From NCBI GenBank assembly GCA_902514665.1, contig CABXRS010000001.1:1-64000 (forward strand): a stretch of DNA of 64,000 bases, in the 5' to 3' direction. Of the stretch, positions 1 through 64,000 are shown one piece after another. The stretch comes from an uncultured Pelagibacteraceae bacterium. Its GTDB lineage: Bacteria; Pseudomonadota; Alphaproteobacteria; Pelagibacterales; Pelagibacteraceae. Positions within the stretch are counted from its first letter, which is position 1, and each line of letters opens with the position of its first letter. The translations under genes were made by a program, and so were the position numbers. Below the pieces are notes generated by a model. It made no database searches. It was not told the DNA's origin and saw only the letters and a program-made list of their open reading frames with translations.

Positions 1-251
1 GGGTGAACAATATTTGAAATCTTTTTTAAATTTCTTTTATTTGCCTTTATTGCAGCCGCAAGTTCATTTTTTTTTATAATTTTTGATTTTATAAATTTTG
101 GAAATTTTTTTTTTATTTTTCTAAAGCATAATTTATCATTTTCATAAATGTGCCCAACTTCTTTATCTGCATCAAAAACTGGAGATCCAAATTGCTTAGC
201 TACAAAACTTTTTCCAGCACCTATGTCACCTAAAATACCAATTTTTATCAA
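1..251 (-). CDS. coaE: Dephospho-CoA kinase, C-terminus beyond window
   Basis: Partial gene; only about the first 83 codons are in the window. CoaE phosphorylates dephospho-CoA with ATP in the last step of coenzyme A synthesis. Translating the minus strand from a TTG at 251-249 gives MIKIGILGDIGAGKSFVAKQ, a P-loop (GDIGAGKS) at residues 8-15, followed by FDADKEVGH, the usual CoaE Asp-Ala-Asp segment. No ATG is available at the right place, so TTG is the likely start; it overlaps the aroE stop by a few bases, suggesting translational coupling. The coaE-aroE-maf-ppsR order is the standard left flank of the alphaproteobacterial origin. The function is recognised from family motifs; the missing C-terminus cannot be checked. 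Confidence 0.88.
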   Translation of the reverse strand, partial: MIKIGILGDIGAGKSFVAKQFGSPVFDADKEVGHIYENDKLCFRKIKKKFPKFIKSKIIKKNELAAAIKANKRNLKKISNIVH

Positions 252-1039
252 TTTAATAACTCCATGACATCATTATCTATTTTTGGTATTAAATTATTCC
301 AGATTTTAAACGAAGCTTGAGCTTGATAAATAAACATTTTCTTACCGTTTTCTGTTTTATTTCCAATTTTTTTAGCAAATTTTAAGAAGTTAGTTTCTGG
401 GGGGTTATATATAACATCATAAAAAAACTTACCTGACCCAATCTTAGTATAATCTATACCAATACTATCATCACTATTTAAACCAATGCTAGTAGAGTTA
501 ACAATCATGTCGAAATCAGGTAGTATTCCCCATTTTACTACCTCAACTTCATTAAATCTTTTTTTTAAATTTTCTGCTTTTACATGTGTTCTGTTACTTA
601 AAAAAATTTTATTTACGCGCATATTGTTTAAAGCCTCTATGATTGAAGGTGAAACTCCCCCTGCTCCTAATAATAATACTTTTTTTCCATTAATATCGTA
701 GTTAGTGTTTTTAATAGCTAACTGAAAACCTTCGATATCAGTGTTGTGGCCTATAACCATTTTATCTTTTAAATAAATAGTATTTACCGATTGTGTTTTC
801 TTTGCTTCGTTTGATAATTGATCTAAAAATGGAATGATTGAACTTTTAAATGGAATAGTAACGTTAACCCCATCAATTCTTTTTTCCCTAACATCTTTAA
901 TTAAATTTTCTAACTCTGAAACATCTAGCTTTTTTTTATTATAAATTGCATCTAAATTATTTTTTTTTATCCAATAATTGTGCAATATTGGCGACAAAGA
1001 ATGTTCTATGGGATTACCTATTACTAAGAATTTTTTCAT
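248..1039 (-). CDS. aroE: Shikimate dehydrogenase
   Basis: Reduces 3-dehydroshikimate to shikimate with NADPH in aromatic amino acid synthesis, in the cytoplasm. The 263-aa protein has the substrate-binding SLSPILHN segment at residues 14-21, the catalytic lysine in NVTIPFK (about K65), the partner aspartate in HNTDIEG (about D101) and the nucleotide-binding GAGG loop near 125-128. Length is normal for AroE. Its start overlaps the end of maf by 4 bases and its end overlaps the coaE start, so the four leftward genes look like one operon. Confidence 0.95.
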   Translation of the reverse strand: MKKFLVIGNPIEHSLSPILHNYWIKKNNLDAIYNKKKLDVSELENLIKDVREKRIDGVNVTIPFKSSIIPFLDQLSNEAKKTQSVNTIYLKDKMVIGHNTDIEGFQLAIKNTNYDINGKKVLLLGAGGVSPSIIEALNNMRVNKIFLSNRTHVKAENLKKRFNEVEVVKWGILPDFDMIVNSTSIGLNSDDSIGIDYTKIGSGKFFYDVIYNPPETNFLKFAKKIGNKTENGKKMFIYQAQASFKIWNNLIPKIDNDVMELLN

Positions 1040-1623
1040 TTTTGAAGTACTAAATATTCCTTAATTTTTTTTACCGGAAGTCCCATTATTGTATTTTCAT
1101 CCCCATCAATGACTGAAAATAAATTTCTTCCTTCACCTTCTATTTGATAAACATTATATGCATAAAGTTCTTCATCAGAAATTTTTGATAGATACTCTTT
1201 TAACTCTTGCTCAGAAAAATTTTTCATTTTAAGTTTTGCTTTATCTGTATAATTCCAGATCATAGAACCATTTTTAGACAAACAAACAGAACTAATTAAA
1301 TAATGTTCTTTTCCGTTAAGTTTTTTGAGAATTACCATTGCTTCATTTCGATCTGAAGGTTTTGATATAAGCTCTCCCTGCAAATCAATAACACTGTCTG
1401 CACCCAAAACTATTTTTTCATAGTTTTTTGAACTTATTTTATTAGCTTTTAACTCAGCTAAATTTTTAGAGATTAGTTCTGGTGAAGCCTTCTCATTTAA
1501 CATACTTTCTTTAACACTATCCTCATCAACATTTGAGGGCTCAACTTTACAAGATATGTTGTTTGTCTCCAGAATTTTTTTTCTAACTTTGCTTTTAGAG
1601 GCTAAAATTATACTATTTAACAT
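1036..1623 (-). CDS. maf: Maf-family nucleoside triphosphate pyrophosphatase
   Basis: Maf proteins hydrolyse non-canonical or modified nucleoside triphosphates to monophosphates and are linked to septum formation. The 195-aa product begins with the characteristic LASKSKVRKKIL (substrate-binding Ser-Lys-Ser-x-x-Arg) and has the acidic LGADSVID motif near residue 94, then KPSDRNEA. Length fits the family. It overlaps ppsR by 11 bases upstream and aroE by 4 bases downstream, so it is probably co-translated with both. Which Maf subfamily (dTTP/UTP or m7GTP) cannot be decided from sequence reading alone. Confidence 0.9.
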   Translation of the reverse strand: MLNSIILASKSKVRKKILETNNISCKVEPSNVDEDSVKESMLNEKASPELISKNLAELKANKISSKNYEKIVLGADSVIDLQGELISKPSDRNEAMVILKKLNGKEHYLISSVCLSKNGSMIWNYTDKAKLKMKNFSEQELKEYLSKISDEELYAYNVYQIEGEGRNLFSVIDGDENTIMGLPVKKIKEYLVLQK

Positions 1624-2440
1624 TGTTAGAATAGATCTCGTGTATTTTAATTATAGATGCAGCCGTTTCTTCAACTGATTTTCTAGTTACGTCAATCACT
1701 GGCCATTTATACTTTTGAAAAGTTTTTTTTGCATTTAAAACTTCATTTTTAATATTTTCTAGATTAGTATATTTTGTATTTTCTGTTTCTTTTAAGGAAT
1801 TCATTCTATTTTTTCTTAGATCAGCTAATCTTTCAGGTTCAGTGCTCAATCCAACTACGCATGTAAAATGAGGGTTTTCTTTTAATTTATTTGGAAGGGA
1901 GTTTTCATTTACTAAGGGAATATTTGAAGTTTTAAAACCTTTGTTAGCAAGGTAAATTGATGTTGGAGTTTTACTTGTCCTGCTAACTCCAACCAATATA
2001 ATATCTGATTTATCAATTTCATTAGCAAAATTTCCATCATCATGATTCATTGTAAATTGAATAGCCTCTATCCTTTCATAATATTCATCATTTAAAATAT
2101 GTTGACCGCTAGGTTCATGTGAAGCTTTTTGATTGAGAATTTTTGAAAAATTTAAAATTAAATTCCCTAAAACACCAAAACATGGTATTTTTTTATCAGA
2201 GCTTGTATTGGCTAAATATTTGGCAAGGTTGTTATCGACAATGGTGTAAAGTATAATTGAATTTTCTTTTTCTTGAGCATCATCTAAAATTTTTAAAATT
2301 TGATTTTCTGTTCTAGTAAATGAATATGAATGAACTTTATATTCAATATTTTTAAATTGAGCTTTTAAAGCTAAAAAAATTCTTTCTAAAGTTTCGCCCG
2401 TAGAGTCTGAAATTAAATATATCTGGTATGTATTAGTCAT
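1613..2440 (-). CDS. ppsR: PEP synthase/PPDK regulatory kinase-phosphorylase (DUF299)
   Basis: Members of this family (PF03618) phosphorylate and dephosphorylate phosphoenolpyruvate synthase or pyruvate phosphate dikinase using ADP and Pi. The 275-aa protein starts with YLISDSTGETLERI and contains the P-loop-like GVSRTSKTPTSIYLANKG near residues 150-167, both hallmarks. It is the first gene leftward from the candidate origin. Its homologue (Rickettsia RP001) sits at the same place beside hemE in Caulobacter and Rickettsia. Which enzyme it regulates cannot be told from this window, as no ppsA or ppdK is present. Confidence 0.9.
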   Translation of the reverse strand: MTNTYQIYLISDSTGETLERIFLALKAQFKNIEYKVHSYSFTRTENQILKILDDAQEKENSIILYTIVDNNLAKYLANTSSDKKIPCFGVLGNLILNFSKILNQKASHEPSGQHILNDEYYERIEAIQFTMNHDDGNFANEIDKSDIILVGVSRTSKTPTSIYLANKGFKTSNIPLVNENSLPNKLKENPHFTCVVGLSTEPERLADLRKNRMNSLKETENTKYTNLENIKNEVLNAKKTFQKYKWPVIDVTRKSVEETAASIIKIHEIYSNNVK

Positions 2441-2710
2441 GTATTAATTGTTAATAAATATGTATTATTTTAATAGAATTACTCAATTTAATTTTTGCTA
2501 ATTACTCCTTGTAAAATAAGGGTTTTATTAACAATAATATTAAATTCAATTAAACAATACAGGAATGTTAATAAGAGCTAAAAAACGTCGATTTTTGTGA
2601 GTTTTAATTAAACATAGATGTGGTTAAAAGGTGAATAAAATGTTTATAATAAGTAATCATCACTATTCACAACACATAATACTAATACAATATTTATAAA
2701 TATATTTTAT
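2441..2710. other. oriC: Candidate chromosomal origin of replication (oriC)
   Basis: A 270-bp AT-rich gap between divergent ppsR and hemE, the location of oriC in Caulobacter and Rickettsia. Three sequences each differ by one base from the DnaA box TTATNCACA: TGTGGTTAA at 2619-2627 (minus strand TTAACCACA), GGTGAATAA at 2630-2638 (minus strand TTATTCACC) and CTATTCACA at 2663-2671. The stretch 2521-2560 is nearly pure A/T and could be the unwinding element. Genes diverge from here on both sides. No small ORF or RNA gene is apparent. The location is established for relatives; the boxes are seen; origin activity is inferred. Confidence 0.7.
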
Positions 2711-3712
2711 ATGACACCGCTACATCAAGTAATATTAAAAAAAAATACAAACATCAATCCAATATGGATTATGAGACAGGCAGGTAGATATCTCCCAGAA
2801 TTTAGAGAGATACGAAAGGAAAATCCTGATTTTATAAAATTATGTTTAAATGAAAAATTATCATCTGAAATAACACTTCAACCAATTAAAAGATTTAATT
2901 TAGATGCTGCAATAATTTTTTCTGACATTTTAATGTTACCTTATGGTTTAAATCAAAAGGTAGAATTTAAAAAAAATTTTGGTCCTGTCTTAGAGGAGCT
3001 TCAATTAAATGAGATCTTAAAAATAAGTGAAGAAAAATTTATAAAAAAAATTGACCCAGTTTATAAATCAATTAGATCTGTCAGCAGTAATAGTCTTGTT
3101 AAAAATAAAGATACCATCGGTTTTGTAGGAGCACCTTGGACATTACTTGTTTACATGATTAATTTGCAATCTCCAAAAAAAGGGTTGAAAGAAAATTTTT
3201 TTAAAGATGATAATTTAATTAAAAGTGCTTTAAAAGTTATTGATAAGTTTTTAAAAATACATATTAAAAACCAAATTCAAAATGGAGCTAGTGTAATTCA
3301 AATATTTGATAGTTGGGCAGGATTACTAGAAGAAAAAGATTATCAAAGTTATATATATGAGCCAACTACAAGTATAATTAATTTTGTAAAATCACTTAAA
3401 ATTCCAGTTATTTGTTTTCCAAGACAAATTAAAAATTATCAGAAGTTTTGTGAGATTGTAAAACCAGATGTTGTTAATATAGATTATGATGTTGATCCTT
3501 TGACCATTAGCAAAACAATAAAAATTCCAGTTCAAGGTGGTTTAGATCCTAAAATTTTATTATCTAATAAAGAAACTTTAGAAAAAGAGGCAATCAAATA
3601 TTTAGATATTTTTAAAGATCATCCATATATATTTAATCTTGGTCATGGTATTCTTCCTGAAACAAAACCTGAAATGTTAGAGCATTTAGTTAAAATTGTA
3701 AAAAATTATTGA
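2711..3712 (+). CDS. hemE: Uroporphyrinogen decarboxylase
   Basis: Removes four carboxyl groups from uroporphyrinogen III to give coproporphyrinogen III in haem synthesis. The 333-aa protein carries the substrate-binding WIMRQAGRYLPEFR near residues 19-32, the GFVGAPWTLL motif near 138, and IQIFDSWAG near 197. It begins the rightward gene run from the candidate origin and its stop codon abuts the hemH ATG without a gap, so hemE-hemH-hemJ form a haem operon. The start fits known HemE N-termini. Confidence 0.96.
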   Translation: MTPLHQVILKKNTNINPIWIMRQAGRYLPEFREIRKENPDFIKLCLNEKLSSEITLQPIKRFNLDAAIIFSDILMLPYGLNQKVEFKKNFGPVLEELQLNEILKISEEKFIKKIDPVYKSIRSVSSNSLVKNKDTIGFVGAPWTLLVYMINLQSPKKGLKENFFKDDNLIKSALKVIDKFLKIHIKNQIQNGASVIQIFDSWAGLLEEKDYQSYIYEPTTSIINFVKSLKIPVICFPRQIKNYQKFCEIVKPDVVNIDYDVDPLTISKTIKIPVQGGLDPKILLSNKETLEKEAIKYLDIFKDHPYIFNLGHGILPETKPEMLEHLVKIVKNY

Positions 3713-4711
3713 ATGAGAAACGAAAAGAATCACCCAAACATAAAATATGGGAAAACAGGTGTACTTATTATTAATCTTGGTACACCCGACTCGACAAGTT
3801 GGCTTGATATTAGACGATATTTAAAAGAATTCCTATCTGATAAAAGGGTAATTGAAGTAAACCCTATACTTTGGCAGATAATTTTAAACCTGATCATCTT
3901 AACGTTCAGGCCTTCTAAAACAGCAAGGGCTTACAAAGAAATATGGATGAAGGAAGAAAACATGTCACCTCTATTATATTATACCCAAAAGCAAGCACAA
4001 AAACTTTCGAAATCTGTTGCAAGTGAGGATGTGATTCTAGATTTTGCTATGAGATATGGCAATCCGAGTATTAGAAGTAAAATTTATAAACTTAAGGAAC
4101 AAGGTTGTGAAAATTTAGTAATACTCCCACTCTATCCTCAATATGCTGCAGCTACTACAGCGACTGTTTGTGATGAGGTTTACAGAACTTTGATGGATAT
4201 GAGGTGGCAGCCTTCATTAAAAATTATTCCACATTATGAGTCTGAGCCACTCTATATTGATGCACTTGTAAATTCTATAAATAAAAAAATTGATGAATTA
4301 AGTTGGAAACCTGATTTAATAATTGCTTCATATCACGGCATACCAAAAAAATATTTTGATAAAGGAGACCCTTACCATTGCTATTGTCACAAAACGACAA
4401 GATTAATCACTGAAAAATTTAAAACTATTGAAATCAAAACAACTTTTCAGTCAAGATTTGGCCCACAGGCATGGCTTCAACCTTATACAGATAAAACTCT
4501 AGAGAGCCTTCCCAATGAAGGCAGAAAAAATATTCTAACTATATGTCCTGGCTTTTCCTCAGATTGTGTTGAAACCCTTGAGGAAATTTTAATTCAGGGA
4601 AAAGAAAGTTTTCTTAATGCTGGAGGCGAAAACTTTGATATGATTCCATGTTTAAATGATAATGATGATCATATAATTTTACTCAAGTCTTTAATTGAAA
4701 AAAGTATTTAA
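3713..4711 (+). CDS. hemH: Ferrochelatase
   Basis: Inserts ferrous iron into protoporphyrin IX, the final haem step, at the inner membrane face. The 332-aa protein starts with the typical GVLIINLGTPDS segment (about residues 16-27), has the LPLYPQYAAATTA motif and the active-site histidine in ASYHGIP near residue 208, followed by GDPYHCYC. QSRFGPQAWLQPYT near 258 is also family-typical. Its ATG immediately follows the hemE stop, and hemJ starts 3 bases after its own stop, so it is translated as part of the haem operon. Confidence 0.96.
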   Translation: MRNEKNHPNIKYGKTGVLIINLGTPDSTSWLDIRRYLKEFLSDKRVIEVNPILWQIILNLIILTFRPSKTARAYKEIWMKEENMSPLLYYTQKQAQKLSKSVASEDVILDFAMRYGNPSIRSKIYKLKEQGCENLVILPLYPQYAAATTATVCDEVYRTLMDMRWQPSLKIIPHYESEPLYIDALVNSINKKIDELSWKPDLIIASYHGIPKKYFDKGDPYHCYCHKTTRLITEKFKTIEIKTTFQSRFGPQAWLQPYTDKTLESLPNEGRKNILTICPGFSSDCVETLEEILIQGKESFLNAGGENFDMIPCLNDNDDHIILLKSLIEKSI

Positions 4712-4714
4712 TAA

Positions 4715-5149
4715 ATGAATACTTATTTACTATTTAAATCTTTACATTTAATTTCTGTTATCTCTTGGATGGCAGGCCTTTTGTATTTGCCAAGAATTTT
4801 TGTTTATCATGCAGAAAATAATTCTGAAGTAAAAGTTTCTGAGATATTTAAAGTAATGGAGAGAAAACTTTATTTTTATATCATGACACCTGCGATGACT
4901 TTATCTTGGTTTTTTGGACTTTTGTTAATTCATAGCATTGGTTTTCAACAATTGGGGCAAACCTGGATGATTTTAAAATTAATTTTTGTGGTTATTCTAA
5001 CATTTTACCATTTTTACTTAGGTAGAATTTTAAGTCAGTTCAAAATAGATAATAATCAACATTCACATAAATTCTTTAGATATATCAATGAAATACCCAC
5101 AATATTATTAATTTTGATCATTTTTGTTGTTATTTTTAAACCAATCTAG
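4715..5149 (+). CDS. hemJ: HemJ-type protoporphyrinogen IX oxidase
   Basis: HemJ (UPF0093) oxidises protoporphyrinogen IX to protoporphyrin IX in bacteria that lack HemY or HemG. The 144-aa protein is an integral membrane protein with about four hydrophobic segments. It has the conserved N-terminal histidine in KSLHLISVISWMAGL (about residues 8-22) and a GRILSQF loop lysine/arginine region near residue 102. Its position immediately after hemH supplies exactly the step preceding ferrochelatase, which strongly supports the assignment. Length matches the family. Confidence 0.9.
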   Translation: MNTYLLFKSLHLISVISWMAGLLYLPRIFVYHAENNSEVKVSEIFKVMERKLYFYIMTPAMTLSWFFGLLLIHSIGFQQLGQTWMILKLIFVVILTFYHFYLGRILSQFKIDNNQHSHKFFRYINEIPTILLILIIFVVIFKPI

Positions 5150-5151
5150 GG

Positions 5152-5204
5152 TTGAAAAAAAACTAAGAATATATATATTAGCTATATTGATAAGTCCTTA
5201 TCAA
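5152..5204 (+). promoter_or_regulatory. rho promoter and leader palindrome
   Basis: A sigma70-like promoter with -35 TTGAAA at 5152-5157, 16-bp spacer and -10 TATATT at 5174-5179 precedes rho. Right where transcription should start lies a perfect 8-bp inverted repeat TTGATAAG-TC-CTTATCAA at 5187-5204, ending 10 bases before the rho ATG. It could be an operator or a leader hairpin covering the ribosome-binding area. No T-run follows, so it is not an intrinsic terminator. Confidence 0.55.
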
Positions 5205-5214
5205 AATCTAAATC

Positions 5215-6483
5215 ATGAACATTCAAGAATTAAAATTAAAATCATCAGAACAGCTTATTACTCAGGCTGAAGAACTTGGTATTGAAAATGCAAGTACATT
5301 AAGAAAACAAGAGATTCTATTTGCAATTTTAAAGAAAGTTGCTGAGAAAGAAGAAATCACTGGAGTAGGAGTTTTACAACTATTACAAGATGGATTTGGT
5401 TTTTTGAGAGCAATGGAATCAAATTACTTACCTGGTCCAGACGATATATATGTTAGCCCAAGCCAGATAAGAAAGTTTGGATTGAGAACAGGTGATACGG
5501 TTGAAGGCCCTGTTAGAGCACCAAAAGAAGGTGAAAGATATTTTGCATTACTTCAAGTTAGTAAAATTAATTTTGAAGCACCAGAAAAAGCAAGACACAA
5601 AATTGCATTCGATAACCTCACACCGCTTTACCCTGACAAGCAGTTAGTTATGGAAGTTGAAACCACAAAGGTTGAAAAAAAACCAGACTTAACTCCTCGA
5701 CTAATCGATTTAGTAAGTCCTATTGGTAAAGGACAAAGATCAATCATAATTTCACCACCAAAAGCAGGAAAAACGATGATTCTACAAAGTATTGCTAACT
5801 CGATAGCAAAGAATTATCCAGAATGTTATTTAATAGTTCTATTGATTGATGAGCGTCCAGAGGAAGTAACAGACATGCAAAGAACGGTTAAAGGCGAAGT
5901 CATTAGTTCAACTTTTGATGAACCTGCTCAAAGGCATGTCGCAGTTGCAGAAATGGTTATAGAAAAAGCAAAAAGATTAACTGAACATAAAAAAGATGTA
6001 GTTATACTCTTAGATTCAATTACCAGGCTAGGTAGAGCTTATAATGCTGTCATACCAAGTTCAGGAAAAGTTTTAACAGGTGGTGTTGATGCTAATGCAC
6101 TTCAAAGACCGAAAAGATTTTTTGGTGCAGCCAGAAATATTGAAGAAGGAGGTTCTTTAACAATTATTTCAACTGCTTTAATTGATACAGGTAGTAGAAT
6201 GGACGAAGTAATTTTTGAGGAATTTAAAGGAACTGGTAATAGCGAAACAGTTCTAGATAGAAAAATTGCAGACAAAAGAATTTACCCAGCAATCGATATC
6301 ACTAAGTCAGGTACAAGAAGAGAGGAATTATTATTTGATAAAAATGATCTTCAAAAAATGAATGTCCTAAGAAGAATTATAGCTCCGATGGGAACTATGG
6401 ATGCTATAGAGTTTATCAATTCAAAATTAAAGGACACAAAAAATAATTCAGAGTTTTTCAACTCTATGAATAAACCTGCCTAA
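5215..6483 (+). CDS. rho: Transcription termination factor Rho
   Basis: Hexameric RNA-dependent ATPase/helicase that releases RNA polymerase. The 422-aa protein has an N-terminal Rho domain (about 1-45), the RNA-binding cold-shock-like domain with GFGFLR near residue 62, and the ATPase core with Walker A SPPKAGKT near 178-185, Walker [12 protein letters not shown] near 262-272, and Q-loop [13 protein letters not shown]. Length is normal with no insertion. It lies between hemJ and mnmE as in Caulobacter. Its leader has a palindrome that may mediate control. Confidence 0.97.
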
Positions 6484-6504
6484 CAAAATAAATTTAATTT
6501 AAGT

Positions 6505-6534
6505 TTTACAGTGGTATAAATTTGAAGTTATAAT
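6505..6534 (+). promoter_or_regulatory. mnmE promoter, predicted leaderless
   Basis: TTTACA at 6505-6510, 18-bp spacer, perfect TATAAT at 6529-6534. The usual start distance of about 7 bases from the -10 lands on the A of the mnmE ATG at 6541, implying a leaderless mRNA. No Shine-Dalgarno is seen between. Confidence 0.6.
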
Positions 6535-6540
6535 CTTCAA

Positions 6541-7872
6541 ATGACAATTTATGCTTTATCCAGTGGACCAGGAATCTCAGGTATAGCCGTTGTAAGAATT
6601 TCAGGCCAAAATACCTCTAAAGTGATAGAGCTAATGACTGGCAAGAGTGTACCCAAGCCAAGAGTAGCAACACTCAGAAAAATCAACAAAATCAACACTT
6701 CTGAGCTTATAGATGAGGGTTTAATATTATGGTTTCCTGGTCCTGAGAGCTACACAGGCGAAGATATGGCCGAAATACAGGTCCACGGCAGCAAAGCTGT
6801 AATAGATGCTTTACATTCTAATATTTCGAAGATTAAAAATTGTCGTTTAGCTGAACCTGGAGAATTTACGAAGCTCGCGTTTCAAAATGGCAAAATAAAT
6901 TTGCTTAAAGCAGAGAGTGTTGCAGATTTAATCTCATCTGAAACAGAAATTCAAAGACAACAAGCTATAAAAATAATGAATGGTCGATCAGCAGATCAAT
7001 TTAATTATCTAAGGGAAAAACTTTTAAAAATTCTATCTCATGTAGAAGCTAAAATAGATTTTCCTGATGAAGATCTACCAAACGATATTTTAAATGAGAT
7101 TAAAAAAAGTTCGGATGACGTTTTAAAAAATTTAGAAAAAATTTTAGATGACCAAAAAGTTGGAGAGAGAATTAGAGAAGGTTTTAAAATTGCAATTCTT
7201 GGGCCAACGAACGCTGGTAAGTCTAGTTTGCTAAATCATTTATCAAATAGGGATGTTGCAATCGTCTCAGAAATTGCAGGAACTACAAGAGATGTAATAG
7301 AAACTCACCTTAATATTGATGGCTACCCAGTGATAGTGTCAGATACAGCTGGTATAAGAGAAAGTAAAAATGAAATTGAAAAAAAAGGTATCAAATTATC
7401 TCTTAATAGAGCAGAGGAAGCAGATCTAAAATTAGTGGTGGTAGACTCAAGAAACCTTGATTTTACTGATGTTTTGAAAAGATTATTAGATAAAAATGCA
7501 ATTTTAGTAGTAAATAAATCAGATCTATTAAAAGAAGATATTGATCCAAAAATAAAAAAAATAGATCACGTCTTAATTTCAATAAAAGAAAATACAAATA
7601 TCGAAAAATTAATATTGAAAATAAAAAATAATTTAAAAAATAAATTTATTATAAGTGATGATATTTTAATAACTAGAGAGCGTCACAGACAACATTTGCA
7701 ACAATGTTTGGATCATTTAAAAAACTTTAATCAAAAAAAAGAAATTACAGATTTTGATAAAGCAGCTGAGGATTTAAGATTGGCCACGAGGCATTTAGGT
7801 ATGATAGTTGGAAAAGTTGATGTCGAAGAGATATTAGGCAGTATTTTCAACGATTTTTGCATAGGCAAATAA
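6541..7872 (+). CDS. mnmE: tRNA uridine-5-carboxymethylaminomethyl modification GTPase MnmE
   Basis: With MnmG, MnmE modifies the wobble uridine of tRNAs that read two-family codons. The 443-aa protein has the N-terminal folate-binding domain (about 1-118), a helical domain, an inserted G domain with P-loop GPTNAGKSSL (about residues 221-230), DTAG near 268 and NKSD near 326, and the C-terminal FCIGK whose cysteine is catalytic. The start MTIYALSSGPG matches family N-termini. It is next to mnmG, its obligate partner, separated by 117 bp containing an inverted repeat. Confidence 0.96.
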   Translation: MTIYALSSGPGISGIAVVRISGQNTSKVIELMTGKSVPKPRVATLRKINKINTSELIDEGLILWFPGPESYTGEDMAEIQVHGSKAVIDALHSNISKIKNCRLAEPGEFTKLAFQNGKINLLKAESVADLISSETEIQRQQAIKIMNGRSADQFNYLREKLLKILSHVEAKIDFPDEDLPNDILNEIKKSSDDVLKNLEKILDDQKVGERIREGFKIAILGPTNAGKSSLLNHLSNRDVAIVSEIAGTTRDVIETHLNIDGYPVIVSDTAGIRESKNEIEKKGIKLSLNRAEEADLKLVVVDSRNLDFTDVLKRLLDKNAILVVNKSDLLKEDIDPKIKKIDHVLISIKENTNIEKLILKIKNNLKNKFIISDDILITRERHRQHLQQCLDHLKNFNQKKEITDFDKAAEDLRLATRHLGMIVGKVDVEEILGSIFNDFCIGK

Positions 7873-7919
7873 TAATCAATTTATCTGTAATTTTTGCTAT
7901 TTTTTATCAAAAATCGTTG
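7848..7919 (+). repeat. 12-bp inverted repeat across mnmE stop
   Basis: CAACGATTTTTG at 7848-7859, inside the last codons of mnmE, is perfectly complementary to CAAAAATCGTTG at 7908-7919 in the mnmE-mnmG gap. The loop of 48 bases contains a smaller GCAAA/TTTGC pairing. It could form a processing or attenuation structure; no long T-run follows. Confidence 0.5.
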
Positions 7920-7989
7920 GTATTTAACACTTATTCGCTAAAAGCAAGAGGTATCTTGTAAATAAATTAATCAGCTATAAGTTTAGCTC

Positions 7990-9861
7990 ATGAAAAATGA
8001 TTTATCTTTTGATGTAGTAGTAATTGGTGGTGGACATGCAGGTTGTGAAGCTGCAACTGCCTCTGCACGCTTAGGAGTTAACACTGCTTTATTTACCCAT
8101 AAGATTGAAACGATTGGTGAGATGTCGTGTAATCCAGCTATTGGTGGATTAGGTAAAGGTCATTTAGTTAGAGAGATAGATGCTCTCGATGGCGTTATGG
8201 GTGAGATTGCTGATAAGTCAGGAATACAATTTAGGTTGCTAAACAGAAGTAGAGGTCCTGCTGTTCGTGGACCAAGAACACAGTCAGATAGATCTTTATA
8301 TCGAAAATATATGCAAGAAAAACTTGTAAACTACTGTAATTTACACATTTTTTCTGATCCTGTTATCAAGTTTATTTTTAATAAAAACACTATAAGTGGT
8401 TTTGAAACTAAAAATGGCAAAAAAGTTACATGTGGTAAGTTAATACTAACAACAGGCACTTTTTTAAATGGTTTGATACATATAGGTGATGAAAGAACAC
8501 CAGCAGGAAGATATGATGAGAAACCTTCTACAGGTTTAAGTGAACAATTACAAAAATACGAATTCAAAATTGGAAGGTTAAAAACTGGAACTCCTCCTCG
8601 ATTAGATTCAAGGACGATTAATTATAAAAATTTAGAAGAACAGTTTGCAGATGATGATCCTTATTTTTTTTCATTTCTAACTAAAAAAAATATAAACGAA
8701 CAAGTATCATGTAGGATGACATACACCAATCAAAAGGTACATAAGATTATAGAAAAAAATCTATCAAAGAGTGCAATGTACTCTGGTAGCATAAAAAGTG
8801 TTGGACCAAGATACTGTCCTTCTATAGAAGATAAAATAGTTAAATTTTCAGATAAAGGACGACATCAGATATTTTTGGAGCCCGAAGGATTAAATGATCA
8901 TACAATTTACCCAAATGGTATTTCTACATCGCTTCCAAATGAGGTTCAGCAAGAAATATGTAATAATATCAGTGGTTTAGAAAATGTTAAAATAATTAGA
9001 CCTGGATATGCTATAGAATATGACTATGTAGACCCTAGAGAGCTTTTTCTTACCCTTGAGACTAAAAAAATTAATAATCTTTACCTAGCTGGCCAAATAA
9101 ATGGAACTACTGGTTATGAGGAAGCTGCATCACAAGGTCTTATTGCTGGAATAAATGCTGCATTATCTGTCAAGGGACAAGAACCATTTATATTAGATAG
9201 ATCTGATGCTTACATAGGAGTAATGATTGACGATTTAGTAACTAAAGGCGTTGCTGAACCCTATAGAATGTTTACTTCTCGGGCAGAATATAGATTAAGC
9301 TTGAGAGCAGATAATGCAGATCAAAGGTTGACTGGTAAAGGCATCGAAATTGGATTAATTGGAGATAAAAGAAAGGAAATATATTTAGATAAATCTGAAA
9401 AATTAAAGAATATTTCTAATAAAATGTTGAAATCTCACATTTCTCCAAATAAAGCTGAAAATTATGGTATAAAGATAGCAAAAGATGGAATTCTTAGGTC
9501 TTCGAGTGAAATTCTAACCCAAAAAGATGTAGATATGTTTAAAATAAGAGAGATTTGGAGTCATATACCCTATTATGACAGAGAAATTGATGAGCAGATA
9601 GAAATAAATGCGCATTATAGAGGTTATTTAAAAAAGCAAAAAGCTGACATCTTGGCTTTTAAAAGAGATGAAAACCTAATAATTCCTGAAAAAATTGATT
9701 ATGACAAGCTCCCAGGACTATCAAATGAGGTAAAGGCAAAATTTAACCAAATTAAGCCTAAAACTATGGGTCAGGCCTTAAGAATAGATGGAATCACTCC
9801 TGCGGCTGTATATATTTTGTTGTCACATGTAAAAAGAAAGTCTATTAAGCATATAGCTTAA
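7990..9861 (+). CDS. mnmG: tRNA uridine-5-carboxymethylaminomethyl modification enzyme MnmG
   Basis: FAD-dependent partner of MnmE (formerly GidA). The 623-aa protein has the FAD-binding [10 protein letters not shown] near residues 13-22, the family signature [11 protein letters not shown] near 276-286, and the C-terminal [13 protein letters not shown] contact near 375-384. The end (about 540-620) is the helical MnmE-binding domain with PGLSNE. Length is standard. Its last base overlaps the rsmG ATG by one, so rsmG is translationally coupled. A TATAAG at 7976-7981 may be a -10 but has no good -35. Confidence 0.97.
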
Positions 9862-10514
9862 TGGATAAAGAAATTATAAATTCTTACTCAAAACTTTCAG
9901 GGCTAAATGTTCCACGTGAAACATTTTCAGACTTCGAAAGCTATATATCAATGATCTTAGAAAAAAATGAAAAAATCAACTTAATTAGCGGTAAATTTAG
10001 TGAAAAAAATGATATAATTGAGCGTCATATTATTGATTCTGCGCAAATTATTGATATTATTGACTTTAATAGTAATATAACTACAGATATAGGCTCAGGT
10101 AGTGGAATGCCGGGTATAATTATAGCAATTCTACTAAAAAGCCTTAAAAAAGATATAAAGGTCAAGCTTTATGAAAAAAGCTACCATAAAAGCCATTTTC
10201 TTAGAGATGTCTCTAGAAAATTAAATCTAAAAACAGAAATAATACAAAAAAATATTTTTGAAGAAAAAAAATTAGAAACAGGAACAATAATGTCTAGAGC
10301 ATTTAAACCGATGCCAGTAGTTTTAGATTTAGTGAATGAAAATTTTTCTAATTTTTCAAATATAATTTTTTTTATGGGCAAGAGTGGAAGAGAAATTTTT
10401 CAAAATACATTAAAGGATTGGGAGTTAGATTATTCTGAAAAAAAAAGTTTAACAAGCGAAGAATCTTTTTTAGTAAATGTGAAAAAAATTAAAAAAAAAA
10501 TTAAAAGAAATTAA
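9861..10514 (+). CDS. rsmG: 16S rRNA (guanine527-N7)-methyltransferase
   Basis: RsmG (GidB) methylates G527 of 16S rRNA with SAM. The 217-aa protein has the N-terminal NVPRETF helix (about 16-22), the KINLIS motif, and the SAM loop TDIGSGSGMPG near residues 75-85. The C-terminal part is more diverged and lysine-rich, but length is normal. It overlaps mnmG by 1 base and abuts parA without a gap. The DNA coding for NVPRETF is also a parS site, so this gene carries a dual-use sequence. Confidence 0.93.
   Translation: MDKEIINSYSKLSGLNVPRETFSDFESYISMILEKNEKINLISGKFSEKNDIIERHIIDSAQIIDIIDFNSNITTDIGSGSGMPGIIIAILLKSLKKDIKVKLYEKSYHKSHFLRDVSRKLNLKTEIIQKNIFEEKKLETGTIMSRAFKPMPVVLDLVNENFSNFSNIIFFMGKSGREIFQNTLKDWELDYSEKKSLTSEESFLVNVKKIKKKIKRN
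9908..9923. promoter_or_regulatory. parS: parS centromere site inside rsmG
   Basis: TGTTCCACGTGAAACA is a full match to the ParB-binding consensus TGTTNCACGTGAAACA and is nearly palindromic. It lies within rsmG, encoding Val-Pro-Arg-Glu-Thr, 0.6 kb from parA and 1.4 kb from parB, and about 7.3 kb from the candidate oriC. It is the only copy I found in the window. Confidence 0.88.
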
Positions 10515-11309
10515 ATGCAAATTATTTCAGTCATAAATCAAAAGGGTGGGGTTGGTAAAACAACTTCAGCAATTAACTTAGCGGCAGGTCTATCTCAACA
10601 GAACAAGAAAATTCTAGTTTTAGACTTAGACCCACAGGGAAATGCAACTACTGGTCTTGGATTATCAAATATGGATAATTCTTCAGAGACAATTTATGGG
10701 GTTCTTAATGGAACAAAAGAAATAAGCGATGTAATTAAAAAGACGCAGTTTGAAAATCTTGATATAATAACCTCTAATGTAGATTTATCTGGTCTTGAGG
10801 TGGAGACGGCTGATGACAGCAACAGAGCTTTCTTATTAAAAGTAAAATTAACCTCATATTTAAACAATTCTGGAGGCATATACGATTATATATTGATAGA
10901 TTGTCCACCATCTCTAAGCTTACTGACTGTAATGGCACTGGTAAGCTCAAACTCACTTCTAGTTCCACTCCAAACAGAATTTTTTGCTTTAGAAGGTTTA
11001 ACTCAGTTAATGAAAACAATTGAGAGAATAAAAGTAAGTCTTAACCCTGACTTAAGCATTAGAGGAATACTATTAACGATGTATGATAAACGAAATAAGC
11101 TGTCCTCTCAAGTTGAGAAGGAGGCTAGAGATTATTTTAAAGAAAAAGTTTATTCAACAGTAATACCTAGGAATGTTAGATTGTCAGAGGCACCTTCACA
11201 TGGGATGCCAGTTCTAATATATGACAAGACTTGTCCAGGTAGTAAAGCATATTTTAGTTTTACGGATGAATTTTTAAATCAAGATACAACAATGGGGAGT
11301 GCTGCTTAA
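10515..11309 (+). CDS. parA: Chromosome partitioning ATPase ParA
   Basis: Walker-type ATPase that moves ParB-parS complexes and segregates chromosome origins. The 264-aa protein has the deviant Walker A KGGVGKTTSA (about residues 10-19), Walker A' LDLDPQGNAT near 36-45 and Walker B YILIDCPPSL near 123-132. No long N-terminal HTH extension is present, as expected for chromosomal ParA. It starts directly after the rsmG stop and overlaps parB by one base; this mnmG-rsmG-parA-parB order is the classic origin-proximal cluster. Confidence 0.96.
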   Translation: MQIISVINQKGGVGKTTSAINLAAGLSQQNKKILVLDLDPQGNATTGLGLSNMDNSSETIYGVLNGTKEISDVIKKTQFENLDIITSNVDLSGLEVETADDSNRAFLLKVKLTSYLNNSGGIYDYILIDCPPSLSLLTVMALVSSNSLLVPLQTEFFALEGLTQLMKTIERIKVSLNPDLSIRGILLTMYDKRNKLSSQVEKEARDYFKEKVYSTVIPRNVRLSEAPSHGMPVLIYDKTCPGSKAYFSFTDEFLNQDTTMGSAA

Positions 11310-12157
11310 TGGATTCTAATAAAATAAAAAGAGGCCTTGGAAGAGGATTATCATCTCTTATAGGTGAAACTAAAGTCGAGTCTCAAAAAAATAGGCTAGC
11401 TATTAGTGATCTTATACCCAATAAATATCAACCTAGAAAAATATTTGATGAGGAAAATTTAAATGAACTTGCTAATTCGATTAGTGAAAGAGGAATTTTA
11501 CAACCAATCATTGTTCGTAAATCAAATGATGACCAATTAAAGTTTGAAATAATTGCAGGAGAAAGAAGGTGGCTTGCGGCTCAAAAGGTAGGCCTGCATG
11601 ATGTGCCGGTGGTAATTACAGAAGCGGATGACTTAAAATCATTAGAATTCGCAATAGTTGAAAATGTTCAAAGGCATGATTTAAATCCCTTAGAAGAAGC
11701 CCAAGGATATAAAAAACTTATTGATGAATTCTCATATGATCAAGAAAAAGTCTCTAAATTTATAGGTAAAAGCCGTAGTTACATTGCTAACGCGCTTAGA
11801 CTTTTGTCTCTTCCAGATGAAGTTGTTAAATTAATTGAAAATCAGAAATTATCAGCTGGCCATGCAAAAATTCTGGTTGGGTTAGAAAATGCAAGTTTTG
11901 TTGCTAACAAAATAATTGAAAATAAATTTTCAGTCAGACAAGCTGAGAATTTTGTAAAATTATTTAGAAATAAAAGACTTAAACCAACTGATTCAAAAGA
12001 TGTAAATATAATGCATTTAGAAATGTCATTAGTAAATAAGGTCGGTTTAAATGTAGAGATCAAAAATAAAAAAAATAATAAAGGCAAAATTTCTTTTGAA
12101 TATAAACATCTAGATCAACTGAACAAAATAATCGATATAGTCAAAAAATATTATTAG
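11309..12157 (+). CDS. parB: ParB chromosome segregation protein / CTPase
   Basis: Binds parS, spreads on DNA as a CTP-dependent clamp and activates ParA. The 282-aa protein begins with the ParA-activating basic stretch RGLGRGLSSLIG (about residues 8-19), then the ParB/Srx N-domain with QPRKIFDE and the CTP-binding GERRW motif near residues 85-89, followed by ENVQRHDLNPLEEA and a helix-turn-helix around IGKSRSYIANALRLL. Its parS target is within rsmG just upstream. It ends 4 bases from convergent holA, with no visible terminator. Confidence 0.96.
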   Translation: MDSNKIKRGLGRGLSSLIGETKVESQKNRLAISDLIPNKYQPRKIFDEENLNELANSISERGILQPIIVRKSNDDQLKFEIIAGERRWLAAQKVGLHDVPVVITEADDLKSLEFAIVENVQRHDLNPLEEAQGYKKLIDEFSYDQEKVSKFIGKSRSYIANALRLLSLPDEVVKLIENQKLSAGHAKILVGLENASFVANKIIENKFSVRQAENFVKLFRNKRLKPTDSKDVNIMHLEMSLVNKVGLNVEIKNKKNNKGKISFEYKHLDQLNKIIDIVKKYY

Positions 12158-12161
12158 TATT

Positions 12162-13145
12162 TTATAAAGACGTTTCTAATATAAAATCTGATATAGCATT
12201 TACTGGATTATAAAAATTCTTTTTAATTTGTAGTTCTATTTCATTTAAACTAAAAATTAATTCCTTAATCTGTGTAATGCTCCAGTTATTAATTTGCTTC
12301 TTTACAATTTCTTTATCTTTCCAAAAAATTGGCGGTTTCGCATTCGAAACAGTTTTATTAAGATCATTATTTCCACTATATTCTTCGGATAATTTAAGCA
12401 ATCTCTTTGCTTTTTGTAAAAAAGTTCTTATTATTGTTATGCTATCTTCATTATTAAAGTTATTTTCACACAAAATAGTGATTGTCTTTTTATTGTTTTT
12501 AGCCAAACAATTGTCTACAAGCTCAGTAACACTGTAATTTTCAATTAAGTTTGTAAGACTAATAAGATTTTCTGATGTAATTTTATTACCGTTCATAGTA
12601 AAAAATTTAATTTTATTTAATTCATTCTTTAATATTCCTCTATCACCATTACACTTATTTATTAGAAGTGATGTATTAAAGTTTGAAATAATTATTTTAT
12701 TTTTTCTAAAAAATTGATTTGCAATAGTTGATAGTGTTTCTTGTGTATCTGGATAAAAAGCTATACTTAAATGTTTTTTACTTTTTTCAAAATAAGACCT
12801 CAATTTAGATTTTTTTTCTAAATTACCAGCTTCAATTATAATTAATATATCACTTATATTTTTTTCCTCTAAATATTCTACTTTTTTTAGAATTTTATCA
12901 GTGCATCTTTTTATAATAATTATTTTTTCTCTTTCAAAAAGTGAATTCGATAATATTTCTTGGTAAAAAGAATCCGAATAATCTTCAATTTCTTTTTCAT
13001 CATATTTATTTAAAGGCTTGTTATTGCTACTAATAACTATACGAGATATTTCCTCGTCTTTTGCACCTTGGTTTTGACCATAAAATAAAATAAAATTTAC
13101 TTTAGCTAAATTATATTTTTTAATTTCATATGATTTTAAAATCAT
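12162..13145 (-). CDS. holA: DNA polymerase III delta subunit
   Basis: Clamp-loader subunit that opens the beta sliding clamp. The 327-aa protein is strongly diverged but shows the HolA start with FYGQNQGAKDEEI (about 22-34), a central Rossmann-like region with FYPD, and the conserved KLSNEL-like segment CNGDRGILKNELNKI near residues 168-182. The gene overlaps lptE by 4 bases and follows leuS-lptE, the conserved leuS-lptE-holA order, which carries much of the weight of this call. Confidence 0.88.
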   Translation of the reverse strand: MILKSYEIKKYNLAKVNFILFYGQNQGAKDEEISRIVISSNNKPLNKYDEKEIEDYSDSFYQEILSNSLFEREKIIIIKRCTDKILKKVEYLEEKNISDILIIIEAGNLEKKSKLRSYFEKSKKHLSIAFYPDTQETLSTIANQFFRKNKIIISNFNTSLLINKCNGDRGILKNELNKIKFFTMNGNKITSENLISLTNLIENYSVTELVDNCLAKNNKKTITILCENNFNNEDSITIIRTFLQKAKRLLKLSEEYSGNNDLNKTVSNAKPPIFWKDKEIVKKQINNWSITQIKELIFSLNEIELQIKKNFYNPVNAISDFILETSL

Positions 13146-13594
13146 TCTAAATCTACTAATGATAAATTAAATTTTCTAATAATAGAAAGAGCAAAGTTTC
13201 TTTTGATTGTGTTTTCATAATTTTTTTGTTGAAAAATATCAGAAATATTTTTCAAATTTAGACTTTCATTAAATACATATGTTTTATTGTTAAAATTTTC
13301 TAATGTTATGTATGTTGTAGCATTTAAATTATATTCTGAAACAGAGCCTTTCGTATCTTTTGTAACGATTATTTTTTCAAATCTTGTATCTATTTTTAGG
13401 TTTAATTGATTTTTCGAGCCTGAATTTGAAATTCTTTTTATTTCATTAGTAATTACATTATTTATAAATTTATCACCTTTTTTTTCTTCAATAAAAATAA
13501 TGTAGTCTAATTTACTATAATTATTGTATATGGGACTAAAACCACATCCTGTTAGTAATAAAATTAAAAAAAAAGCAAAATATTTATTTCTCAT
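13142..13594 (-). CDS. lptE: LPS-assembly lipoprotein LptE
   Basis: LptE plugs the LptD barrel that inserts lipopolysaccharide in the outer membrane. The 150-aa protein has a lipoprotein signal peptide: short basic N-terminus, hydrophobic stretch, lipobox LLTGC with Cys at about residue 17, followed by GFSPIY, a common LptE start. The remainder is weakly conserved. The identification rests on lipobox, size and its position between leuS (its start abuts the leuS stop) and holA, the standard order in proteobacteria. Confidence 0.82.
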   Translation of the reverse strand: MRNKYFAFFLILLLTGCGFSPIYNNYSKLDYIIFIEEKKGDKFINNVITNEIKRISNSGSKNQLNLKIDTRFEKIIVTKDTKGSVSEYNLNATTYITLENFNNKTYVFNESLNLKNISDIFQQKNYENTIKRNFALSIIRKFNLSLVDLE

Positions 13595-16126
13595 TTATAT
13601 AATAAAGTTAATTAATTTATTTTTAATATAAATTTTTCTTTTAATAATTTTTTCATTAAAATATTTTTTCAATGTTTCATCTTTATTAATTTTTTCAAGC
13701 AACTTCTCTTCAGAGGTATCAATATCCGTTTTTAACAATCCTCTTTTTTTGCCATTTATTTGAATTACAATATTAGTCGTCTTTTCAAGTAAAATAGTTT
13801 CATCATATTCGGGCCATTTGATATGTTTTGAGCTTAAATTTTTTAAACACTCATTTGATAAGTGTGGGACAACAGGTGACATCGCAATTAAGATTTTTTC
13901 ATAATTTTCTTTCAACGTTTTTTTAGTGTAACTCTTACTTGTTTGCTTTATGAAGAATGAATATATTTCATGCAAATTTGCAACTATTTTATTATAACTA
14001 AAGTTTTCTAAATTCTCAGTAATTTCTTTAAGAAACTTATTAGTATGTTTAAGTATTTCTTTGTCAGTATCTGTTTTATGGTCCTTTTTTATTTCTTCCA
14101 AAATTTTTAAATTTAAGTTCCATAATTTTTGGATAAATTTAAAAGCAGATATAATACCTTCTTCAGACCACTGAACATCTTTTTCAGGTGGACTGTCAGA
14201 TAGTATAAAAAGTCTTGCTGCATCAGCCCCATAATTAGAAATTATATTCTCTGGATCTATTGTATTTTTTTTTGATTTAGACATAGACTCACTTGGACCA
14301 ACAAAAACTTTAGATTTATCCTTTTTAGTGAATTTTTCTCCATTTATTGTTTCAATTTCTTCTGGACTTAGCCAATTATTATTCGAGTCCTTGTAAGTTT
14401 CATGACAAACCATACCTTGAGTAAAAAGACCATTAAAAGGTTCTGATAAATTAATATCTTTATTTTTATATGAAATTGCTCTTGTAAAAAATCTCGAATA
14501 AAGGAGATGTAAAATGGCGTGTTCTACACCACCTATATATTGATCAACTGGCATCCAGTAATCAATCTCCTCTTTATTAAAGCCATATTTTGTCTCTTTA
14601 GGAGAGCAAAATCTTAAAAAATACCACGAAGAGCAAACAAATGTATCAAGAGTATCTGTTTCTCTTGTAAGTTCTTTCCCATCGATCAAAATTTTTTTCC
14701 AATCTTTTTGACCATCTAAAGGATTACCTTTCACATTAAGTTCAATGTTATTTGGCAATTTAACTGGAAGCATTGATTTTGGTATAGGGTAACTATTACC
14801 TTTATCGTCATATGCAATTGGTATCGGACAACCCCAATATCTTTGCCTAGATACACCCCAATCTTTAAGTCTAAAATTAATTTGTTTTTTTCCCAATTTT
14901 CTTTCTTCTAAAATCTTAATTGTTTCTATTACTGAATTATTGGGTGCTTCCAGATCGTTCAAAAAATCAGAATTAATTAATATTCCTGATCCTGGAAATG
15001 CTTTCTCTTTGACTTCAAAATTTTCATCCTCATCTTCAGGTCGTACAACAGTTTTTATTTCAAGATTATACTTCTTTGCGAAATCAAAATCTCTTTGGTC
15101 ATGTGCCGGACATCCAAAAACAGCACCAAATCCATAATCCATTAGGACAAAGTTTGCAAAATATACTGGTACTTTTTGACTTGGATTAAAAGGATTGGCC
15201 GCTTTTAGATTTGTTTTAAAACCTATCTTTTCTCCTACAGCTATCGCTTCTTCTGTAGTCCCAGTTTTAGAACACTCTTCTTTAAATTTTAAAAAGTCTT
15301 CATTTTTTTTAAAATATTTTGATATCTCATGATCAATAGATACTGCCAAAAAAGAAAAACCAAAAAGTGTGTCTGGTCTTGTAGTATAACATTTTATATT
15401 TTTGACTGGTAGATCTCCACTAATTTCAAAGTCTATTTCACATCCAAAGGACTTTCCAATCCAATTTTTCTGCATAGTTTTAACTTTAGTTGGCCATTGT
15501 TCTAATTTGTCAAGGCCATCCAATAACTCTTGAGAAAATTTTGATATATTAAAAAACCATTGACTTAATTTTTTTCGTTCAACAGTTGCCCCAGATCTCC
15601 AACCTTTTCCTTCAATAACCTGTTCATTTGCTAGCACGGTTTCATCAACGGGATCCCAATTTACATAGTTTTCTTTTCTATAAACTAATTTCTTTTCTAA
15701 TAGTTCTAAAAAAAACATTTGTTGATGTTTATAATATTCTTCAGAACATGTTGAAATTTCTCTATCCCAATCAATTGAAAGACCAAGTCTTTTTAACTGC
15801 AATTTCATATTGTTAATGTTGGTTTCTGTCCATACCTTAGGATCTAAATTATTTTCTTTTGCTGCATTTTCAGCAGGCATACCAAATGAATCCCAACCCA
15901 TTGGATGGAGCACATTAAATCCTTTTAGTGCCTTATACCTTGCAAGCACATCTCCTATTGTGTAATTTCTTACATGTCCCATATGAATTCTACCTGAGGG
16001 ATATGGAAACATTTCAAGGCAATAAAATTTTTTTTTATTATTATCTACTTTAGCTGAGAAAGTTTTTTCCTGTTCCCAGAAATTTTGCCATTTTTTTTCT
16101 ATTAATTTAAAATTATATCTTTCCAC
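13595..16126 (-). CDS. leuS: Leucyl-tRNA synthetase
   Basis: Class Ia synthetase charging tRNA-Leu, with an editing domain. The 843-aa protein has the HIGH-type motif [15 protein letters not shown] (about residues 41-55), the CP1 editing domain with the threonine-rich TTRPDTLFG near 248-256, the WGCPIPI segment near 432, and KMSKS-type MSKSKKN near 619-625. The C-terminal domain is complete (GKKRG near 770). Length is normal. It heads the leftward leuS-lptE-holA unit. Confidence 0.97.
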
Positions 16127-16176
16127 GGATTAATGATTCATATAATTTTGATTGATGGATCTTGCTAAAAATAAAT

Positions 16177-16728
16177 TTACTCTTTTCTCTTTCTTCTTTT
16201 CTGAACAGACTCTTTCTCATATATAGCAGCTTTTTTTAAAATTTGTTTTTGAATTTCGTTAACTAAAACTTTATCTGTTTCTATCACTTTACAATTAATT
16301 AAACTATCCATACATTTTCTGTTAAAAATTGTAATATCTAAAGCGTCTGATCTGACTTCATTTGTAAGAAATCTAATCGTAATTTTAATACTTTCCCCAG
16401 GTTTATTTTGATCAGAATACCAATCAGTTATTATAATTCCTCCAGAATAATTTACTGATGTTAGTGGCATAAAATCAATTACATCTAATGAGGCTCTCCA
16501 CAGGGAATTCGAACTTGCAAAATCAAACCTTCCTCCAGAATCATTTCCAAATGCATCATTTAAAGTAAAACCTCGACCTTCTTTTAAGTTTTGCTTAACT
16601 CTTTCTTTTGGGTCAGCAGGAAATTTTCTAGCATCGGCTCCAGGAAATTTTCCGTTACAAGCTGATAAAAAAAGGCATGTTATTAATAAAAAAACTGCAG
16701 TTTTTAGTGAATTTACTTTGATATTCAT
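16177..16728 (-). CDS. DUF3576 lipoprotein
   Basis: A 183-aa predicted lipoprotein: signal segment with lipobox LFLSAC (Cys at about 24), then a conserved body with FGNDSGGRFDFASSNSLWRASLDVIDFMPL, typical of alphaproteobacterial DUF3576 proteins. That family is usually encoded just upstream of leuS, as here. Function is not established; membrane or periplasmic location is inferred. The C-terminus is a lysine/arginine tail (QKRRKRKE). Confidence 0.75.
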   Translation of the reverse strand: MNIKVNSLKTAVFLLITCLFLSACNGKFPGADARKFPADPKERVKQNLKEGRGFTLNDAFGNDSGGRFDFASSNSLWRASLDVIDFMPLTSVNYSGGIIITDWYSDQNKPGESIKITIRFLTNEVRSDALDITIFNRKCMDSLINCKVIETDKVLVNEIQKQILKKAAIYEKESVQKRRKRKE

Positions 16729-16910
16729 TTTTTCAATGCTTATACATCATAAATTTTAAGTTTGAAAAAACATATGATAAAATAGGTAAAAAAGTGATGC
16801 AAAAATGCAACACTATCAAATATAAACAATAAAGCGGCATTATTATTGAAAAAATTATTCTCTGAACTGGTAAATATGTCATGTTTATTATTAATAATTA
16901 ACATTAATTT

Positions 16911-16917
16911 AAAGGAG
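16911..16917 (+). promoter_or_regulatory. Strong ribosome-binding site of porin
   Basis: AAAGGAG, 8 bases before the ATG at 16926, is one of the best Shine-Dalgarno matches in a window where most genes have weak or no site. It fits a highly expressed outer-membrane protein and fixes the start. Confidence 0.7.
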
Positions 16918-16925
16918 TAATTAAT

Positions 16926-17897
16926 ATGAACAACTTTAAAAAACTAGGATTAACTGCATTGGCGAGTTCGCTTGTAGTTTCTTCTGCTGTTGCTGGTGAA
17001 ATGTCAGTAGCAGGTGGAGCAAGTATCGGTTTAAAAAATACATCGAAAACTGCTTCAGGTAAATCTTGGACAATGGGAAATCAGTTAACTTTCACAGGTT
17101 CTGGTGAATTAGACAATGGTATGAATGTATCATTATCTTTCGTTCTTGACCAAGACGATGACACAACTTTAGGTCAAACAGCTAGAGAAAAAAACTCTCC
17201 GTTTGACAGTCACTCAGTAACTGTAAGTTCTGACATGTTAGGAAGTTTGAAATTCTCTGGTGAGGGTGGATCTTCAGCTCAAGGAGCTATTGATACTACT
17301 GCTGCTGGTGATGCATGGGACAACGGTTCAGGTGTTACATCTCCAAGAGCTTCAGAAGCTGGTAACAACAGTATGTTGTATACACTTCCGTCGTTAATGG
17401 ATGATTTAACTCTTAAAGCATCTTACTCTCCAGGATCAGCTGGTGGTGGATCTGCTACTGCTTACCACATTCAGTACGCAGGTGTTGAAGGTTTAACACT
17501 TGATTACGCTGTTGGTGAAACTGAAACTATTGGTTCTGAGCAAGAGCATACTACTTACAAAGCATCATATGTTTACAGTTCATTCACTTTAAGTTATTCA
17601 GAAACTGAAAGTGCATTTGATACTGATTCAGATGGTTTAGATGAAACTGTTTCATCTTACAACCTTGCTTACACAGTAACTGATGATATATCAATTGCAT
17701 ACGGTGAAGATACAATCGAAACTGAAGATGCAAGTACTGATGAAGAAGTTAGCAAGATTAATGTTTCATACACAACTGGTGGTGTAACATTATCTGCCTC
17801 TCAGTATTCAGCATCGGCTGTAGGTAATACTACAACTGAGTCTGCATCTACTGGTGATAAAGAAAGATGGGCTTTATCAGCTACATTTGCATTCTAA
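16926..17897 (+). CDS. Outer-membrane porin
   Basis: Forms beta-barrel channels for small solutes. The 323-aa protein starts with a Sec signal peptide (LGLTALASSLVVSSAVAG, cleavage near VAG-EM at about 24), then alternating polar/hydrophobic strands, many Gly/Ser/Thr residues, acidic loops, and a C-terminal phenylalanine (ALSATFAF) recognised by the BAM complex. It resembles alphaproteobacterial Porin_4 proteins. It has its own strong ribosome-binding site and terminator, and codon use is less A/T-extreme than neighbours, indicating high expression. Confidence 0.87.
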   Translation: MNNFKKLGLTALASSLVVSSAVAGEMSVAGGASIGLKNTSKTASGKSWTMGNQLTFTGSGELDNGMNVSLSFVLDQDDDTTLGQTAREKNSPFDSHSVTVSSDMLGSLKFSGEGGSSAQGAIDTTAAGDAWDNGSGVTSPRASEAGNNSMLYTLPSLMDDLTLKASYSPGSAGGGSATAYHIQYAGVEGLTLDYAVGETETIGSEQEHTTYKASYVYSSFTLSYSETESAFDTDSDGLDETVSSYNLAYTVTDDISIAYGEDTIETEDASTDEEVSKINVSYTTGGVTLSASQYSASAVGNTTTESASTGDKERWALSATFAF

Positions 17898-17914
17898 TTT
17901 GATTTAGATATAAA

Positions 17915-18460
17915 TTATAAAAGGGCCCCTTTATGGGGCCTTTTTTTTTCAAAAAAAGAAATTCCAGCAAATTCATTTTGATTTAAAAGGGAAAGTTTTT
18001 TTAGGTTATCTTTTGAAACACCACCAAGAATAACAACATCTTTATATGTCATTTTTGAGAGTAATTTAAATTTATTTATTCCCAGAAAGTTTTTATTTTT
18101 CTTAAATAAAGAAGAAATAAAAATCTTTACTACTTTTTGTTTCTCTTTTGTTTTAATTTCCTTGAAATTATGAGCGGATCCAACAATCTCAAAGTTTGTT
18201 TTGTAAGTATAAGATAAATGATTAAAACTTTTATTAAAGGATGGTATATAGGCACCATCTAAATTAAGTTTCATTGCTAGCTTAATATTATTAGATAAAT
18301 AAAATTTAATTGATTTTCTTTTGCAGTACTTTTTAATTTTTAAAATAAGTGTTTGACTAGTTTTTTTTAATGAATAGTCTCTAAATATGATTGTAGTTTC
18401 TTTATCTTGTTTATCAATATTATTTGCGTCAAATTTATTAATAAAGTAATATTTTTTCAT
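17915..18460 (-). CDS. Degenerate ThiE/TenI-family protein
   Basis: About 181 aa from ATG at 18460 (a longer reading to 18487 would overlap yggS). It resembles the thiamine-phosphate synthase beta/alpha barrel: DGAYIPS where ThiE has DGVHLGQxD, IVGSAHN near the phosphate loop, VVILGGVSKDNLKKL, and AGISFFE at the end. The pyrophosphate-binding GQ-D residues are not present, so catalysis by the standard mechanism is doubtful. The last eight residues (RPHKGALL) are coded within the terminator stem. In relatives a thiE-like gene neighbours yggS near leuS. Function uncertain. Confidence 0.6.
   Translation of the reverse strand: MKKYYFINKFDANNIDKQDKETTIIFRDYSLKKTSQTLILKIKKYCKRKSIKFYLSNNIKLAMKLNLDGAYIPSFNKSFNHLSYTYKTNFEIVGSAHNFKEIKTKEKQKVVKIFISSLFKKNKNFLGINKFKLLSKMTYKDVVILGGVSKDNLKKLSLLNQNEFAGISFFEKKRPHKGALL
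17921..17949. terminator. Bidirectional terminator, porin / thiE-like gene
   Basis: Stem GGCCCC (17924-17929) with GGGGCC (17935-17940), 5-base loop, flanking A/T pairs, then nine T's at 17941-17949 on the plus strand; the minus strand reads out into CTTTTATAATTT. It ends porin transcription and, in reverse, the thiE-like gene, whose last codons lie inside it. Confidence 0.88.
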
Positions 18461-18469
18461 CATATTTAT

Positions 18470-19129
18470 ATGCATAGTACAATACAAAATTTATTAGACA
18501 TTGAGACTAATATTAAAACTCATCTTAATAAAATAAATATTCATAAAAATCCCAAAATTGTTGCAGTTTCTAAGACTTTCAAAATTGATAAAATTTTGCC
18601 TCTTATAGAATATGGTCATATTGATTATGGTGAAAATAAAGTTCAGGAGGCCGCAGAAAAATGGAAAGAAATAAAGAAAAAAAATTCAAAAATAAAATTA
18701 CATATGATTGGAAAATTACAAACAAACAAAGTTAAATTCGCGGTTCCATTATTTGATTATATTCATTCAGTAGATAGTGAAAAACTTGCAAAAAAAATCG
18801 CCGATGAACAGAATAAAATAAATAAAAAAATTAAAATATTTTTGCAGGTAAATATTGGTAATGAAAATCAAAAATCAGGAATTGGCAAGGATAACTTGAA
18901 CCAACTAATATCTTACTGTAAAGGGATTGGTTTAGATCTAGTTGGTCTGATGTGTATTCCTCCTGCAAATATTGATCCTGAAAGTTATTTTGATGAGATG
19001 CAAAAAATTAATAAAAGTAAAGGTTTTTCAGAGTTAAGTATGGGAATGTCTTCTGATTTTCTAAAAGCCGCTGAATACTCTTCAACTTATATAAGAATTG
19101 GATCTAAAATATTTGGTCAAAGATATTAA
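18470..19129 (+). CDS. yggS: YggS/PLPBP pyridoxal-phosphate homeostasis protein
   Basis: PLP-binding, alanine-racemase-fold protein that maintains vitamin B6 and amino acid balance. From ATG at 18470 it is 219 aa, starting MHSTIQNLLDIE; the earlier in-frame start at 18407 adds 21 non-homologous residues. Motifs: VAVSKTF with the PLP lysine (about residue 36), YGENKVQEA near 57, HMIGKLQTNK near 80, and LSMGMSSDFLKAAEYSSTYIRIGS near 191-214. It diverges from the thiE-like gene with only about 9 bp between starts. Confidence 0.93.
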   Translation: MHSTIQNLLDIETNIKTHLNKINIHKNPKIVAVSKTFKIDKILPLIEYGHIDYGENKVQEAAEKWKEIKKKNSKIKLHMIGKLQTNKVKFAVPLFDYIHSVDSEKLAKKIADEQNKINKKIKIFLQVNIGNENQKSGIGKDNLNQLISYCKGIGLDLVGLMCIPPANIDPESYFDEMQKINKSKGFSELSMGMSSDFLKAAEYSSTYIRIGSKIFGQRY

Positions 19130-19620
19130 AAAATTTTTATTTTTGAATTTTTTTTAATCAATTTAAGCATAATCAAAAAATCTTTTTCTTTTAAAGCTAC
19201 ACACCCGGCTGTAGGTTTGTAATCTTTGGTTAGATGAATAAAAATACAACTGCCTTTACCAATAATAGGTTTTTTATAATTATACTTAATTGGGATTAAT
19301 AAATCATATATATGATCTTTTCTTGTTAACTTTTCGTGACTGACTTTTTTATCTATTTTAAAAAGCTTGTTATATTTTCTTGGAAAATTAATATCATCAC
19401 ACCAACCCATATTTTTTTTTATTTCTATACATTTTAATGAAGTAGATGGTTTTATTATTCGATTTTTTCTAAAATAGAGATTTTCAATTTCAAAAGTTCC
19501 CTTAGGTGTTTTTTTATCTCCCTCTTTTTTATTGATTGTTGAACCTTTTTTACCAATAGAACACCTAAATTTGAATTCACCAATTTGAAGAGTGTGTTTA
19601 TTTTTTACAAAAATTGTCAT
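19126..19620 (-). CDS. L,D-transpeptidase catalytic-domain (YkuD) protein
   Basis: YkuD enzymes make 3-3 peptidoglycan cross-links or attach lipoproteins. The 164-aa protein has the motif region FIHLTKDYKPTAGCVAL near residues 127-143, with His and Cys spaced as in YkuD (H then T-x-G-C), and upstream KKTPKGTFEIENLYFR corresponding to the TPxGxF motif. There is no obvious signal peptide, which is unusual for a periplasmic enzyme; it resembles the short DUF-type YkuD proteins of proteobacteria. It overlaps yggS convergently by 4 bases. Confidence 0.8.
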   Translation of the reverse strand: MTIFVKNKHTLQIGEFKFRCSIGKKGSTINKKEGDKKTPKGTFEIENLYFRKNRIIKPSTSLKCIEIKKNMGWCDDINFPRKYNKLFKIDKKVSHEKLTRKDHIYDLLIPIKYNYKKPIIGKGSCIFIHLTKDYKPTAGCVALKEKDFLIMLKLIKKNSKIKIF

Positions 19621-20195
19621 ATTCTCTTTCTGTGAGTCCTCAGATTTTAATAATATACAAGTTTAAACCATTATATCATATTCTTGATGAACTTGATTTG
19701 AATTTAAATTTTAACATCATTTTTGCAGATAATAAGGATTTATTAAATTATACAGAAAAAGAGCATATTAATTATTTGATCGTGTCCAATAAAAAAAATT
19801 TGGATATTGGTAATCAATTTGTTTTAGATAATTTACCAATTAACATTTCTAAATTATTAGAAAAAATAAATATCGAATTCTTAAAACTACAATTTAATAG
19901 TCAATCTGAAGTTAAAGTAAGTAACTACATGATCAACCTTAATTCAAGAGAGATGTTTACAAAAAATACCAAGCTTAAGCTGACAGAAAAAGAAATTAAT
20001 ACAATTATTTATTTATCTAAATTAAACAAACCAGTTAGTATTGTTGAATTACAAGAAAAGGTTTGGAGCTATCAATCTAATATAGAAACTCATACCGTTG
20101 AGACACATATTTATCGATTAAGAAAGAAAATTATAGAAACTTTTAATGATAACGAATTTATAATGAGTAAAAAAAATGGTTATCAAATTAAATAA
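19614..20195 (+). CDS. Winged-helix regulator with pseudo-receiver domain
   Basis: 193 aa from TTG at 19614; GTG at 19632 (MSPQILIIYK) is an equally good start that avoids overlapping the divergent gene. The C-terminal ~80 residues are an OmpR/PhoB-type winged helix: KLTEKEINTIIYL, VWSYQSNIETHTVETHIYRLRKKI, and NGYQIK. The N-terminal ~100 residues look like a shrunken receiver, but the beta3 end reads YLIVSN, without the phospho-acceptor Asp, and the acidic pocket is missing. It probably acts without phosphorylation. No sensor kinase is nearby. Confidence 0.75.
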   Translation: MSYSLSVSPQILIIYKFKPLYHILDELDLNLNFNIIFADNKDLLNYTEKEHINYLIVSNKKNLDIGNQFVLDNLPINISKLLEKINIEFLKLQFNSQSEVKVSNYMINLNSREMFTKNTKLKLTEKEINTIIYLSKLNKPVSIVELQEKVWSYQSNIETHTVETHIYRLRKKIIETFNDNEFIMSKKNGYQIK

Positions 20196-20295
20196 GAAAA
20201 ATCCAATGGCTAAAGATTTGTATACTAAAAAGTACAAGCCAAAAATAGTTAAGCCTAAAAAAGGAAAGGGTAGTTTTAAACGAAAGAAAACTTAA
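20176..20295 (+). CDS. arfA: Miniature ArfA-like ribosome rescue factor
   Basis: A 39-codon ORF from ATG at 20176, overlapping the previous gene by 20 bases in another frame (a second in-frame ATG is at 20206). The product is very basic and contains KIVKPKKGKGSFKRKK, which aligns with the core of E. coli ArfA (RVEKNKKGKGSYMRKG): aromatic 8 residues before KKGKGS, basic residues at -7 and -5, aliphatic at -4, Lys at -2. ArfA recruits RF2 to ribosomes stalled on non-stop mRNA. The N-terminal NPMAKDL is my recollection of alphaproteobacterial versions. It ends 2 bases before a convergent gene. Confidence 0.62.
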   Translation: MVIKLNKKNPMAKDLYTKKYKPKIVKPKKGKGSFKRKKT

Positions 20296-20297
20296 TT

Positions 20298-21227
20298 TTA
20301 GAGCCTTGCTCCAATTTGTTGGATTATTTTTGATGACATTTCTGTTCCTTTCTCAAGACATTCTTTTGTAGATAATTTATTTATGTACCCATGCAAAAAT
20401 CCAGCAGCAAAGAGATCGCCAGCACCTGTAAGGTCTACAATTTTTAAATTTTTATGAACATTACTTTCAATAACTTCATCTCCATTAATTGCTATCGCTC
20501 CTTTTTCACCTCTAGTTACAACCACTAATTTATTAAGTTGTTTTGAAAAGTTTATGACTTCTTCAAAATTTTTAGCTTCAATTAATGAATTCATCTCTTG
20601 CTCGTTTGCAAAAGTTATATCAAGTTTGTTTTTAACTAAGTTTAAAAAATGAGGCTTGTGTCTATCCACACAAAACAGATCAGAGAGAGACATAGCAACC
20701 TTTTTTGCACTGCTCATTGCTTTATCAAAGGCTTTCTTAGGTTCTCCTTCATCCCATAAGTACCCTTCCAAAAATATTATTTCACTATTTTTCACTACAT
20801 CAGAATTAACATCTTTTTCATTAATTTTTCCTGCTGTTCCTAAAAAAGTACACATTGTTCTCTCTGAATCTGGTGTTATTAAAATCAAACATGTTCCAGT
20901 TGGCAATACCTCTTTCTTTTTTGAATAAAAGTATTCTACATTTTCTTTTTTAAGTCCATCCTCATAGTGGCTTCCAAATCCGTCATCTGAAATTTTTCCT
21001 ATGAAACCAACTTTATTTCCAAGTTGAGATATGCCCACTATTGAGTTTGCAACAGATCCTCCTGAAATAGTTTTTTCAATTTTAAGATTTCTTAATAAAT
21101 TTTGAAATTCATTCTCATTGAAAAATAATTTCATTGTGCTCTTTGTGAGATTATTTTGCTGAATAAATTTGTCATCTACTTTACAAATGACATCCACTAT
21201 TGCATTTCCTATTCCTAAAATTTTCAT
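20298..21227 (-). CDS. PfkB-family adenosine kinase
   Basis: A 309-aa ribokinase-fold sugar/nucleoside kinase. N-terminal GIGNAIVDVI, the GGSVANS substrate motif near residues 56-62, FIGKISDDGFG, and the C-terminal PfkB signature DLTGAGDLFAAGFLHG near 264-279 with the catalytic Asp in GAGD. The pattern matches alphaproteobacterial adenosine kinases (phosphorylating adenosine to AMP), so that is the likeliest substrate, though ribokinase-type sugars cannot be excluded. It abuts nth with a one-base gap in the same direction, forming a dapB-nth-kinase run. Confidence 0.85.
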   Translation of the reverse strand: MKILGIGNAIVDVICKVDDKFIQQNNLTKSTMKLFFNENEFQNLLRNLKIEKTISGGSVANSIVGISQLGNKVGFIGKISDDGFGSHYEDGLKKENVEYFYSKKKEVLPTGTCLILITPDSERTMCTFLGTAGKINEKDVNSDVVKNSEIIFLEGYLWDEGEPKKAFDKAMSSAKKVAMSLSDLFCVDRHKPHFLNLVKNKLDITFANEQEMNSLIEAKNFEEVINFSKQLNKLVVVTRGEKGAIAINGDEVIESNVHKNLKIVDLTGAGDLFAAGFLHGYINKLSTKECLEKGTEMSSKIIQQIGARL

Positions 21228-21228
21228 G

Positions 21229-21882
21229 TTAAGCCTTTTTGGTAATAACAGGTTTTTTTCTATTTGGGTAGCAAGTACTACATATTTTGCAGCTTAAACC
21301 ATAGCAATTTCTTGCTTTACAATATTCTCTACCATAAAAAATTATTTGTAAATGAAGTTTAGACCAGTTTTTTTTAGGAAATATTCTTTTTAAATCCTTT
21401 TCAGTTTGAATTACATTTTTGCCATTCGTTAAACCCCATCTTTGAGCGAGTCTATGAATATGTGTATCAACAGCAAAAGCTGGATATCCAAACCCCTGAG
21501 ACATCACTACGCTAGCAGTTTTATGTCCTACACCAGGCAATTTTTCAAGTTCTTCAAAAGTTTTGGGTACCTTACCTTTATGTTTTTCTAATACTTGTTT
21601 TGACATTAAGTAAATACTTTTGGCTTTAACTCTAAAAATTCCAATTTTTTTAATTAATTTTTCAATTTTTTTTCTTCCTAATTTTACAAAGTGTTCTGGC
21701 TTGTAATATTTTGGATATATATCTTTTGTTACATTGTTAACATTTACATCTGTGCATTGTGCAGAAAGTAGAACTGAAATCAATAATGTAAAGGTATTTT
21801 TACTTTTTAAAGGAACAGGAGCTTTAGGATAAATTTTATTTAGAGATTTAATAATGATTTTTGATTTTTGTTTTTCATTCAT
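21229..21882 (-). CDS. nth: Endonuclease III (DNA glycosylase/AP lyase)
   Basis: Base-excision repair of oxidised pyrimidines. The 217-aa protein has the helix-hairpin-helix LPGVGHKTASVV with catalytic Lys (about residue 121) and the catalytic Asp in FAVDTHIHR (about 139). The C-terminal cysteine cluster reads C-x4-C-x4-C-x2-C-x2-C (from REYC to STCYP), not the standard C-x6-C-x2-C-x5-C of the [4Fe-4S] loop, so the iron-sulfur site may be altered. The first base overlaps the dapB stop, so the two are translated together. Confidence 0.9.
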   Translation of the reverse strand: MNEKQKSKIIIKSLNKIYPKAPVPLKSKNTFTLLISVLLSAQCTDVNVNNVTKDIYPKYYKPEHFVKLGRKKIEKLIKKIGIFRVKAKSIYLMSKQVLEKHKGKVPKTFEELEKLPGVGHKTASVVMSQGFGYPAFAVDTHIHRLAQRWGLTNGKNVIQTEKDLKRIFPKKNWSKLHLQIIFYGREYCKARNCYGLSCKICSTCYPNRKKPVITKKA

Positions 21883-22658
21883 TATGAAAAATCAAGCAAA
21901 TCTCTCATAGAATACAACCCCGGTCTTTTTTTCATTAACCATTTAGAAGCAACCAAAGCTCCATCAGAATAAAGTGCTCTATCGAAAGCCTCATGGTTTA
22001 ACGTAATTTTTTCTTTTCCATTTGAGAATTTTACCTCGTGTTCTCCTATAATTTCGCCTTTTCTAATTGAGTTAAAATTAATTTTTTTTCCATAAGGAAA
22101 AAATTTTTTATTCAAGAATTTTTTACCAATTAAATTATATAAATTTTTATTTTTTCCATCTGCAATTCCTTTACCAAGCATTAATGCAGTACCAGATGGA
22201 TAGTCTTTTTTATACTTGTGATGTACTTCAAATATTTTACTCAAGTATTCATCATTCAATGATTTTGAGGCAATCTCAGTTAAATACATTAATAAATTTA
22301 CACCTAAGCTCATGTTTCCAGCTTTTAAAATAGGTATCTTTTTTGAATATTTTTTAATTTGGTTTTCTTGGTTCCTAGTAAAACCTGTAGTGCCAATTAC
22401 TACCTTTTTTCTTAGTTTTGAAGCTATTTTGAGTATTTCGAGCGTACAATTTGGAACTGTGAAATCAATAATTATATCAGTTTTTTTAAATGCTTTATCA
22501 GAATTTAACTCAGGTTTAACTCCATTAAACTTTTTATTTATTAATCTATTTTCTGTAAGTGTAACTAGTTTAAAGTTTTTACTTTTCTTTGAAGACTTAA
22601 TTAATTGTTGGCCCATCCTGCCCATGCAACCAGAAATAGCTAAGTTAATTTTTTTCAT
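21882..22658 (-). CDS. dapB: 4-hydroxy-tetrahydrodipicolinate reductase
   Basis: NAD(P)H-dependent reduction of hydroxytetrahydrodipicolinate in lysine and diaminopimelate synthesis. The 258-aa protein has the nucleotide-binding ISGCMGRMGQQL (about residues 8-19), IIGTTGF-type VIGTTGFT near 91, and the active-site EVHHKYKKDYPSGTAL near 145-160 with the catalytic His pair and Lys. Length is normal. It follows dnaJ in the same direction with a 36-bp gap and overlaps nth by one base. Confidence 0.95.
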   Translation of the reverse strand: MKKINLAISGCMGRMGQQLIKSSKKSKNFKLVTLTENRLINKKFNGVKPELNSDKAFKKTDIIIDFTVPNCTLEILKIASKLRKKVVIGTTGFTRNQENQIKKYSKKIPILKAGNMSLGVNLLMYLTEIASKSLNDEYLSKIFEVHHKYKKDYPSGTALMLGKGIADGKNKNLYNLIGKKFLNKKFFPYGKKINFNSIRKGEIIGEHEVKFSNGKEKITLNHEAFDRALYSDGALVASKWLMKKRPGLYSMRDLLDFS

Positions 22659-22694
22659 TATTAAAATACTAACTCTTTTTATTTAATTAGTCTT

Positions 22695-23822
22695 TTAATT
22701 TTTCCAGAAATCTTTAGCTTTTTGAAAGAATTTTTTAATACTTGGATTTGATTTTTCGTTTTCAATATCTCTGAATTGTTCTAATAATTCCTTTTGTTTT
22801 TTGTTTAAATAAACAGGCACTTCTGTTTTAACCTGAACATATAAATCTCCGTAGTCACCTCTTCTCATAAATGGCATACCTTTACCCTTTAATCTAAATT
22901 GTTTACCATTTTGAGTCCCATCTGGTATTTTTATTTTTGCTTTACCACCATCAATAGTTGGGATTTCAATTGTTGTCCCAAGTGCGGCATCTGCAAGAGA
23001 TATTGGAAATTCAAAGAATAAATTTTCATCCGATCTTTTAAATAAATTATGTGAATTAACATTAACAAATAAATACAAATCACCAGTTGATCCTCCTCTG
23101 CTTCCAGCCTCTCCTTTTCCTGCCAATCTGATTCTTGTACCATCATCAACTCCTCTTGGAATGGTTACAGCTATTTTTTTTGAAGCTTGTGTTTTTCCTT
23201 GACCATTGCAGTCACTACAAGGATTTGTAATTTCTTCTCCATTACCGTTACATTGAGGACAGGTTTGTTGAACAGTAAAAAAACCTTGATTAGATCTTAT
23301 CCTTCCATTACCTCCACAATATGAACATGTATCGGGTGAAGAGCCTGGTCTTGAACCATTTCCTTTGCAAGTTCCACATTTCTCAGTTGTTGAAAATTTT
23401 ATATCTTGTTTCTTGCCATGATAGGCTTCTTCAAGAGAGATAGACAGATCATATCGTAGATCTGATCCTCTATTATTAGTTCTTCTATTTCTAGATCTAC
23501 TACTACCACCAAAATCTCCAAAGAAGTCCTCGAAAATATCTGAAAAATCTGCACCACTAAATCCCCCAAAGCCACCACCAGGTCTTCCGCCTCCATTTTC
23601 AAAAGCAGCATGACCAAAGTTATCATAGTTCTGTTTTTTTTCTTTATCAGAGAGAATTCCGTATGCTTCACTAGCTTCTTTAAATTTCTCTTCAGCTTTA
23701 GTGTCACCAGGATTTTTATCGGGGTGATATTTGACTGCTAATTTTCTGTAGGCTGATTTTAAGTCTTCGGGACTTGCGTTTTTACCAACGCCTAGGACAT
23801 CATAATAGTCTCTTTTAGCCAT
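22695..23822 (-). CDS. dnaJ: Chaperone DnaJ
   Basis: Hsp40 co-chaperone delivering unfolded clients to DnaK and stimulating its ATPase. The 375-aa protein has the J domain with HPD (KYHPDKNPG near residues 31-39), a Gly/Phe-rich linker (about 75-110), a zinc-binding domain with four CxxCxGxG-type repeats ([32 protein letters not shown]), and the C-terminal substrate domain. It follows dnaK by 29 bp and is presumably co-transcribed from the dnaK promoter. Confidence 0.97.
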
Positions 23823-23851
23823 TTAATTACCCCAGACTTTTAAATGTCAGT

Positions 23852-25777
23852 TTATGCGCTTTTTTCTTTGTTCTCGTCTTTTACTTCTTCAAAATCAGCA
23901 TCAACAACATTTTCGTCTTTTTTACCTGCATCATCTCCACCATCATCTTTTTCAGACTCTGGTTTTGCGCTTTGTTGTGATTTATAGATTGCTTCTCCAA
24001 GTTTCATAGAAGCTTGAACTAAAGCTTCAGTTTTTTTCTTGATATCCTCGATATCTTCACCTTTTAATGCCTCTTTTACAGCAGATGATGCATTTTCAAT
24101 TGTTTTCTTTTCTGCGTCAGAGATTTTTGTTCCATGCTCTTTTAAATTCTTTTCAGTAGAGTGAATTAAAGTGTCTGCTTGGTTTCTTATATCAACTGAC
24201 TCTCTTTTTTTCTTATCAGCATCTTTGTTAGCCTCAGCATCTTTAACCATTTTTTCAATTTCTTCATCACTTAGCCCACCTGAAGCTTGAATTTGAATTT
24301 TTTGCTCTTTACCAGTTCCTTTATCTTTTGCAGATACATTTACAATACCATTTGCATCAATATCAAAAGTTACTTCAATTTGAGGAACTCCTCTTGGAGC
24401 AGGAGCGATACCCACAAGCTCAAAGTTACCTAATGCTTTATTGTCAGTCGCCATCTCTCTTTCGCCCTGTAAAACTCTTATAGATACAGCTGGTTGATTA
24501 TCTTCAGCTGTTGAAAATACTTGGCTTTTTTTAGTTGGAATTGTTGTATTTTTATCTATTAGTTTTGTAGAAATACCACCAAGTGTTTCAATACCAAGTG
24601 ACAAAGGAGTAACGTCCAATAAAAGTACATCCTTAACATCACCTTGGAGTACACCAGCCTGAATTGCTGCACCCATAGCCACTACTTCATCTGGATTAAC
24701 ACTTTTATTTGGATCTTTACCAAAAAAGTTTTTAACTTCTTCTAGAACTTTAGGCATTCTAGTCATACCACCAACCATTACAACTTCATCAATTTCACTA
24801 GCATTAATCCCAGCGTCTTTCAAAGCAGTTTTGCATGGTGGAATTGTTTTAGCAATTAAGTCTTCTACTAGGGCTTCGAGTTTAGCTCTAGTCATTTTTA
24901 AATTAATATGTTTGGGACCTGTTTTATCAGCAGTAATGAATGGTAAATTAATATCTGTTTGCTCTGCAGATGATAATTCTATTTTTGCTTTTTCAGCAGC
25001 TTCCTTCAGTCTTTGTAAAGCAAGTTTATCAGATTTAAGATCAATACCGTTATCTTTTTTAAATTCTGAAACTAAATAGTCAACAACTGCATTATCAAAA
25101 TCCTCACCACCTAAAAATGTATCACCATTAGTAGATTTTACTTCGAATACACCATCACCTAACTCTAAGATTGAAACATCAAATGTTCCACCACCTAAAT
25201 CATAAACAGCAATTTTTTTATTTTGCTTTTTATCTAAACCATATGCAAGTGATGCAGCTGTTGGTTCATTTATAATTCTTAAAACTTCTAATCCAGCAAT
25301 TTTTCCTGCATCTTTAGTCGCTTGTCTTTGCGCATCATTAAAATATGCTGGCACAGTAATTACCGCTTTAGTTACAGCTTGACCTAAGTACTTTTCAGCA
25401 GTTTCTTTCATTTTTTGTAAAATAAAAGCAGATATTTGAGATGGAGAATATTTTTCTCCTTTCGCCTCAATCCAAGCATCACCTTTTTCAGAATTTACTA
25501 TTTTAAAAGGAGCAGCTTCAACATCTTTTTTTACTGTAGGATCATCAAAGTTTCGACCAATTAATCTTTTGACTGCAAAAATGGTATTTTCAGGATTTGT
25601 CACCGCTTGTCTTTTAGCTGGCTGCCCTATTAATTTTTCACTTTCATCAGTAAAGGCTACAACTGAAGGAGTTGTTCTTGCACCTTCTGCATTTTCTAAT
25701 ACCTTGGCTTGCGTTCCTTCCATTATTGCGACGCATGAGTTTGTTGTACCTAAATCTATTCCAATAATTTTGCTCAT
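23852..25777 (-). CDS. dnaK: Chaperone DnaK (Hsp70)
   Basis: ATP-dependent chaperone. From ATG at 25777 it is 641 aa, starting [14 protein letters not shown]; an in-frame ATG six codons upstream is disfavoured because AGGA is correctly placed for the inner one. Nucleotide domain: IDLGTTNS, phosphate loop [25 protein letters not shown], and [11 protein letters not shown]. The substrate domain and an acidic C-terminal tail ending [16 protein letters not shown] are complete. A close RpoH-type promoter lies upstream. Gene order grpE-dnaK-dnaJ gives the full folding machine. Confidence 0.97.
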
Positions 25778-25797
25778 AATTTTATATCCTGACAATC

Positions 25798-25825
25798 ATA
25801 TAAGGTTTAAATTCTGATCTACAAG
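25798..25825 (-). promoter_or_regulatory. Heat-shock (RpoH) promoter of dnaK
   Basis: On the minus strand CTTG (25825-25822), exactly 17 bases, then CTTATAT (25804-25798). This matches the alphaproteobacterial sigma32 consensus CTTG-N17/18-CYTATNT at every defined position. Start of transcription would be near 25791, with a short leader holding AGGA before the ATG at 25777. Confidence 0.75.
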
Positions 25826-25837
25826 TTGATCTAAGAA

Positions 25838-26476
25838 TTATTTATCACCTTTATTTTCTTTGTTTTCCACAGTTTTTTCATCTTTTTTAGAAGTTTTCTT
25901 AGATACACCTACCAAAGAAGGCCTAAGCAGCCGATCTTTGATGGTAAATCCTTTTTGAATTTCTTGAATAATTGTTCCTGTTTCTTTTGTATCATCCTCT
26001 ATTTCCATCATAGCTTGATGAAAGTTAGGATCTAACTTTTTATTTAAACTTTCTATTGGTTTAATATTATTTTTTTCAAAAATTGAAATTGTATCCTTTT
26101 GAATAATATTTAAATGCTCCAAAGATTTTTTAAGAGCTTCTGTTCCTTTTAATTTATCATCAGTTTCCAAAATTTGTTTTGATCTTTCCAAGTTATCAAT
26201 TAAATTTAATGCTTCTTTAGCAAAACTATACCCTCCATATTCAAATGCTTCCTCTTTTTCCTTTTCAAATCTTCTTCTTTGATTTTCCATCTCAGCAAAA
26301 GCTCTTACTACTTTATCCTCAAGTTCAGCAATTTTTTCCTCTGGAGTAGTCTCTTCAACTTCTTGATTTGCATTTTTATTAATCTCATTGTTTAAATTTT
26401 CCTCAGGCTCAACCGTTTTTTTTTCTGGCTCCTGATAATCATTAGTAGTCGTATTTTGGTTTTCTTCTTTTTCCAT
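25838..26476 (-). CDS. grpE: Nucleotide exchange factor GrpE
   Basis: Releases ADP from DnaK. The 212-aa protein has an acidic, low-complexity N-terminus (about 1-50), a long coiled-coil with AFAEMENQRRRFEKEKEE near residues 63-80, and the beta domain with NFHQAMMEI near 149-157 and GFTIKDRLLRPSLVGVS near 173-189, both diagnostic. It is 60 bp upstream of dnaK, which has a separate promoter. Its start is 36 bp from divergent rdgB. Confidence 0.95.
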   Translation of the reverse strand: MEKEENQNTTTNDYQEPEKKTVEPEENLNNEINKNANQEVEETTPEEKIAELEDKVVRAFAEMENQRRRFEKEKEEAFEYGGYSFAKEALNLIDNLERSKQILETDDKLKGTEALKKSLEHLNIIQKDTISIFEKNNIKPIESLNKKLDPNFHQAMMEIEDDTKETGTIIQEIQKGFTIKDRLLRPSLVGVSKKTSKKDEKTVENKENKGDK

Positions 26477-26484
26477 TAAGTCAT

Positions 26485-26512
26485 ATATGGTAAGGATTTT
26501 GATTATTTCTAG
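26485..26512 (-). promoter_or_regulatory. Possible heat-shock promoter of grpE
   Basis: Minus strand CTAGAAA (26512-26506), 15 bases, CCATAT (26490-26485), one mismatch from the E. coli sigma32 pattern CTTGAAA-N13/16-CCATNT; it fits the alphaproteobacterial spacing less well. It fills the whole rdgB-grpE gap and would start transcription within a few bases of the grpE ATG. Confidence 0.4.
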
Positions 26513-27115
26513 ATGCTAAAACAAAAAATATATAAGTTACTCATTGGAACAAACAATAAAGGCAAACTGCGAGAAATTAAGAGTTTATTGCCAAAAAACA
26601 TCAAAATTCTCTCTACATCAGAATTTAATCTTAAAAGTCCGGTAGAAAATGGAAAATCATTCAAAGAAAACTCTATAATTAAGTCCAAATATTTTTCAAA
26701 AAAAACAGGCCTTTTATGTTTAGCTGATGACTCTGGTTTAGAAATAGACCTTTTGGATAAAAAACCTGGCATTTATTCTGCAAGATGGGGTGGGAATCAT
26801 GGAGACTTCAATAAGGCTATTAAAAGAGTTTATAGAGAGTTAAATAATAAAAATAAAAATTGGAAACATAAAAAAATTAAAGCAAGGTTTGTATGTGCCT
26901 TATCTATTTCATACTTTGATAAAAAAATTGCCTGTGTTCAAAGTAAAATTGATGGTTATATTTCTAATGAACCTAGAGGAAAAAATGGATTCGGATATGA
27001 TCCTATTTTTATTCCTAGAGGCAAAAAAAAAACATTTGGAGAGATAAAACCTGCTAGAAAATATAAAATAGACCACAGGTATTTTGCATTTAAAAAACTC
27101 AGAAAATTTTTATAA
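26513..27115 (+). CDS. rdgB: dITP/XTP pyrophosphatase
   Basis: Hydrolyses non-canonical purine triphosphates (dITP, XTP), keeping them out of DNA. The 200-aa protein begins LLIGTNNKGKLREIKSLL (about residues 8-25), and has the catalytic acidic CLADDSGLEID near 70-80, PGIYSARWGG near 84-93 and the C-terminal GFGYDPIFIP near 157-166. Length is normal. In many alphaproteobacteria rdgB neighbours the heat-shock genes. It overlaps the convergent LpoA-like gene by 17 bases. Confidence 0.95.
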   Translation: MLKQKIYKLLIGTNNKGKLREIKSLLPKNIKILSTSEFNLKSPVENGKSFKENSIIKSKYFSKKTGLLCLADDSGLEIDLLDKKPGIYSARWGGNHGDFNKAIKRVYRELNNKNKNWKHKKIKARFVCALSISYFDKKIACVQSKIDGYISNEPRGKNGFGYDPIFIPRGKKKTFGEIKPARKYKIDHRYFAFKKLRKFL

Positions 27116-28253
27116 GTTCTTTGTTCTCAATTTTATAAAAGTTTAATCGATGATTAATTTTATTATTTTTAACATCAAATATACCTATTTTCCCTTTAAA
27201 TGAATTTTGTTTTTTAAATAATTTATTTAAATTAGAAAGATCAGACCCTAATGACAGATAGTAAACTAAACCCAACAAATCATAACTTAATAGTGATAAA
27301 TGTGAAGGGTCTTCGTTAAAGGCATTAAAATATTTAATTTTATAATTATCAAAATTTTCTTTATTAATGGAGGGATAATATATTGGTTGGATATCTGTTT
27401 CATTCAATAAACTTTCATCAAACCATTGATTAAGGGTTATAAAATATTTATTTTTAGGTTTTACATCAGTATACAATAGTGATGTAGTTACACTTTTCAG
27501 ACTTTCATCAAAATCAGCAATTACAACTGCATCAAAGTTTAAATTTCCTATGGTATATCTTTTTTCTAATCTTTTTATTTTCTTCTCCTTGTTAGTTTCA
27601 TTTGAATTTTTAATCCTTCTAATCTCATCTTCTAAATTTTGTTTTCTTATTTTATATTTCGTAATCTCTTCAATTTGCTTTGTGAGTTTAGTTGGTTCAG
27701 TATTATAGTCATATTCTTTAAAAGGTTTTATTTTTGACTCTTCCATGCCTTTTTTAATTTCAAATTCGTACTCTTGAATTGGTGTTAAGAAAATAGTTTT
27801 TTCAATTTTGTTTTTATCTAAAAATTTTTTTATTGTGTTGAATTGTGAAGTAGAATTTATCCCTGCCGAAATAACATTTTTTGGAAGATCTAAGTTTTTG
27901 TTTGTTAAGGATAAAAAGGTTAAATCTTTCATTTCATCTAGATAGGCTAAACTTTCATGGAAGACTGGACCTATAATTACCTTTACACCCATTTCTTTTA
28001 ACTCAAAGGCTGATTTAAGAGCTTGATTAGGTCTTGAGGCTGTATCTTTAGGGTAAATTTCAATTGAGTTACTATCAATATCTTTTACCGCTAAGCTAAC
28101 AGCTTTTATAATTGATTGACCAATTTCTTTATTTGAACCAGTCATAGGTATCAACAAACCAATTTTTATTTTTTCTTTAGCATTTACTGTTTGAAAAAAT
28201 AATAAAAATATCCCACATTTTAAAAGAAAAAGAATTTTAATTAATTTAATCAT
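27099..28253 (-). CDS. LpoA-like periplasmic binding-fold protein
   Basis: 384 aa with a signal peptide (hydrophobic 6-22, then VNAKEK) and a type-I periplasmic-binding fold: IKIGLLIPMTGSNKEIGQSI near residues 29-48, KEMGVKVIIGPVFHESL near 84-100, and a C-terminal LLSYDLLGLVYYL. The family includes branched-chain amino acid receptors and the penicillin-binding-protein activator LpoA. Location divergent from rsmI and near a BON lipoprotein mirrors the rsmI-lpoA-dolP locus of other proteobacteria, favouring an LpoA-like envelope role. A Lys/Glu-rich insert lies around 190-220. No transporter genes are adjacent. Confidence 0.72.
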   Translation of the reverse strand: MIKLIKILFLLKCGIFLLFFQTVNAKEKIKIGLLIPMTGSNKEIGQSIIKAVSLAVKDIDSNSIEIYPKDTASRPNQALKSAFELKEMGVKVIIGPVFHESLAYLDEMKDLTFLSLTNKNLDLPKNVISAGINSTSQFNTIKKFLDKNKIEKTIFLTPIQEYEFEIKKGMEESKIKPFKEYDYNTEPTKLTKQIEEITKYKIRKQNLEDEIRRIKNSNETNKEKKIKRLEKRYTIGNLNFDAVVIADFDESLKSVTTSLLYTDVKPKNKYFITLNQWFDESLLNETDIQPIYYPSINKENFDNYKIKYFNAFNEDPSHLSLLSYDLLGLVYYLSLGSDLSNLNKLFKKQNSFKGKIGIFDVKNNKINHRLNFYKIENKELIKIF

Positions 28254-28287
28254 TTTGATGCTAATATTATATTTTTTAAGCTAAATT

Positions 28288-29151
28288 ATGATCATTAAAC
28301 CACAATCTAAAATAAAAGGTAATGAAAATGGTCTTTATATAGTATCAACACCAATAGGTAATTTAAAAGATATTACTTTAAGAGCAGTAGAAATATTGAA
28401 AAATTCTGATTTTATCTTGTGTGAAGACACTCGCATTTCAAAAAAATTGTTAAGTAAATATGAAATTAAATCAAAATTGATTTCAAATCATAAATTTAAT
28501 GAAAAAAAAAATATTTTTAAAATAATTGAATATTTAAAATCTGGAAAAGTTATATCTCTAATTTCTGATGCTGGGACTCCTGCTATCTCTGACCCCGGCT
28601 CAGTTTTAATAAATGAGTGTGTTAAAAATAATATTAATATTGTACCAATACCTGGTCCATCAGCAGTCGCAGCTGCTATATCTATTAGTGGTTTTTCTGA
28701 TCAATTTTATTTTTACGGTTTTTTACCAGATAAAAAACAGAAAATAATAAATGAATTAAAAAAATTGTCAGAGTTTACTTCAACTATAGTTTTTTTTGTA
28801 TCTCCCAAAAAAATAAATAAAATTATACCCGAAATTAAAAAATACTTTAGTGAAAGAAAAGTTCTAATTTGTAGAGAAATAACTAAGATATACGAAGAGT
28901 TTTTAAGAATGAATGTAGATCAATTGAAAAAATTTCAGAAAGAGCCGAGAGGTGAAATAACAGTTGTAATTTCAGAAAAAAAAATTGAAGAAAAAAATTC
29001 AAAAAATTTGAGTGAATCTGATATTATTAAAATTAATAAAATGATTAATAAACTTACAACTAAAGAAATTACGGACATAATTTGTCAAAATAGTAAGGTG
29101 CCAAAAAAACAAGTATATAATTATTGTTTAAAGGTCAAAAATGAAAATTAA
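28288..29151 (+). CDS. rsmI: 16S rRNA (cytidine1402-2'-O)-methyltransferase
   Basis: Methylates C1402 in the ribosomal decoding centre with SAM. The 287-aa protein has the tetrapyrrole-methylase fold: LYIVSTPIGNLKDITLRA near residues 17-34, CEDTRISKKLL near 49-59, ISDAGTPAISDPG near 101-113 and the PGPSAVAAAISISG loop near 129-142. The C-terminal helical domain is short and lysine-rich. Its end overlaps the following BON lipoprotein gene by 11 bases. yraN, which commonly follows rsmI, is absent. Confidence 0.95.
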   Translation: MIIKPQSKIKGNENGLYIVSTPIGNLKDITLRAVEILKNSDFILCEDTRISKKLLSKYEIKSKLISNHKFNEKKNIFKIIEYLKSGKVISLISDAGTPAISDPGSVLINECVKNNINIVPIPGPSAVAAAISISGFSDQFYFYGFLPDKKQKIINELKKLSEFTSTIVFFVSPKKINKIIPEIKKYFSERKVLICREITKIYEEFLRMNVDQLKKFQKEPRGEITVVISEKKIEEKNSKNLSESDIIKINKMINKLTTKEITDIICQNSKVPKKQVYNYCLKVKNEN

Positions 29152-29734
29152 ATTACTAATAATAATTTTTATTGGATATATTTTTTCAGGATGTGTTGGA
29201 GTTGGTTCCAAAGGATTGTTTGGGACAGGTGTTTCTGTTGCATTAGATCCTAGAACATTAGGAACTCAGATAGATGACTCCATCATGCAAAAAAGTTTGA
29301 CAGCTAGAATTATAGCTAAAGATAAAAAGTATTTTTTGTCTGTAAAATCAAAAGTAATTGACGGAAGAATCTTTATAACAGGAAAAGTTGATGGTCCTGA
29401 GGAAAAGCTACAGATCACAAAAATTGCCTGGGAAACAAGAGGCACTAGATCAGTTCGAAATGATTTAAAGGTAAAAGAAGAATTTAATTTTAAACAATCA
29501 GCTAAAGATGTTTTAATTACTTCACAACTTAGAACAGCATTAATAGTAAATAAAAATATTAAGGCTACAAATTATCAAATAGATACATACAAAAAAAAAA
29601 TATATGTTTATGGAATTGCTCAAACATCTGAAGAAAAAGATTTAGTGATTAGTGAGGCTAAAGAAATTCTTGACGTTGAGAATGTAATTGCAAGTATAAT
29701 ACTTGTTGAAGATTTAAGAATTCAAAAAGATTAA
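29141..29734 (+). CDS. BON-domain outer-membrane lipoprotein
   Basis: 197-aa lipoprotein with signal peptide and lipobox-like IFSGC (Cys near residue 18), then two BON domains: about 50-118 (IDDSIMQKSLTARI ... GKVDGPEEKLQITKIAWETRGTRSVRND) and about 120-190 (ITSQLRTALIVNKNIKATN ... YGIAQTSEEKDLVISEAKEI). This is the DolP/YraP architecture, which acts in outer-membrane integrity. Its start overlaps rsmI. It ends directly against convergent maeB with no gap. Confidence 0.85.
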   Translation: MKIKLLIIIFIGYIFSGCVGVGSKGLFGTGVSVALDPRTLGTQIDDSIMQKSLTARIIAKDKKYFLSVKSKVIDGRIFITGKVDGPEEKLQITKIAWETRGTRSVRNDLKVKEEFNFKQSAKDVLITSQLRTALIVNKNIKATNYQIDTYKKKIYVYGIAQTSEEKDLVISEAKEILDVENVIASIILVEDLRIQKD

Positions 29735-32020
29735 TTATTTTTTATAATCTATAACCTCAGAAGAGTAAGCTGCTATTGATGCTAAGTTTATTATTTCTGA
29801 GGTTGATGATCTTAAAGGAGCAATCTCAATCGGTAGACCAAGACCTATAAGCAAAGGACCAATCACTTTTGAGTCCCCAATTGTCTTCATTAATTTATAA
29901 GATATCGCTGCACTATGTTGACCAGGCATAATTAATATATTTGCTTTTCCTACAATATTTGCAAAAGGATATAGTTCTTCATACTCTGAATTTAAGGCAA
30001 CATCTGGCTGCATATCTCCATCAAATTCAAAGTCTACTTTTTTATCCTTCAAAATTTCAACTGCATCTCTAATATGTTTTGTTCTACTTGTAAGGGGCTG
30101 ACCGAAGGTAGAATGAGAGACAAATGCAACTTTAGGATTAAAACCAAAAAGTCTTACTACTCTAGCTGTGGATATGGCAATTTCTGCCAGTTGCTCAGAA
30201 GAAGGGTATTCGTGAACGCTGGTATCACCTATAAATATTGTTTTACCTTTATGAACTATCATATTTAAGCCAAACATAATTTCACCTTTTCGAACACTTA
30301 CAACTTGTTTAATTTTTTCTAAAGAAGCTCCAAATCGTCTTGTATTACCTGTGACAGCTCCATCAGCATCCCCACAGGCAACCATGCTTGTAGCCCAAAT
30401 AACCCTATCATTCCTTACTAATCTATCACAATCTCGCTCAAGTAAACCTTGCTCTCTTTGTAATTTTTTAAATAGATGTTGTACGTATCTATTTCTTTTC
30501 TCTTCATCTCTTGAATTAACTATTTCGATGTCAAAGTTATCGCTATACCCAATATTTTTAATTTGTTCCTTAATTTTACTTTCTTTACCGACTAAAATAG
30601 GAATACCTAATTTAGAATTTTTAAATGCAATTGCTGCTTTTAAAGTATTTTCATCCTCTCCATCAGCAAATACAATTTTTTTTTGATTATTTTTTATAAA
30701 TGAGTTTATACCTTGCATTATAGTTACTGTTGGATCTAATCTTTGCTTGAGTTGTTCTTTGTAAATTTCAAAGTCTTCAATATTTTTTCTAGCTACTCCA
30801 CTTTTCATTGCAGCTTTTGCAACAGCAGCTGGAATAACACTTATTAGTCTTGGATCAAATGTAGATGGAATAATATAATCTTTTCCATAATGGGGTCTTT
30901 CACCTCCCATTGCAGCTACCACTTCATCAGGAACATCTTCTCTTGCAAGTTTGGCTATAGCTTGTGATGCAGCAACTTTCATTTCCTCATTAATAGTTTT
31001 GGATCGTACATCTAAAGCCCCTCTAAAAATGTAAGGGAAACCAATTAAATTGTTTACTTGATTAGGATAATCTGATCTACCGGTTGCAATAATTGCATCA
31101 TTTCTTACTTCATTTATTTCTTCTGGTAAAATTTCAGGGTCTGGATTGGCACAAGCAAAAATAATTGGATTTTCTGCCATACTCTTAACCATCTCTTTTT
31201 TAAGAACTCCTTTTGCAGATAATCCCAAAAAGACATCAGCACCTTTCATTGCTTCTTCAAGAGTTCTTAGTTTAGTTTCAACCGCATATTTTGATTTCCA
31301 CTGATCAATACCTTCGGTTCTTCCTTTATAAATTACACCTTTTCTATCTAGCATGATTACATTTTCAGATTGCACTCCATAATTTTTGAATAATTCTGTA
31401 CAAGCTTGGGCTGATGCTCCTGCACCATTAACAACAACTTTAATTTTATTTATTGATTTACCACTTATATCAAGAGCATTTATAAGTGCAGCTGTTGTAA
31501 TTATTGCAGTTCCATGTTGATCATCATGAAAAACTGGAATATCCAAAATTTCTTTTAATTTTTCTTCAATTATAAAACAATCTGGAGCTGCTATATCTTC
31601 TAAATTAATTCCACCAAAACTTGGAGCAAAATTTCTAATTGAGTTAATAATCTCTTTAGAGTCTTTACTGTCTATCTCTAGATCAATCGAATCTATGTCT
31701 GCAAATCTTTTAAATAATACTGCTTTGCCCTCCATCACTGGTTTTGAAGCTAGTGCACCCAGATTTCCCATTCCTAAAATAGCCGAACCATTACTAATAA
31801 CAGCAACTAAATTTCCTTTGCTAGTATAATCATAAGCTGCTTCTGGATTTTCACTGATCTCCTTAACTGGAGCTGCAACACCAGGAGAATATGCAAGAGC
31901 AAGATCTCTTTTGGTTGTCATATTTTTTGAAGAAATAATCTCAATCTTGCCAGGTTTTTTATCTTTATGAAAAGCTAAGGCTTCTTTATCAGTGTAATGA
32001 TCAATCTTTGTTTTTTTCAT
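29735..32020 (-). CDS. maeB: NADP-dependent malic enzyme, PTA-fused
   Basis: Decarboxylates malate to pyruvate with NADP+. The 761-aa protein has the malic enzyme module (about 1-420): LALAYSPGVAAPVKEI near 40-55, the catalytic segment PVMEGKAVLFKRFADID, FHDDQHGTAI near 164-173 and the nucleotide loop GAGASAQA near 199. The C-terminal phosphotransacetylase-like module (about 430-761) is regulatory in known MaeB proteins. The fused two-domain length is normal. It supplies pyruvate/NADPH for a TCA-centred metabolism. Confidence 0.94.
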   Translation of the reverse strand: MKKTKIDHYTDKEALAFHKDKKPGKIEIISSKNMTTKRDLALAYSPGVAAPVKEISENPEAAYDYTSKGNLVAVISNGSAILGMGNLGALASKPVMEGKAVLFKRFADIDSIDLEIDSKDSKEIINSIRNFAPSFGGINLEDIAAPDCFIIEEKLKEILDIPVFHDDQHGTAIITTAALINALDISGKSINKIKVVVNGAGASAQACTELFKNYGVQSENVIMLDRKGVIYKGRTEGIDQWKSKYAVETKLRTLEEAMKGADVFLGLSAKGVLKKEMVKSMAENPIIFACANPDPEILPEEINEVRNDAIIATGRSDYPNQVNNLIGFPYIFRGALDVRSKTINEEMKVAASQAIAKLAREDVPDEVVAAMGGERPHYGKDYIIPSTFDPRLISVIPAAVAKAAMKSGVARKNIEDFEIYKEQLKQRLDPTVTIMQGINSFIKNNQKKIVFADGEDENTLKAAIAFKNSKLGIPILVGKESKIKEQIKNIGYSDNFDIEIVNSRDEEKRNRYVQHLFKKLQREQGLLERDCDRLVRNDRVIWATSMVACGDADGAVTGNTRRFGASLEKIKQVVSVRKGEIMFGLNMIVHKGKTIFIGDTSVHEYPSSEQLAEIAISTARVVRLFGFNPKVAFVSHSTFGQPLTSRTKHIRDAVEILKDKKVDFEFDGDMQPDVALNSEYEELYPFANIVGKANILIMPGQHSAAISYKLMKTIGDSKVIGPLLIGLGLPIEIAPLRSSTSEIINLASIAAYSSEVIDYKK

Positions 32021-32070
32021 TTATTATAATTATGTGTACAATTAGGGTAAATTTAAGACTAATATGATTT

Positions 32071-33600
32071 ATGAACTTACTTAAGTCAACAGGCACATTT
32101 GGTTTTTATACGATCATAAGTAGATTACTTGGATATTTAAGAGATATTTTAATTGCAATATTTCTTGGCACAGGATTATTAGCAGATGCTTTTTTTGTTG
32201 CATTCAGAATTCCAAATACATTTCGAAGATTATTTTCAGAGGGAACTTTTAATGCTGCTTTTGTTCCAAGCTATGCATCAGAAATGGTTAAAGGCAAAAA
32301 GAAATCCAACAAATTTGCAAATGATATTTTTAATCTTTTATTTCTAGGCTTACTATTAATAACACTTCTTGTTCAATTGTTTATGCCTGCATTTGTATCT
32401 CTTATTGCCCCTGGCTTTGTAGGTGACATCGATAAAATGGAAATATCAATAACTTTGACCCGTATTACTTTTCCTTTTCTGTTATTTATTTGTTTAGCAT
32501 CATTTTTTGCAGCAATTCTAAATTCACATAATAAATTTGCAGCAGCATCAGGGGCACCAATAATATTAAATATTATTTTAGTTTTGGTTTTATTATTTTC
32601 AAGCTCTCTAGGGGACAACTTAGTATATTATTTATCATATGGTGTTTCCTTGGCAGGTTTATTGCAATTATTATTTTTGTATAAATTTGTAAGCAAACAT
32701 TATTCAGTTAAAATTAATTTTCACATTAAAATTACTGACAAAGTTAAGATTTTTTTTAATAAATTATTACCCAGTATTTTTTCTTCAGGTGTCACCCAAA
32801 TAAATATATTAGTTGGAACAATTATTGCTTCATTTCAAGCAAGTGCAGTTTCCTACCTTTATTATGCTGATAGAATATACCAAATAAATCTAGCAATAGC
32901 CGGAATTGCAATTGGTGTAGTGGTTTTGCCACAATTATCAAAGCATGTTCAATCTAAGAAAAAAGATAAGGTAATTTTAATTCAAAACAAAGCGCTTGAA
33001 TTAAGTTTATTTCTGAGTTTACCAGCATCTATTGCATTAATACTTGGTTCTGAACAAATAACTTCTGCACTATTTGGTTATGGATCATTTGATGAAACTG
33101 CAGTTTCAAATTCAAGTCTAGCTCTATATTATTTTGCTATAGGCTTACCTGCATTTGCTTTAATCAAAGTGTTTTCCAGTTTCTTTTTTGCCAACCATAA
33201 TACAAGAACACCTTTTTATATTTCCTTAATATCTGTACTTTTAAATGTCTTAATAAGCATTTATTACTTTAATGAAGTAGGATTTATAATAATTCCGATT
33301 GCAACAACAATATCATCCTGGTTTAATGGAATATTATTATTTGTATTTTTAAAAAATAAAAATCTTTTTTCTTTCAATAGAATATTTTTTATTAAATTTG
33401 TTAAAATAGTTATTGCTTCAATACTTATGGGTTTCGTGTTTGAATTTTTATTAAATTTTTTTCAGACTGAACTTGCATTTGAACAAAAAGCGAAATCTTT
33501 TTTTCTCGTATTATCTGCATTATTAGGCTTAGCTTCTTACCTTTTAATTTGTTATTTTATCAAAGCTTTTAAAATAAGTGATATTCAATTAAAGTATTAA
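32071..33600 (+). CDS. murJ: Lipid II flippase MurJ
   Basis: Exports the peptidoglycan precursor lipid II. The 509-aa membrane protein has about 14 hydrophobic segments and the MVF signatures [18 protein letters not shown] near residues 12-29, [28 protein letters not shown] near 43-70, and Arg residues in the central cavity. Length is normal. trpS follows after 4 bases. The pairing murJ-trpS is conserved in alphaproteobacteria. Confidence 0.95.
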
Positions 33601-33604
33601 CTCT

Positions 33605-34606
33605 ATGGGTAAAAAAATATTTTCTGGCGTACAGCCTACTGGCAATCTTCATCTTGGTAATTATTTAGGAGCAATAAAGAATTTTGTAGAATTAAATAAT
33701 GTTCCGACAAACGAATGTATTTTTTGTGTAGTAGATTTACATGCAATAACGGTCAAACAAGATCCAAAAGAATTAAAAAAAAATATTAGAGAAACAGTAG
33801 CAACATTTGTAGCTAGTGGGATAGATCCAAAGAAAAGTATAATTTTTAATCAATCAGGTGTAGCAGCTCATTCTGAAGTTGCTTGGATTTTAAGTTGTGT
33901 AGCTCGAATGGGATGGCTGAACAGAATGACTCAATTCAAAGAAAAAGCTGGGAAAGATAAGGAAAAAGCTAGCATTGGTTTGTATTCTTATCCTGTTCTT
34001 ATGGCGGCTGATATTTTATTATATGATGCAACTCATGTCCCTGTAGGAGATGATCAAAAGCAACATTTAGAGTTATGCCGAGATATAGCTCAAAAATTTA
34101 ATAATGATTTTGGGGTAGAGGATTTTTTAAAAGTTCCTGAGCCTTTAATTCAAAAAGAGTTTTCTAGAATCATGAGTTTAAAGGATGGGTCAAAAAAAAT
34201 GAGTAAATCTGAGATATCAGATTTAAGTAGAATAAACTTAACAGATAACGAAGATCAAATTATTAACAAAATTAAAAAAGCTAAAACAGATCCCTTGCCA
34301 ATGCCAAAGAATATAAAAGACCTTGAAGGAAGATTAGAGGCACAAAATTTATTAGGAATTTTTGCCTCCTTAAACAACTCAACTTTAGAGTCCTCTACAG
34401 AAAAATTTGCAGGTAAAAACTTTTCAGAATTTAAACATGAGCTATCTGAGTTAATAGTTAATAAAATTATACCAATATCTGAGGAGATCAAAAAATTGCT
34501 TAATGACTACTCACATCTTGATTCTATTCTTCTAGATGGAGTTGAAAAAGCCAGTAAAATTGCCTCAAAAAAGATCAAAAATATAAAAGAAATAGTAGGT
34601 TTTTAG
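33605..34606 (+). CDS. trpS: Tryptophanyl-tRNA synthetase
   Basis: Class Ic synthetase charging tRNA-Trp. The 333-aa protein has the HIGH-equivalent [16 protein letters not shown] (about residues 11-26), [13 protein letters not shown] near 150-162 and the KMSKS loop KKMSKSE near 198-204. Length is normal. It sits 4 bases after murJ and 52 bp before the Nfu gene. Confidence 0.96.
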
Positions 34607-34658
34607 GAATAAGTTAATATCAAGTTTTAATTTCAAAAATATAAACTATATATAATTT

Positions 34659-35198
34659 ATGTTTGTACAGACTGAAGTAACACCAAATCCAAATTCATTG
34701 AAATTTCTTCCAGGGAAGAAAGTTTCCAACAGTGGCCCATACGAAATTACTAATAAAGATCAAATTAATAATGAATTAGTTAAAAATATTTTATCTGTTA
34801 GTGGGGTTGAAGGTGTTTTCTTAGGAAACGACTTTATATCAGTCAACAAAAGTGATCAGAGCAAATGGGATGAAATAAAACACATTGTGATATCTTTTAT
34901 AAATGACTTTTACTCCAATGGAAAAGAATTTGTTATTGACGAAAATATAAAACAGGAAGAATCTGACTTAGATGAAATTGAGCAAAAAATAGTTAAAATC
35001 TTAGATCAAAAAATAAGGCCAGCTGTTGCTAGAGATGGTGGAGATATTAAGTTTAAAGAATACAAAGATGGTGTTGTTAAAGTACAATTACAAGGTAGTT
35101 GCTCTGGGTGCCCTAGTTCAACCATGACATTAAAACGTGGAGTTCAAAATTTATTATGCCACTATCTACCTGAGGTTAAAGAGGTAATTGCTATTTAA
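34659..35198 (+). CDS. NFU-type iron-sulfur cluster carrier
   Basis: Delivers Fe-S clusters to target enzymes. The 179-aa protein has an N-terminal Nfu_N domain with TPNPNSLKFLPG near residues 7-18 and a C-terminal NifU-like domain with KIRPAVARDGGDIKF and the cluster-binding CSGCPSS (CxxC near 149-152). This two-domain form matches NfuA-like scaffold proteins of alphaproteobacteria. In relatives it lies between trpS and tsaB, as here with two cell-wall genes inserted. Confidence 0.9.
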   Translation: MFVQTEVTPNPNSLKFLPGKKVSNSGPYEITNKDQINNELVKNILSVSGVEGVFLGNDFISVNKSDQSKWDEIKHIVISFINDFYSNGKEFVIDENIKQEESDLDEIEQKIVKILDQKIRPAVARDGGDIKFKEYKDGVVKVQLQGSCSGCPSSTMTLKRGVQNLLCHYLPEVKEVIAI

Positions 35199-35201
35199 AA
35201 T

Positions 35202-36275
35202 ATGAATACAAAAATAAAAATAAGACACAAAAGAGTTAAAAATAAAATCTTAAATACATTTACAAGATTTTCTTTAAGTGCTTTTTTTATTGCATCATTT
35301 TTTTATTCTGCACCAATTTTAATAAATTTTGCAGAAAAAAATTTCAACAATAAGGAATTTACAAATAATTCTAAAAATATTTTAAATAATACGCTGAACA
35401 AGGTTAAAACATACGAAGAAGACGATGCATCCGTACAAAGCAATGAAATAGAACTTCTTTATGATATTTTAGAGGAAAATAAATCAGAAATAAATCTCGT
35501 AAGGTATACAACTTCAGAGATTGATGATCTATTTAAGGAAGTAAAATATAATTTGGAAGATGTAAGAGATACGAAGTTAGTTAAACCTGTAGATATTGGT
35601 TTACTTCCCAATGAGATAAAAAATATAGGTAATACAAAAAAAAGAAAAGAATTGTTTATCAAAATTGTTTTACCTTTAATTGTTAAAGAAAATAATAAAA
35701 TTAGAATAGATAGAAAAAGACTTTTTACCATCCTTGGCAAGAATAGTAATTCAGATATAGAAAAGAAGTGGTTAGAAAAAAAATATAAGCAATATGGTGT
35801 AAGACAAAATGATCTTTCAACTTTAAAAATTAGAATGGATGAGATACCAGTTTCACTAGCAATAGCCCAGGCTGCGAAAGAAACAGGATGGGGAACTTCT
35901 AGATTTGCATTAAAAGGTAATGCTTTATTTGGACAATGGACATGGTCTGGCGATGGATTGAAGCCTAAAAATGCTGAAAAAGGTGAAGAACATAAAGTAA
36001 TGAAGTTCCACAGCTTACAGCTTTCAGTAAGAGCCTACTTAAGAAATCTTAATACTCACGCATCTTATAAAAATTTAAGAAAAGTAAGAACAAAGTTTAG
36101 AAACAAAAACAAACCATTAGATAGTATAATTTTATCAAAGCATCTTGATAAATATGCAGAAACAGGAAATGAATATATAGAAGTGCTTCAGAAAATAATA
36201 ACACAGAACAATTTAAAAGATTTTGATGAAGCCCGACTTTTGCCTTCAAGTAAGGATTTAGAAAGTTTAATTTAA
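35202..36275 (+). CDS. Bax-like glucosaminidase-domain protein
   Basis: A 357-aa probable peptidoglycan hydrolase. An N-terminal basic stretch then one membrane-spanning/signal segment (about 22-45), a variable helical region, and a C-terminal glucosaminidase domain from about 225: VSLAIAQAAKETGWGTSRFALKGNALFG with the catalytic Glu in KETGWG, then FHSLQLSVRAYLRNLNTH. The pattern matches Bax/FlgJ-type N-acetylglucosaminidases. It is followed by a convergent polysaccharide deacetylase, overlapping by 4 bases. Confidence 0.85.
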   Translation: MNTKIKIRHKRVKNKILNTFTRFSLSAFFIASFFYSAPILINFAEKNFNNKEFTNNSKNILNNTLNKVKTYEEDDASVQSNEIELLYDILEENKSEINLVRYTTSEIDDLFKEVKYNLEDVRDTKLVKPVDIGLLPNEIKNIGNTKKRKELFIKIVLPLIVKENNKIRIDRKRLFTILGKNSNSDIEKKWLEKKYKQYGVRQNDLSTLKIRMDEIPVSLAIAQAAKETGWGTSRFALKGNALFGQWTWSGDGLKPKNAEKGEEHKVMKFHSLQLSVRAYLRNLNTHASYKNLRKVRTKFRNKNKPLDSIILSKHLDKYAETGNEYIEVLQKIITQNNLKDFDEARLLPSSKDLESLI

Positions 36276-37336
36276 TTTGTTTTAATTGGAAATTGAATTC
36301 CAAACCATCTCCACTTACCATCATCATTAAGAGAACAATTAACTCTGCCTCTTCTTGGTTTAAATGGTGCTCTAAATTTAATTGATAGTAATGTACCTGA
36401 AAGAATGGTGCTTGACTTCGCCCATCTGTTGCCTTCATTTGAATAACAATTAATATTATTTAAATTATTTTGTTCTTCAAAAAATTCAACCATGAACTTG
36501 GGAGGATTTGTAGATTTTGTTAACTGTTTTTCTAAAGGTAATAATTTTTTATATTCCAATGGAAAATAGTTTATGATCGATCTAAATCTTTTTAATTCAC
36601 CATATTTTTCATTAATTGGAAATCTTGGCAATTCAAATTTGTCCTTGTTTATATCAATGACCCCGGAGTGTTGACCAAAAGCAAATTCAAAATTTTTAGA
36701 AATATAATTTCTCATAAATTTAGAATATTCACCAAATGGGTAGGAGAATAAATTTGGAATATAGCCAAGTTCTTCTAAAAAAATATTACTTGCTTTTTCA
36801 ATATCCAATATAAATTTGTCAGCTGTTTCATCAATAAGGTAATCGTGACTATGTGAGTGATGTCCAATTAAAGCAAAGGATTCTTTTGCAATTTCTCTAA
36901 TTTGATCCCAATTCATATAACCATTTTTACCAACAGGTTCAGTTGAAACAAATAAAATAAAAGGAATTTTATTTTTTTTGAGGTATGGCCATGCTTCAAA
37001 ATAAAATGACTCAAATGCATCATCAATAGTAATTAGTATCTCTTTTTTTAATTTTACAGTATTAAATTGTTCCTTAAATTTATTAGGATTATTAAAGTTA
37101 AAATCTGAATTTTGAATTATCTGAATGTGTTCTTTGAAAATATCCATTTGTATATTTGTTGATGGATATTTATTTTCATTAAAACGATGATACATAATTG
37201 ATAGAATACCTTCATCTTTAGAATAGTATTTGATATTATTTTCATCTGCTTTAGAAACTATATTAGAAAATAGAATAACAATGAAAAAACTAGTAATTGA
37301 TGCTGCGAGTGAAAATATATTTTTAATGATCATCAC
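36272..37336 (-). CDS. Polysaccharide deacetylase (NodB domain)
   Basis: 354 aa with an N-terminal signal segment (about 5-27, then SKADE). The NodB core has LSIMYHRF near residue 46, the metal-binding aspartates in LITIDDAFESF near 100-110, and the metal histidines in LIGHHSHSHDYL near 157-168. YPFGEYS near 198 is also typical. Probably removes acetyl groups from a cell-envelope glycan; the substrate is unknown. Its first 19 codons overlap the start of divergent tsaB, so each gene's promoter must lie in the other's coding region. Confidence 0.83.
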   Translation of the reverse strand: MMIIKNIFSLAASITSFFIVILFSNIVSKADENNIKYYSKDEGILSIMYHRFNENKYPSTNIQMDIFKEHIQIIQNSDFNFNNPNKFKEQFNTVKLKKEILITIDDAFESFYFEAWPYLKKNKIPFILFVSTEPVGKNGYMNWDQIREIAKESFALIGHHSHSHDYLIDETADKFILDIEKASNIFLEELGYIPNLFSYPFGEYSKFMRNYISKNFEFAFGQHSGVIDINKDKFELPRFPINEKYGELKRFRSIINYFPLEYKKLLPLEKQLTKSTNPPKFMVEFFEEQNNLNNINCYSNEGNRWAKSSTILSGTLLSIKFRAPFKPRRGRVNCSLNDDGKWRWFGIQFPIKTN

Positions 37337-37667
37337 TAAAGATGATATTTACAATATTACTAGAGATAATACTAAAATTAATTATGAGAAACTAACTATA
37401 TTTGTTAAAAATTTGTTAAATTCACATAGTTTGAAAATAAACGATATTAACAGAATATATGTAAACCGCGGCCCAGGTAGCTTTGCTGGCATAAGAAACT
37501 CTTTATCATTAGTAAAGGCATTATATGTTTCAAGAAAAATCGATTATTATTGTTATAGTTTTGATGATTTTAAAGACCAAAAAGATATAAAATATAAAGA
37601 TATACCTAATTTATGTGACAAATTTAAAATTAAAAAAAATTTGATTAATCCTATTTATTTGAGTTAA
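37281..37667 (+). CDS. tsaB: Truncated TsaB (t6A biosynthesis)
   Basis: TsaB scaffolds TsaD and TsaE for N6-threonylcarbamoyladenosine in tRNA. From ATG at 37281 it is 128 aa, starting MKKLVIDAASENIF; the longer reading from 37230 adds unrelated residues. The family motif YVNRGPGSFAGIRNSLSLVKAL lies near residues 67-88. Typical TsaB is about 220 aa, so the second half-domain is missing; only the N-terminal actin-like lobe, which contacts TsaD, remains. The usual neighbour rimI is absent and fur follows 9 bases later. I see no frameshifted remainder. Confidence 0.82.
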   Translation: MKKLVIDAASENIFLMIITKDDIYNITRDNTKINYEKLTIFVKNLLNSHSLKINDINRIYVNRGPGSFAGIRNSLSLVKALYVSRKIDYYCYSFDDFKDQKDIKYKDIPNLCDKFKIKKNLINPIYLS

Positions 37668-37676
37668 AATTAAATT

Positions 37677-38087
37677 ATGTCAGAAACAATTGAGCAAAAA
37701 TGTTTATCTAAAGGAGTTAAATTAACTGATCAAAGAAGAATTATTGCTCAAGTTATGTCTCAGTCGTCCGATCATCCAGATGTCGATGAATTATATATTC
37801 GAGTTTCAAAAATTGATCCAAAAATTAGTATTGCGACGGTTTATAGAACTGTAAAATTATTTGAAGAGTCTGGAATTTTAACAAAACATGAGTTTAAAGG
37901 TGGAAAAGCCAGGTATGAAGAATTGAATGAAGGGCATCATGATCATCTAATTGACGTAAAATCTGGAGAGATTATTGAGTTTGTAGATGAAGAAATTGAG
38001 GAACTTCAAAAAAAAGTTGCAGAAAAATATGGTTACACTTTAGTAGATCATAAACTAGAACTTTATGGTGTTAAGAAGAAATCCTAA
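37677..38087 (+). CDS. fur: Fur/Mur-family metal regulator
   Basis: 136-aa Fur-family repressor. Winged helix with LTDQRRIIAQVMS near residues 16-28 and recognition helix ISIATVYRTVKLFEESG near 50-66; dimer domain with EGHHDHLIDVKSGEIIEF near 88-105. The CxxC zinc pair found in E. coli Fur at this point is replaced (DVKSGE), as in alphaproteobacterial Mur proteins, which respond to manganese as well as iron. It lies between tsaB and miaB, the conserved alphaproteobacterial place. A second Fur-family protein, Irr, is at 52.9 kb. Confidence 0.9.
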   Translation: MSETIEQKCLSKGVKLTDQRRIIAQVMSQSSDHPDVDELYIRVSKIDPKISIATVYRTVKLFEESGILTKHEFKGGKARYEELNEGHHDHLIDVKSGEIIEFVDEEIEELQKKVAEKYGYTLVDHKLELYGVKKKS

Positions 38088-38092
38088 TTAAA

Positions 38093-39421
38093 ATGACACA
38101 AAAAATATTTATTAAAACATTTGGATGTCAAATGAATGAGTATGACTCAAATAGAATATATGACACAGTTAAAAAAATAGGTTTTGAAAAAACTGATACA
38201 TATGAAAATGCAAATTGCTATCTATTAAATACTTGTCATATAAGGGATAAAGCTAAGGAAAAAGTTTACCATGAAATAGGAAGAGTTAAGAAAACTTTTA
38301 GATCAAAACAAAAGCCGTTAGTAATTATTGCAGGTTGTGTTGCACAAGCTGAAAATCAAGAAATGTTAAGACGCGAACCTTATATTGATTTAGTAGTTGG
38401 ACCTCAGTCTTATCACAAAATTAATGATGCAATATTAAATCATCTTCAAAAAAAGAAAAAAATAGAAGAAACTGAGTTTGATGCCATAACAAAATTTGAA
38501 TATTTCAGTAAAATTAAAAATAATGCCGGAAATGTATCATCTTTTTTAACTATTCAAGAGGGTTGTGACAAATTCTGTCACTTTTGTGTAGTGCCGTATA
38601 CAAGAGGACCTGAATATTCTAGACCTTTTCAGGAAATTATTGATGAGGCTAAATATTTATCTGAAAAAGGGTCTAAGGAGATAATATTACTTGGTCAAAA
38701 TGTTAATGCCTATAGCGAAGGTAAAAATAGATTGTCAAATCTAATTATGGAAATAGAAAAAATAAAAGATATTAAAAGGATTAGATATACCACGTCTCAC
38801 CCAAAAGATATGACAGAAGATTTGATAGATGTTTACAAAAGCTCTCAAAAATTAATGCCACTTGTTCACCTTCCCGTACAAAGTGGCTCTGATAAAATTT
38901 TAAAATTAATGAATAGAAAACATACTATTAAAGATTATTTTTATATATTTGAAAAATTAAAAAAGATTAATAGCAACATAGAATTTTCAAGTGATTTTAT
39001 TATTAGTTATCCAGGAGAATTAGAGGAAGATTTTAATAATACATTAAGTTTGATTGAAAAAATTAATTTTATTAACTCCTACTCTTTTATTTTCAGCCCA
39101 AGACCTGGAACTGTTGCTGCTGATTTAGATTTAATTGAAAAAAATATTTCTGTGGAAAGATTAGAGAAAGTTCAAAATAAGTTGTATGAAAATCAAATAA
39201 ATAGAAATAGATTATTTAAAAATCAAATAATCGATGTCCTAGTTGAAAATTTGACTGATGATAAAACACATACTTTTGGAAAATCTGAGCATATGACATC
39301 AGTAATATTTAATGGTAATAAAGAACATATTGGAAAAATTGTTCCAGTGAAAATTAAAGAATTTAATAGAACAACATTATTTGGTGAACTTGTAAAAGAT
39401 TTGAGTAAAAAGGTAGCATAA
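38093..39421 (+). CDS. miaB: tRNA-2-methylthio-N6-dimethylallyladenosine synthase
   Basis: Radical-SAM enzyme adding the methylthio group to i6A37 of tRNAs. The 442-aa protein has an N-terminal UPF0004 domain with FGCQMNEYDS near residues 10-19 and cysteines in NTCHIRDKA and AGCVAQAE. The radical-SAM CxxxCxxC motif EGCDKFCHFCVVPYTRGPE lies near 153-171, and a C-terminal TRAM domain completes it. Length is normal. phoH follows 3 bases after. Confidence 0.96.
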   Translation: MTQKIFIKTFGCQMNEYDSNRIYDTVKKIGFEKTDTYENANCYLLNTCHIRDKAKEKVYHEIGRVKKTFRSKQKPLVIIAGCVAQAENQEMLRREPYIDLVVGPQSYHKINDAILNHLQKKKKIEETEFDAITKFEYFSKIKNNAGNVSSFLTIQEGCDKFCHFCVVPYTRGPEYSRPFQEIIDEAKYLSEKGSKEIILLGQNVNAYSEGKNRLSNLIMEIEKIKDIKRIRYTTSHPKDMTEDLIDVYKSSQKLMPLVHLPVQSGSDKILKLMNRKHTIKDYFYIFEKLKKINSNIEFSSDFIISYPGELEEDFNNTLSLIEKINFINSYSFIFSPRPGTVAADLDLIEKNISVERLEKVQNKLYENQINRNRLFKNQIIDVLVENLTDDKTHTFGKSEHMTSVIFNGNKEHIGKIVPVKIKEFNRTTLFGELVKDLSKKVA

Positions 39422-39424
39422 CAT

Positions 39425-40420
39425 TTGAGCGGAATAACAGACAAAAATATTGATCCATCTTTAAAATTTGTTTACTCAGACAATAATTCTTTAAGTGTTA
39501 TATTTCATGATAATGATTTATTGATAGGTGTTGTAGGTGAATTTAATAAAAATTTGCAAGAATTAGAGAGAATCACAAAATGTAGTTTGTATTCAAGGGG
39601 AAACTCAATATTAATTAAATCAAACCCAAAAAAGAATGAAATTTTAAAAAATGCAATTCAGTTTTTATCTAATCAGTTTATTATCAATGGAACCATCGAG
39701 AATAAAGATATAGTTTCTTCAGTGGATAAATTTATGATTAATGAAAAAGTAAAAAATAACAACATTACCGACATAATTAAAACTCCAAAAAAATCTATAA
39801 TCCCAAGATCCGAAAAACAAAAAGATTATGTCAGAGCGCTTAGACAAAGCGATATTGTAATTTCTGCAGGGCCAGCAGGAACAGGAAAAACCTTTTTAGC
39901 TGTGGCTGTGGGGTTAACCATGTTGTTAGAGAAAAAAATTGAGAGAATTATTTTGTCAAGACCAGCAGTTGAGGCAGGTGAACGTTTAGGATTTTTGCCT
40001 GGAGATATGAAGGAAAAAGTTGATCCATATTTGAGACCTTTATATGACTCTCTTTATGATCTTTTTGATTTTGAAAAAATTCAAAGAATGATTGAAATTG
40101 GAGATATAGAAATTGCTCCCTTAGCTTTTATGAGAGGACGAACACTTAAAAATTCTTTTGCTATTTTAGATGAAGCCCAGAATGCTACTGATACTCAAAT
40201 CAAAATGTTTTTAACACGTATAGGAGAAAATTCAAAGATAGTTGTTAATGGTGATCCTACACAAATAGATTTACCAAACAAGAGCATGTCCGGATTAGTG
40301 CGCTCAAAAAAATTATTAGGACACTTGAATGAAATATCTGTAGTTGATTTTGATCATTCTGATGTTGTGAGACACCCTCTTGTCTCTAAAATTGTAAAAG
40401 CTTATTCAAAGAATGATTAA
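39425..40420 (+). CDS. phoH: PhoH-like ATPase
   Basis: A 331-aa PhoH family ATPase, associated with RNA metabolism near ybeY. The start is TTG at 39425 (MSGITDKNIDP), the only candidate near the miaB stop. It has an N-terminal KH-like region (about 1-115), Walker A SAGPAGTGKTFLA near 140-152, LSRPAVEAGERLGFLPGD near 177-194 and Walker B SFAILDEAQNAT near 242-253. It overlaps ybeY by 8 bases, consistent with the conserved phoH-ybeY coupling. Confidence 0.94.
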   Translation: MSGITDKNIDPSLKFVYSDNNSLSVIFHDNDLLIGVVGEFNKNLQELERITKCSLYSRGNSILIKSNPKKNEILKNAIQFLSNQFIINGTIENKDIVSSVDKFMINEKVKNNNITDIIKTPKKSIIPRSEKQKDYVRALRQSDIVISAGPAGTGKTFLAVAVGLTMLLEKKIERIILSRPAVEAGERLGFLPGDMKEKVDPYLRPLYDSLYDLFDFEKIQRMIEIGDIEIAPLAFMRGRTLKNSFAILDEAQNATDTQIKMFLTRIGENSKIVVNGDPTQIDLPNKSMSGLVRSKKLLGHLNEISVVDFDHSDVVRHPLVSKIVKAYSKND

Positions 40421-40883
40421 CATAAATGTCTTCTCAGAAGAGAAGGCTTGGTCAAAAAGGCTGAGAAATAAAGATCTTTTTTTTCAAAAAATATGTAATG
40501 CTTTTCCAAAAAAGTATAGGTTTATAAACAAAAAAGTGAGCTTAACCTTATTACTTTCAAATAATAAAAATATTCAAAAATTGAATAAAGTTTTTAGAAA
40601 AAAAAATAAGCCAACAGATATTTTATCTTTTCCATTTAATAAAAAAGTTAGAGTTTCAAAACAATCCTACTTGGGAGATATAATAATTAGTTACAATTTT
40701 ATGAATAAACCTCAATCATTAAACACTAAGCTATTTAGAGAAAAAGTAACAAAAATATTTATTCATGGTTTTCTTCATCTTTTAGATTTTGATCATAAAA
40801 AAAATAAAGATTATATAAAAATGTTAAAAGAAGAGACACAGATATATAAGTCTGTAATTTCTAAAACAAAAAAAATTGACTAA
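40413..40883 (+). CDS. ybeY: Endoribonuclease YbeY
   Basis: Zinc-dependent RNase for 16S rRNA 3' maturation and ribosome quality control. The 156-aa protein has RKKNKPTDILSFPF near residues 62-75 and the metal motif FIHGFLHLLDFDHKK near 114-128 with three histidines spaced as HxxxHxxxxxH. It overlaps phoH by 8 bases and lnt by 8 bases. The transporter-associated gene (corC/tlyC type) that often follows in alphaproteobacteria is missing. Confidence 0.94.
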   Translation: MININVFSEEKAWSKRLRNKDLFFQKICNAFPKKYRFINKKVSLTLLLSNNKNIQKLNKVFRKKNKPTDILSFPFNKKVRVSKQSYLGDIIISYNFMNKPQSLNTKLFREKVTKIFIHGFLHLLDFDHKKNKDYIKMLKEETQIYKSVISKTKKID

Positions 40884-42420
40884 AAAATTATATATTGAAT
40901 TTATATTCTTAATATTTTTAGGTGCAGCAACATCTCTAAGTTTGCCGCCCCTTAACTATTTAATTATTAACTTTATTACACTAAGTTTGCTATTTATATT
41001 TTTAATAAAGAGGTCAGAAAAAACTAAAAATAAAAAATTATTTTTTTTATATGGCTGGCTTTTTGGTTTTGGTTATTTCTTTACGAATATATATTGGATA
41101 TCAATATCATTGACTTTCGATGAAAGTTTTAAGTTTTTGATTCCTATAACATTATTTTTTATACCGGCTTTTTTAGCTCTATTTTATGGTCTGGTTTCTT
41201 TTGTATTTTTTACTTTAAAACCTAAAAAAATAGTTGCATCTTTTTTTCTTTTTTCTCTAATCTTAGGTCTTTTGGAGTATATAAGAGGCTTTATTCTGAC
41301 AGGATTTCCATGGAATTTAATCGCTTATAGCTTCTCAAATCATTTAGAAATTTTAAATATTACATCTGTTATTGGAACTTATAGTTTCAATTTAATTTGT
41401 ATTTCATTATTTATAAGTCCAGCTGTATTCATTCTAAGAGACAAAATAACTGACATATGGGTGTCTATATTTTTTCTTTTAATTATAATTATTTTTTATA
41501 TTTATGGATCTCACTCTAAAAAGTATTTCAATGAAACTAAAATAAACTCCTTGGATTATAAAGTAAGGGTTATAGGCTCAAATATTAAATTGGACAGATT
41601 TTATTATAATATCGATCCAATAAAAATTATTGAAGATTTAATTGAAATTAGTAAACCTAATAAAAATGAAAAAATAATTTTTGTTTGGCCAGAGGGTATT
41701 CTACCAGGAATTTCTCAAGAAAAATTAGTAGATTACAAATGGTTATTTGAAAAAAAATTTAATGAAAATCATTTATTAGTTATTGGTATTAATAGTAATT
41801 CTGTTGAAAAAGGTGTTGTTAAATACTACAATTCTCTCTCGGTATATGATTACAACTTAAACTTGTTAAATTCATATAATAAAATTAATTTAGTACCATT
41901 TGGTGAATTTTTACCTTTAGAAAATATTTTTAAAAAAATTGGTTTAAGGTCATTAACTAATAATTATCAATCTTATTCAAAAGGACTGGAGAGGAATATA
42001 ATTAAAATAGAAGAAATTAATTTCTCTTTAAAATTTTTACCACTTATTTGTTATGAAATAATTTACTCAGGAAGAATATTTAAAAACTCAAATTTTGATT
42101 TTATAGTAAATATTTCAGAAGATGGGTGGTTTGGAAAATCAATTGGACCAAAACAGCACTTTGTTCACAGTATATTTAGAGCTATTGAAAATGGAAAATA
42201 CGTTTTGCGTTCTTCTAATAATGGAATATCAGCAATAATAAATCCACTTGGTCTTATCGAACAAGAAGTTGGATTAACAGAAACAGGTTATATTGACTTT
42301 AACCAATTTAAAAAAATTCAACCAACAGTTTTTTCTAGATATGGAAATAAAATTTTTGGATTAATAATTTTGTTGTATATTTTTTTATTTTTTTCATTTA
42401 ATAGAATTAACAATGAGTAA
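40876..42420 (+). CDS. lnt: Apolipoprotein N-acyltransferase
   Basis: Adds the third acyl chain to lipoproteins in the inner membrane. Start TTG at 40876 overlaps ybeY. The 514-aa protein has about six N-terminal membrane segments (1-210) and a periplasmic nitrilase domain with the catalytic triad: Glu in VWPEGI near 270, Lys in [12 protein letters not shown] near 332-343, and Cys in LICYEIIY near 387-394, plus a final membrane helix. It supports the several lipoproteins in this window. It overlaps metK by 8 bases. Confidence 0.94.
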
Positions 42421-43582
42421 TTTAAAAAATTTTTTTTTCACTAGTGAATCGGTTTCAGAAGGACACCCAGATAAAGTTTCGGATAGAATTTCAGATATGG
42501 TAGTTGATACTTATCTTTCAGGAGATCCATTTTCAAGAGTAGCCTGTGAAACTCTTACAACAACAAACAAAGTTGTCCTAGCTGGTGAAGTAAGAGGACC
42601 AGAAATTAAAAAAAATGACTTAATTGAAAAAGTAAGACACTGCATTAAAGATATTGGGTATGATCAGGATGGCTTCACTTGGAAAGAAGCTACAAAAATA
42701 GAAAGCCATCTTCATTCACAATCAGCTGATATAGCCATGGGTGTAGACTCTTCAGGTAATAAAGATGAAGGAGCCGGAGATCAAGGGATTATGTTTGGCT
42801 ATGCTTGCAACGAAACAGAAGAGTTGATGCCTGCACCTATTCACTACTCACATAAAATTTTAAGACTAATGGCTGAAGACAGAAAGTCTGGTAAACTTAA
42901 AAACATCGAACCAGACTCTAAGAGCCAAGTTACTTTTGAGTATGTTGATGGAAAACCAACAAAAGTTAAATCTGTAGTTATTTCATCACAACATTCAGCA
43001 GATGTAAATCAAGCACAAGTTAGAGATTTACTAAGACCTTACATGATAAACTCTATTCCAAATTTTTTTCTAGATGACTTCAATGAAGATGAGTTTTATG
43101 TAAATCCCACAGGTAATTTTGTAATAGGAGGTCCTGATGGAGATTGCGGCTTAACAGGAAGAAAAATTATAGTTGATACTTATGGAGGTGCCGCACCTCA
43201 TGGTGGTGGGGCATTTTCAGGAAAAGATCCAACTAAAGTTGATAGGTCAGCAGCTTATGCTGCTAGGTATATTGCAAAAAATATAGTAGCTTCTAAAATT
43301 TCTCACAAATGTTTAATCCAATTAGCTTATGCAATAGGTGTATCAAAACCGTTATCAATTTATGTTGATTTATTTGATAACGATATTGAAAAAAATAAAT
43401 TTGTTGTAAAAAAAATTAACGACAATTTTGATTTAAGTCCAAGAGGAATTAGAGAAATGTTAAATCTAAATAAACCTATTTATGAAAAAACAGCTGCTTA
43501 TGGACATTTTGGAAGAATCCCTGATGAAAATGGCTCTTTTTCTTGGGAAAAAATAGACAAAATAAAAGCTTTTTCGAAATAG
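42413..43582 (+). CDS. metK: S-adenosylmethionine synthetase
   Basis: Makes SAM from methionine and ATP. The 389-aa protein has [17 protein letters not shown] near residues 11-27 with the ATP-binding His, [12 protein letters not shown] near 120-131, and [19 protein letters not shown] near 265-283 with the P-loop-like GGGAFSGKD. Length is normal. Translation is likely coupled to lnt by the 8-base overlap; there is no space for a SAM riboswitch. trmB and rimP, which often follow in alphaproteobacteria, are not present. Confidence 0.97.
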
Positions 43583-43588
43583 TTTCTG

Positions 43589-43616
43589 TTGAATTAAAAA
43601 AAAACATTATTATATT
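43589..43616 (+). promoter_or_regulatory. nusA operon promoter
   Basis: TTGAAT at 43589-43594, 16-bp spacer, TATATT at 43611-43616, just after metK. Transcription would start near 43623, upstream of a terminator-like hairpin, and run into nusA at 43682. Confidence 0.5.
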
Positions 43617-43640
43617 GCCTTTACATTATTGAGGTTACAA

Positions 43641-43666
43641 AAATGGGCTTAAGCCCATTTTTTTTT
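43641..43666 (+). terminator. Terminator/attenuator in nusA leader
   Basis: Perfect 20-bp palindrome AAATGGGCTTAAGCCCATTT (43641-43660) running into a T-tract to 43666. It lies between metK and nusA and downstream of the likely nusA promoter, so it may both end the lnt-metK unit and attenuate nusA. NusA itself enhances pausing at such hairpins. Confidence 0.8.
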
Positions 43667-43681
43667 AGGGCAAATAAATTT

Positions 43682-45235
43682 ATGTTAAATAAAAGATCTG
43701 ATAAACTAGAATTATTAAGAATTGCGGAAGCTGTAGCCTTAGAAAAATCTATTGATAAAGAACTAATAATTAGCTCAATGGAAACAGGTATTGCTAAAGC
43801 AGCCAAATCTAAATTTGGTCAGGAAAATGAAATTAAAGTTTCAATTAACAGAGACAGTGGAGATATAGAGCTTTTTAGGAAATTAACAATCACTGAAAAC
43901 CCAGAAAATGCAAACACAGAAATAAAATTACAGGATGCAATTAATTTAAGTGAAATCAATAAGGATAAATCTATTGGTGATGAGGTGCTCCAACCTTTAC
44001 CATCTTTTGACTTTGGAAGAATAGCTGCCCAGACCGCAAAACAAGTAATTAGCTTTAACGTTAGAGAAGCTGAAAGAGAGAGACAATTTAACGATTTTAT
44101 AGATAAGAAAGACACAATTTTAAGTGGTATAGTTAAAAGGTTAGAATTTGGAAATGTAATAGCTGATCTAGGAAGAACTGAAGCAATAATTCAAAAAAAT
44201 GAATTAATTCCAAGAGAGAATATTAAGGCTGGAGATCGTATCAAGGCTTACTGTTATGATGTAAGAAGAGAACCAAGAGGGCAACAAATTTTTTTATCAA
44301 GAGCTCATCCCAAATTTATGGAAAAACTCTTTGTCCAAGAAGTACCTGAAATCTATGATGGGTTAATAGAAATTAAATCTTCTTCAAGAGATCCAGGAAG
44401 TAGAGCAAAAATATGTGTCAAAGCTGTAGATACTTCATTAGATCCAGTAGGAGCTTGCGTGGGTATGAGAGGATCAAGAGTGCAGGCAGTTGTGAATGAA
44501 CTACAGGGTGAAAAAATTGATATTGTGAACTGGTCGGAGGATCCGGCAATTTTGGTATCTAATGCCTTATCTCCAGCTGAAGTTCAAAGAGTAAATGTTG
44601 ATACTGAAAGAAAAAAACTTGATGTAATACTTACGGAAGAAAATTTAAGCAAAGCAATTGGAAGAAGAGGTCAAAACGTGAGACTAGCAACTAAGTTATT
44701 AAATTATGAGATTAATATAATGACAGATGCAGAAGACTCTGAGAGAAGACAGTTAGAATTTAAAGAAAAGACAGAAAATTTTGTAAAAAATTTAGAATTA
44801 GATGAGACCCTAGGCCAGTTATTAGTAGCAGAAGGTTTTTCAACAATTGATGATATTAAAGATAGCTCAGCAGAAAATTTAATGAAGATAGAAGGTATAG
44901 AGGAAGATACTGCAAATGCACTTATAGAAAGAGCTCAAGAATTTCATAAAAAAGATCAAGAAGATATATCATTAAGAATTAAAGAATTGGGTCTTGAGGA
45001 CTCTTTAATAAATTTAAAAGGTCTTACCCCAGGAATGTTAGTTACATTAGGAGAACAAAAAATTTTAACTTTAGAAGATTTTGCAGATCTTGCATCTGAT
45101 GAGTTAACTGGAGGTTTTGATGTAGTAAAAGGAGAGAGAGTAAAAATTCAGGGATATTTGGAGGATTTTGCTTTATCAAAAGAAGAGTCAGATGAACTGA
45201 TTATGTCTGCTAGAAACATTGTTTATAAAGATTGA
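43682..45235 (+). CDS. nusA: Transcription factor NusA
   Basis: RNA polymerase pausing, termination and antitermination factor. From ATG at 43682 it is 517 aa (MLNKRSDKLELLRIAEAV); the upstream start at 43643 lies within the terminator hairpin and is unlikely. Domains: N-terminal domain (1-125), S1 (about 130-200), two KH domains with VGACVGMRGSRVQAVVNEL near 259-277 and SKAIGRRGQNVRLA near 325, and two C-terminal acidic repeats. rimP, normally just upstream, and ylxR, normally downstream, are missing. Confidence 0.96.
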   Translation: MLNKRSDKLELLRIAEAVALEKSIDKELIISSMETGIAKAAKSKFGQENEIKVSINRDSGDIELFRKLTITENPENANTEIKLQDAINLSEINKDKSIGDEVLQPLPSFDFGRIAAQTAKQVISFNVREAERERQFNDFIDKKDTILSGIVKRLEFGNVIADLGRTEAIIQKNELIPRENIKAGDRIKAYCYDVRREPRGQQIFLSRAHPKFMEKLFVQEVPEIYDGLIEIKSSSRDPGSRAKICVKAVDTSLDPVGACVGMRGSRVQAVVNELQGEKIDIVNWSEDPAILVSNALSPAEVQRVNVDTERKKLDVILTEENLSKAIGRRGQNVRLATKLLNYEINIMTDAEDSERRQLEFKEKTENFVKNLELDETLGQLLVAEGFSTIDDIKDSSAENLMKIEGIEEDTANALIERAQEFHKKDQEDISLRIKELGLEDSLINLKGLTPGMLVTLGEQKILTLEDFADLASDELTGGFDVVKGERVKIQGYLEDFALSKEESDELIMSARNIVYKD

Positions 45236-45245
45236 GTGATGAGTT

Positions 45246-47465
45246 ATGGAAAAAAAAACAAAATTAAAAATATCTGGCTCAACCAAAAAGTCGATCAAAA
45301 ATATTGAGATTGCCAAAACTCAAGGCAAAAATGCAGTTGTAATTGAAAAGCAAACTGGAAAATTTCCAAATAGAGGAGCATCTTTTAGGCCTAACTCTGG
45401 AAAACCAAAACCGACCTCTTCATTCAGCAGAGGAACTGGATTTAAACCATCTTTTGCACCAAAGTCACCCCCTATAACAAATGATTTTGAAAGGCGTAAA
45501 CTTGCGGAGCAGAGAGCAACAAAAAGACTTAAAGGAGATGGTGATTTAAAAGACAAAAAAACCTTAAAGTTGGGAACAAAGAAAAGAGAGTTAAAACTAA
45601 CAGTTTCAAGAGCTCTAAGTGATGAAATAGAGGCTAGAGAAAGAAGTTTGGCTTCAGTTAAGAGAGCCCGACAAAAAGAAAATAAAAATTTATCCAAAGA
45701 CCAAAATCAAGAAAGCCTTAAACCAATTAAAAGAGATATTAATATTCCAGAAGCAATAACTGTTAGAGAATTAGCTAATAGAATGGCTGAGCAATCAAGT
45801 AATGTGATTAAATATTTATTTGGAATGGGAGTAACAGTTACAATTAACCAGACTCTTGCAGCTGATACAGCTGAGTTTTTAGTTAAAGAGTTTGGACATA
45901 ATCCTATAAGAGAAGAAAAAGCAGAGGAAATAATCCAAAAAATAAAAGCAACGAGAGTAGAAAATTTAAAAAACAGACCACCAATTGTTACAGTGATGGG
46001 TCATGTAGATCATGGCAAAACATCTGTTCTTGACGTTTTGAGAAGTGCAAATGTTGTTTCGGGAGAATTTGGAGGAATTACACAACACATTGGTGCCTAT
46101 CAAATTGAAAGCCAAGATAATAAATTAACTTTTATTGATACCCCAGGTCATGCAGCTTTTACAGAAATGAGAGCAAGAGGTTCAAAATTAACTGACGTAG
46201 TTGTGCTAGTAGTTGCTGCAGATGACGGAGTGAAACCACAAACAATCGAGTCAATTAAACATGCAAAAGCAGCAAATGTTCCAATTGTTGTTGCAATTAA
46301 TAAATGTGATCTTCCAGAGGCAGATCCACAAAAAATTAAAAACCAATTATTAGAACACGAGTTGGTAGCTGAAGATTTATCAGGTGATACTTTAATGGTA
46401 GAGATTTCAGCAAAGACAAAACTAAACTTAGATAAACTAGTAGAGTCTATCATTCTTCAAGCTGAAATTTTAGATTTAAAAACTGATTATGAGTCTAAAG
46501 CTACAGGAATAGTTTTGGAATCTAAAATTGATGTAGGTCGAGGACCAGTAGCAACAATTATTGTAACCACAGGAACGCTTAAAAAAGGGGATTTTTTTGT
46601 CAGTGGATTAAAGTGGGGAAAGGTTAGAGCAATAATCAATGATAAAGGTATTAATATAAATCAAGCTTCTCCTTCTACTCCAGTCGAAATTTTAGGTATT
46701 AATGGTGCAGCAAAAGCTGGTGATGATTTTATTGTCCTTAATAGTGAAAAAGAAGCCAAGACATTAAGTGAAAACAGAGCTGAAGAGACAAAAGGTGGGA
46801 AAAATCCATTAACATTTGCAACTCAAGAATCAGCTTTTTCAGATAAATCTTCAGAGGAATTAAATTTAATTATTAAATCTGATGTGCATGGATCTTCTGA
46901 GGCAATTAAGAATGCAATTAGTCAAATTAAGCATGAGGAAGTTAAACCTAAGATTATTTTAGCGGACATTGGAATGGTAACAGAAACTGACGTTACATTA
47001 GCAAAAGCATCAAATGCTGTATTAATTGCTTTTAATGTCAAACCAAGTAAAGAGGCAAGAAAACTTGCTGAAAATGAAAAAATTCAAATATCTTCATATA
47101 ATATTATTTATGAAGTTCTAGATTATATAAAACAAAGAATGTCAGGATTACTAACTCCAGATGTTCAAGAGACTATAACTGGATCAGCTCAAATACTTGA
47201 AATTTTTAAAGTTTCAGGAGCGGGCAAAGTTGCAGGTTCAAAAATCACTGAAGGAGAAATTACAAGTACTTCAGATGTTAGAATTATTAGAGATGGAGCA
47301 ATCATCTATACTGGAAAAGTTGGAACTATTTTTAGAGAAAAAGACCAAGTAAAACAGGTTAGTGATGGACAAGAATGCGGAATAACAGTTAAAGATTATA
47401 TGGATTTTCAAAAAAATGACACAATAGAAGCTTTTAGTGTTACATCTACGGAAAGGTCAATTTAA
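45246..47465 (+). CDS. infB: Translation initiation factor IF-2
   Basis: GTPase placing initiator tRNA on the ribosome. The 739-aa protein has a basic low-complexity N-terminal region (about 1-165, shorter than in most alphaproteobacteria), IF2N-like ITVRELANRMAEQSSNVIKYLF near 172-193, G domain with GHVDHGKTS near 250-258, DTPGHAAF near 297 and NKCDL near 352, then beta-barrel and C-terminal domains. It follows nusA by 10 bp and shares one base with rbfA. Confidence 0.96.
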   Translation: MEKKTKLKISGSTKKSIKNIEIAKTQGKNAVVIEKQTGKFPNRGASFRPNSGKPKPTSSFSRGTGFKPSFAPKSPPITNDFERRKLAEQRATKRLKGDGDLKDKKTLKLGTKKRELKLTVSRALSDEIEARERSLASVKRARQKENKNLSKDQNQESLKPIKRDINIPEAITVRELANRMAEQSSNVIKYLFGMGVTVTINQTLAADTAEFLVKEFGHNPIREEKAEEIIQKIKATRVENLKNRPPIVTVMGHVDHGKTSVLDVLRSANVVSGEFGGITQHIGAYQIESQDNKLTFIDTPGHAAFTEMRARGSKLTDVVVLVVAADDGVKPQTIESIKHAKAANVPIVVAINKCDLPEADPQKIKNQLLEHELVAEDLSGDTLMVEISAKTKLNLDKLVESIILQAEILDLKTDYESKATGIVLESKIDVGRGPVATIIVTTGTLKKGDFFVSGLKWGKVRAIINDKGININQASPSTPVEILGINGAAKAGDDFIVLNSEKEAKTLSENRAEETKGGKNPLTFATQESAFSDKSSEELNLIIKSDVHGSSEAIKNAISQIKHEEVKPKIILADIGMVTETDVTLAKASNAVLIAFNVKPSKEARKLAENEKIQISSYNIIYEVLDYIKQRMSGLLTPDVQETITGSAQILEIFKVSGAGKVAGSKITEGEITSTSDVRIIRDGAIIYTGKVGTIFREKDQVKQVSDGQECGITVKDYMDFQKNDTIEAFSVTSTERSI

Positions 47466-47833
47466 TGTCGGATAGAATAGGAAAACCAATTTCACAAAGA
47501 CAGCTTAGAGTAGGAGAAATGATTAAACAGTCTTTAAGCATGATTTTTATAAGAAATGAGGCTAAGGTCCCAAACTTAGAGACAAATACAATAACAGTTA
47601 CTGAGGTTAGAATGAGTCCAGATTTAAAGATTGCCAAAGCATATGTGCTTCCATTAGGAGGAAAAGATGCTGAGGATACAATAAATACATTAAAAGAGTA
47701 CTCTTTTTTAATAAGAAAAATTTTATCACAGAAAGTGGTTATGAAATTTTTACCAAAATTACTTTTTAGAAAAGATGAGTCTTTTGAGTATGCGGAAAAA
47801 ATAGAAAATTTAATAAAACAAACAAATAAATAG
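47465..47833 (+). CDS. rbfA: Ribosome-binding factor A
   Basis: Assembly factor for the 30S subunit. The 122-aa protein has the KH-like fold: RQLRVGEMIKQSLSMIF near residues 13-29, the conserved TVTEVRMSPDLKIAKAYVLPLG near 39-60, and LPKLLFRKDESFEYAEKIENLI near 98-119. Its ATG overlaps the infB stop. truB normally follows in this operon but is absent; rpsO comes next after 12 bases. Confidence 0.94.
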   Translation: MSDRIGKPISQRQLRVGEMIKQSLSMIFIRNEAKVPNLETNTITVTEVRMSPDLKIAKAYVLPLGGKDAEDTINTLKEYSFLIRKILSQKVVMKFLPKLLFRKDESFEYAEKIENLIKQTNK

Positions 47834-47845
47834 GAAAAACTAGGC

Positions 47846-48094
47846 ATGAACAAAAAGGCACAAGAATTAGCAATGCATGATAAAGACACTGGATCTTCTG
47901 AGATACAGATTGCTTTGTTAACAGAAAAAATTGAAACTCTCTCTAAACACATTAAGCAATTTAAAAAAGATAAACATTCGTCTGTAGGATTGTTGAGAGC
48001 CGTCAATAGAAGAAAGAAATTGTTGGAATACTTAAAGAAAACAAAAATGGATTCTTACAAGAATGTACTGTCGAAATTGAATTTAAGAAAATAG
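47846..48094 (+). CDS. rpsO: 30S ribosomal protein S15
   Basis: Primary 16S rRNA-binding protein. The 82-aa product is about seven residues shorter than usual (89) at the N-terminus but contains all signatures: DTGSSEIQIALLTEKI near residues 13-28, KDKHSSVGLLRAVNRRKKLLEYLK near 42-65. The start ATG at 47846 follows a weak GGAAAA. The rpsO-pnp pair is conserved from proteobacteria generally. Confidence 0.95.
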   Translation: MNKKAQELAMHDKDTGSSEIQIALLTEKIETLSKHIKQFKKDKHSSVGLLRAVNRRKKLLEYLKKTKMDSYKNVLSKLNLRK

Positions 48095-48110
48095 AAGTCA
48101 AGATAGATAG

Positions 48111-48150
48111 AACGAAATGGAACGAAACGAACGAAACGAAATGGAAATGA
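48111..48150 (+). repeat. Short tandem repeats before pnp, overlapping a small upstream ORF
   Basis: AACGAAATGG, then two perfect tandem 9-mers AACGAAACG (48121-48129, 48130-48138), then AAATGGAAATGAAATG leading into the pnp start. An out-of-frame ORF from ATG 48117 (also 48141, 48147-adjacent ATGs) reads [20 protein letters not shown] and stops at 48179, inside pnp. It fills the rpsO-pnp spacer. Confidence 0.6.
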
Positions 48151-48151
48151 A

Positions 48152-50224
48152 ATGTTTAAAGTACACAAGAGGGAAATAGAAGTAGCAGGAAAGAAAATAA
48201 GTTTAGAAACAGGTAAAGTAGCAAGACAAGCAGACGGAGCAATCATCGCAACATGTGGTGAAACAGTTATTCTAGCAACAGTCGTTGGAGCAAAGAAAGT
48301 AAATCCAGATATGGATTATTTTCCTTTATCAGTTAACTACCAAGAAAAATACTATGCAGGTGGAAAGATCCCTGGTGGATATTTTAAAAGAGAAGCAAGA
48401 CCAACTGAAAGTGAAACATTAATCTCAAGATTAATTGATAGACCTATCAGACCTTTGTTTCCTGATGAATTTAAAAATGAAGTACAGTTGTTACCAACAG
48501 TAATTTCATATGATAAAGAAAATCAACCAGATATTCTAGCAATTACTGCTTCATCAGCAGCGTTAGCTATTTCAGGAATGCCATTTATGGGTCCGGTAGG
48601 TGCTTCTAGAGTAGGTTATGTTGATGGTAAATATATCCTTAACCCATCAAAAGAAGAATTAGAAAATTCAAGTTTAGATTTAGTTGTTGCAGGTACCAAA
48701 GATGCAGTACTTATGGTTGAGTCTGAAACATCAGGTTTATCTGAAGACGTAATGTTAGCAGCAGTTAAATTTGGTCATGAAGGATTTGTTCCAGTAATCG
48801 AAATGATTGAGGAACTTGCAAAAGAATGCAGAAAACCAGAGTGGACTGTTGAGAAAAAAGATTTGTCCGAAGTTAAACAAAAACTTGAGGAAACTTTTAC
48901 AGAAGATCTTAAAAAAGCTTTTGCAACAAGAGACAAGCAAGATAGATCAAACCAAATTTCTGAAATTACTGATAAAGCTAAGAAGCTTTTTGAGGAGAAT
49001 GAAAGTTACTCTGATCTTGATGTTAATTCTCAACTTAAAAATTTAGAAAAGAAAATTGTTAGAACTGATATTCTTAAAAATAAAAATAGAATTGATGGTA
49101 GAGGATTGTCTGATGTAAGACCTATCTCATGTGAAGTTGGTGTTTTACCAAGAACACATGGTTCTGCTTTGTTTACTAGAGGAGAAACACAAGCAATTGT
49201 TGTAACTACTTTAGGAACATCTGATGATGAACAAAGAATTGAAAGTTTAGATGGTCTTCAAAGGGAAAGATTTATGCTTCACTATAATTTCCCTCCTTTT
49301 TCAGTTGGTGAAACTGGAAGAATTGGAACTGGTAGACGTGAAATTGGTCATGGTAAATTAGCTTGGAGAGCAATTAACTCTTCATTACCCTCAAAAGAGG
49401 CGTTTCCATATACTTTTAGATTAGTATCAGAGATTACCGAGTCTAATGGATCTTCTTCTATGGCTACTGTTTGTGGTGCATCTTTAGCATTAATGGATGC
49501 GGGTGTTCCAATAAAAGAACCAGTTGCAGGTATTGCAATGGGTTTAATTAAAGAAGGTGATGATTTTAGTGTTCTATCTGATATTTTAGGTGACGAGGAT
49601 CATTTAGGTGATATGGACTTTAAAGTTGCCGGAACAAAAGATGGAATTACTTCACTGCAAATGGATATTAAAATTACTGGTATCACTTTTGAAATCATGG
49701 AGCAGGCTTTAAAGCAGGCTAAAGATGGGAGAATTCATATCTTAGGTGAAATGAACAAAGCTTTAGGTGAATCTAGATCTAATGTTGGTAAGCATACTCC
49801 AAAAATGGAACAAGTAACTGTAGATAAAAAAGACATAGCTGCAGTGATTGGAAAAGGTGGAGCTACGATCAGAGAGATAGTTGAAAAATCAGGAGCAAAA
49901 GTTGATGTAAATGACGAGGGGGTGGTAACCGTTGCTGCTCCAGATGAAGAGTCTAGAAACATTGCTATGCAAATGATCAAAGATATCACTGCAAAAGCTG
50001 AAATGAATAAAATTTATTCAGGTAAAGTAATGAAAATTATGGAATTTGGTGCATTTGTTAACTTCTTAGGAAAACAGGATGGACTTGTTCATATTTCAGA
50101 ACTAGCAGACAAAAGAGTTGCAAAAGTTACTGATGTTGTCAAAGAAGGTGATGAAGTAAAAGTTAAAGTAATTGGTTTCGATAGAGGCAAAGTTAAACTT
50201 TCTATGAAACAAGCAGCTGAATAA
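48152..50224 (+). CDS. pnp: Polynucleotide phosphorylase
   Basis: 3'-5' phosphorolytic exoribonuclease of the degradosome. The 690-aa protein starts [21 protein letters not shown], has two RNase PH domains with [20 protein letters not shown] near 60-79, [23 protein letters not shown] near 431-453 and [16 protein letters not shown] near 477-492, then KH ([12 protein letters not shown] near 566-577) and S1 domains. ATG 48152 is preceded by repeats and out-of-frame ATGs. Length is normal. Confidence 0.97.
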
Positions 50225-50229
50225 AAAAT

Positions 50230-50349
50230 TTAAAACCCACCTCTCCAATTATTTTTATCATCAAATTGGTCTTTTTCTTTTTTAGAGGTGGGTCTAAATA
50301 AGTAGTAAAGAACAAATATTAAACAAATTATAGGTATAGCAATTTCCAT
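50230..50349 (-). CDS. Small single-helix membrane protein
   Basis: From ATG at 50349 a 39-aa product: hydrophobic helix MEIAIPIICLIFVLYYLF at the N-terminus, then a charged tail (RPTSKKEKDQFDDKNNWRGGF). It lies 13 bases downstream of fabI in the same direction, so it may be the last gene of fabA-fabB-fabI. I do not recognise a family. A 10-bp inverted repeat spans most of it (50235-50244 with 50284-50293) and could be the operon terminator, so the ORF may alternatively be a by-product of that structure. Confidence 0.45.
   Translation of the reverse strand: MEIAIPIICLIFVLYYLFRPTSKKEKDQFDDKNNWRGGF
50235..50293 (-). repeat. Inverted repeat at end of fab operon
   Basis: ACCCACCTCT (50235-50244) and AGAGGTGGGT (50284-50293) are perfectly complementary with a nested CCAATT/AATTGG pair. 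Read on the minus strand the stem is followed by TTTAAATTTTTTATT, so it may terminate fabA-fabB-fabI transcription despite its long loop. Confidence 0.45.
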
Positions 50350-50362
50350 AAACTTTAATTTA

Positions 50363-51148
50363 TTACGTAATATTTTTAGGATCTGGCATCCCAACCTTGT
50401 TATATCCAGCATCTACGTAGTGAATTTCACCAGTAACACCTTTTGCAAGGTCACTTAATAGATATAACGCTGAATTTCCAACATCATGAATATCTACATT
50501 TCTTTTAAGTAATGAATGGTCTTCATTCCATTTATAAAGGAATTTAGCATCCCCGATTGCAGATGCTGCTAAGGTTTTTATTGGTCCTGCGCTTATCGCA
50601 TTTACTCTCATACCTTTAGCACCCAAATCTCTTGCCAGATATTTAACACTAGACTCCAGTGCAGCTTTGCAAACACCCATAACATTGTAATTAGGAATAG
50701 CTTTGTTTGCTTCATAACTCAAAGTGATCAAGCTTCCACCCTCATTCATTACTTCAGAGGCTTCTCTCGCAACCTCAGTAAATGAGTAACATGATATCAG
50801 CATACTTTTTAAAAAGTTTTCTCTAGTTGTATTTAAGTACTCCCCAGATAATTCTGATTTATCTGAAAAAGCAATTGCATGAACAACAAAATCAATTTTA
50901 CCCCATTGAGATTTAATATCTTCAAATAATTTTTTTACATCATCTTTTTTTTCTACATCACAACTAAACGTAATTTTTGAACTCAATTTTTCAGCCAAAG
51001 GAATTACTCTTTTCTTTAAAGCGTCCCCTAAATAAGTAAATGCCAGCTCAGCTCCAGCTTCTGAGAGTTTTTGTGAAATGCCCCAGGCAATAGATCGCTC
51101 ATTGGCAACTCCCATTACTAATCCTTTTTTACCTTTCATCAAACTCAT
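50363..51148 (-). CDS. fabI: Enoyl-ACP reductase (NADH)
   Basis: Last step of each fatty-acid elongation cycle. The 261-aa SDR protein has GLVMGVANERSIAWGIS near residues 9-25, the typical FabI cofactor loop, and the Tyr-x6-Lys active site in NYNVMGVCKAALESS near 155-169. SAGPIKTLAASAI near 191 is also typical. It is 2 bases from fabB; the fabA-fabB-fabI order with divergent irr is conserved in alphaproteobacteria. Target class of triclosan-type inhibitors in relatives. Confidence 0.95.
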   Translation of the reverse strand: MSLMKGKKGLVMGVANERSIAWGISQKLSEAGAELAFTYLGDALKKRVIPLAEKLSSKITFSCDVEKKDDVKKLFEDIKSQWGKIDFVVHAIAFSDKSELSGEYLNTTRENFLKSMLISCYSFTEVAREASEVMNEGGSLITLSYEANKAIPNYNVMGVCKAALESSVKYLARDLGAKGMRVNAISAGPIKTLAASAIGDAKFLYKWNEDHSLLKRNVDIHDVGNSALYLLSDLAKGVTGEIHYVDAGYNKVGMPDPKNIT

Positions 51149-51150
51149 GA

Positions 51151-52362
51151 TTATACTTTCTCAAAAATTAAAGCAGCATTGGTTCCACCAAAGCCAAAAC
51201 TATTGGACATCACTGTATTTAAAGTTACTCCTGTTTCAGTTTTAGCAACAATAGGAAATTTTTTAGCTTCTTCATCTATTTCATTTATGTTTGCAGATCC
51301 TGCTATAAAATTATTTTTCATCATTATCAAACAATAGATCGCTTCGTGAACTGATGCAGCTCCCAAAGGGTGCCCAGATAGAGATTTTGTTGAACTAATC
51401 TTAGGAATTTCATTTCCAAAAGCTTCTTTTACTGCATTTAATTCTGTAATATCTCCAACTGGAGTAGATGTTCCATGTGTATTGATATAATCAATTTTAT
51501 TTTTTGATGTTGCTATAGCCATCTTCATACATCTTACCGCTCCTTCTCCTGATGGAGCTACCATATCGTATCCATCTGAAGTTGCTCCGTAACCAGTTAA
51601 TTCCGCGTATATTTTAGCACCTCTTGCCTTAGCGTGTTCATATTCTTCAAGAACTAACACTCCACCACCACCTGCGATTACAAAACCATCTCTACTTTTA
51701 TCATATGCTCTTGATGCAGTCTCTGGTGTATCATTATATTTTGAGGATAATGCTGTCATGGCATCAAACATTGCAGTCATCGCCCAGTGTATCTCTTCGC
51801 TACCACCTGCAAAAACAACATCTTGTTTTCCCATTTGAATTAATTCCATTGAGTTTCCTATGCAGTGACCACTTGTTGCACAAGCAGAACTCATTGTGTA
51901 ATTTGTTCCTTTAATTTTAAATGGAACAGCAAGAGTTGCTGAGGCTGTGCTAGCCATAGTTCTTGGAACAATGAATGGACCCATTAATTTTGGAGTTTTG
52001 GCTCTAGTTTTGTCGGCCGCTAAGATAACGTTTTCAATAGAAGGTCCTCCCGAGCCCATTACTATCCCAGTCTTAAAATTGCTAACTTCACTTTCTTCCA
52101 ATCCAGAATCCTTAATTGCTTCTTTCATTGCAATATAGTTATAAGCTGAACCCGAACCCATAAATCTAATCGTTTTTCTATCAATATGATCTTCAAGCTT
52201 AATATTTGGTTTACCATGAACATGGCTTTTTAAATTATGTTGTTTGTATTCTTCACTAAACGATATTCCTGATTTAGTATTTAAAAGTGATTGATAAACT
52301 TCTTCTTGATTATTTCCCAAACATGAAACAACACCAATACCTGTAACAACCACTCTTCTCAT
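51151..52362 (-). CDS. fabB: 3-oxoacyl-ACP synthase I
   Basis: Condensing enzyme needed for unsaturated fatty-acid elongation. The 403-aa thiolase-fold protein has [14 protein letters not shown] at the start, the active-site Cys in [11 protein letters not shown] near 158-168, and the two histidines in [11 protein letters not shown] near 294-304 and [14 protein letters not shown] near 328-341. The Cys-His-His triad and its pairing with fabA identify FabB rather than FabF. It shares its first base with the fabA stop. Confidence 0.95.
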
Positions 52363-52862
52363 TATTTAAATAACCCTACTTTTAAACTATCTGCTGAATA
52401 TATTTTTTTATTATCTGCAAAAACAACTCCATTTGCAAGGCCAACAGTTGTTCCTCCTGGAGACATAATTTTCTTCATATCTATTTCATACCTAACATTT
52501 TTAACACTTTGTAAAACCTCACCAGTAAACTTTACTGTTCCAACACCTAGTGCTCTACCTTTTCCAGGGTTTCCTAACCAACCAAGATAAAAACCTACTA
52601 GTTGCCACATGGCGTCGAGGCCTAAGCAACCAGGCATAACTGGATCGGATTTAAAATGACAATCAAAAAACCAAAGGTCATTTTTAATATCTAATTCAGC
52701 TTTTAAAGAACCTTTATTATAAGCCCCAGTGTTATCATTAACTTCTGTTATTCTATCAAACATCAGCATTGGAGGAAGTGGTAATTTAGCATTGCCAGGA
52801 CCAAATAGTTTTCCATTTCCACAGGATATCAAATCATCATATGAGTATGAATTTTTTTTCAT
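52362..52862 (-). CDS. fabA: 3-hydroxydecanoyl-ACP dehydratase/isomerase
   Basis: Introduces the cis double bond for unsaturated fatty acids. The 166-aa hot-dog protein has [12 protein letters not shown] near residues 28-39, the active-site His in [31 protein letters not shown] near 68-98, with the Asp in GLDAMWQ, and KFTGEVL. Length is normal. A minus-strand TATAAT (52903-52898) may be its -10; the ICE-like box lies just upstream of that, so Irr could influence it as well as irr. Confidence 0.95.
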
Positions 52863-52915
52863 AAAATTTGAAATACTTTAATACTTGATTTATGAACATT
52901 ATAATATACTAATAG

Positions 52916-52932
52916 TTTAGAATAATTATAAA
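52916..52932. promoter_or_regulatory. ICE-like Irr box between fabA and irr
   Basis: TTTAGAATAATTATAAA matches the Irr-binding iron control element as I recall it (TTTRGAAYNRTTCYAAA) at 16 of 17 positions. It ends 5 bases before the irr ATG and lies upstream of the fabA -10. It is nearly identical to the box over the katG promoter (15 of 17 bases), with the same single deviation. Confidence 0.65.
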
Positions 52933-52937
52933 GAACT

Positions 52938-53348
52938 ATGAATTTAGCAAGTATTTACATTAAAAAACTGAGAAATTCAGGATTAAGACCAACAAAACAA
53001 AGAATTAAAATATGTGAAGTTTTATTCAATACAGATAAAACCTTTCATTTCTCTATCAATGAACTCTCAACTTTAATTAATAGTAAATATTCTCAAAAAA
53101 TATCACTAGCAACAATTTACAATACAGTCCATGCCTTTAAGGACAAAGGATATTTAAAACAAATTCCATTAAATGCTAATCAAGCTTATTTTGATACAAA
53201 TATTTCTGATCACCACCATTTTTATGATGTTAATGAAAAAAAATTAATTGATTTAGATAATTCGGATGTTGGGCCAATAAAAATTTATAAAAAAATTAAT
53301 GGTAAAAAAATCAAATCTGTTGAAGTTCTAGTAAAACTAGAAGATTGA
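52938..53348 (+). CDS. irr: Irr, Fur-family iron/haem response regulator
   Basis: 136-aa Fur-family protein. LRNSGLRPTKQRIKICEVLF near residues 10-29, recognition helix region ISLATIYNTVHAFKDKGYLKQI near 53-74, then QAYFDTNISDHHHFYDV near 80-96. The FDTN-SDHHHF pattern with three consecutive histidines is the Irr hallmark that separates it from Fur, Zur and PerR. Irr represses or activates genes according to haem supply. No N-terminal GCPWHD haem motif is present. Position beside fabA and conserved fab synteny support the call. Confidence 0.88.
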   Translation: MNLASIYIKKLRNSGLRPTKQRIKICEVLFNTDKTFHFSINELSTLINSKYSQKISLATIYNTVHAFKDKGYLKQIPLNANQAYFDTNISDHHHFYDVNEKKLIDLDNSDVGPIKIYKKINGKKIKSVEVLVKLED

Positions 53349-53382
53349 TTTAATTGTCTAGTTAAGCGACATTTTAATACAA

Positions 53383-53410
53383 TTGACACACAATTTAGAA
53401 CCATTATAAA
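53383..53410 (+). promoter_or_regulatory. katG promoter overlapped by ICE-like Irr box
   Basis: Perfect -35 TTGACA (53383-53388), 16-bp spacer, -10 TATAAA (53405-53410). The 17-mer TTTAGAACCATTATAAA at 53394-53410 matches the recalled ICE consensus except one base, and covers half the spacer and the whole -10. Bound protein would block polymerase. A leader of about 22 bases with AAAGGG precedes the ATG. Confidence 0.75.
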
Positions 53411-53438
53411 CTATTAAAAATAAAAAAAGGGTAAATTA

Positions 53439-55676
53439 ATGAGCACTGAAAATTTTAAAAATAAATCTTTTAAAGCAAATGAATTAAGCAAATGTCCATT
53501 TACTGGAGCAGGCACACCAGCAAAGTTTTCTGCAGGTAGAGGTCAATCAGTAAGAGACTTTTGGCCAAATAGTCTAAATCTTAAAATTTTAAGTCAACAT
53601 TCCAGCTTATCAAACCCGATGGATAAGAATTTTAGTTATTCAAAAGAATTTAAAAAACTAAATTATAAAGCTCTTAAAAAAGATCTAAAAAAATTAATGA
53701 CAAATTCACAGGATTGGTGGCCAGCAGACTATGGTCATTATGGACCTTTGTTTATTAGACTTGCTTGGCACGCCGCAGGGACTTACAGAACTGGTGATGG
53801 TAGAGGTGGAGCTGGAACAGGAAATCAAAGATTTGCACCACTTAATTCATGGCCTGATAATGTAAATTTAGATAAGGCAAGACTTCTTCTATGGCCAATT
53901 AAAAAAAAATATGGAAATAAAATTTCATGGGCAGATTTATTTATTTTAGTAGGAAACGTTGCCTTAGATTCTATGGGTTTTAAAACTTTTGGATTTGGAG
54001 CAGGTAGAACAGACATCTGGGAGCCAGAAGATGATATTTACTGGGGATCAGAAAAAGAAATGTTAGGCGTTGAAAGATACACAAAAAAAAGAGATTTAGA
54101 ACAGCCGTTAGGTGCTTCTCACATGGGTTTAATATATGTAAATCCACAAGGCCCTGACGCAAATCCAGATCCAAAACTTGCAGCACATGACATCAGAGAA
54201 ACATTCGGTAGAATGGCTATGAATGATTATGAAACTGCAGCACTAGTTGCTGGTGGACACACGTTTGGAAAATCACACGGTGCAGCATCAGAGTCATACA
54301 AGGGTCCCGACCCTGAAGCATCAAGACTTCAAGATCAATCTACTGGATGGAATAGTGGATACAAATCTGGAAAAGGTGTTGATACAATAAGCAGTGGGAT
54401 AGAGGGTGCTTGGACACAAAATCCAATTCAATGGGACATGGGTTATTTAGACTGTCTCTACGATCACGAATGGGAACTCACAAAAAGTCCAGCTGGTGCT
54501 CATCAATGGACACCGAAGAAAAATGGACAAAAAATTAAAATGGTCCCTGATGCACATGATAAAAATGTTTATCATCCACCTATGATGCAAACAACAGACA
54601 TATCTATGAAAGTTGATCCAAGTTATGGACCTATTACCAAACATTTCCATAAAAATCCTGAAGAGTTTCATGACGCATTTGCAAGAGCGTGGTTTAAATT
54701 AACTCACAGAGATATGGGCCCGAGAGCTTGTTATCTTGGAACTGATGTTCCGAAAGAACAATTAATTTGGCAGGATCCAATTGATAAACCAAAGTATAAA
54801 CTAAAAACGAAGGATATTAATGATTTGAAAACTAAAATTTCGAAATCAAAGTTATCGGTTTCTGATTTAGTTTCTACTGCATGGGCTTCAGCTTCAACAT
54901 TTAGAGGTTCTGATAAAAGAGGTGGTGCTAATGGTGCGAGAATAATGTTGGAACCCCAAAAAAATTGGAAAGTTAATAATCCAAAAAAATTATCAAATAC
55001 AATTAAAGCTCTATCTAAAATAAAAGATAAATTTGATACTAAAAATAAATCTGTTTCTATGGCTGATCTAATTGTTTTAGCAGGTAACGTTGGTATTGAG
55101 ATAGCAGCTAAAAAAGCTGGTCATAAAGTAAAAGTTCCATTTTCAGCCGGTAGAGGCGACGCCAGACAAGATCAAACTGATGTTAATTCATTTGGTTTAT
55201 TAGAGCCCAGAGCTGATGGTTTTAGAAATTATTTAAATGGTGATAAATCAATTGTTTCAGCAGAAGAGAAATTAATTGATAAGGCTCAATTAATGGGTTT
55301 AACAGCTCCAGAAATGACAGCTCTTGTAGGAGGAATGAGAGTTTTAGACACCAACTATGATGGCTCAAATTATGGGGTATTCACAAATAAACCTGGTTGG
55401 CTTACTAATGATTATTTCACAAATTTACTCGACATGAATATTACGTGGAAAGAAGAAGATAAATCAGAGCAAATCTTTTTAGGAAAAGACAGAAAAACTA
55501 AAAAAACTAAATGGAAAGCTACAAGAGTCGATTTAATTTTTGGATCGAATTCGCAACTAAGAGCTTTAGCCGAAGTCTACGCTTGTGAAGACTCAAGTGT
55601 TAAATTTGTAAATGATTTTATTTCAGCGTGGGTTAAAGTGATGAACTCAGACAGATTTGATCTAAAGCTAAACTAG
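53439..55676 (+). CDS. katG: Catalase-peroxidase KatG
   Basis: Haem enzyme destroying hydrogen peroxide. The 745-aa protein has the duplicated peroxidase fold: distal-site [17 protein letters not shown] near residues 107-123, Tyr of the Met-Tyr-Trp adduct in [11 protein letters not shown] near 228-238, proximal His in [12 protein letters not shown] near 267-278, and the second domain with [21 protein letters not shown]. Length is normal. It has its own strong promoter under a likely Irr box, which links peroxide defence to iron/haem status. No AhpC or OxyR gene is near. Confidence 0.96.
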
Positions 55677-55704
55677 TTTTTTTTAAACAGGAAATAAATT
55701 CAAT

Positions 55705-56310
55705 ATGCCAAAAGTGAGTTTCGAAGATTTTCATAAGGTTAAAAATCTTAAATTTGATATTTTAAAACTTAAAGAAGATTTAGACAGGATATTAAAAATT
55801 AAAAAATTTAACTCCCCAGATGTTACGCATTTTGGAGCAATACCTATTAACCAAATTCCAAATGATAAAAACTCTATAGAAGGAAATAATATAAGAGGTA
55901 AATACTGGACTATTGCAGATGAAACAGGAAAAGAAGTTTCAAGAGATGTTGATATAGATGAGAGCAAATATACACAACTAATTCCTGAATTTGAAAAAAC
56001 TTACTTTAAACATGTATTTGAAACATTAACCAAAAGGTTTAAATTAGGTAGAGTAAGGCTTCTTTTAAAAGAGCCAAGATCAACTTTAAGTTGGCACAAA
56101 GATCCTGAATGTAGACTTCATGTACCAATTGTTACAAATAAAGGATGTTCAATGGTTATAGAGAATGTTGCAAAACATCTTCCAGCAGATGGAAAGGTAT
56201 GGATAACAAATAATACGAAATACCATAATTTTTTTAATGGTGGCGAGCAAGCTCGGATACATTTAGTTGCATGTGTTCTCGAAAGTCCTTTTATAAAAAA
56301 TCAATTTTAA
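55705..56310 (+). CDS. Aspartyl/asparaginyl beta-hydroxylase-fold protein
   Basis: 201 aa. The C-terminal half has the iron-binding pattern of the Asp/Asn-hydroxylase branch of 2-oxoglutarate oxygenases: LSWHKDPECRLHVPI near residues 129-143 (HxD), VWITNNTKYHNFFNGGEQARIHLV near 165-188 giving the second His and an Arg that would bind 2-oxoglutarate. The substrate is unknown. An AGGA ribosome-binding site precedes the start, and it is 28 bp after katG, so it may be co-transcribed with katG and be iron-linked. Confidence 0.7.
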   Translation: MPKVSFEDFHKVKNLKFDILKLKEDLDRILKIKKFNSPDVTHFGAIPINQIPNDKNSIEGNNIRGKYWTIADETGKEVSRDVDIDESKYTQLIPEFEKTYFKHVFETLTKRFKLGRVRLLLKEPRSTLSWHKDPECRLHVPIVTNKGCSMVIENVAKHLPADGKVWITNNTKYHNFFNGGEQARIHLVACVLESPFIKNQF

Positions 56311-56313
56311 AAA

Positions 56314-56553
56314 ATGGAAATAACTAACGGAATCTTTAAAGCTGCTGGAAATATTTACATCAATAATAAAGGCTCAATATTAAGAACTATTATTTATACA
56401 ATTGGTCATTTTGCTATAGCAATAACAGTTTTAATGTTAGTTGCAGATGTTACATTTGCAGTAGCATTAACAGATGCAATTGTTGAACCAATAGCAAACT
56501 CTGTTTGGTACTTTATTTTAGACAAATGGTGGGCGAGTAAATCAAAAAAATAA
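56314..56553 (+). CDS. DUF2061 small membrane protein
   Basis: 79 aa with two hydrophobic segments (about 24-45 and 49-70). The pattern GSILRTIIYTIGHFAIAI ... ALTDAIVEPIANSVWYFILDKWW is like DUF2061, small inner-membrane proteins of unknown role that also follow CysH or ThiF genes elsewhere. It begins 3 bases after the hydroxylase-fold gene and is likely in the same transcript as katG. Function unknown. Confidence 0.65.
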   Translation: MEITNGIFKAAGNIYINNKGSILRTIIYTIGHFAIAITVLMLVADVTFAVALTDAIVEPIANSVWYFILDKWWASKSKK

Positions 56554-56573
56554 TATTAATAAATATTTAACAT

Positions 56574-57032
56574 TTAATTTAAATTTCCCCAGAGATACGA
56601 TTTGTCAATCCATCCTTGATAACTTCCTGTTTCAATTAAACACCATTTGTCATCACATTTCTCTAAGATTAACAGCCTGCCTTTTTTTAATAAAGCTATG
56701 GGTTTTGCAAATGAGGTTGGTTTATTGAATAAAACTTTATCTTTAGTAGCAATAACCGAATTACTTTTTTTTAACTGTGAAACATGTATCCAACCACTAT
56801 TATTTTTTAAATCAATTATTCTTCTAAAGTTTTCTTTTTTATCTATTTGTTTTATGGGAAGATTTATTTTTTTATAAACGTACTTAACATCTGATTCAAA
56901 ACTAGGACCATATCGAACATTAACTTTACTTTTCTTTAGAGAAACAAATATCTCATTTCCATAACTCATTGAGCAGAATAGTAATAAATAAAATAATATA
57001 GTAATTTGTTTAATTTTTATTTTGTCAATCAC
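56574..57032 (-). CDS. Secreted SH3-domain protein
   Basis: 152 aa. Signal peptide (hydrophobic 9-22, then SYGNE), then two bacterial SH3-type repeats: VNVRYGPSFESDVKYVYKK ... GWIHVSQL near residues 36-85 and VLFNKPTSFAKPIALLKKG ... CDDKWCLIETGSYQGWIDKSYLWG near 99-149. Such SH3b domains bind peptidoglycan, so a periplasmic cell-wall role is inferred. It shares one base with the ThiF/MoeB-like gene upstream. Confidence 0.78.
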   Translation of the reverse strand: MIDKIKIKQITILFYLLLFCSMSYGNEIFVSLKKSKVNVRYGPSFESDVKYVYKKINLPIKQIDKKENFRRIIDLKNNSGWIHVSQLKKSNSVIATKDKVLFNKPTSFAKPIALLKKGRLLILEKCDDKWCLIETGSYQGWIDKSYLWGNLN

Positions 57033-57772
57033 TATTTTCTTTTGTTTAATTTTACTTTCCTTATATTTAAATTTAATAAATCTAGAATTAAAATAAATCC
57101 ATTTAAATTTTTACCAATATTAAGAATTTTTTTTAAAACTTCGTTTGCTTGTATTGTACCAACAATACCTGCTACAGTACCTAAAATACCATCATACTCA
57201 CAATTTAAAACATCATCAGTAACAAGCTCTTCTTGATAGAAATCTCTTAAGGTAGGATTATTTTTGTTTTTAAAATCAAAACTAAAAATGTGACCATCAA
57301 ACTTACTTATCGCACCAACTACCAGAAATTTCTTATAATTTAAACTTAAATCATTTATTAAAAATTTGCTTTCAAAGTTGTCTGTACCATCAATAATATA
57401 ATCGTAATTTTTAATTATTTTTTTAAATTTGATTTTATTTAATTTATAATTAAAAATATTTACTTTTGTTTTAGGGTTTATTTCGTTTAACTTTTTTTTT
57501 GCAATTCTAACCTTTGATTTATTAATATCTTTCTCAGTATACAAAGTTTGTCGGTGGATATTTGATAAACTAACCTTATCATAGTCTACAATACCCAGTG
57601 TCCCAATTCCTGAGCGTATTAAAAATTCAGCAGCAGGGCATCCTAAACCACCAATCCCAATAATTAAAACTTTAGCTTCTCGAATTTTTCTTTGACCTAA
57701 TGCACCAATTTTTTTTAAAATAATTTGACGAGAGAATTTTTCTATTTCTTTTTTGTTTAATTTTGTCCTCAT
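57032..57772 (-). CDS. ThiF/MoeB-family E1-like adenylyltransferase lacking zinc cysteines
   Basis: 246 aa. Rossmann ATP loop IGIGGLGCPAAEFLIRSG near residues 36-53, DYDKVSLSNIHRQTLY near 60-75, YIIDGTDNFESK near 127-138, and LNCEYDGILGTVAGIVGTIQANEVLKK near 186-212. These are the adenylating E1 features used on ThiS or MoaD C-termini. The zinc-binding CxxC pairs found in MoeB and ThiF are absent: the first is replaced by PTLRDFYQE and the end lacks the second. It overlaps dut by 4 bases. Partner protein unidentified in this window. Confidence 0.8.
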   Translation of the reverse strand: MRTKLNKKEIEKFSRQIILKKIGALGQRKIREAKVLIIGIGGLGCPAAEFLIRSGIGTLGIVDYDKVSLSNIHRQTLYTEKDINKSKVRIAKKKLNEINPKTKVNIFNYKLNKIKFKKIIKNYDYIIDGTDNFESKFLINDLSLNYKKFLVVGAISKFDGHIFSFDFKNKNNPTLRDFYQEELVTDDVLNCEYDGILGTVAGIVGTIQANEVLKKILNIGKNLNGFILILDLLNLNIRKVKLNKRK

Positions 57773-58206
57773 TTACCTGTTGAGCCAAATCCACCCTCTC
57801 CTCTAATTGTTTCAGGCAAACTTTCTATTTCTTCTAATTCCATTTTAACAACTGGTGTTAAAATCATTTGAGCTATTCTATCATTATTATTGATTATAAA
57901 TTCTTTATTTCCATGGTTAAAAATAATAACTTTTATTTCTCCCCTGTAATCACTGTCAATTGTCCCAGGCGTGTTTAACACGCTAATATTCTTTTTAGCT
58001 GCTAAACCAGATCTTGGTCTTATTTGTATTTCAAATTCTTCTGAAAAAGCAACAGAAATACCTGTTGGTACTAAACATGAAGATTGTGGTTTAAGAATTA
58101 TTGGCTCAGCAATAAAAGCCATCAAATCCATACCTGAAGCTCCATTAGTTTTGTAAGCAGGCAATTTAACAGATGAAGCTAATTTTTTGATTAAAACTTT
58201 TGCCAT
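57769..58206 (-). CDS. dut: Deoxyuridine triphosphatase
   Basis: Converts dUTP to dUMP, preventing uracil in DNA. The 145-aa trimeric-type protein has GASGMDLMAF near residues 22-31, RPRSGLAAKK near 63-72, LNTPGTIDSDYRGEIKV near 77-93, and the flexible C-terminal GEGGFGSTG closing the active site. Length is normal. It overlaps coaBC by one base; coaBC-dut is a widely conserved pair. Confidence 0.96.
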   Translation of the reverse strand: MAKVLIKKLASSVKLPAYKTNGASGMDLMAFIAEPIILKPQSSCLVPTGISVAFSEEFEIQIRPRSGLAAKKNISVLNTPGTIDSDYRGEIKVIIFNHGNKEFIINNNDRIAQMILTPVVKMELEEIESLPETIRGEGGFGSTGK

Positions 58207-59411
58207 TAATTTAACTGATTAATAACTCTATCAACTATTTCATCAGATATTTCAGACTTTTTTTTATAAGAAAGTTTTTCGTTGTTTATTTTTTTATTTT
58301 TGTAGTGAATAGTTACCTCATTAAAATCAGAATTAAATCCAATTTTTTTATTTGAAACATCATTTGAAATAATCCAGTCACAATTTTTTTTATTTAATTT
58401 CTCTTCTGCGTTTTTTTCATGATTATCAGTTTCAGCTGCAAAACCAATAACAAGGCCTGGTCTCATTGAATTATGATTAGAAACATAATTTAAAATATCT
58501 ATATTTTTATCAAGATTTAAATTTAAGGCTTCTGATTTTTTAATTTTATTTTGATATTTTTTTTTTAATTTAAAATCAGCTACAGCTGCTGCAAAAATTG
58601 CTACATCAGCTGGCAAATTTTTTTGAGTTGCAAGAAACATCTCCTCTGCTGTTTCAACTTTAATAAGATTAATATCACCATCAATATCTAATTTAGTGGG
58701 ACCTGAAATAAGCGTTGTATCAAAACCTTTTTTAGATAGAGATTTTGCAATCTCATACCCTTGTTTGCCACTAGATTTATTAGTTATAAATCTTACAGGA
58801 TCTATATATTCATTAGTAGGTCCTGCTGTAACCAAAGCTTTTAAATTTTTACTTCTTTTCTTATTTAAAAAAAACTGATCGATCTCTTCAGTAATTTTTT
58901 TTGGATCAGACATTTTACCTTCACCGTACTCTCCACAAGCCATATCACCAATTTCAGGTCCAATTAATTTATAACCAAAATTATTCAATTTTTTTAAATT
59001 TAATTTGGTAGTTTGATGTTCCCACATTCTCACATTCATTGCAGGTGCTAAATAAATATCCTTATCCGAAGCTAGAACAACAGTTGAAGCAAGATCGTCA
59101 GTAGTACCCTGAGCCAGCTTTGAAATAGTATTTGCAGTTGCAGGAGCAATAACAATTACGTCAGCCCATCTGGAAAGCGAAATATGGTCCATTTCAGTTT
59201 CATTTTCTACACTAAATAATTCACTATATACTTTGCCTTGAGATAGCGCAGTAATTGAAAGAGGTGTTACAAATTCTTTAGCACTTGCAGTAAGTATAGT
59301 TTTGATTTCTGCACCATTTTTTTTGAAAAGCCTAATTGTTTCAAGACTTTTGTATGCAGAAATTCCACCACATATGATCAATAAAATTTTTTTGTTTATC
59401 AGATTTTTCAT
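58206..59411 (-). CDS. coaBC: Bifunctional phosphopantothenoylcysteine decarboxylase/synthetase
   Basis: Two steps of coenzyme A synthesis in one chain. The 401-aa protein has CoaC flavodoxin domain (about 1-180) with ICGGISAYKSLETIRLFKK near 13-31, PATANTISKLAQG near 93-105 and APAMNVRMWEH near 127-137, and CoaB domain with VTAGPTNEYIDPVRFITNKSSGKQGYEIAKS near 199-229, and FAAAVADFKLK. Length is normal. With coaE at the window start it gives two CoA genes. Confidence 0.96.
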   Translation of the reverse strand: MKNLINKKILLIICGGISAYKSLETIRLFKKNGAEIKTILTASAKEFVTPLSITALSQGKVYSELFSVENETEMDHISLSRWADVIVIAPATANTISKLAQGTTDDLASTVVLASDKDIYLAPAMNVRMWEHQTTKLNLKKLNNFGYKLIGPEIGDMACGEYGEGKMSDPKKITEEIDQFFLNKKRSKNLKALVTAGPTNEYIDPVRFITNKSSGKQGYEIAKSLSKKGFDTTLISGPTKLDIDGDINLIKVETAEEMFLATQKNLPADVAIFAAAVADFKLKKKYQNKIKKSEALNLNLDKNIDILNYVSNHNSMRPGLVIGFAAETDNHEKNAEEKLNKKNCDWIISNDVSNKKIGFNSDFNEVTIHYKNKKINNEKLSYKKKSEISDEIVDRVINQLN

Positions 59412-59419
59412 TTTGAGAA

Positions 59420-60988
59420 TTAAAATACTATAAGTCCAAAAATTACAAGTAGTAATAAGCCAATAATAGACTGATTTCTAAAAGCATTCATTTCTGCTTT
59501 TTTATCATTTAAAGCAGTATAGGAGTTTGAATTCTGAGGAATTTGTCCGCTAGCTAAAAACGTCAAAGCTTGATTAGCTTTATCCATAATCTCAGGAAAT
59601 TCTGGTAATCTTTTAATTACCTCAGAGGTGCTTTTTAATGTCTCATTTAAATTTGTTATTGGATCTTTTGTTTCTCTCAACCAAGTCTCAAGCACAGGCT
59701 TTGATGTAGTCCATATATTTGTACTTGGATTTAATTTTCTTGCAACACCCTCGACTACAACCATTGTTTTTTGTAGCATTAATAACTGTGGTTGAGTTTG
59801 CATGTTAAATTTTTCTGTTACATCAAAGAGTTGTTTCAACAATTTTCCACCAGAGATGTCTTTTACTTCTTGGCCAAAGATGGGCTCTCCTATTGATCTT
59901 AAAGCTTGAGCTAAATCATCAATTGGAACATCCTTTGGAACTAATCCAGCCATTAAGTGTACTTCAGCAACCTTGCGGTAATCTCTTTGAATAAAGCCAA
60001 ATAATATTTCTGCTAGAAACCTCTTACTAACTTTATCTAGTCTACCCATTATACCAAAATCTATTGGCGCAATTTGACCATTATTATCAATGAAAATATT
60101 ACCCTGGTGCATATCTGCATGAAAAAAGCCATCTCTTACTGCGTGTCTTAGAAAGTGCTGAATAATATCTTCTGCTATTTTACTAGTATCTAAATTTCTA
60201 TTTTTTAACTCTTCTGTTTCTCTTATTGAAACACCATCTATCCAATCTAGAGTCATTACATTTTCACTTGTAAAATTCCAATAAATGTCTGGAACTTTAA
60301 ATCCAGCGTCATTCTTTGTATTCTCAGCATATTCATTAGCAGCTGCTGCTTCAAACCTTAAATCCATTTCAAGATTTGTTATCTCTTTTAATAAAAAAAC
60401 AACCTCTATTAGTTTTAATCTTTTTGTTTTTTTTACAAAAGACTCAATTATAAATGCAAACAACATCATTGCATCGATTTCTTCATTAAATATTTTTTTT
60501 ATATTTGGTCTTAAAATCTTTATGGCAACATCTTTAATTGTTCCGTTGTCGTTAATTTTTGCTTTATGAACTTGTGCAATAGATGCTGCAGCAACAGGTT
60601 CACTTAAATCAATTATAGAATTAAAAGACTCTTCTCCAAGATCATCTCTAATGATTTGTTTTGCCACATTTAAAGAAAATGGAGGTAAACGATCCTGAAG
60701 ATTTTCAAGTTTTTTTGATAATTCTTCCCCAATGATATCGGGTCTAGTGGCTAGAAATTGTCCTAGCTTTATAAAAGTTGTACCCATTGACTCTAGCGAT
60801 CTAGACAATCTCTCTCCTTCGTCTTGAAACAAATTATGACCTTCCTTTTTTTGAAATGAAAAAGATAATATTTTGAATAAAATATTTAAAACCAGTGGAG
60901 GTTTCTTAAACTTTGATGCAATTGAAAGTATATCTGATTTTGCAATTTTTCTTCCTAATTTAAATAATGTAACTAACTTTCTTATCAT
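59420..60988 (-). CDS. ubiB: UbiB, ubiquinone biosynthesis kinase-like protein
   Basis: Atypical ABC1/ADCK kinase-like ATPase supporting ubiquinone synthesis. From ATG 60988, whose A-T-G overlaps the ubiE stop (TAATG), it is 522 aa. Signatures: MGTTFIKLGQFLATRPD near residues 67-83 with the KxGQ motif, AAASIAQVHKAK near 131-142, DGFFHADMHQGNIFI near 285-299, and PIDFGIMGRL. The C-terminus has a hydrophobic membrane helix (GLLLLVIFGLIVF). Confidence 0.94.
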   Translation of the reverse strand: MIRKLVTLFKLGRKIAKSDILSIASKFKKPPLVLNILFKILSFSFQKKEGHNLFQDEGERLSRSLESMGTTFIKLGQFLATRPDIIGEELSKKLENLQDRLPPFSLNVAKQIIRDDLGEESFNSIIDLSEPVAAASIAQVHKAKINDNGTIKDVAIKILRPNIKKIFNEEIDAMMLFAFIIESFVKKTKRLKLIEVVFLLKEITNLEMDLRFEAAAANEYAENTKNDAGFKVPDIYWNFTSENVMTLDWIDGVSIRETEELKNRNLDTSKIAEDIIQHFLRHAVRDGFFHADMHQGNIFIDNNGQIAPIDFGIMGRLDKVSKRFLAEILFGFIQRDYRKVAEVHLMAGLVPKDVPIDDLAQALRSIGEPIFGQEVKDISGGKLLKQLFDVTEKFNMQTQPQLLMLQKTMVVVEGVARKLNPSTNIWTTSKPVLETWLRETKDPITNLNETLKSTSEVIKRLPEFPEIMDKANQALTFLASGQIPQNSNSYTALNDKKAEMNAFRNQSIIGLLLLVIFGLIVF

Positions 60989-61692
60989 TAAATTTTCCAC
61001 CCACTATGAATTGAAACAATACCATTAGAAAAATTCCTGTAAGAGCATTTTTGAAATTTATGCTTATTCATCAAATCAATTAACTCTCCTTGATTAATGA
61101 ACTGTTCAATACTTTTTACTAAATATTCATAGGGTTCTTTTTCTCCAACAATAAATTGACCAATAATGGGGATTAACTTTGAGTAATATTTGTAAATAAA
61201 ATTTATATTTGTGTTTTGGATTTTAGAGAATTCTAAACACAAATATCGACCACCAGGCTTTAAAACTCTATAAGCCTCAGAAAGTGACAGATCTAAATTT
61301 TTTGTATTTCTTAAACCAAAACTAATTGTGTAGTAGTCAAAAGAGTTGTCAGTTAATGGCAATTTTTCAGCTGGAGCTGTAACCCAATTAATATTTTTAT
61401 ATGCTGATAATTTATTCTTACCTTGACTAATCATTTTTTTGTTAGGATCAACGGACGTAACGTTAGATTTTTTATCAGTTTTGTCCAAAAAAAGTTTACC
61501 AATATCACCAGTGCCACAAGCAACATCCACTAATTTTTTGTTAATAGATGGGTTCATCATGTTAATGAGACTTTTTTTCCAAAGTCTATGTATGCCTAGT
61601 GACATAAAGTCATTCATCAAATCATAGCGGCCATAGACTTGGTTAAATACACCTTCTACTAGTCCTTTTTTATTTTGAAGATATTGTTGCAT
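60988..61692 (-). CDS. ubiE: Ubiquinone/menaquinone C-methyltransferase
   Basis: SAM-dependent C-methylation of the quinone ring. The 234-aa protein has VFNQVYGRYDLMNDFMSLGIHRLWKK near residues 15-40 and the SAM loop LVDVACGTGDIG near 54-65, then YYTISFGLRN near 121-130. Length is normal. It is coupled to ubiB by TAATG. In the alphaproteobacterial dnaA cluster the order mutM-ubiE-ubiB-coaBC-dut is standard. Confidence 0.96.
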   Translation of the reverse strand: MQQYLQNKKGLVEGVFNQVYGRYDLMNDFMSLGIHRLWKKSLINMMNPSINKKLVDVACGTGDIGKLFLDKTDKKSNVTSVDPNKKMISQGKNKLSAYKNINWVTAPAEKLPLTDNSFDYYTISFGLRNTKNLDLSLSEAYRVLKPGGRYLCLEFSKIQNTNINFIYKYYSKLIPIIGQFIVGEKEPYEYLVKSIEQFINQGELIDLMNKHKFQKCSYRNFSNGIVSIHSGWKI

Positions 61693-61721
61693 AAAAAATT
61701 ATATATTGAATATAGTGTGAA

Positions 61722-62585
61722 ATGCCAGAATTACCAGAAGTAGAAATTGTCAGACAATCCTTAGATAAAAAAATTAAACAAAAAAGGGTAAAAAAAGTTG
61801 TAATTAGAAATAGAAACTTAAGATTCTTAATACCTAATAATTTTAAAAGTTATATTGAAAATAAAAAAATAATTAAAGTAGACAGATTTTCAAAATATCT
61901 AATAATTAATTTTTCAGATGGGAATTATTGTTTGGTTCATTTAGGTATGTCAGGGACAATCCATATTGTAGATAAATTTAAGCTAACAAAATTTACTAAT
62001 ACTAGTTTTTATCACTCACCAACACTTCCCAAAAAACATAATCATGTTGTACTAGAATTTAATAATTTTAAAGTAATTTATAATGACCCCAGACGTTTTG
62101 GTTTTTTTCAATTAATTGAAAATAAAGATGCTTTAAAAGAAAGATTTAAAAATTTGGGTCCAGAACCATTTGATAGAAAGTTTAATTTAAATTATGTGTC
62201 AGGTTTTTTTAAAGATAAAAATAAATATGTCAAAAATTTTTTATTAGATCAAAGATTTGTTTCAGGAATTGGCAATATATATGCAAGTGAAATACTATTT
62301 TTATCTAAAATTGATCCATTTAAACAGGCAAAATTATTAACTAAAATCGATTGTAAAAAAATTATTTTGAATTCAAAAAAAATTTTGTATAGGGCAATAA
62401 TAAAAGGAGGATCCAGTATCAGAAATTTTCAGGATATATCTGGAACGCTGGGAAGTTATCAAAAAGAGTTCAAGGTTTATCAGCAAGAAGGAAATAAATG
62501 TAAAGCTATTAGATGTTTAGGTATTATAAAAAAAAAAATTGTATCAAATAGATCAACTTTTTTTTGTGATTCCTGTCAAAAATAG
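61722..62585 (+). CDS. mutM: Formamidopyrimidine-DNA glycosylase
   Basis: Base-excision repair of 8-oxoguanine. The 287-aa protein has the catalytic N-terminus PELPEVEIVRQSL directly after Met, the LGMSGT loop near residue 73-78, NDPRRFGFFQ near 119-128, and a C-terminal zinc finger (CKAIRCLGIIKKK ... STFFCDSC), with four cysteines. It lies 29 bp from divergent ubiE. A TTGCAT / TATAGT pair at 61687-61716 may be a promoter placing the start next to the ATG. Confidence 0.96.
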   Translation: MPELPEVEIVRQSLDKKIKQKRVKKVVIRNRNLRFLIPNNFKSYIENKKIIKVDRFSKYLIINFSDGNYCLVHLGMSGTIHIVDKFKLTKFTNTSFYHSPTLPKKHNHVVLEFNNFKVIYNDPRRFGFFQLIENKDALKERFKNLGPEPFDRKFNLNYVSGFFKDKNKYVKNFLLDQRFVSGIGNIYASEILFLSKIDPFKQAKLLTKIDCKKIILNSKKILYRAIIKGGSSIRNFQDISGTLGSYQKEFKVYQQEGNKCKAIRCLGIIKKKIVSNRSTFFCDSCQK

Positions 62586-62597
62586 TAAAATATTATG

Positions 62598-62626
62598 TTG
62601 ACCACTATAAATTCTCAAGTTATACC
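62598..62626 (+). promoter_or_regulatory. rpsT promoter, predicted near-leaderless
   Basis: TTGACC at 62598-62603, 17-bp spacer, TATACC at 62621-62626. Transcription would start near 62633, only about three bases before the rpsT ATG at 62636. No Shine-Dalgarno fits in between. Confidence 0.55.
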
Positions 62627-62635
62627 CCTGCGCAG

Positions 62636-62896
62636 ATGGCAAACACAAAATCAGCAATTAAGAGAATTAGAAGAATTTCGAGGCAAACAGTAGTTAATAA
62701 GGCTAGAAAAAGTAGATTTCGTAACGCTTTAAAGAAAATGAACCTTCTAATTGAAGAAAAAAAAAAAGACGAAGCTTTAAAATTTTTACCGAAGCTCAAC
62801 TCAGAGTTAATGAAGATTGCGAAATCAGGAATTATCAAGAAAGAAAATGCCTCTAGAAATGTTTCTAGAATTACAAAGAAGATTTCTGCAATCTAA
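62636..62896 (+). CDS. rpsT: 30S ribosomal protein S20
   Basis: Binds 16S rRNA in the 30S body. The 86-aa basic protein starts MANTKSAIKRIRRISRQ and has NKARKSRFRNALKKMN near residues 21-36 and KSGIIKKENASRNVSRITKKI near 64-84, all S20-typical; length is normal. It precedes dnaA as in most alphaproteobacteria. Confidence 0.96.
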   Translation: MANTKSAIKRIRRISRQTVVNKARKSRFRNALKKMNLLIEEKKKDEALKFLPKLNSELMKIAKSGIIKKENASRNVSRITKKISAI

Positions 62897-63201
62897 GCGT
62901 TAAAAAATTTTATTTCATTAAACAACCTTCAGTAAGCACATTATCTATTTAAATTTCATATACCTTTACTATATTTAGATTTAGTAAATATTTATTCTAT
63001 AAAAATTCAATCTACATTTGATTCAATTAATGTTTGATTCAATTTATGATTTTAATTTCTCAATCTTTAGATCAAAATAAATTCAACTTTGACTATACGA
63101 GATCTAAATTCACAATCCTAGATTTTAATTTTTTTTAAAATTTTTTATTAACTTGTTGCAAATTATTTTAAATCAGTTCTAACTGAGTTTTTTCCAAAGT
63201 T
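62897..63201 (+). promoter_or_regulatory. rpsT-dnaA intergenic region with TTGATTCAA repeats
   Basis: A 305-bp AT-rich gap. It has a 12-bp direct repeat tttgattcaatt (63017-63028 and 63033-63044), each containing the near-palindrome TTGATTCAA and a GANTC methylation site. It also has an 8-bp inverted repeat TTTAGATC/GATCTAAA (63066-63073 and 63101-63108), a weak DnaA-box-like AAATTCACA (63107-63115) and a long T-run near 63130. No ORF is visible. It is presumably the dnaA control region; no clear -35/-10 pair stood out. Confidence 0.5.
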
Positions 63202-64000
63202 ATGAATAAAGTAAAGAACAATCAAAACATAGAAGATTTGAAATCGAACAACTTCGAATGGAGATTGGTTCAAGTTAATATGAGAGATAAATTAGGATCC
63301 GAAGTTTATGAAAGCTGGTTAAAAAAAATTTCTTTCATAGAAGAATTTAATAATTATATGTTATTATCTGTACCCACTAGATTTATTAGAGATTGGATAA
63401 CATCAAGATATTTAGATCAAATATTACAAATTATAAAAAATTACAAAAAAGATATTGCAAGAATTGAATTTAGAATAGTTGAGCCGCAAAATGTCCAAAC
63501 TAAGGAGGCTTTAAAAGAAGAAGCTAACTCAAAAGAAAATGTTTCCTTTATAAAAGACTCTTATTTGCAATATAATCGAATTGATCCTAATAAACGATTT
63601 GATAACTTTATCACAGGAACAAGTAATAAGCTGGCTTATGAGGCATCATTAAAGGTTTCAGAAAATATTTCGCATTACAACCCACTTTACATTTATGGTG
63701 GTGTTGGAATGGGTAAAACACATTTGCTAAATTCTATTGGTTTTGAGTTAAAAAAAAATAGTAAAGTTATGTTTATTTCAGCAGAACGTTTTATGTATCA
63801 ATTTGTAAAATCAATTAAATCAAATGATATGGTAAAGTTTAAAGAATATTTTAGAAATACAGACATTTTGATAATTGATGATATTCAGTTCATAAGTGGT
63901 AAAGAGGCCATGCAGGAAGAATTTTTTCATACCTTTAATGCTTTATTGGATAAGGGATCTCAAATAATCGTCTCTGCTGATAGATCTCCTAATAAATTAT
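63202..64000 (+). CDS. dnaA: Chromosomal replication initiator DnaA, C-terminus beyond window
   Basis: Partial; the first 266 codons are present. DnaA binds DnaA boxes and melts the origin. Translation from ATG 63202 gives MNKVKNNQNIEDLKS, domain I with FEWRLVQVNMRDKLG and YESWLKKI (about residues 18-43), a short linker domain II, then the AAA+ domain: NKRFDNFITG near 130, Walker A YGGVGMGKTHLLNSIG near 167-182 and Walker B DILIIDDIQFISGKEAMQEEFFHTFN near 215-240. The C-terminal DNA-binding domain lies outside the window. No oriC-like DnaA-box cluster is next to it; the likely origin is about 60 kb away. Confidence 0.95.
   Translation, partial: MNKVKNNQNIEDLKSNNFEWRLVQVNMRDKLGSEVYESWLKKISFIEEFNNYMLLSVPTRFIRDWITSRYLDQILQIIKNYKKDIARIEFRIVEPQNVQTKEALKEEANSKENVSFIKDSYLQYNRIDPNKRFDNFITGTSNKLAYEASLKVSENISHYNPLYIYGGVGMGKTHLLNSIGFELKKNSKVMFISAERFMYQFVKSIKSNDMVKFKEYFRNTDILIIDDIQFISGKEAMQEEFFHTFNALLDKGSQIIVSADRSPNKL

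Follow-up and report, generated by a model that had tools for sequence, protein, structure and literature searches.

The 270-bp intergenic gap between ppsR and hemE (positions 2441-2710) in this Pelagibacter (SAR11) contig is very probably the chromosomal replication origin, as judged from its sequence and from those of its relatives. It is most likely an oriC of the alphaproteobacterial hemE/COG1806 type, set in a Pelagibacterales genome without CtrA and opened by DnaA through the mechanism proposed below. This assignment is based on the DnaA boxes, synteny, skew, parS and the retention of boxes after hemE loss. An earlier note on this DNA had already taken the gap for the replication origin, a view now supported by a skew switch at hemE in relatives and by box conservation.

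Results

Setting and DnaA boxes of the gap

The window, i.e. the whole 64-kb stretch analyzed, covers the first part of a contig of 104,744 bases from a fragmented genome (970,700 bases, 81% complete). Nearly all named relatives retrieved through HemE belong to the Pelagibacteraceae, which assigns the window to SAR11. As the earlier note had described, the gap lies between divergent genes, and the gene order is ppsR, gap, hemE, followed by hemH, rho, mnmE, rsmG, parA and parB. The features considered are the following:

1613-2440, minus strand: ppsR (DUF299/COG1806; NF003742, E=1e-91)
2441-2710, no strand: intergenic gap, very probably the replication origin (oriC); seven boxes, AT-rich, conserved synteny, skew switch in relatives
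2449-2457, minus strand: DnaA box TTATTAACA, ppsR-proximal; GT step 90% conserved, 73% of relatives with at most one mismatch to TTATNCACA
2525-2533, plus strand: DnaA box TTATTAACA, middle; AC step 98% conserved, 84% of relatives with at most one mismatch
2566-2574, minus strand: one-mismatch DnaA box TTATTAACA, seen in the window; columns not conserved
2619-2627, minus strand: DnaA box TTAACCACA, first of an array with an 11-bp period
2630-2638, minus strand: DnaA box TTATTCACC, second of the array; GT step 93% conserved
2641-2649, minus strand: DnaA box TTATAAACA, third of the array; GT step 94% conserved
2654-2662, plus strand: possible very weak tandem box TAATCATCA; C2661 100% and T2657 99% conserved
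2663-2671, plus strand: main DnaA box CTATTCACA; A2669 and C2670 invariant, T2666 97% conserved
2676-2690, minus strand: candidate DnaA-trios; NTA every 3 bp on the plus strand, i.e. 3'-NAT-5' on the minus strand
2676-2715, no strand: likely unwinding element, the weakest DNA of the gap
2711-3712, plus strand: hemE (TIGR01464, above cut-off)
9908-9923, plus strand: parS site TGTTCCACGTGAAACA, inside rsmG
10515-12157, plus strand: parA and parB
63202-64000, plus strand: window part of dnaA (start 63202, continuing to contig position 64617; TIGR00362, above cut-off)

The textbook DnaA-box motif TTATNCACA was found with one mismatch seven times in the gap and 68 times in the whole 64-kb window, where no exact copy occurs; outside the gap, 270 bp of the window never contain more than two. 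None of 2000 dinucleotide shuffles of the gap reached seven boxes (Poisson P ~2e-8), and this count, made with the textbook motif, is independent of anything learned from relatives. The earlier note had listed three boxes (TTAACCACA and TTATTCACC on the minus strand, CTATTCACA on the plus strand), all of which are present with one mismatch each, but it had missed four others of equal quality (2449-2457, 2525-2533, 2566-2574 and 2641-2649). Three boxes alone are weak evidence, since 5% of the gap shuffles reach that number.

Judged by their match to the motif, the boxes of the gap are mostly weak variants, and weak DnaA boxes are usual in origins (PMC4285127). The site TAATCATCA carries at least three mismatches to TTATNCACA in most relatives and might possibly act as a very weak tandem box. 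A relaxed recognition by DnaA, as previously suggested for this lineage, found no backing: box 2663-2671 is the canonical TTATTCACA, exact to TTATNCACA, in 47% of relatives, and DnaA domain IV aligned to E. coli 1J1V keeps the RRSR, RPRQ and RDHTT segments intact. As the residues of these segments contact the box, an altered DnaA recognition is not indicated.

Conservation across relatives

The divergent ppsR-gap-hemE arrangement is present in 107 of 107 relatives that have the two genes within reach (30 genomes of the family plus 77 named assemblies, single-cell or other), with gap sizes of 260-294 bp. Comparison of the boxes in close relatives, a check that the earlier note had proposed, showed them to be kept across the 105 distinct gaps aligned, in which the conserved G/C columns fall mostly inside boxes (2449-2457, 2525-2533, 2619-2649 and 2663-2671). 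The relaxed motif TTWTNNACA, picked after the alignment was seen, occurs 3.95 times per gap in the relatives vs 0.82 in shuffles; applied afterwards to four genomes of other genera, it ranked the gap alone in first place among the 300-bp stretches of 40 kb in all four, and the textbook one-mismatch motif gave an agreeing result. By box density, the gap ranked first, alone or jointly, in the majority of the relatives sampled (exceptions: G017, G043 and G078), and other stretches equal or exceed it in one-mismatch boxes in G017, G026, G043 and G078. Exact boxes (TTWTNCACA) show no clustering at the gap in most genomes and, consequently, an exact-box search is useless as an origin finder here.

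Chromosomal position

Uncorrected GC skew, which mainly follows gene orientation, shows no distinct minimum along the window. Skew was analyzed in relatives, the window's own genome being fragmented and incomplete: 20-kb stretches were sampled from seven complete relatives, and their third-position GC skew was corrected for the strand of the genes. A switch at -10 kb from hemE fitted best (bootstrap -10 to +20 kb, seven genomes), with a weak signal that resolves the origin only to ~30 kb and a gene bootstrap that ignores shared ancestry. Individually, five genomes switch at -10 to +10 kb and G078 at -40 kb, and G043 has no switch at hemE. A switch at +60 kb, the position of dnaA, fits clearly worse than one at -10 kb. 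The skew switch called for by the earlier note lies, in these sampled stretches, at hemE and not at dnaA. In G026, with a chromosome of 1.309 Mb and the origin at 0.335 Mb, the opposite switch lies at ~0.83-1.01 Mb, roughly half a chromosome away.

The start of dnaA is 60.5 kb from the gap, and the separation of dnaA from the origin, previously pointed out for this contig, is genus-wide (eight genomes, with 60-64 kb between dnaA and hemE in each). Zero to two one-mismatch boxes occur in the 300 bp preceding dnaA; this box poverty, together with the worse skew fit at +60 kb, led to rejection of the dnaA upstream region as the origin. Each genus genome has one parS with an intact CACGTG core region, located 7-10 kb from hemE.

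The weakest DNA and the TA repeat

The gap is 81% AT, against an average of 70.5%, and reaches the 99th percentile of the window. Within the gap, duplex instability is highest at 2676-2715 (99.9th percentile in the window); 2441-2480 at the ppsR end reaches 99.7 and 2521-2560 reaches 97.3. The AT-rich flank that had been placed at 2521-2560 is thus real (85% AT), but 2676-2715 is weaker; across relatives too, 2671-2710 is the least stable block. The likeliest opening site would be 2676-2715, beside box 2663-2671 and a conserved TA repeat.

In the window, four consecutive NTA repeats follow 4 bp past box 2663-2671. A box at most 16 bp from at least three NAN trios on the proper strand, the arrangement that defines a basal unwinding system, is hence present, this definition being lax in AT-rich DNA, where 12% of shuffles reach three trios. 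At 2676-2690, TA steps recur with a 3-bp period more strongly than anywhere else in the gap (P=0.0008), those at 2677, 2680 and 2686 are ~95% conserved, and runs of at least four TA repeats occur in 45% of relatives vs 3% of shuffles. Half of the relatives have at least three consecutive repeats. From its sequence pattern, a reading picked after the alignment was seen, the TA repeat may well represent DnaA-trios. Somewhat less probably, it could be an AT-rich spacer or the hemE -10, with unwinding beginning elsewhere (2521-2560 or the ppsR end), which would agree with the nearly equal instability of the ppsR end and with the runs of one or two repeats only in about half of the relatives. Against this stand the period-3 signal, located on that side of the most conserved box where trios are expected, the least stable block shared across relatives, and one relative devoid of hemE at the locus (G022) that retains three repeats. 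The TACAAT inside the region may act as a hemE promoter, too.

The 11-bp array and candidate regulators

The array at 2619-2649 consists of three copies of TGTNNATAA with an 11-bp period. Direct repeats of 11 bp are typical of OmpR/PhoB-type response regulators, and PhoB and other OmpR-type regulators are present, which would fit a site through which such a regulator controls the origin or its neighboring genes. Nonetheless, we consider this unlikely: DnaA boxes spaced 2 bp apart give an equal period, the variable G/T column of the array corresponds to C/A at DnaA-box position 6, as at the single sites 2449 and 2525, and the repeats that precede the likely pstS genes of these genomes have the sequence TGTAAY/TTTAAY, a difference from TGTTNATAA that disfavors a Pho box in particular.

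As for other regulators, no CtrA gene scored above the family cut-off in five complete relatives, whereas the control genome does reach it. CtrA sites (TTAA-N7-TTAA) are absent from the window gap and sparse, not enriched, in relatives (34% of gaps; 0.42 per gap vs 0.24 in shuffles). They are also absent from some accepted hemE/COG1806 origins and, hence, not required (PMC1914354). The IHF consensus, a loose one that may miss AT-rich variants, has no match in the window gap and is not enriched in relatives. CcrM has been reported in SAR11 (PMC3973325); GANTC is rare in the gap and not enriched. Rfam detected no structured RNA in window positions 1-8000.

Loss of hemE in two relatives

In G009 and G022, hemE, hemH and hemJ are gone from the locus and ppsR now faces rho. 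With four to five box-like sites, their gaps still rank first within 40 kb, and they retain a box with CTAATA after it. Since the boxes persist after hemE loss, the gap element is not merely a hemE promoter. It is very improbable that the conserved elements are ppsR/hemE promoters and operators, with the real origin at another site within tens of kb, e.g. near dnaA: TACAAT at 2686-2691 would make a plausible -10 element, hemE starting 20 bp further on (T, A, A and T 84-99% conserved), and the skew leaves tens of kb of room, but a promoter does not need seven DnaA boxes, the boxes persist where rho is the next gene, a hemE promoter within an origin is compatible with the origin, and the dnaA side is both box-poor and a clearly worse skew fit.

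In both genomes, hemB-hemE-hemH lie together elsewhere (G009:C1:717145-720072 and G022:C1:411426-414353). The HemE encoded there is divergent and below the family cut-off, and it looks as if the origin-linked hem genes were replaced by transferred genes.

Discussion

The gap belongs to the known hemE/COG1806 origin type (PMC1914354), which is now placed in SAR11 with box-level detail. It shows the flanking genes, the AT content and, in relatives, the skew switch by which such origins are recognized, and the box cluster appears with one-mismatch boxes and disappears in the window with strict TTATNCACA. The Caulobacter crescentus Cori shares the flanking genes, an AT-rich gap and several mostly weak DnaA sites (PMC1914354, PMC4285127). 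In contrast to Cori, SAR11 has no CtrA above cut-off in the five complete relatives, dnaA is 60 kb away, and the window gap has neither TTAA-N7-TTAA nor the IHF consensus. The predicted origins of Rickettsia and Wolbachia are likewise AT-rich and flanked by hemE (in Rickettsia also by COG1806), with few DnaA boxes and sometimes without CtrA sites (PMC1914354); those predictions, however, use exact TTATNCACA and IHF sites, and the window gap has none of either. The basal unwinding system is resembled in the box, the 4-bp spacer and the repeated 3'-NAT-5' on the proper strand (PMC8287927), whereas here the third repeat unit is variable and G at the first trio position is not fixed. The location agrees with that expected for the class, and the layout is undescribed in the literature searched. 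No earlier statement of the SAR11 origin position was found in that literature, although predicted-origin databases such as DoriC may hold one; the passages covered of one SAR11 replication paper give no origin coordinates.

In the mechanism that we propose, DnaA would bind the hemE-proximal box 2663-2671 and the three-box array, whose 11-bp period would place its sites on one helix face, and the outer boxes at 2449 and 2525 would help to assemble the complex. From box 2663-2671, a DnaA polymer would extend along the 3-bp TA repeat on its minus strand and open the weak stretch 2676-2715 for loading of the helicase; ParB at the nearby parS would then segregate the new origins. It is tempting to speculate, though rather doubtful at present, that the Pelagibacterales origin is a stripped-down one lacking CtrA/IHF control, that its functional DnaA sites are mostly of the variant TTATTAACA and that timing is set almost only by the DnaA level and cooperative binding to weak sites.

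SAR11 is an abundant ocean bacterium, and the gap is the probable start of its chromosome copying. Mapping the origin at base level, 60 kb away from dnaA, corrects the common placement of oriC at dnaA, and a small origin without CtrA offers a system for testing replication control in a streamlined cell.

Some additional observations were made around the locus. Near C1:1324389 of G078, a 300-bp stretch contains six one-mismatch DnaA boxes; it is separated from hemE by 62 kb and lies on the side opposite to dnaA. G043, a complete genus genome, has only three boxes in the gap (C1, around 604979) and lacks the skew switch at hemE; a recent rearrangement or a moved origin is possible. At 19614-20195, the window encodes an OmpR-type DNA-binding protein whose receiver half is degenerate. 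In G026 and G063 it is conserved at ~17-19 kb from the origin, and in G009 it is found close to parS; any connection with replication is no more than a guess. Finally, in two genomes of other genera (G005 and G040), rho stays with hemE, whereas mnmE-gidA-rsmG-parAB are found 13-17 kb away on the side of ppsR; this layout is a rearrangement centered on the origin.
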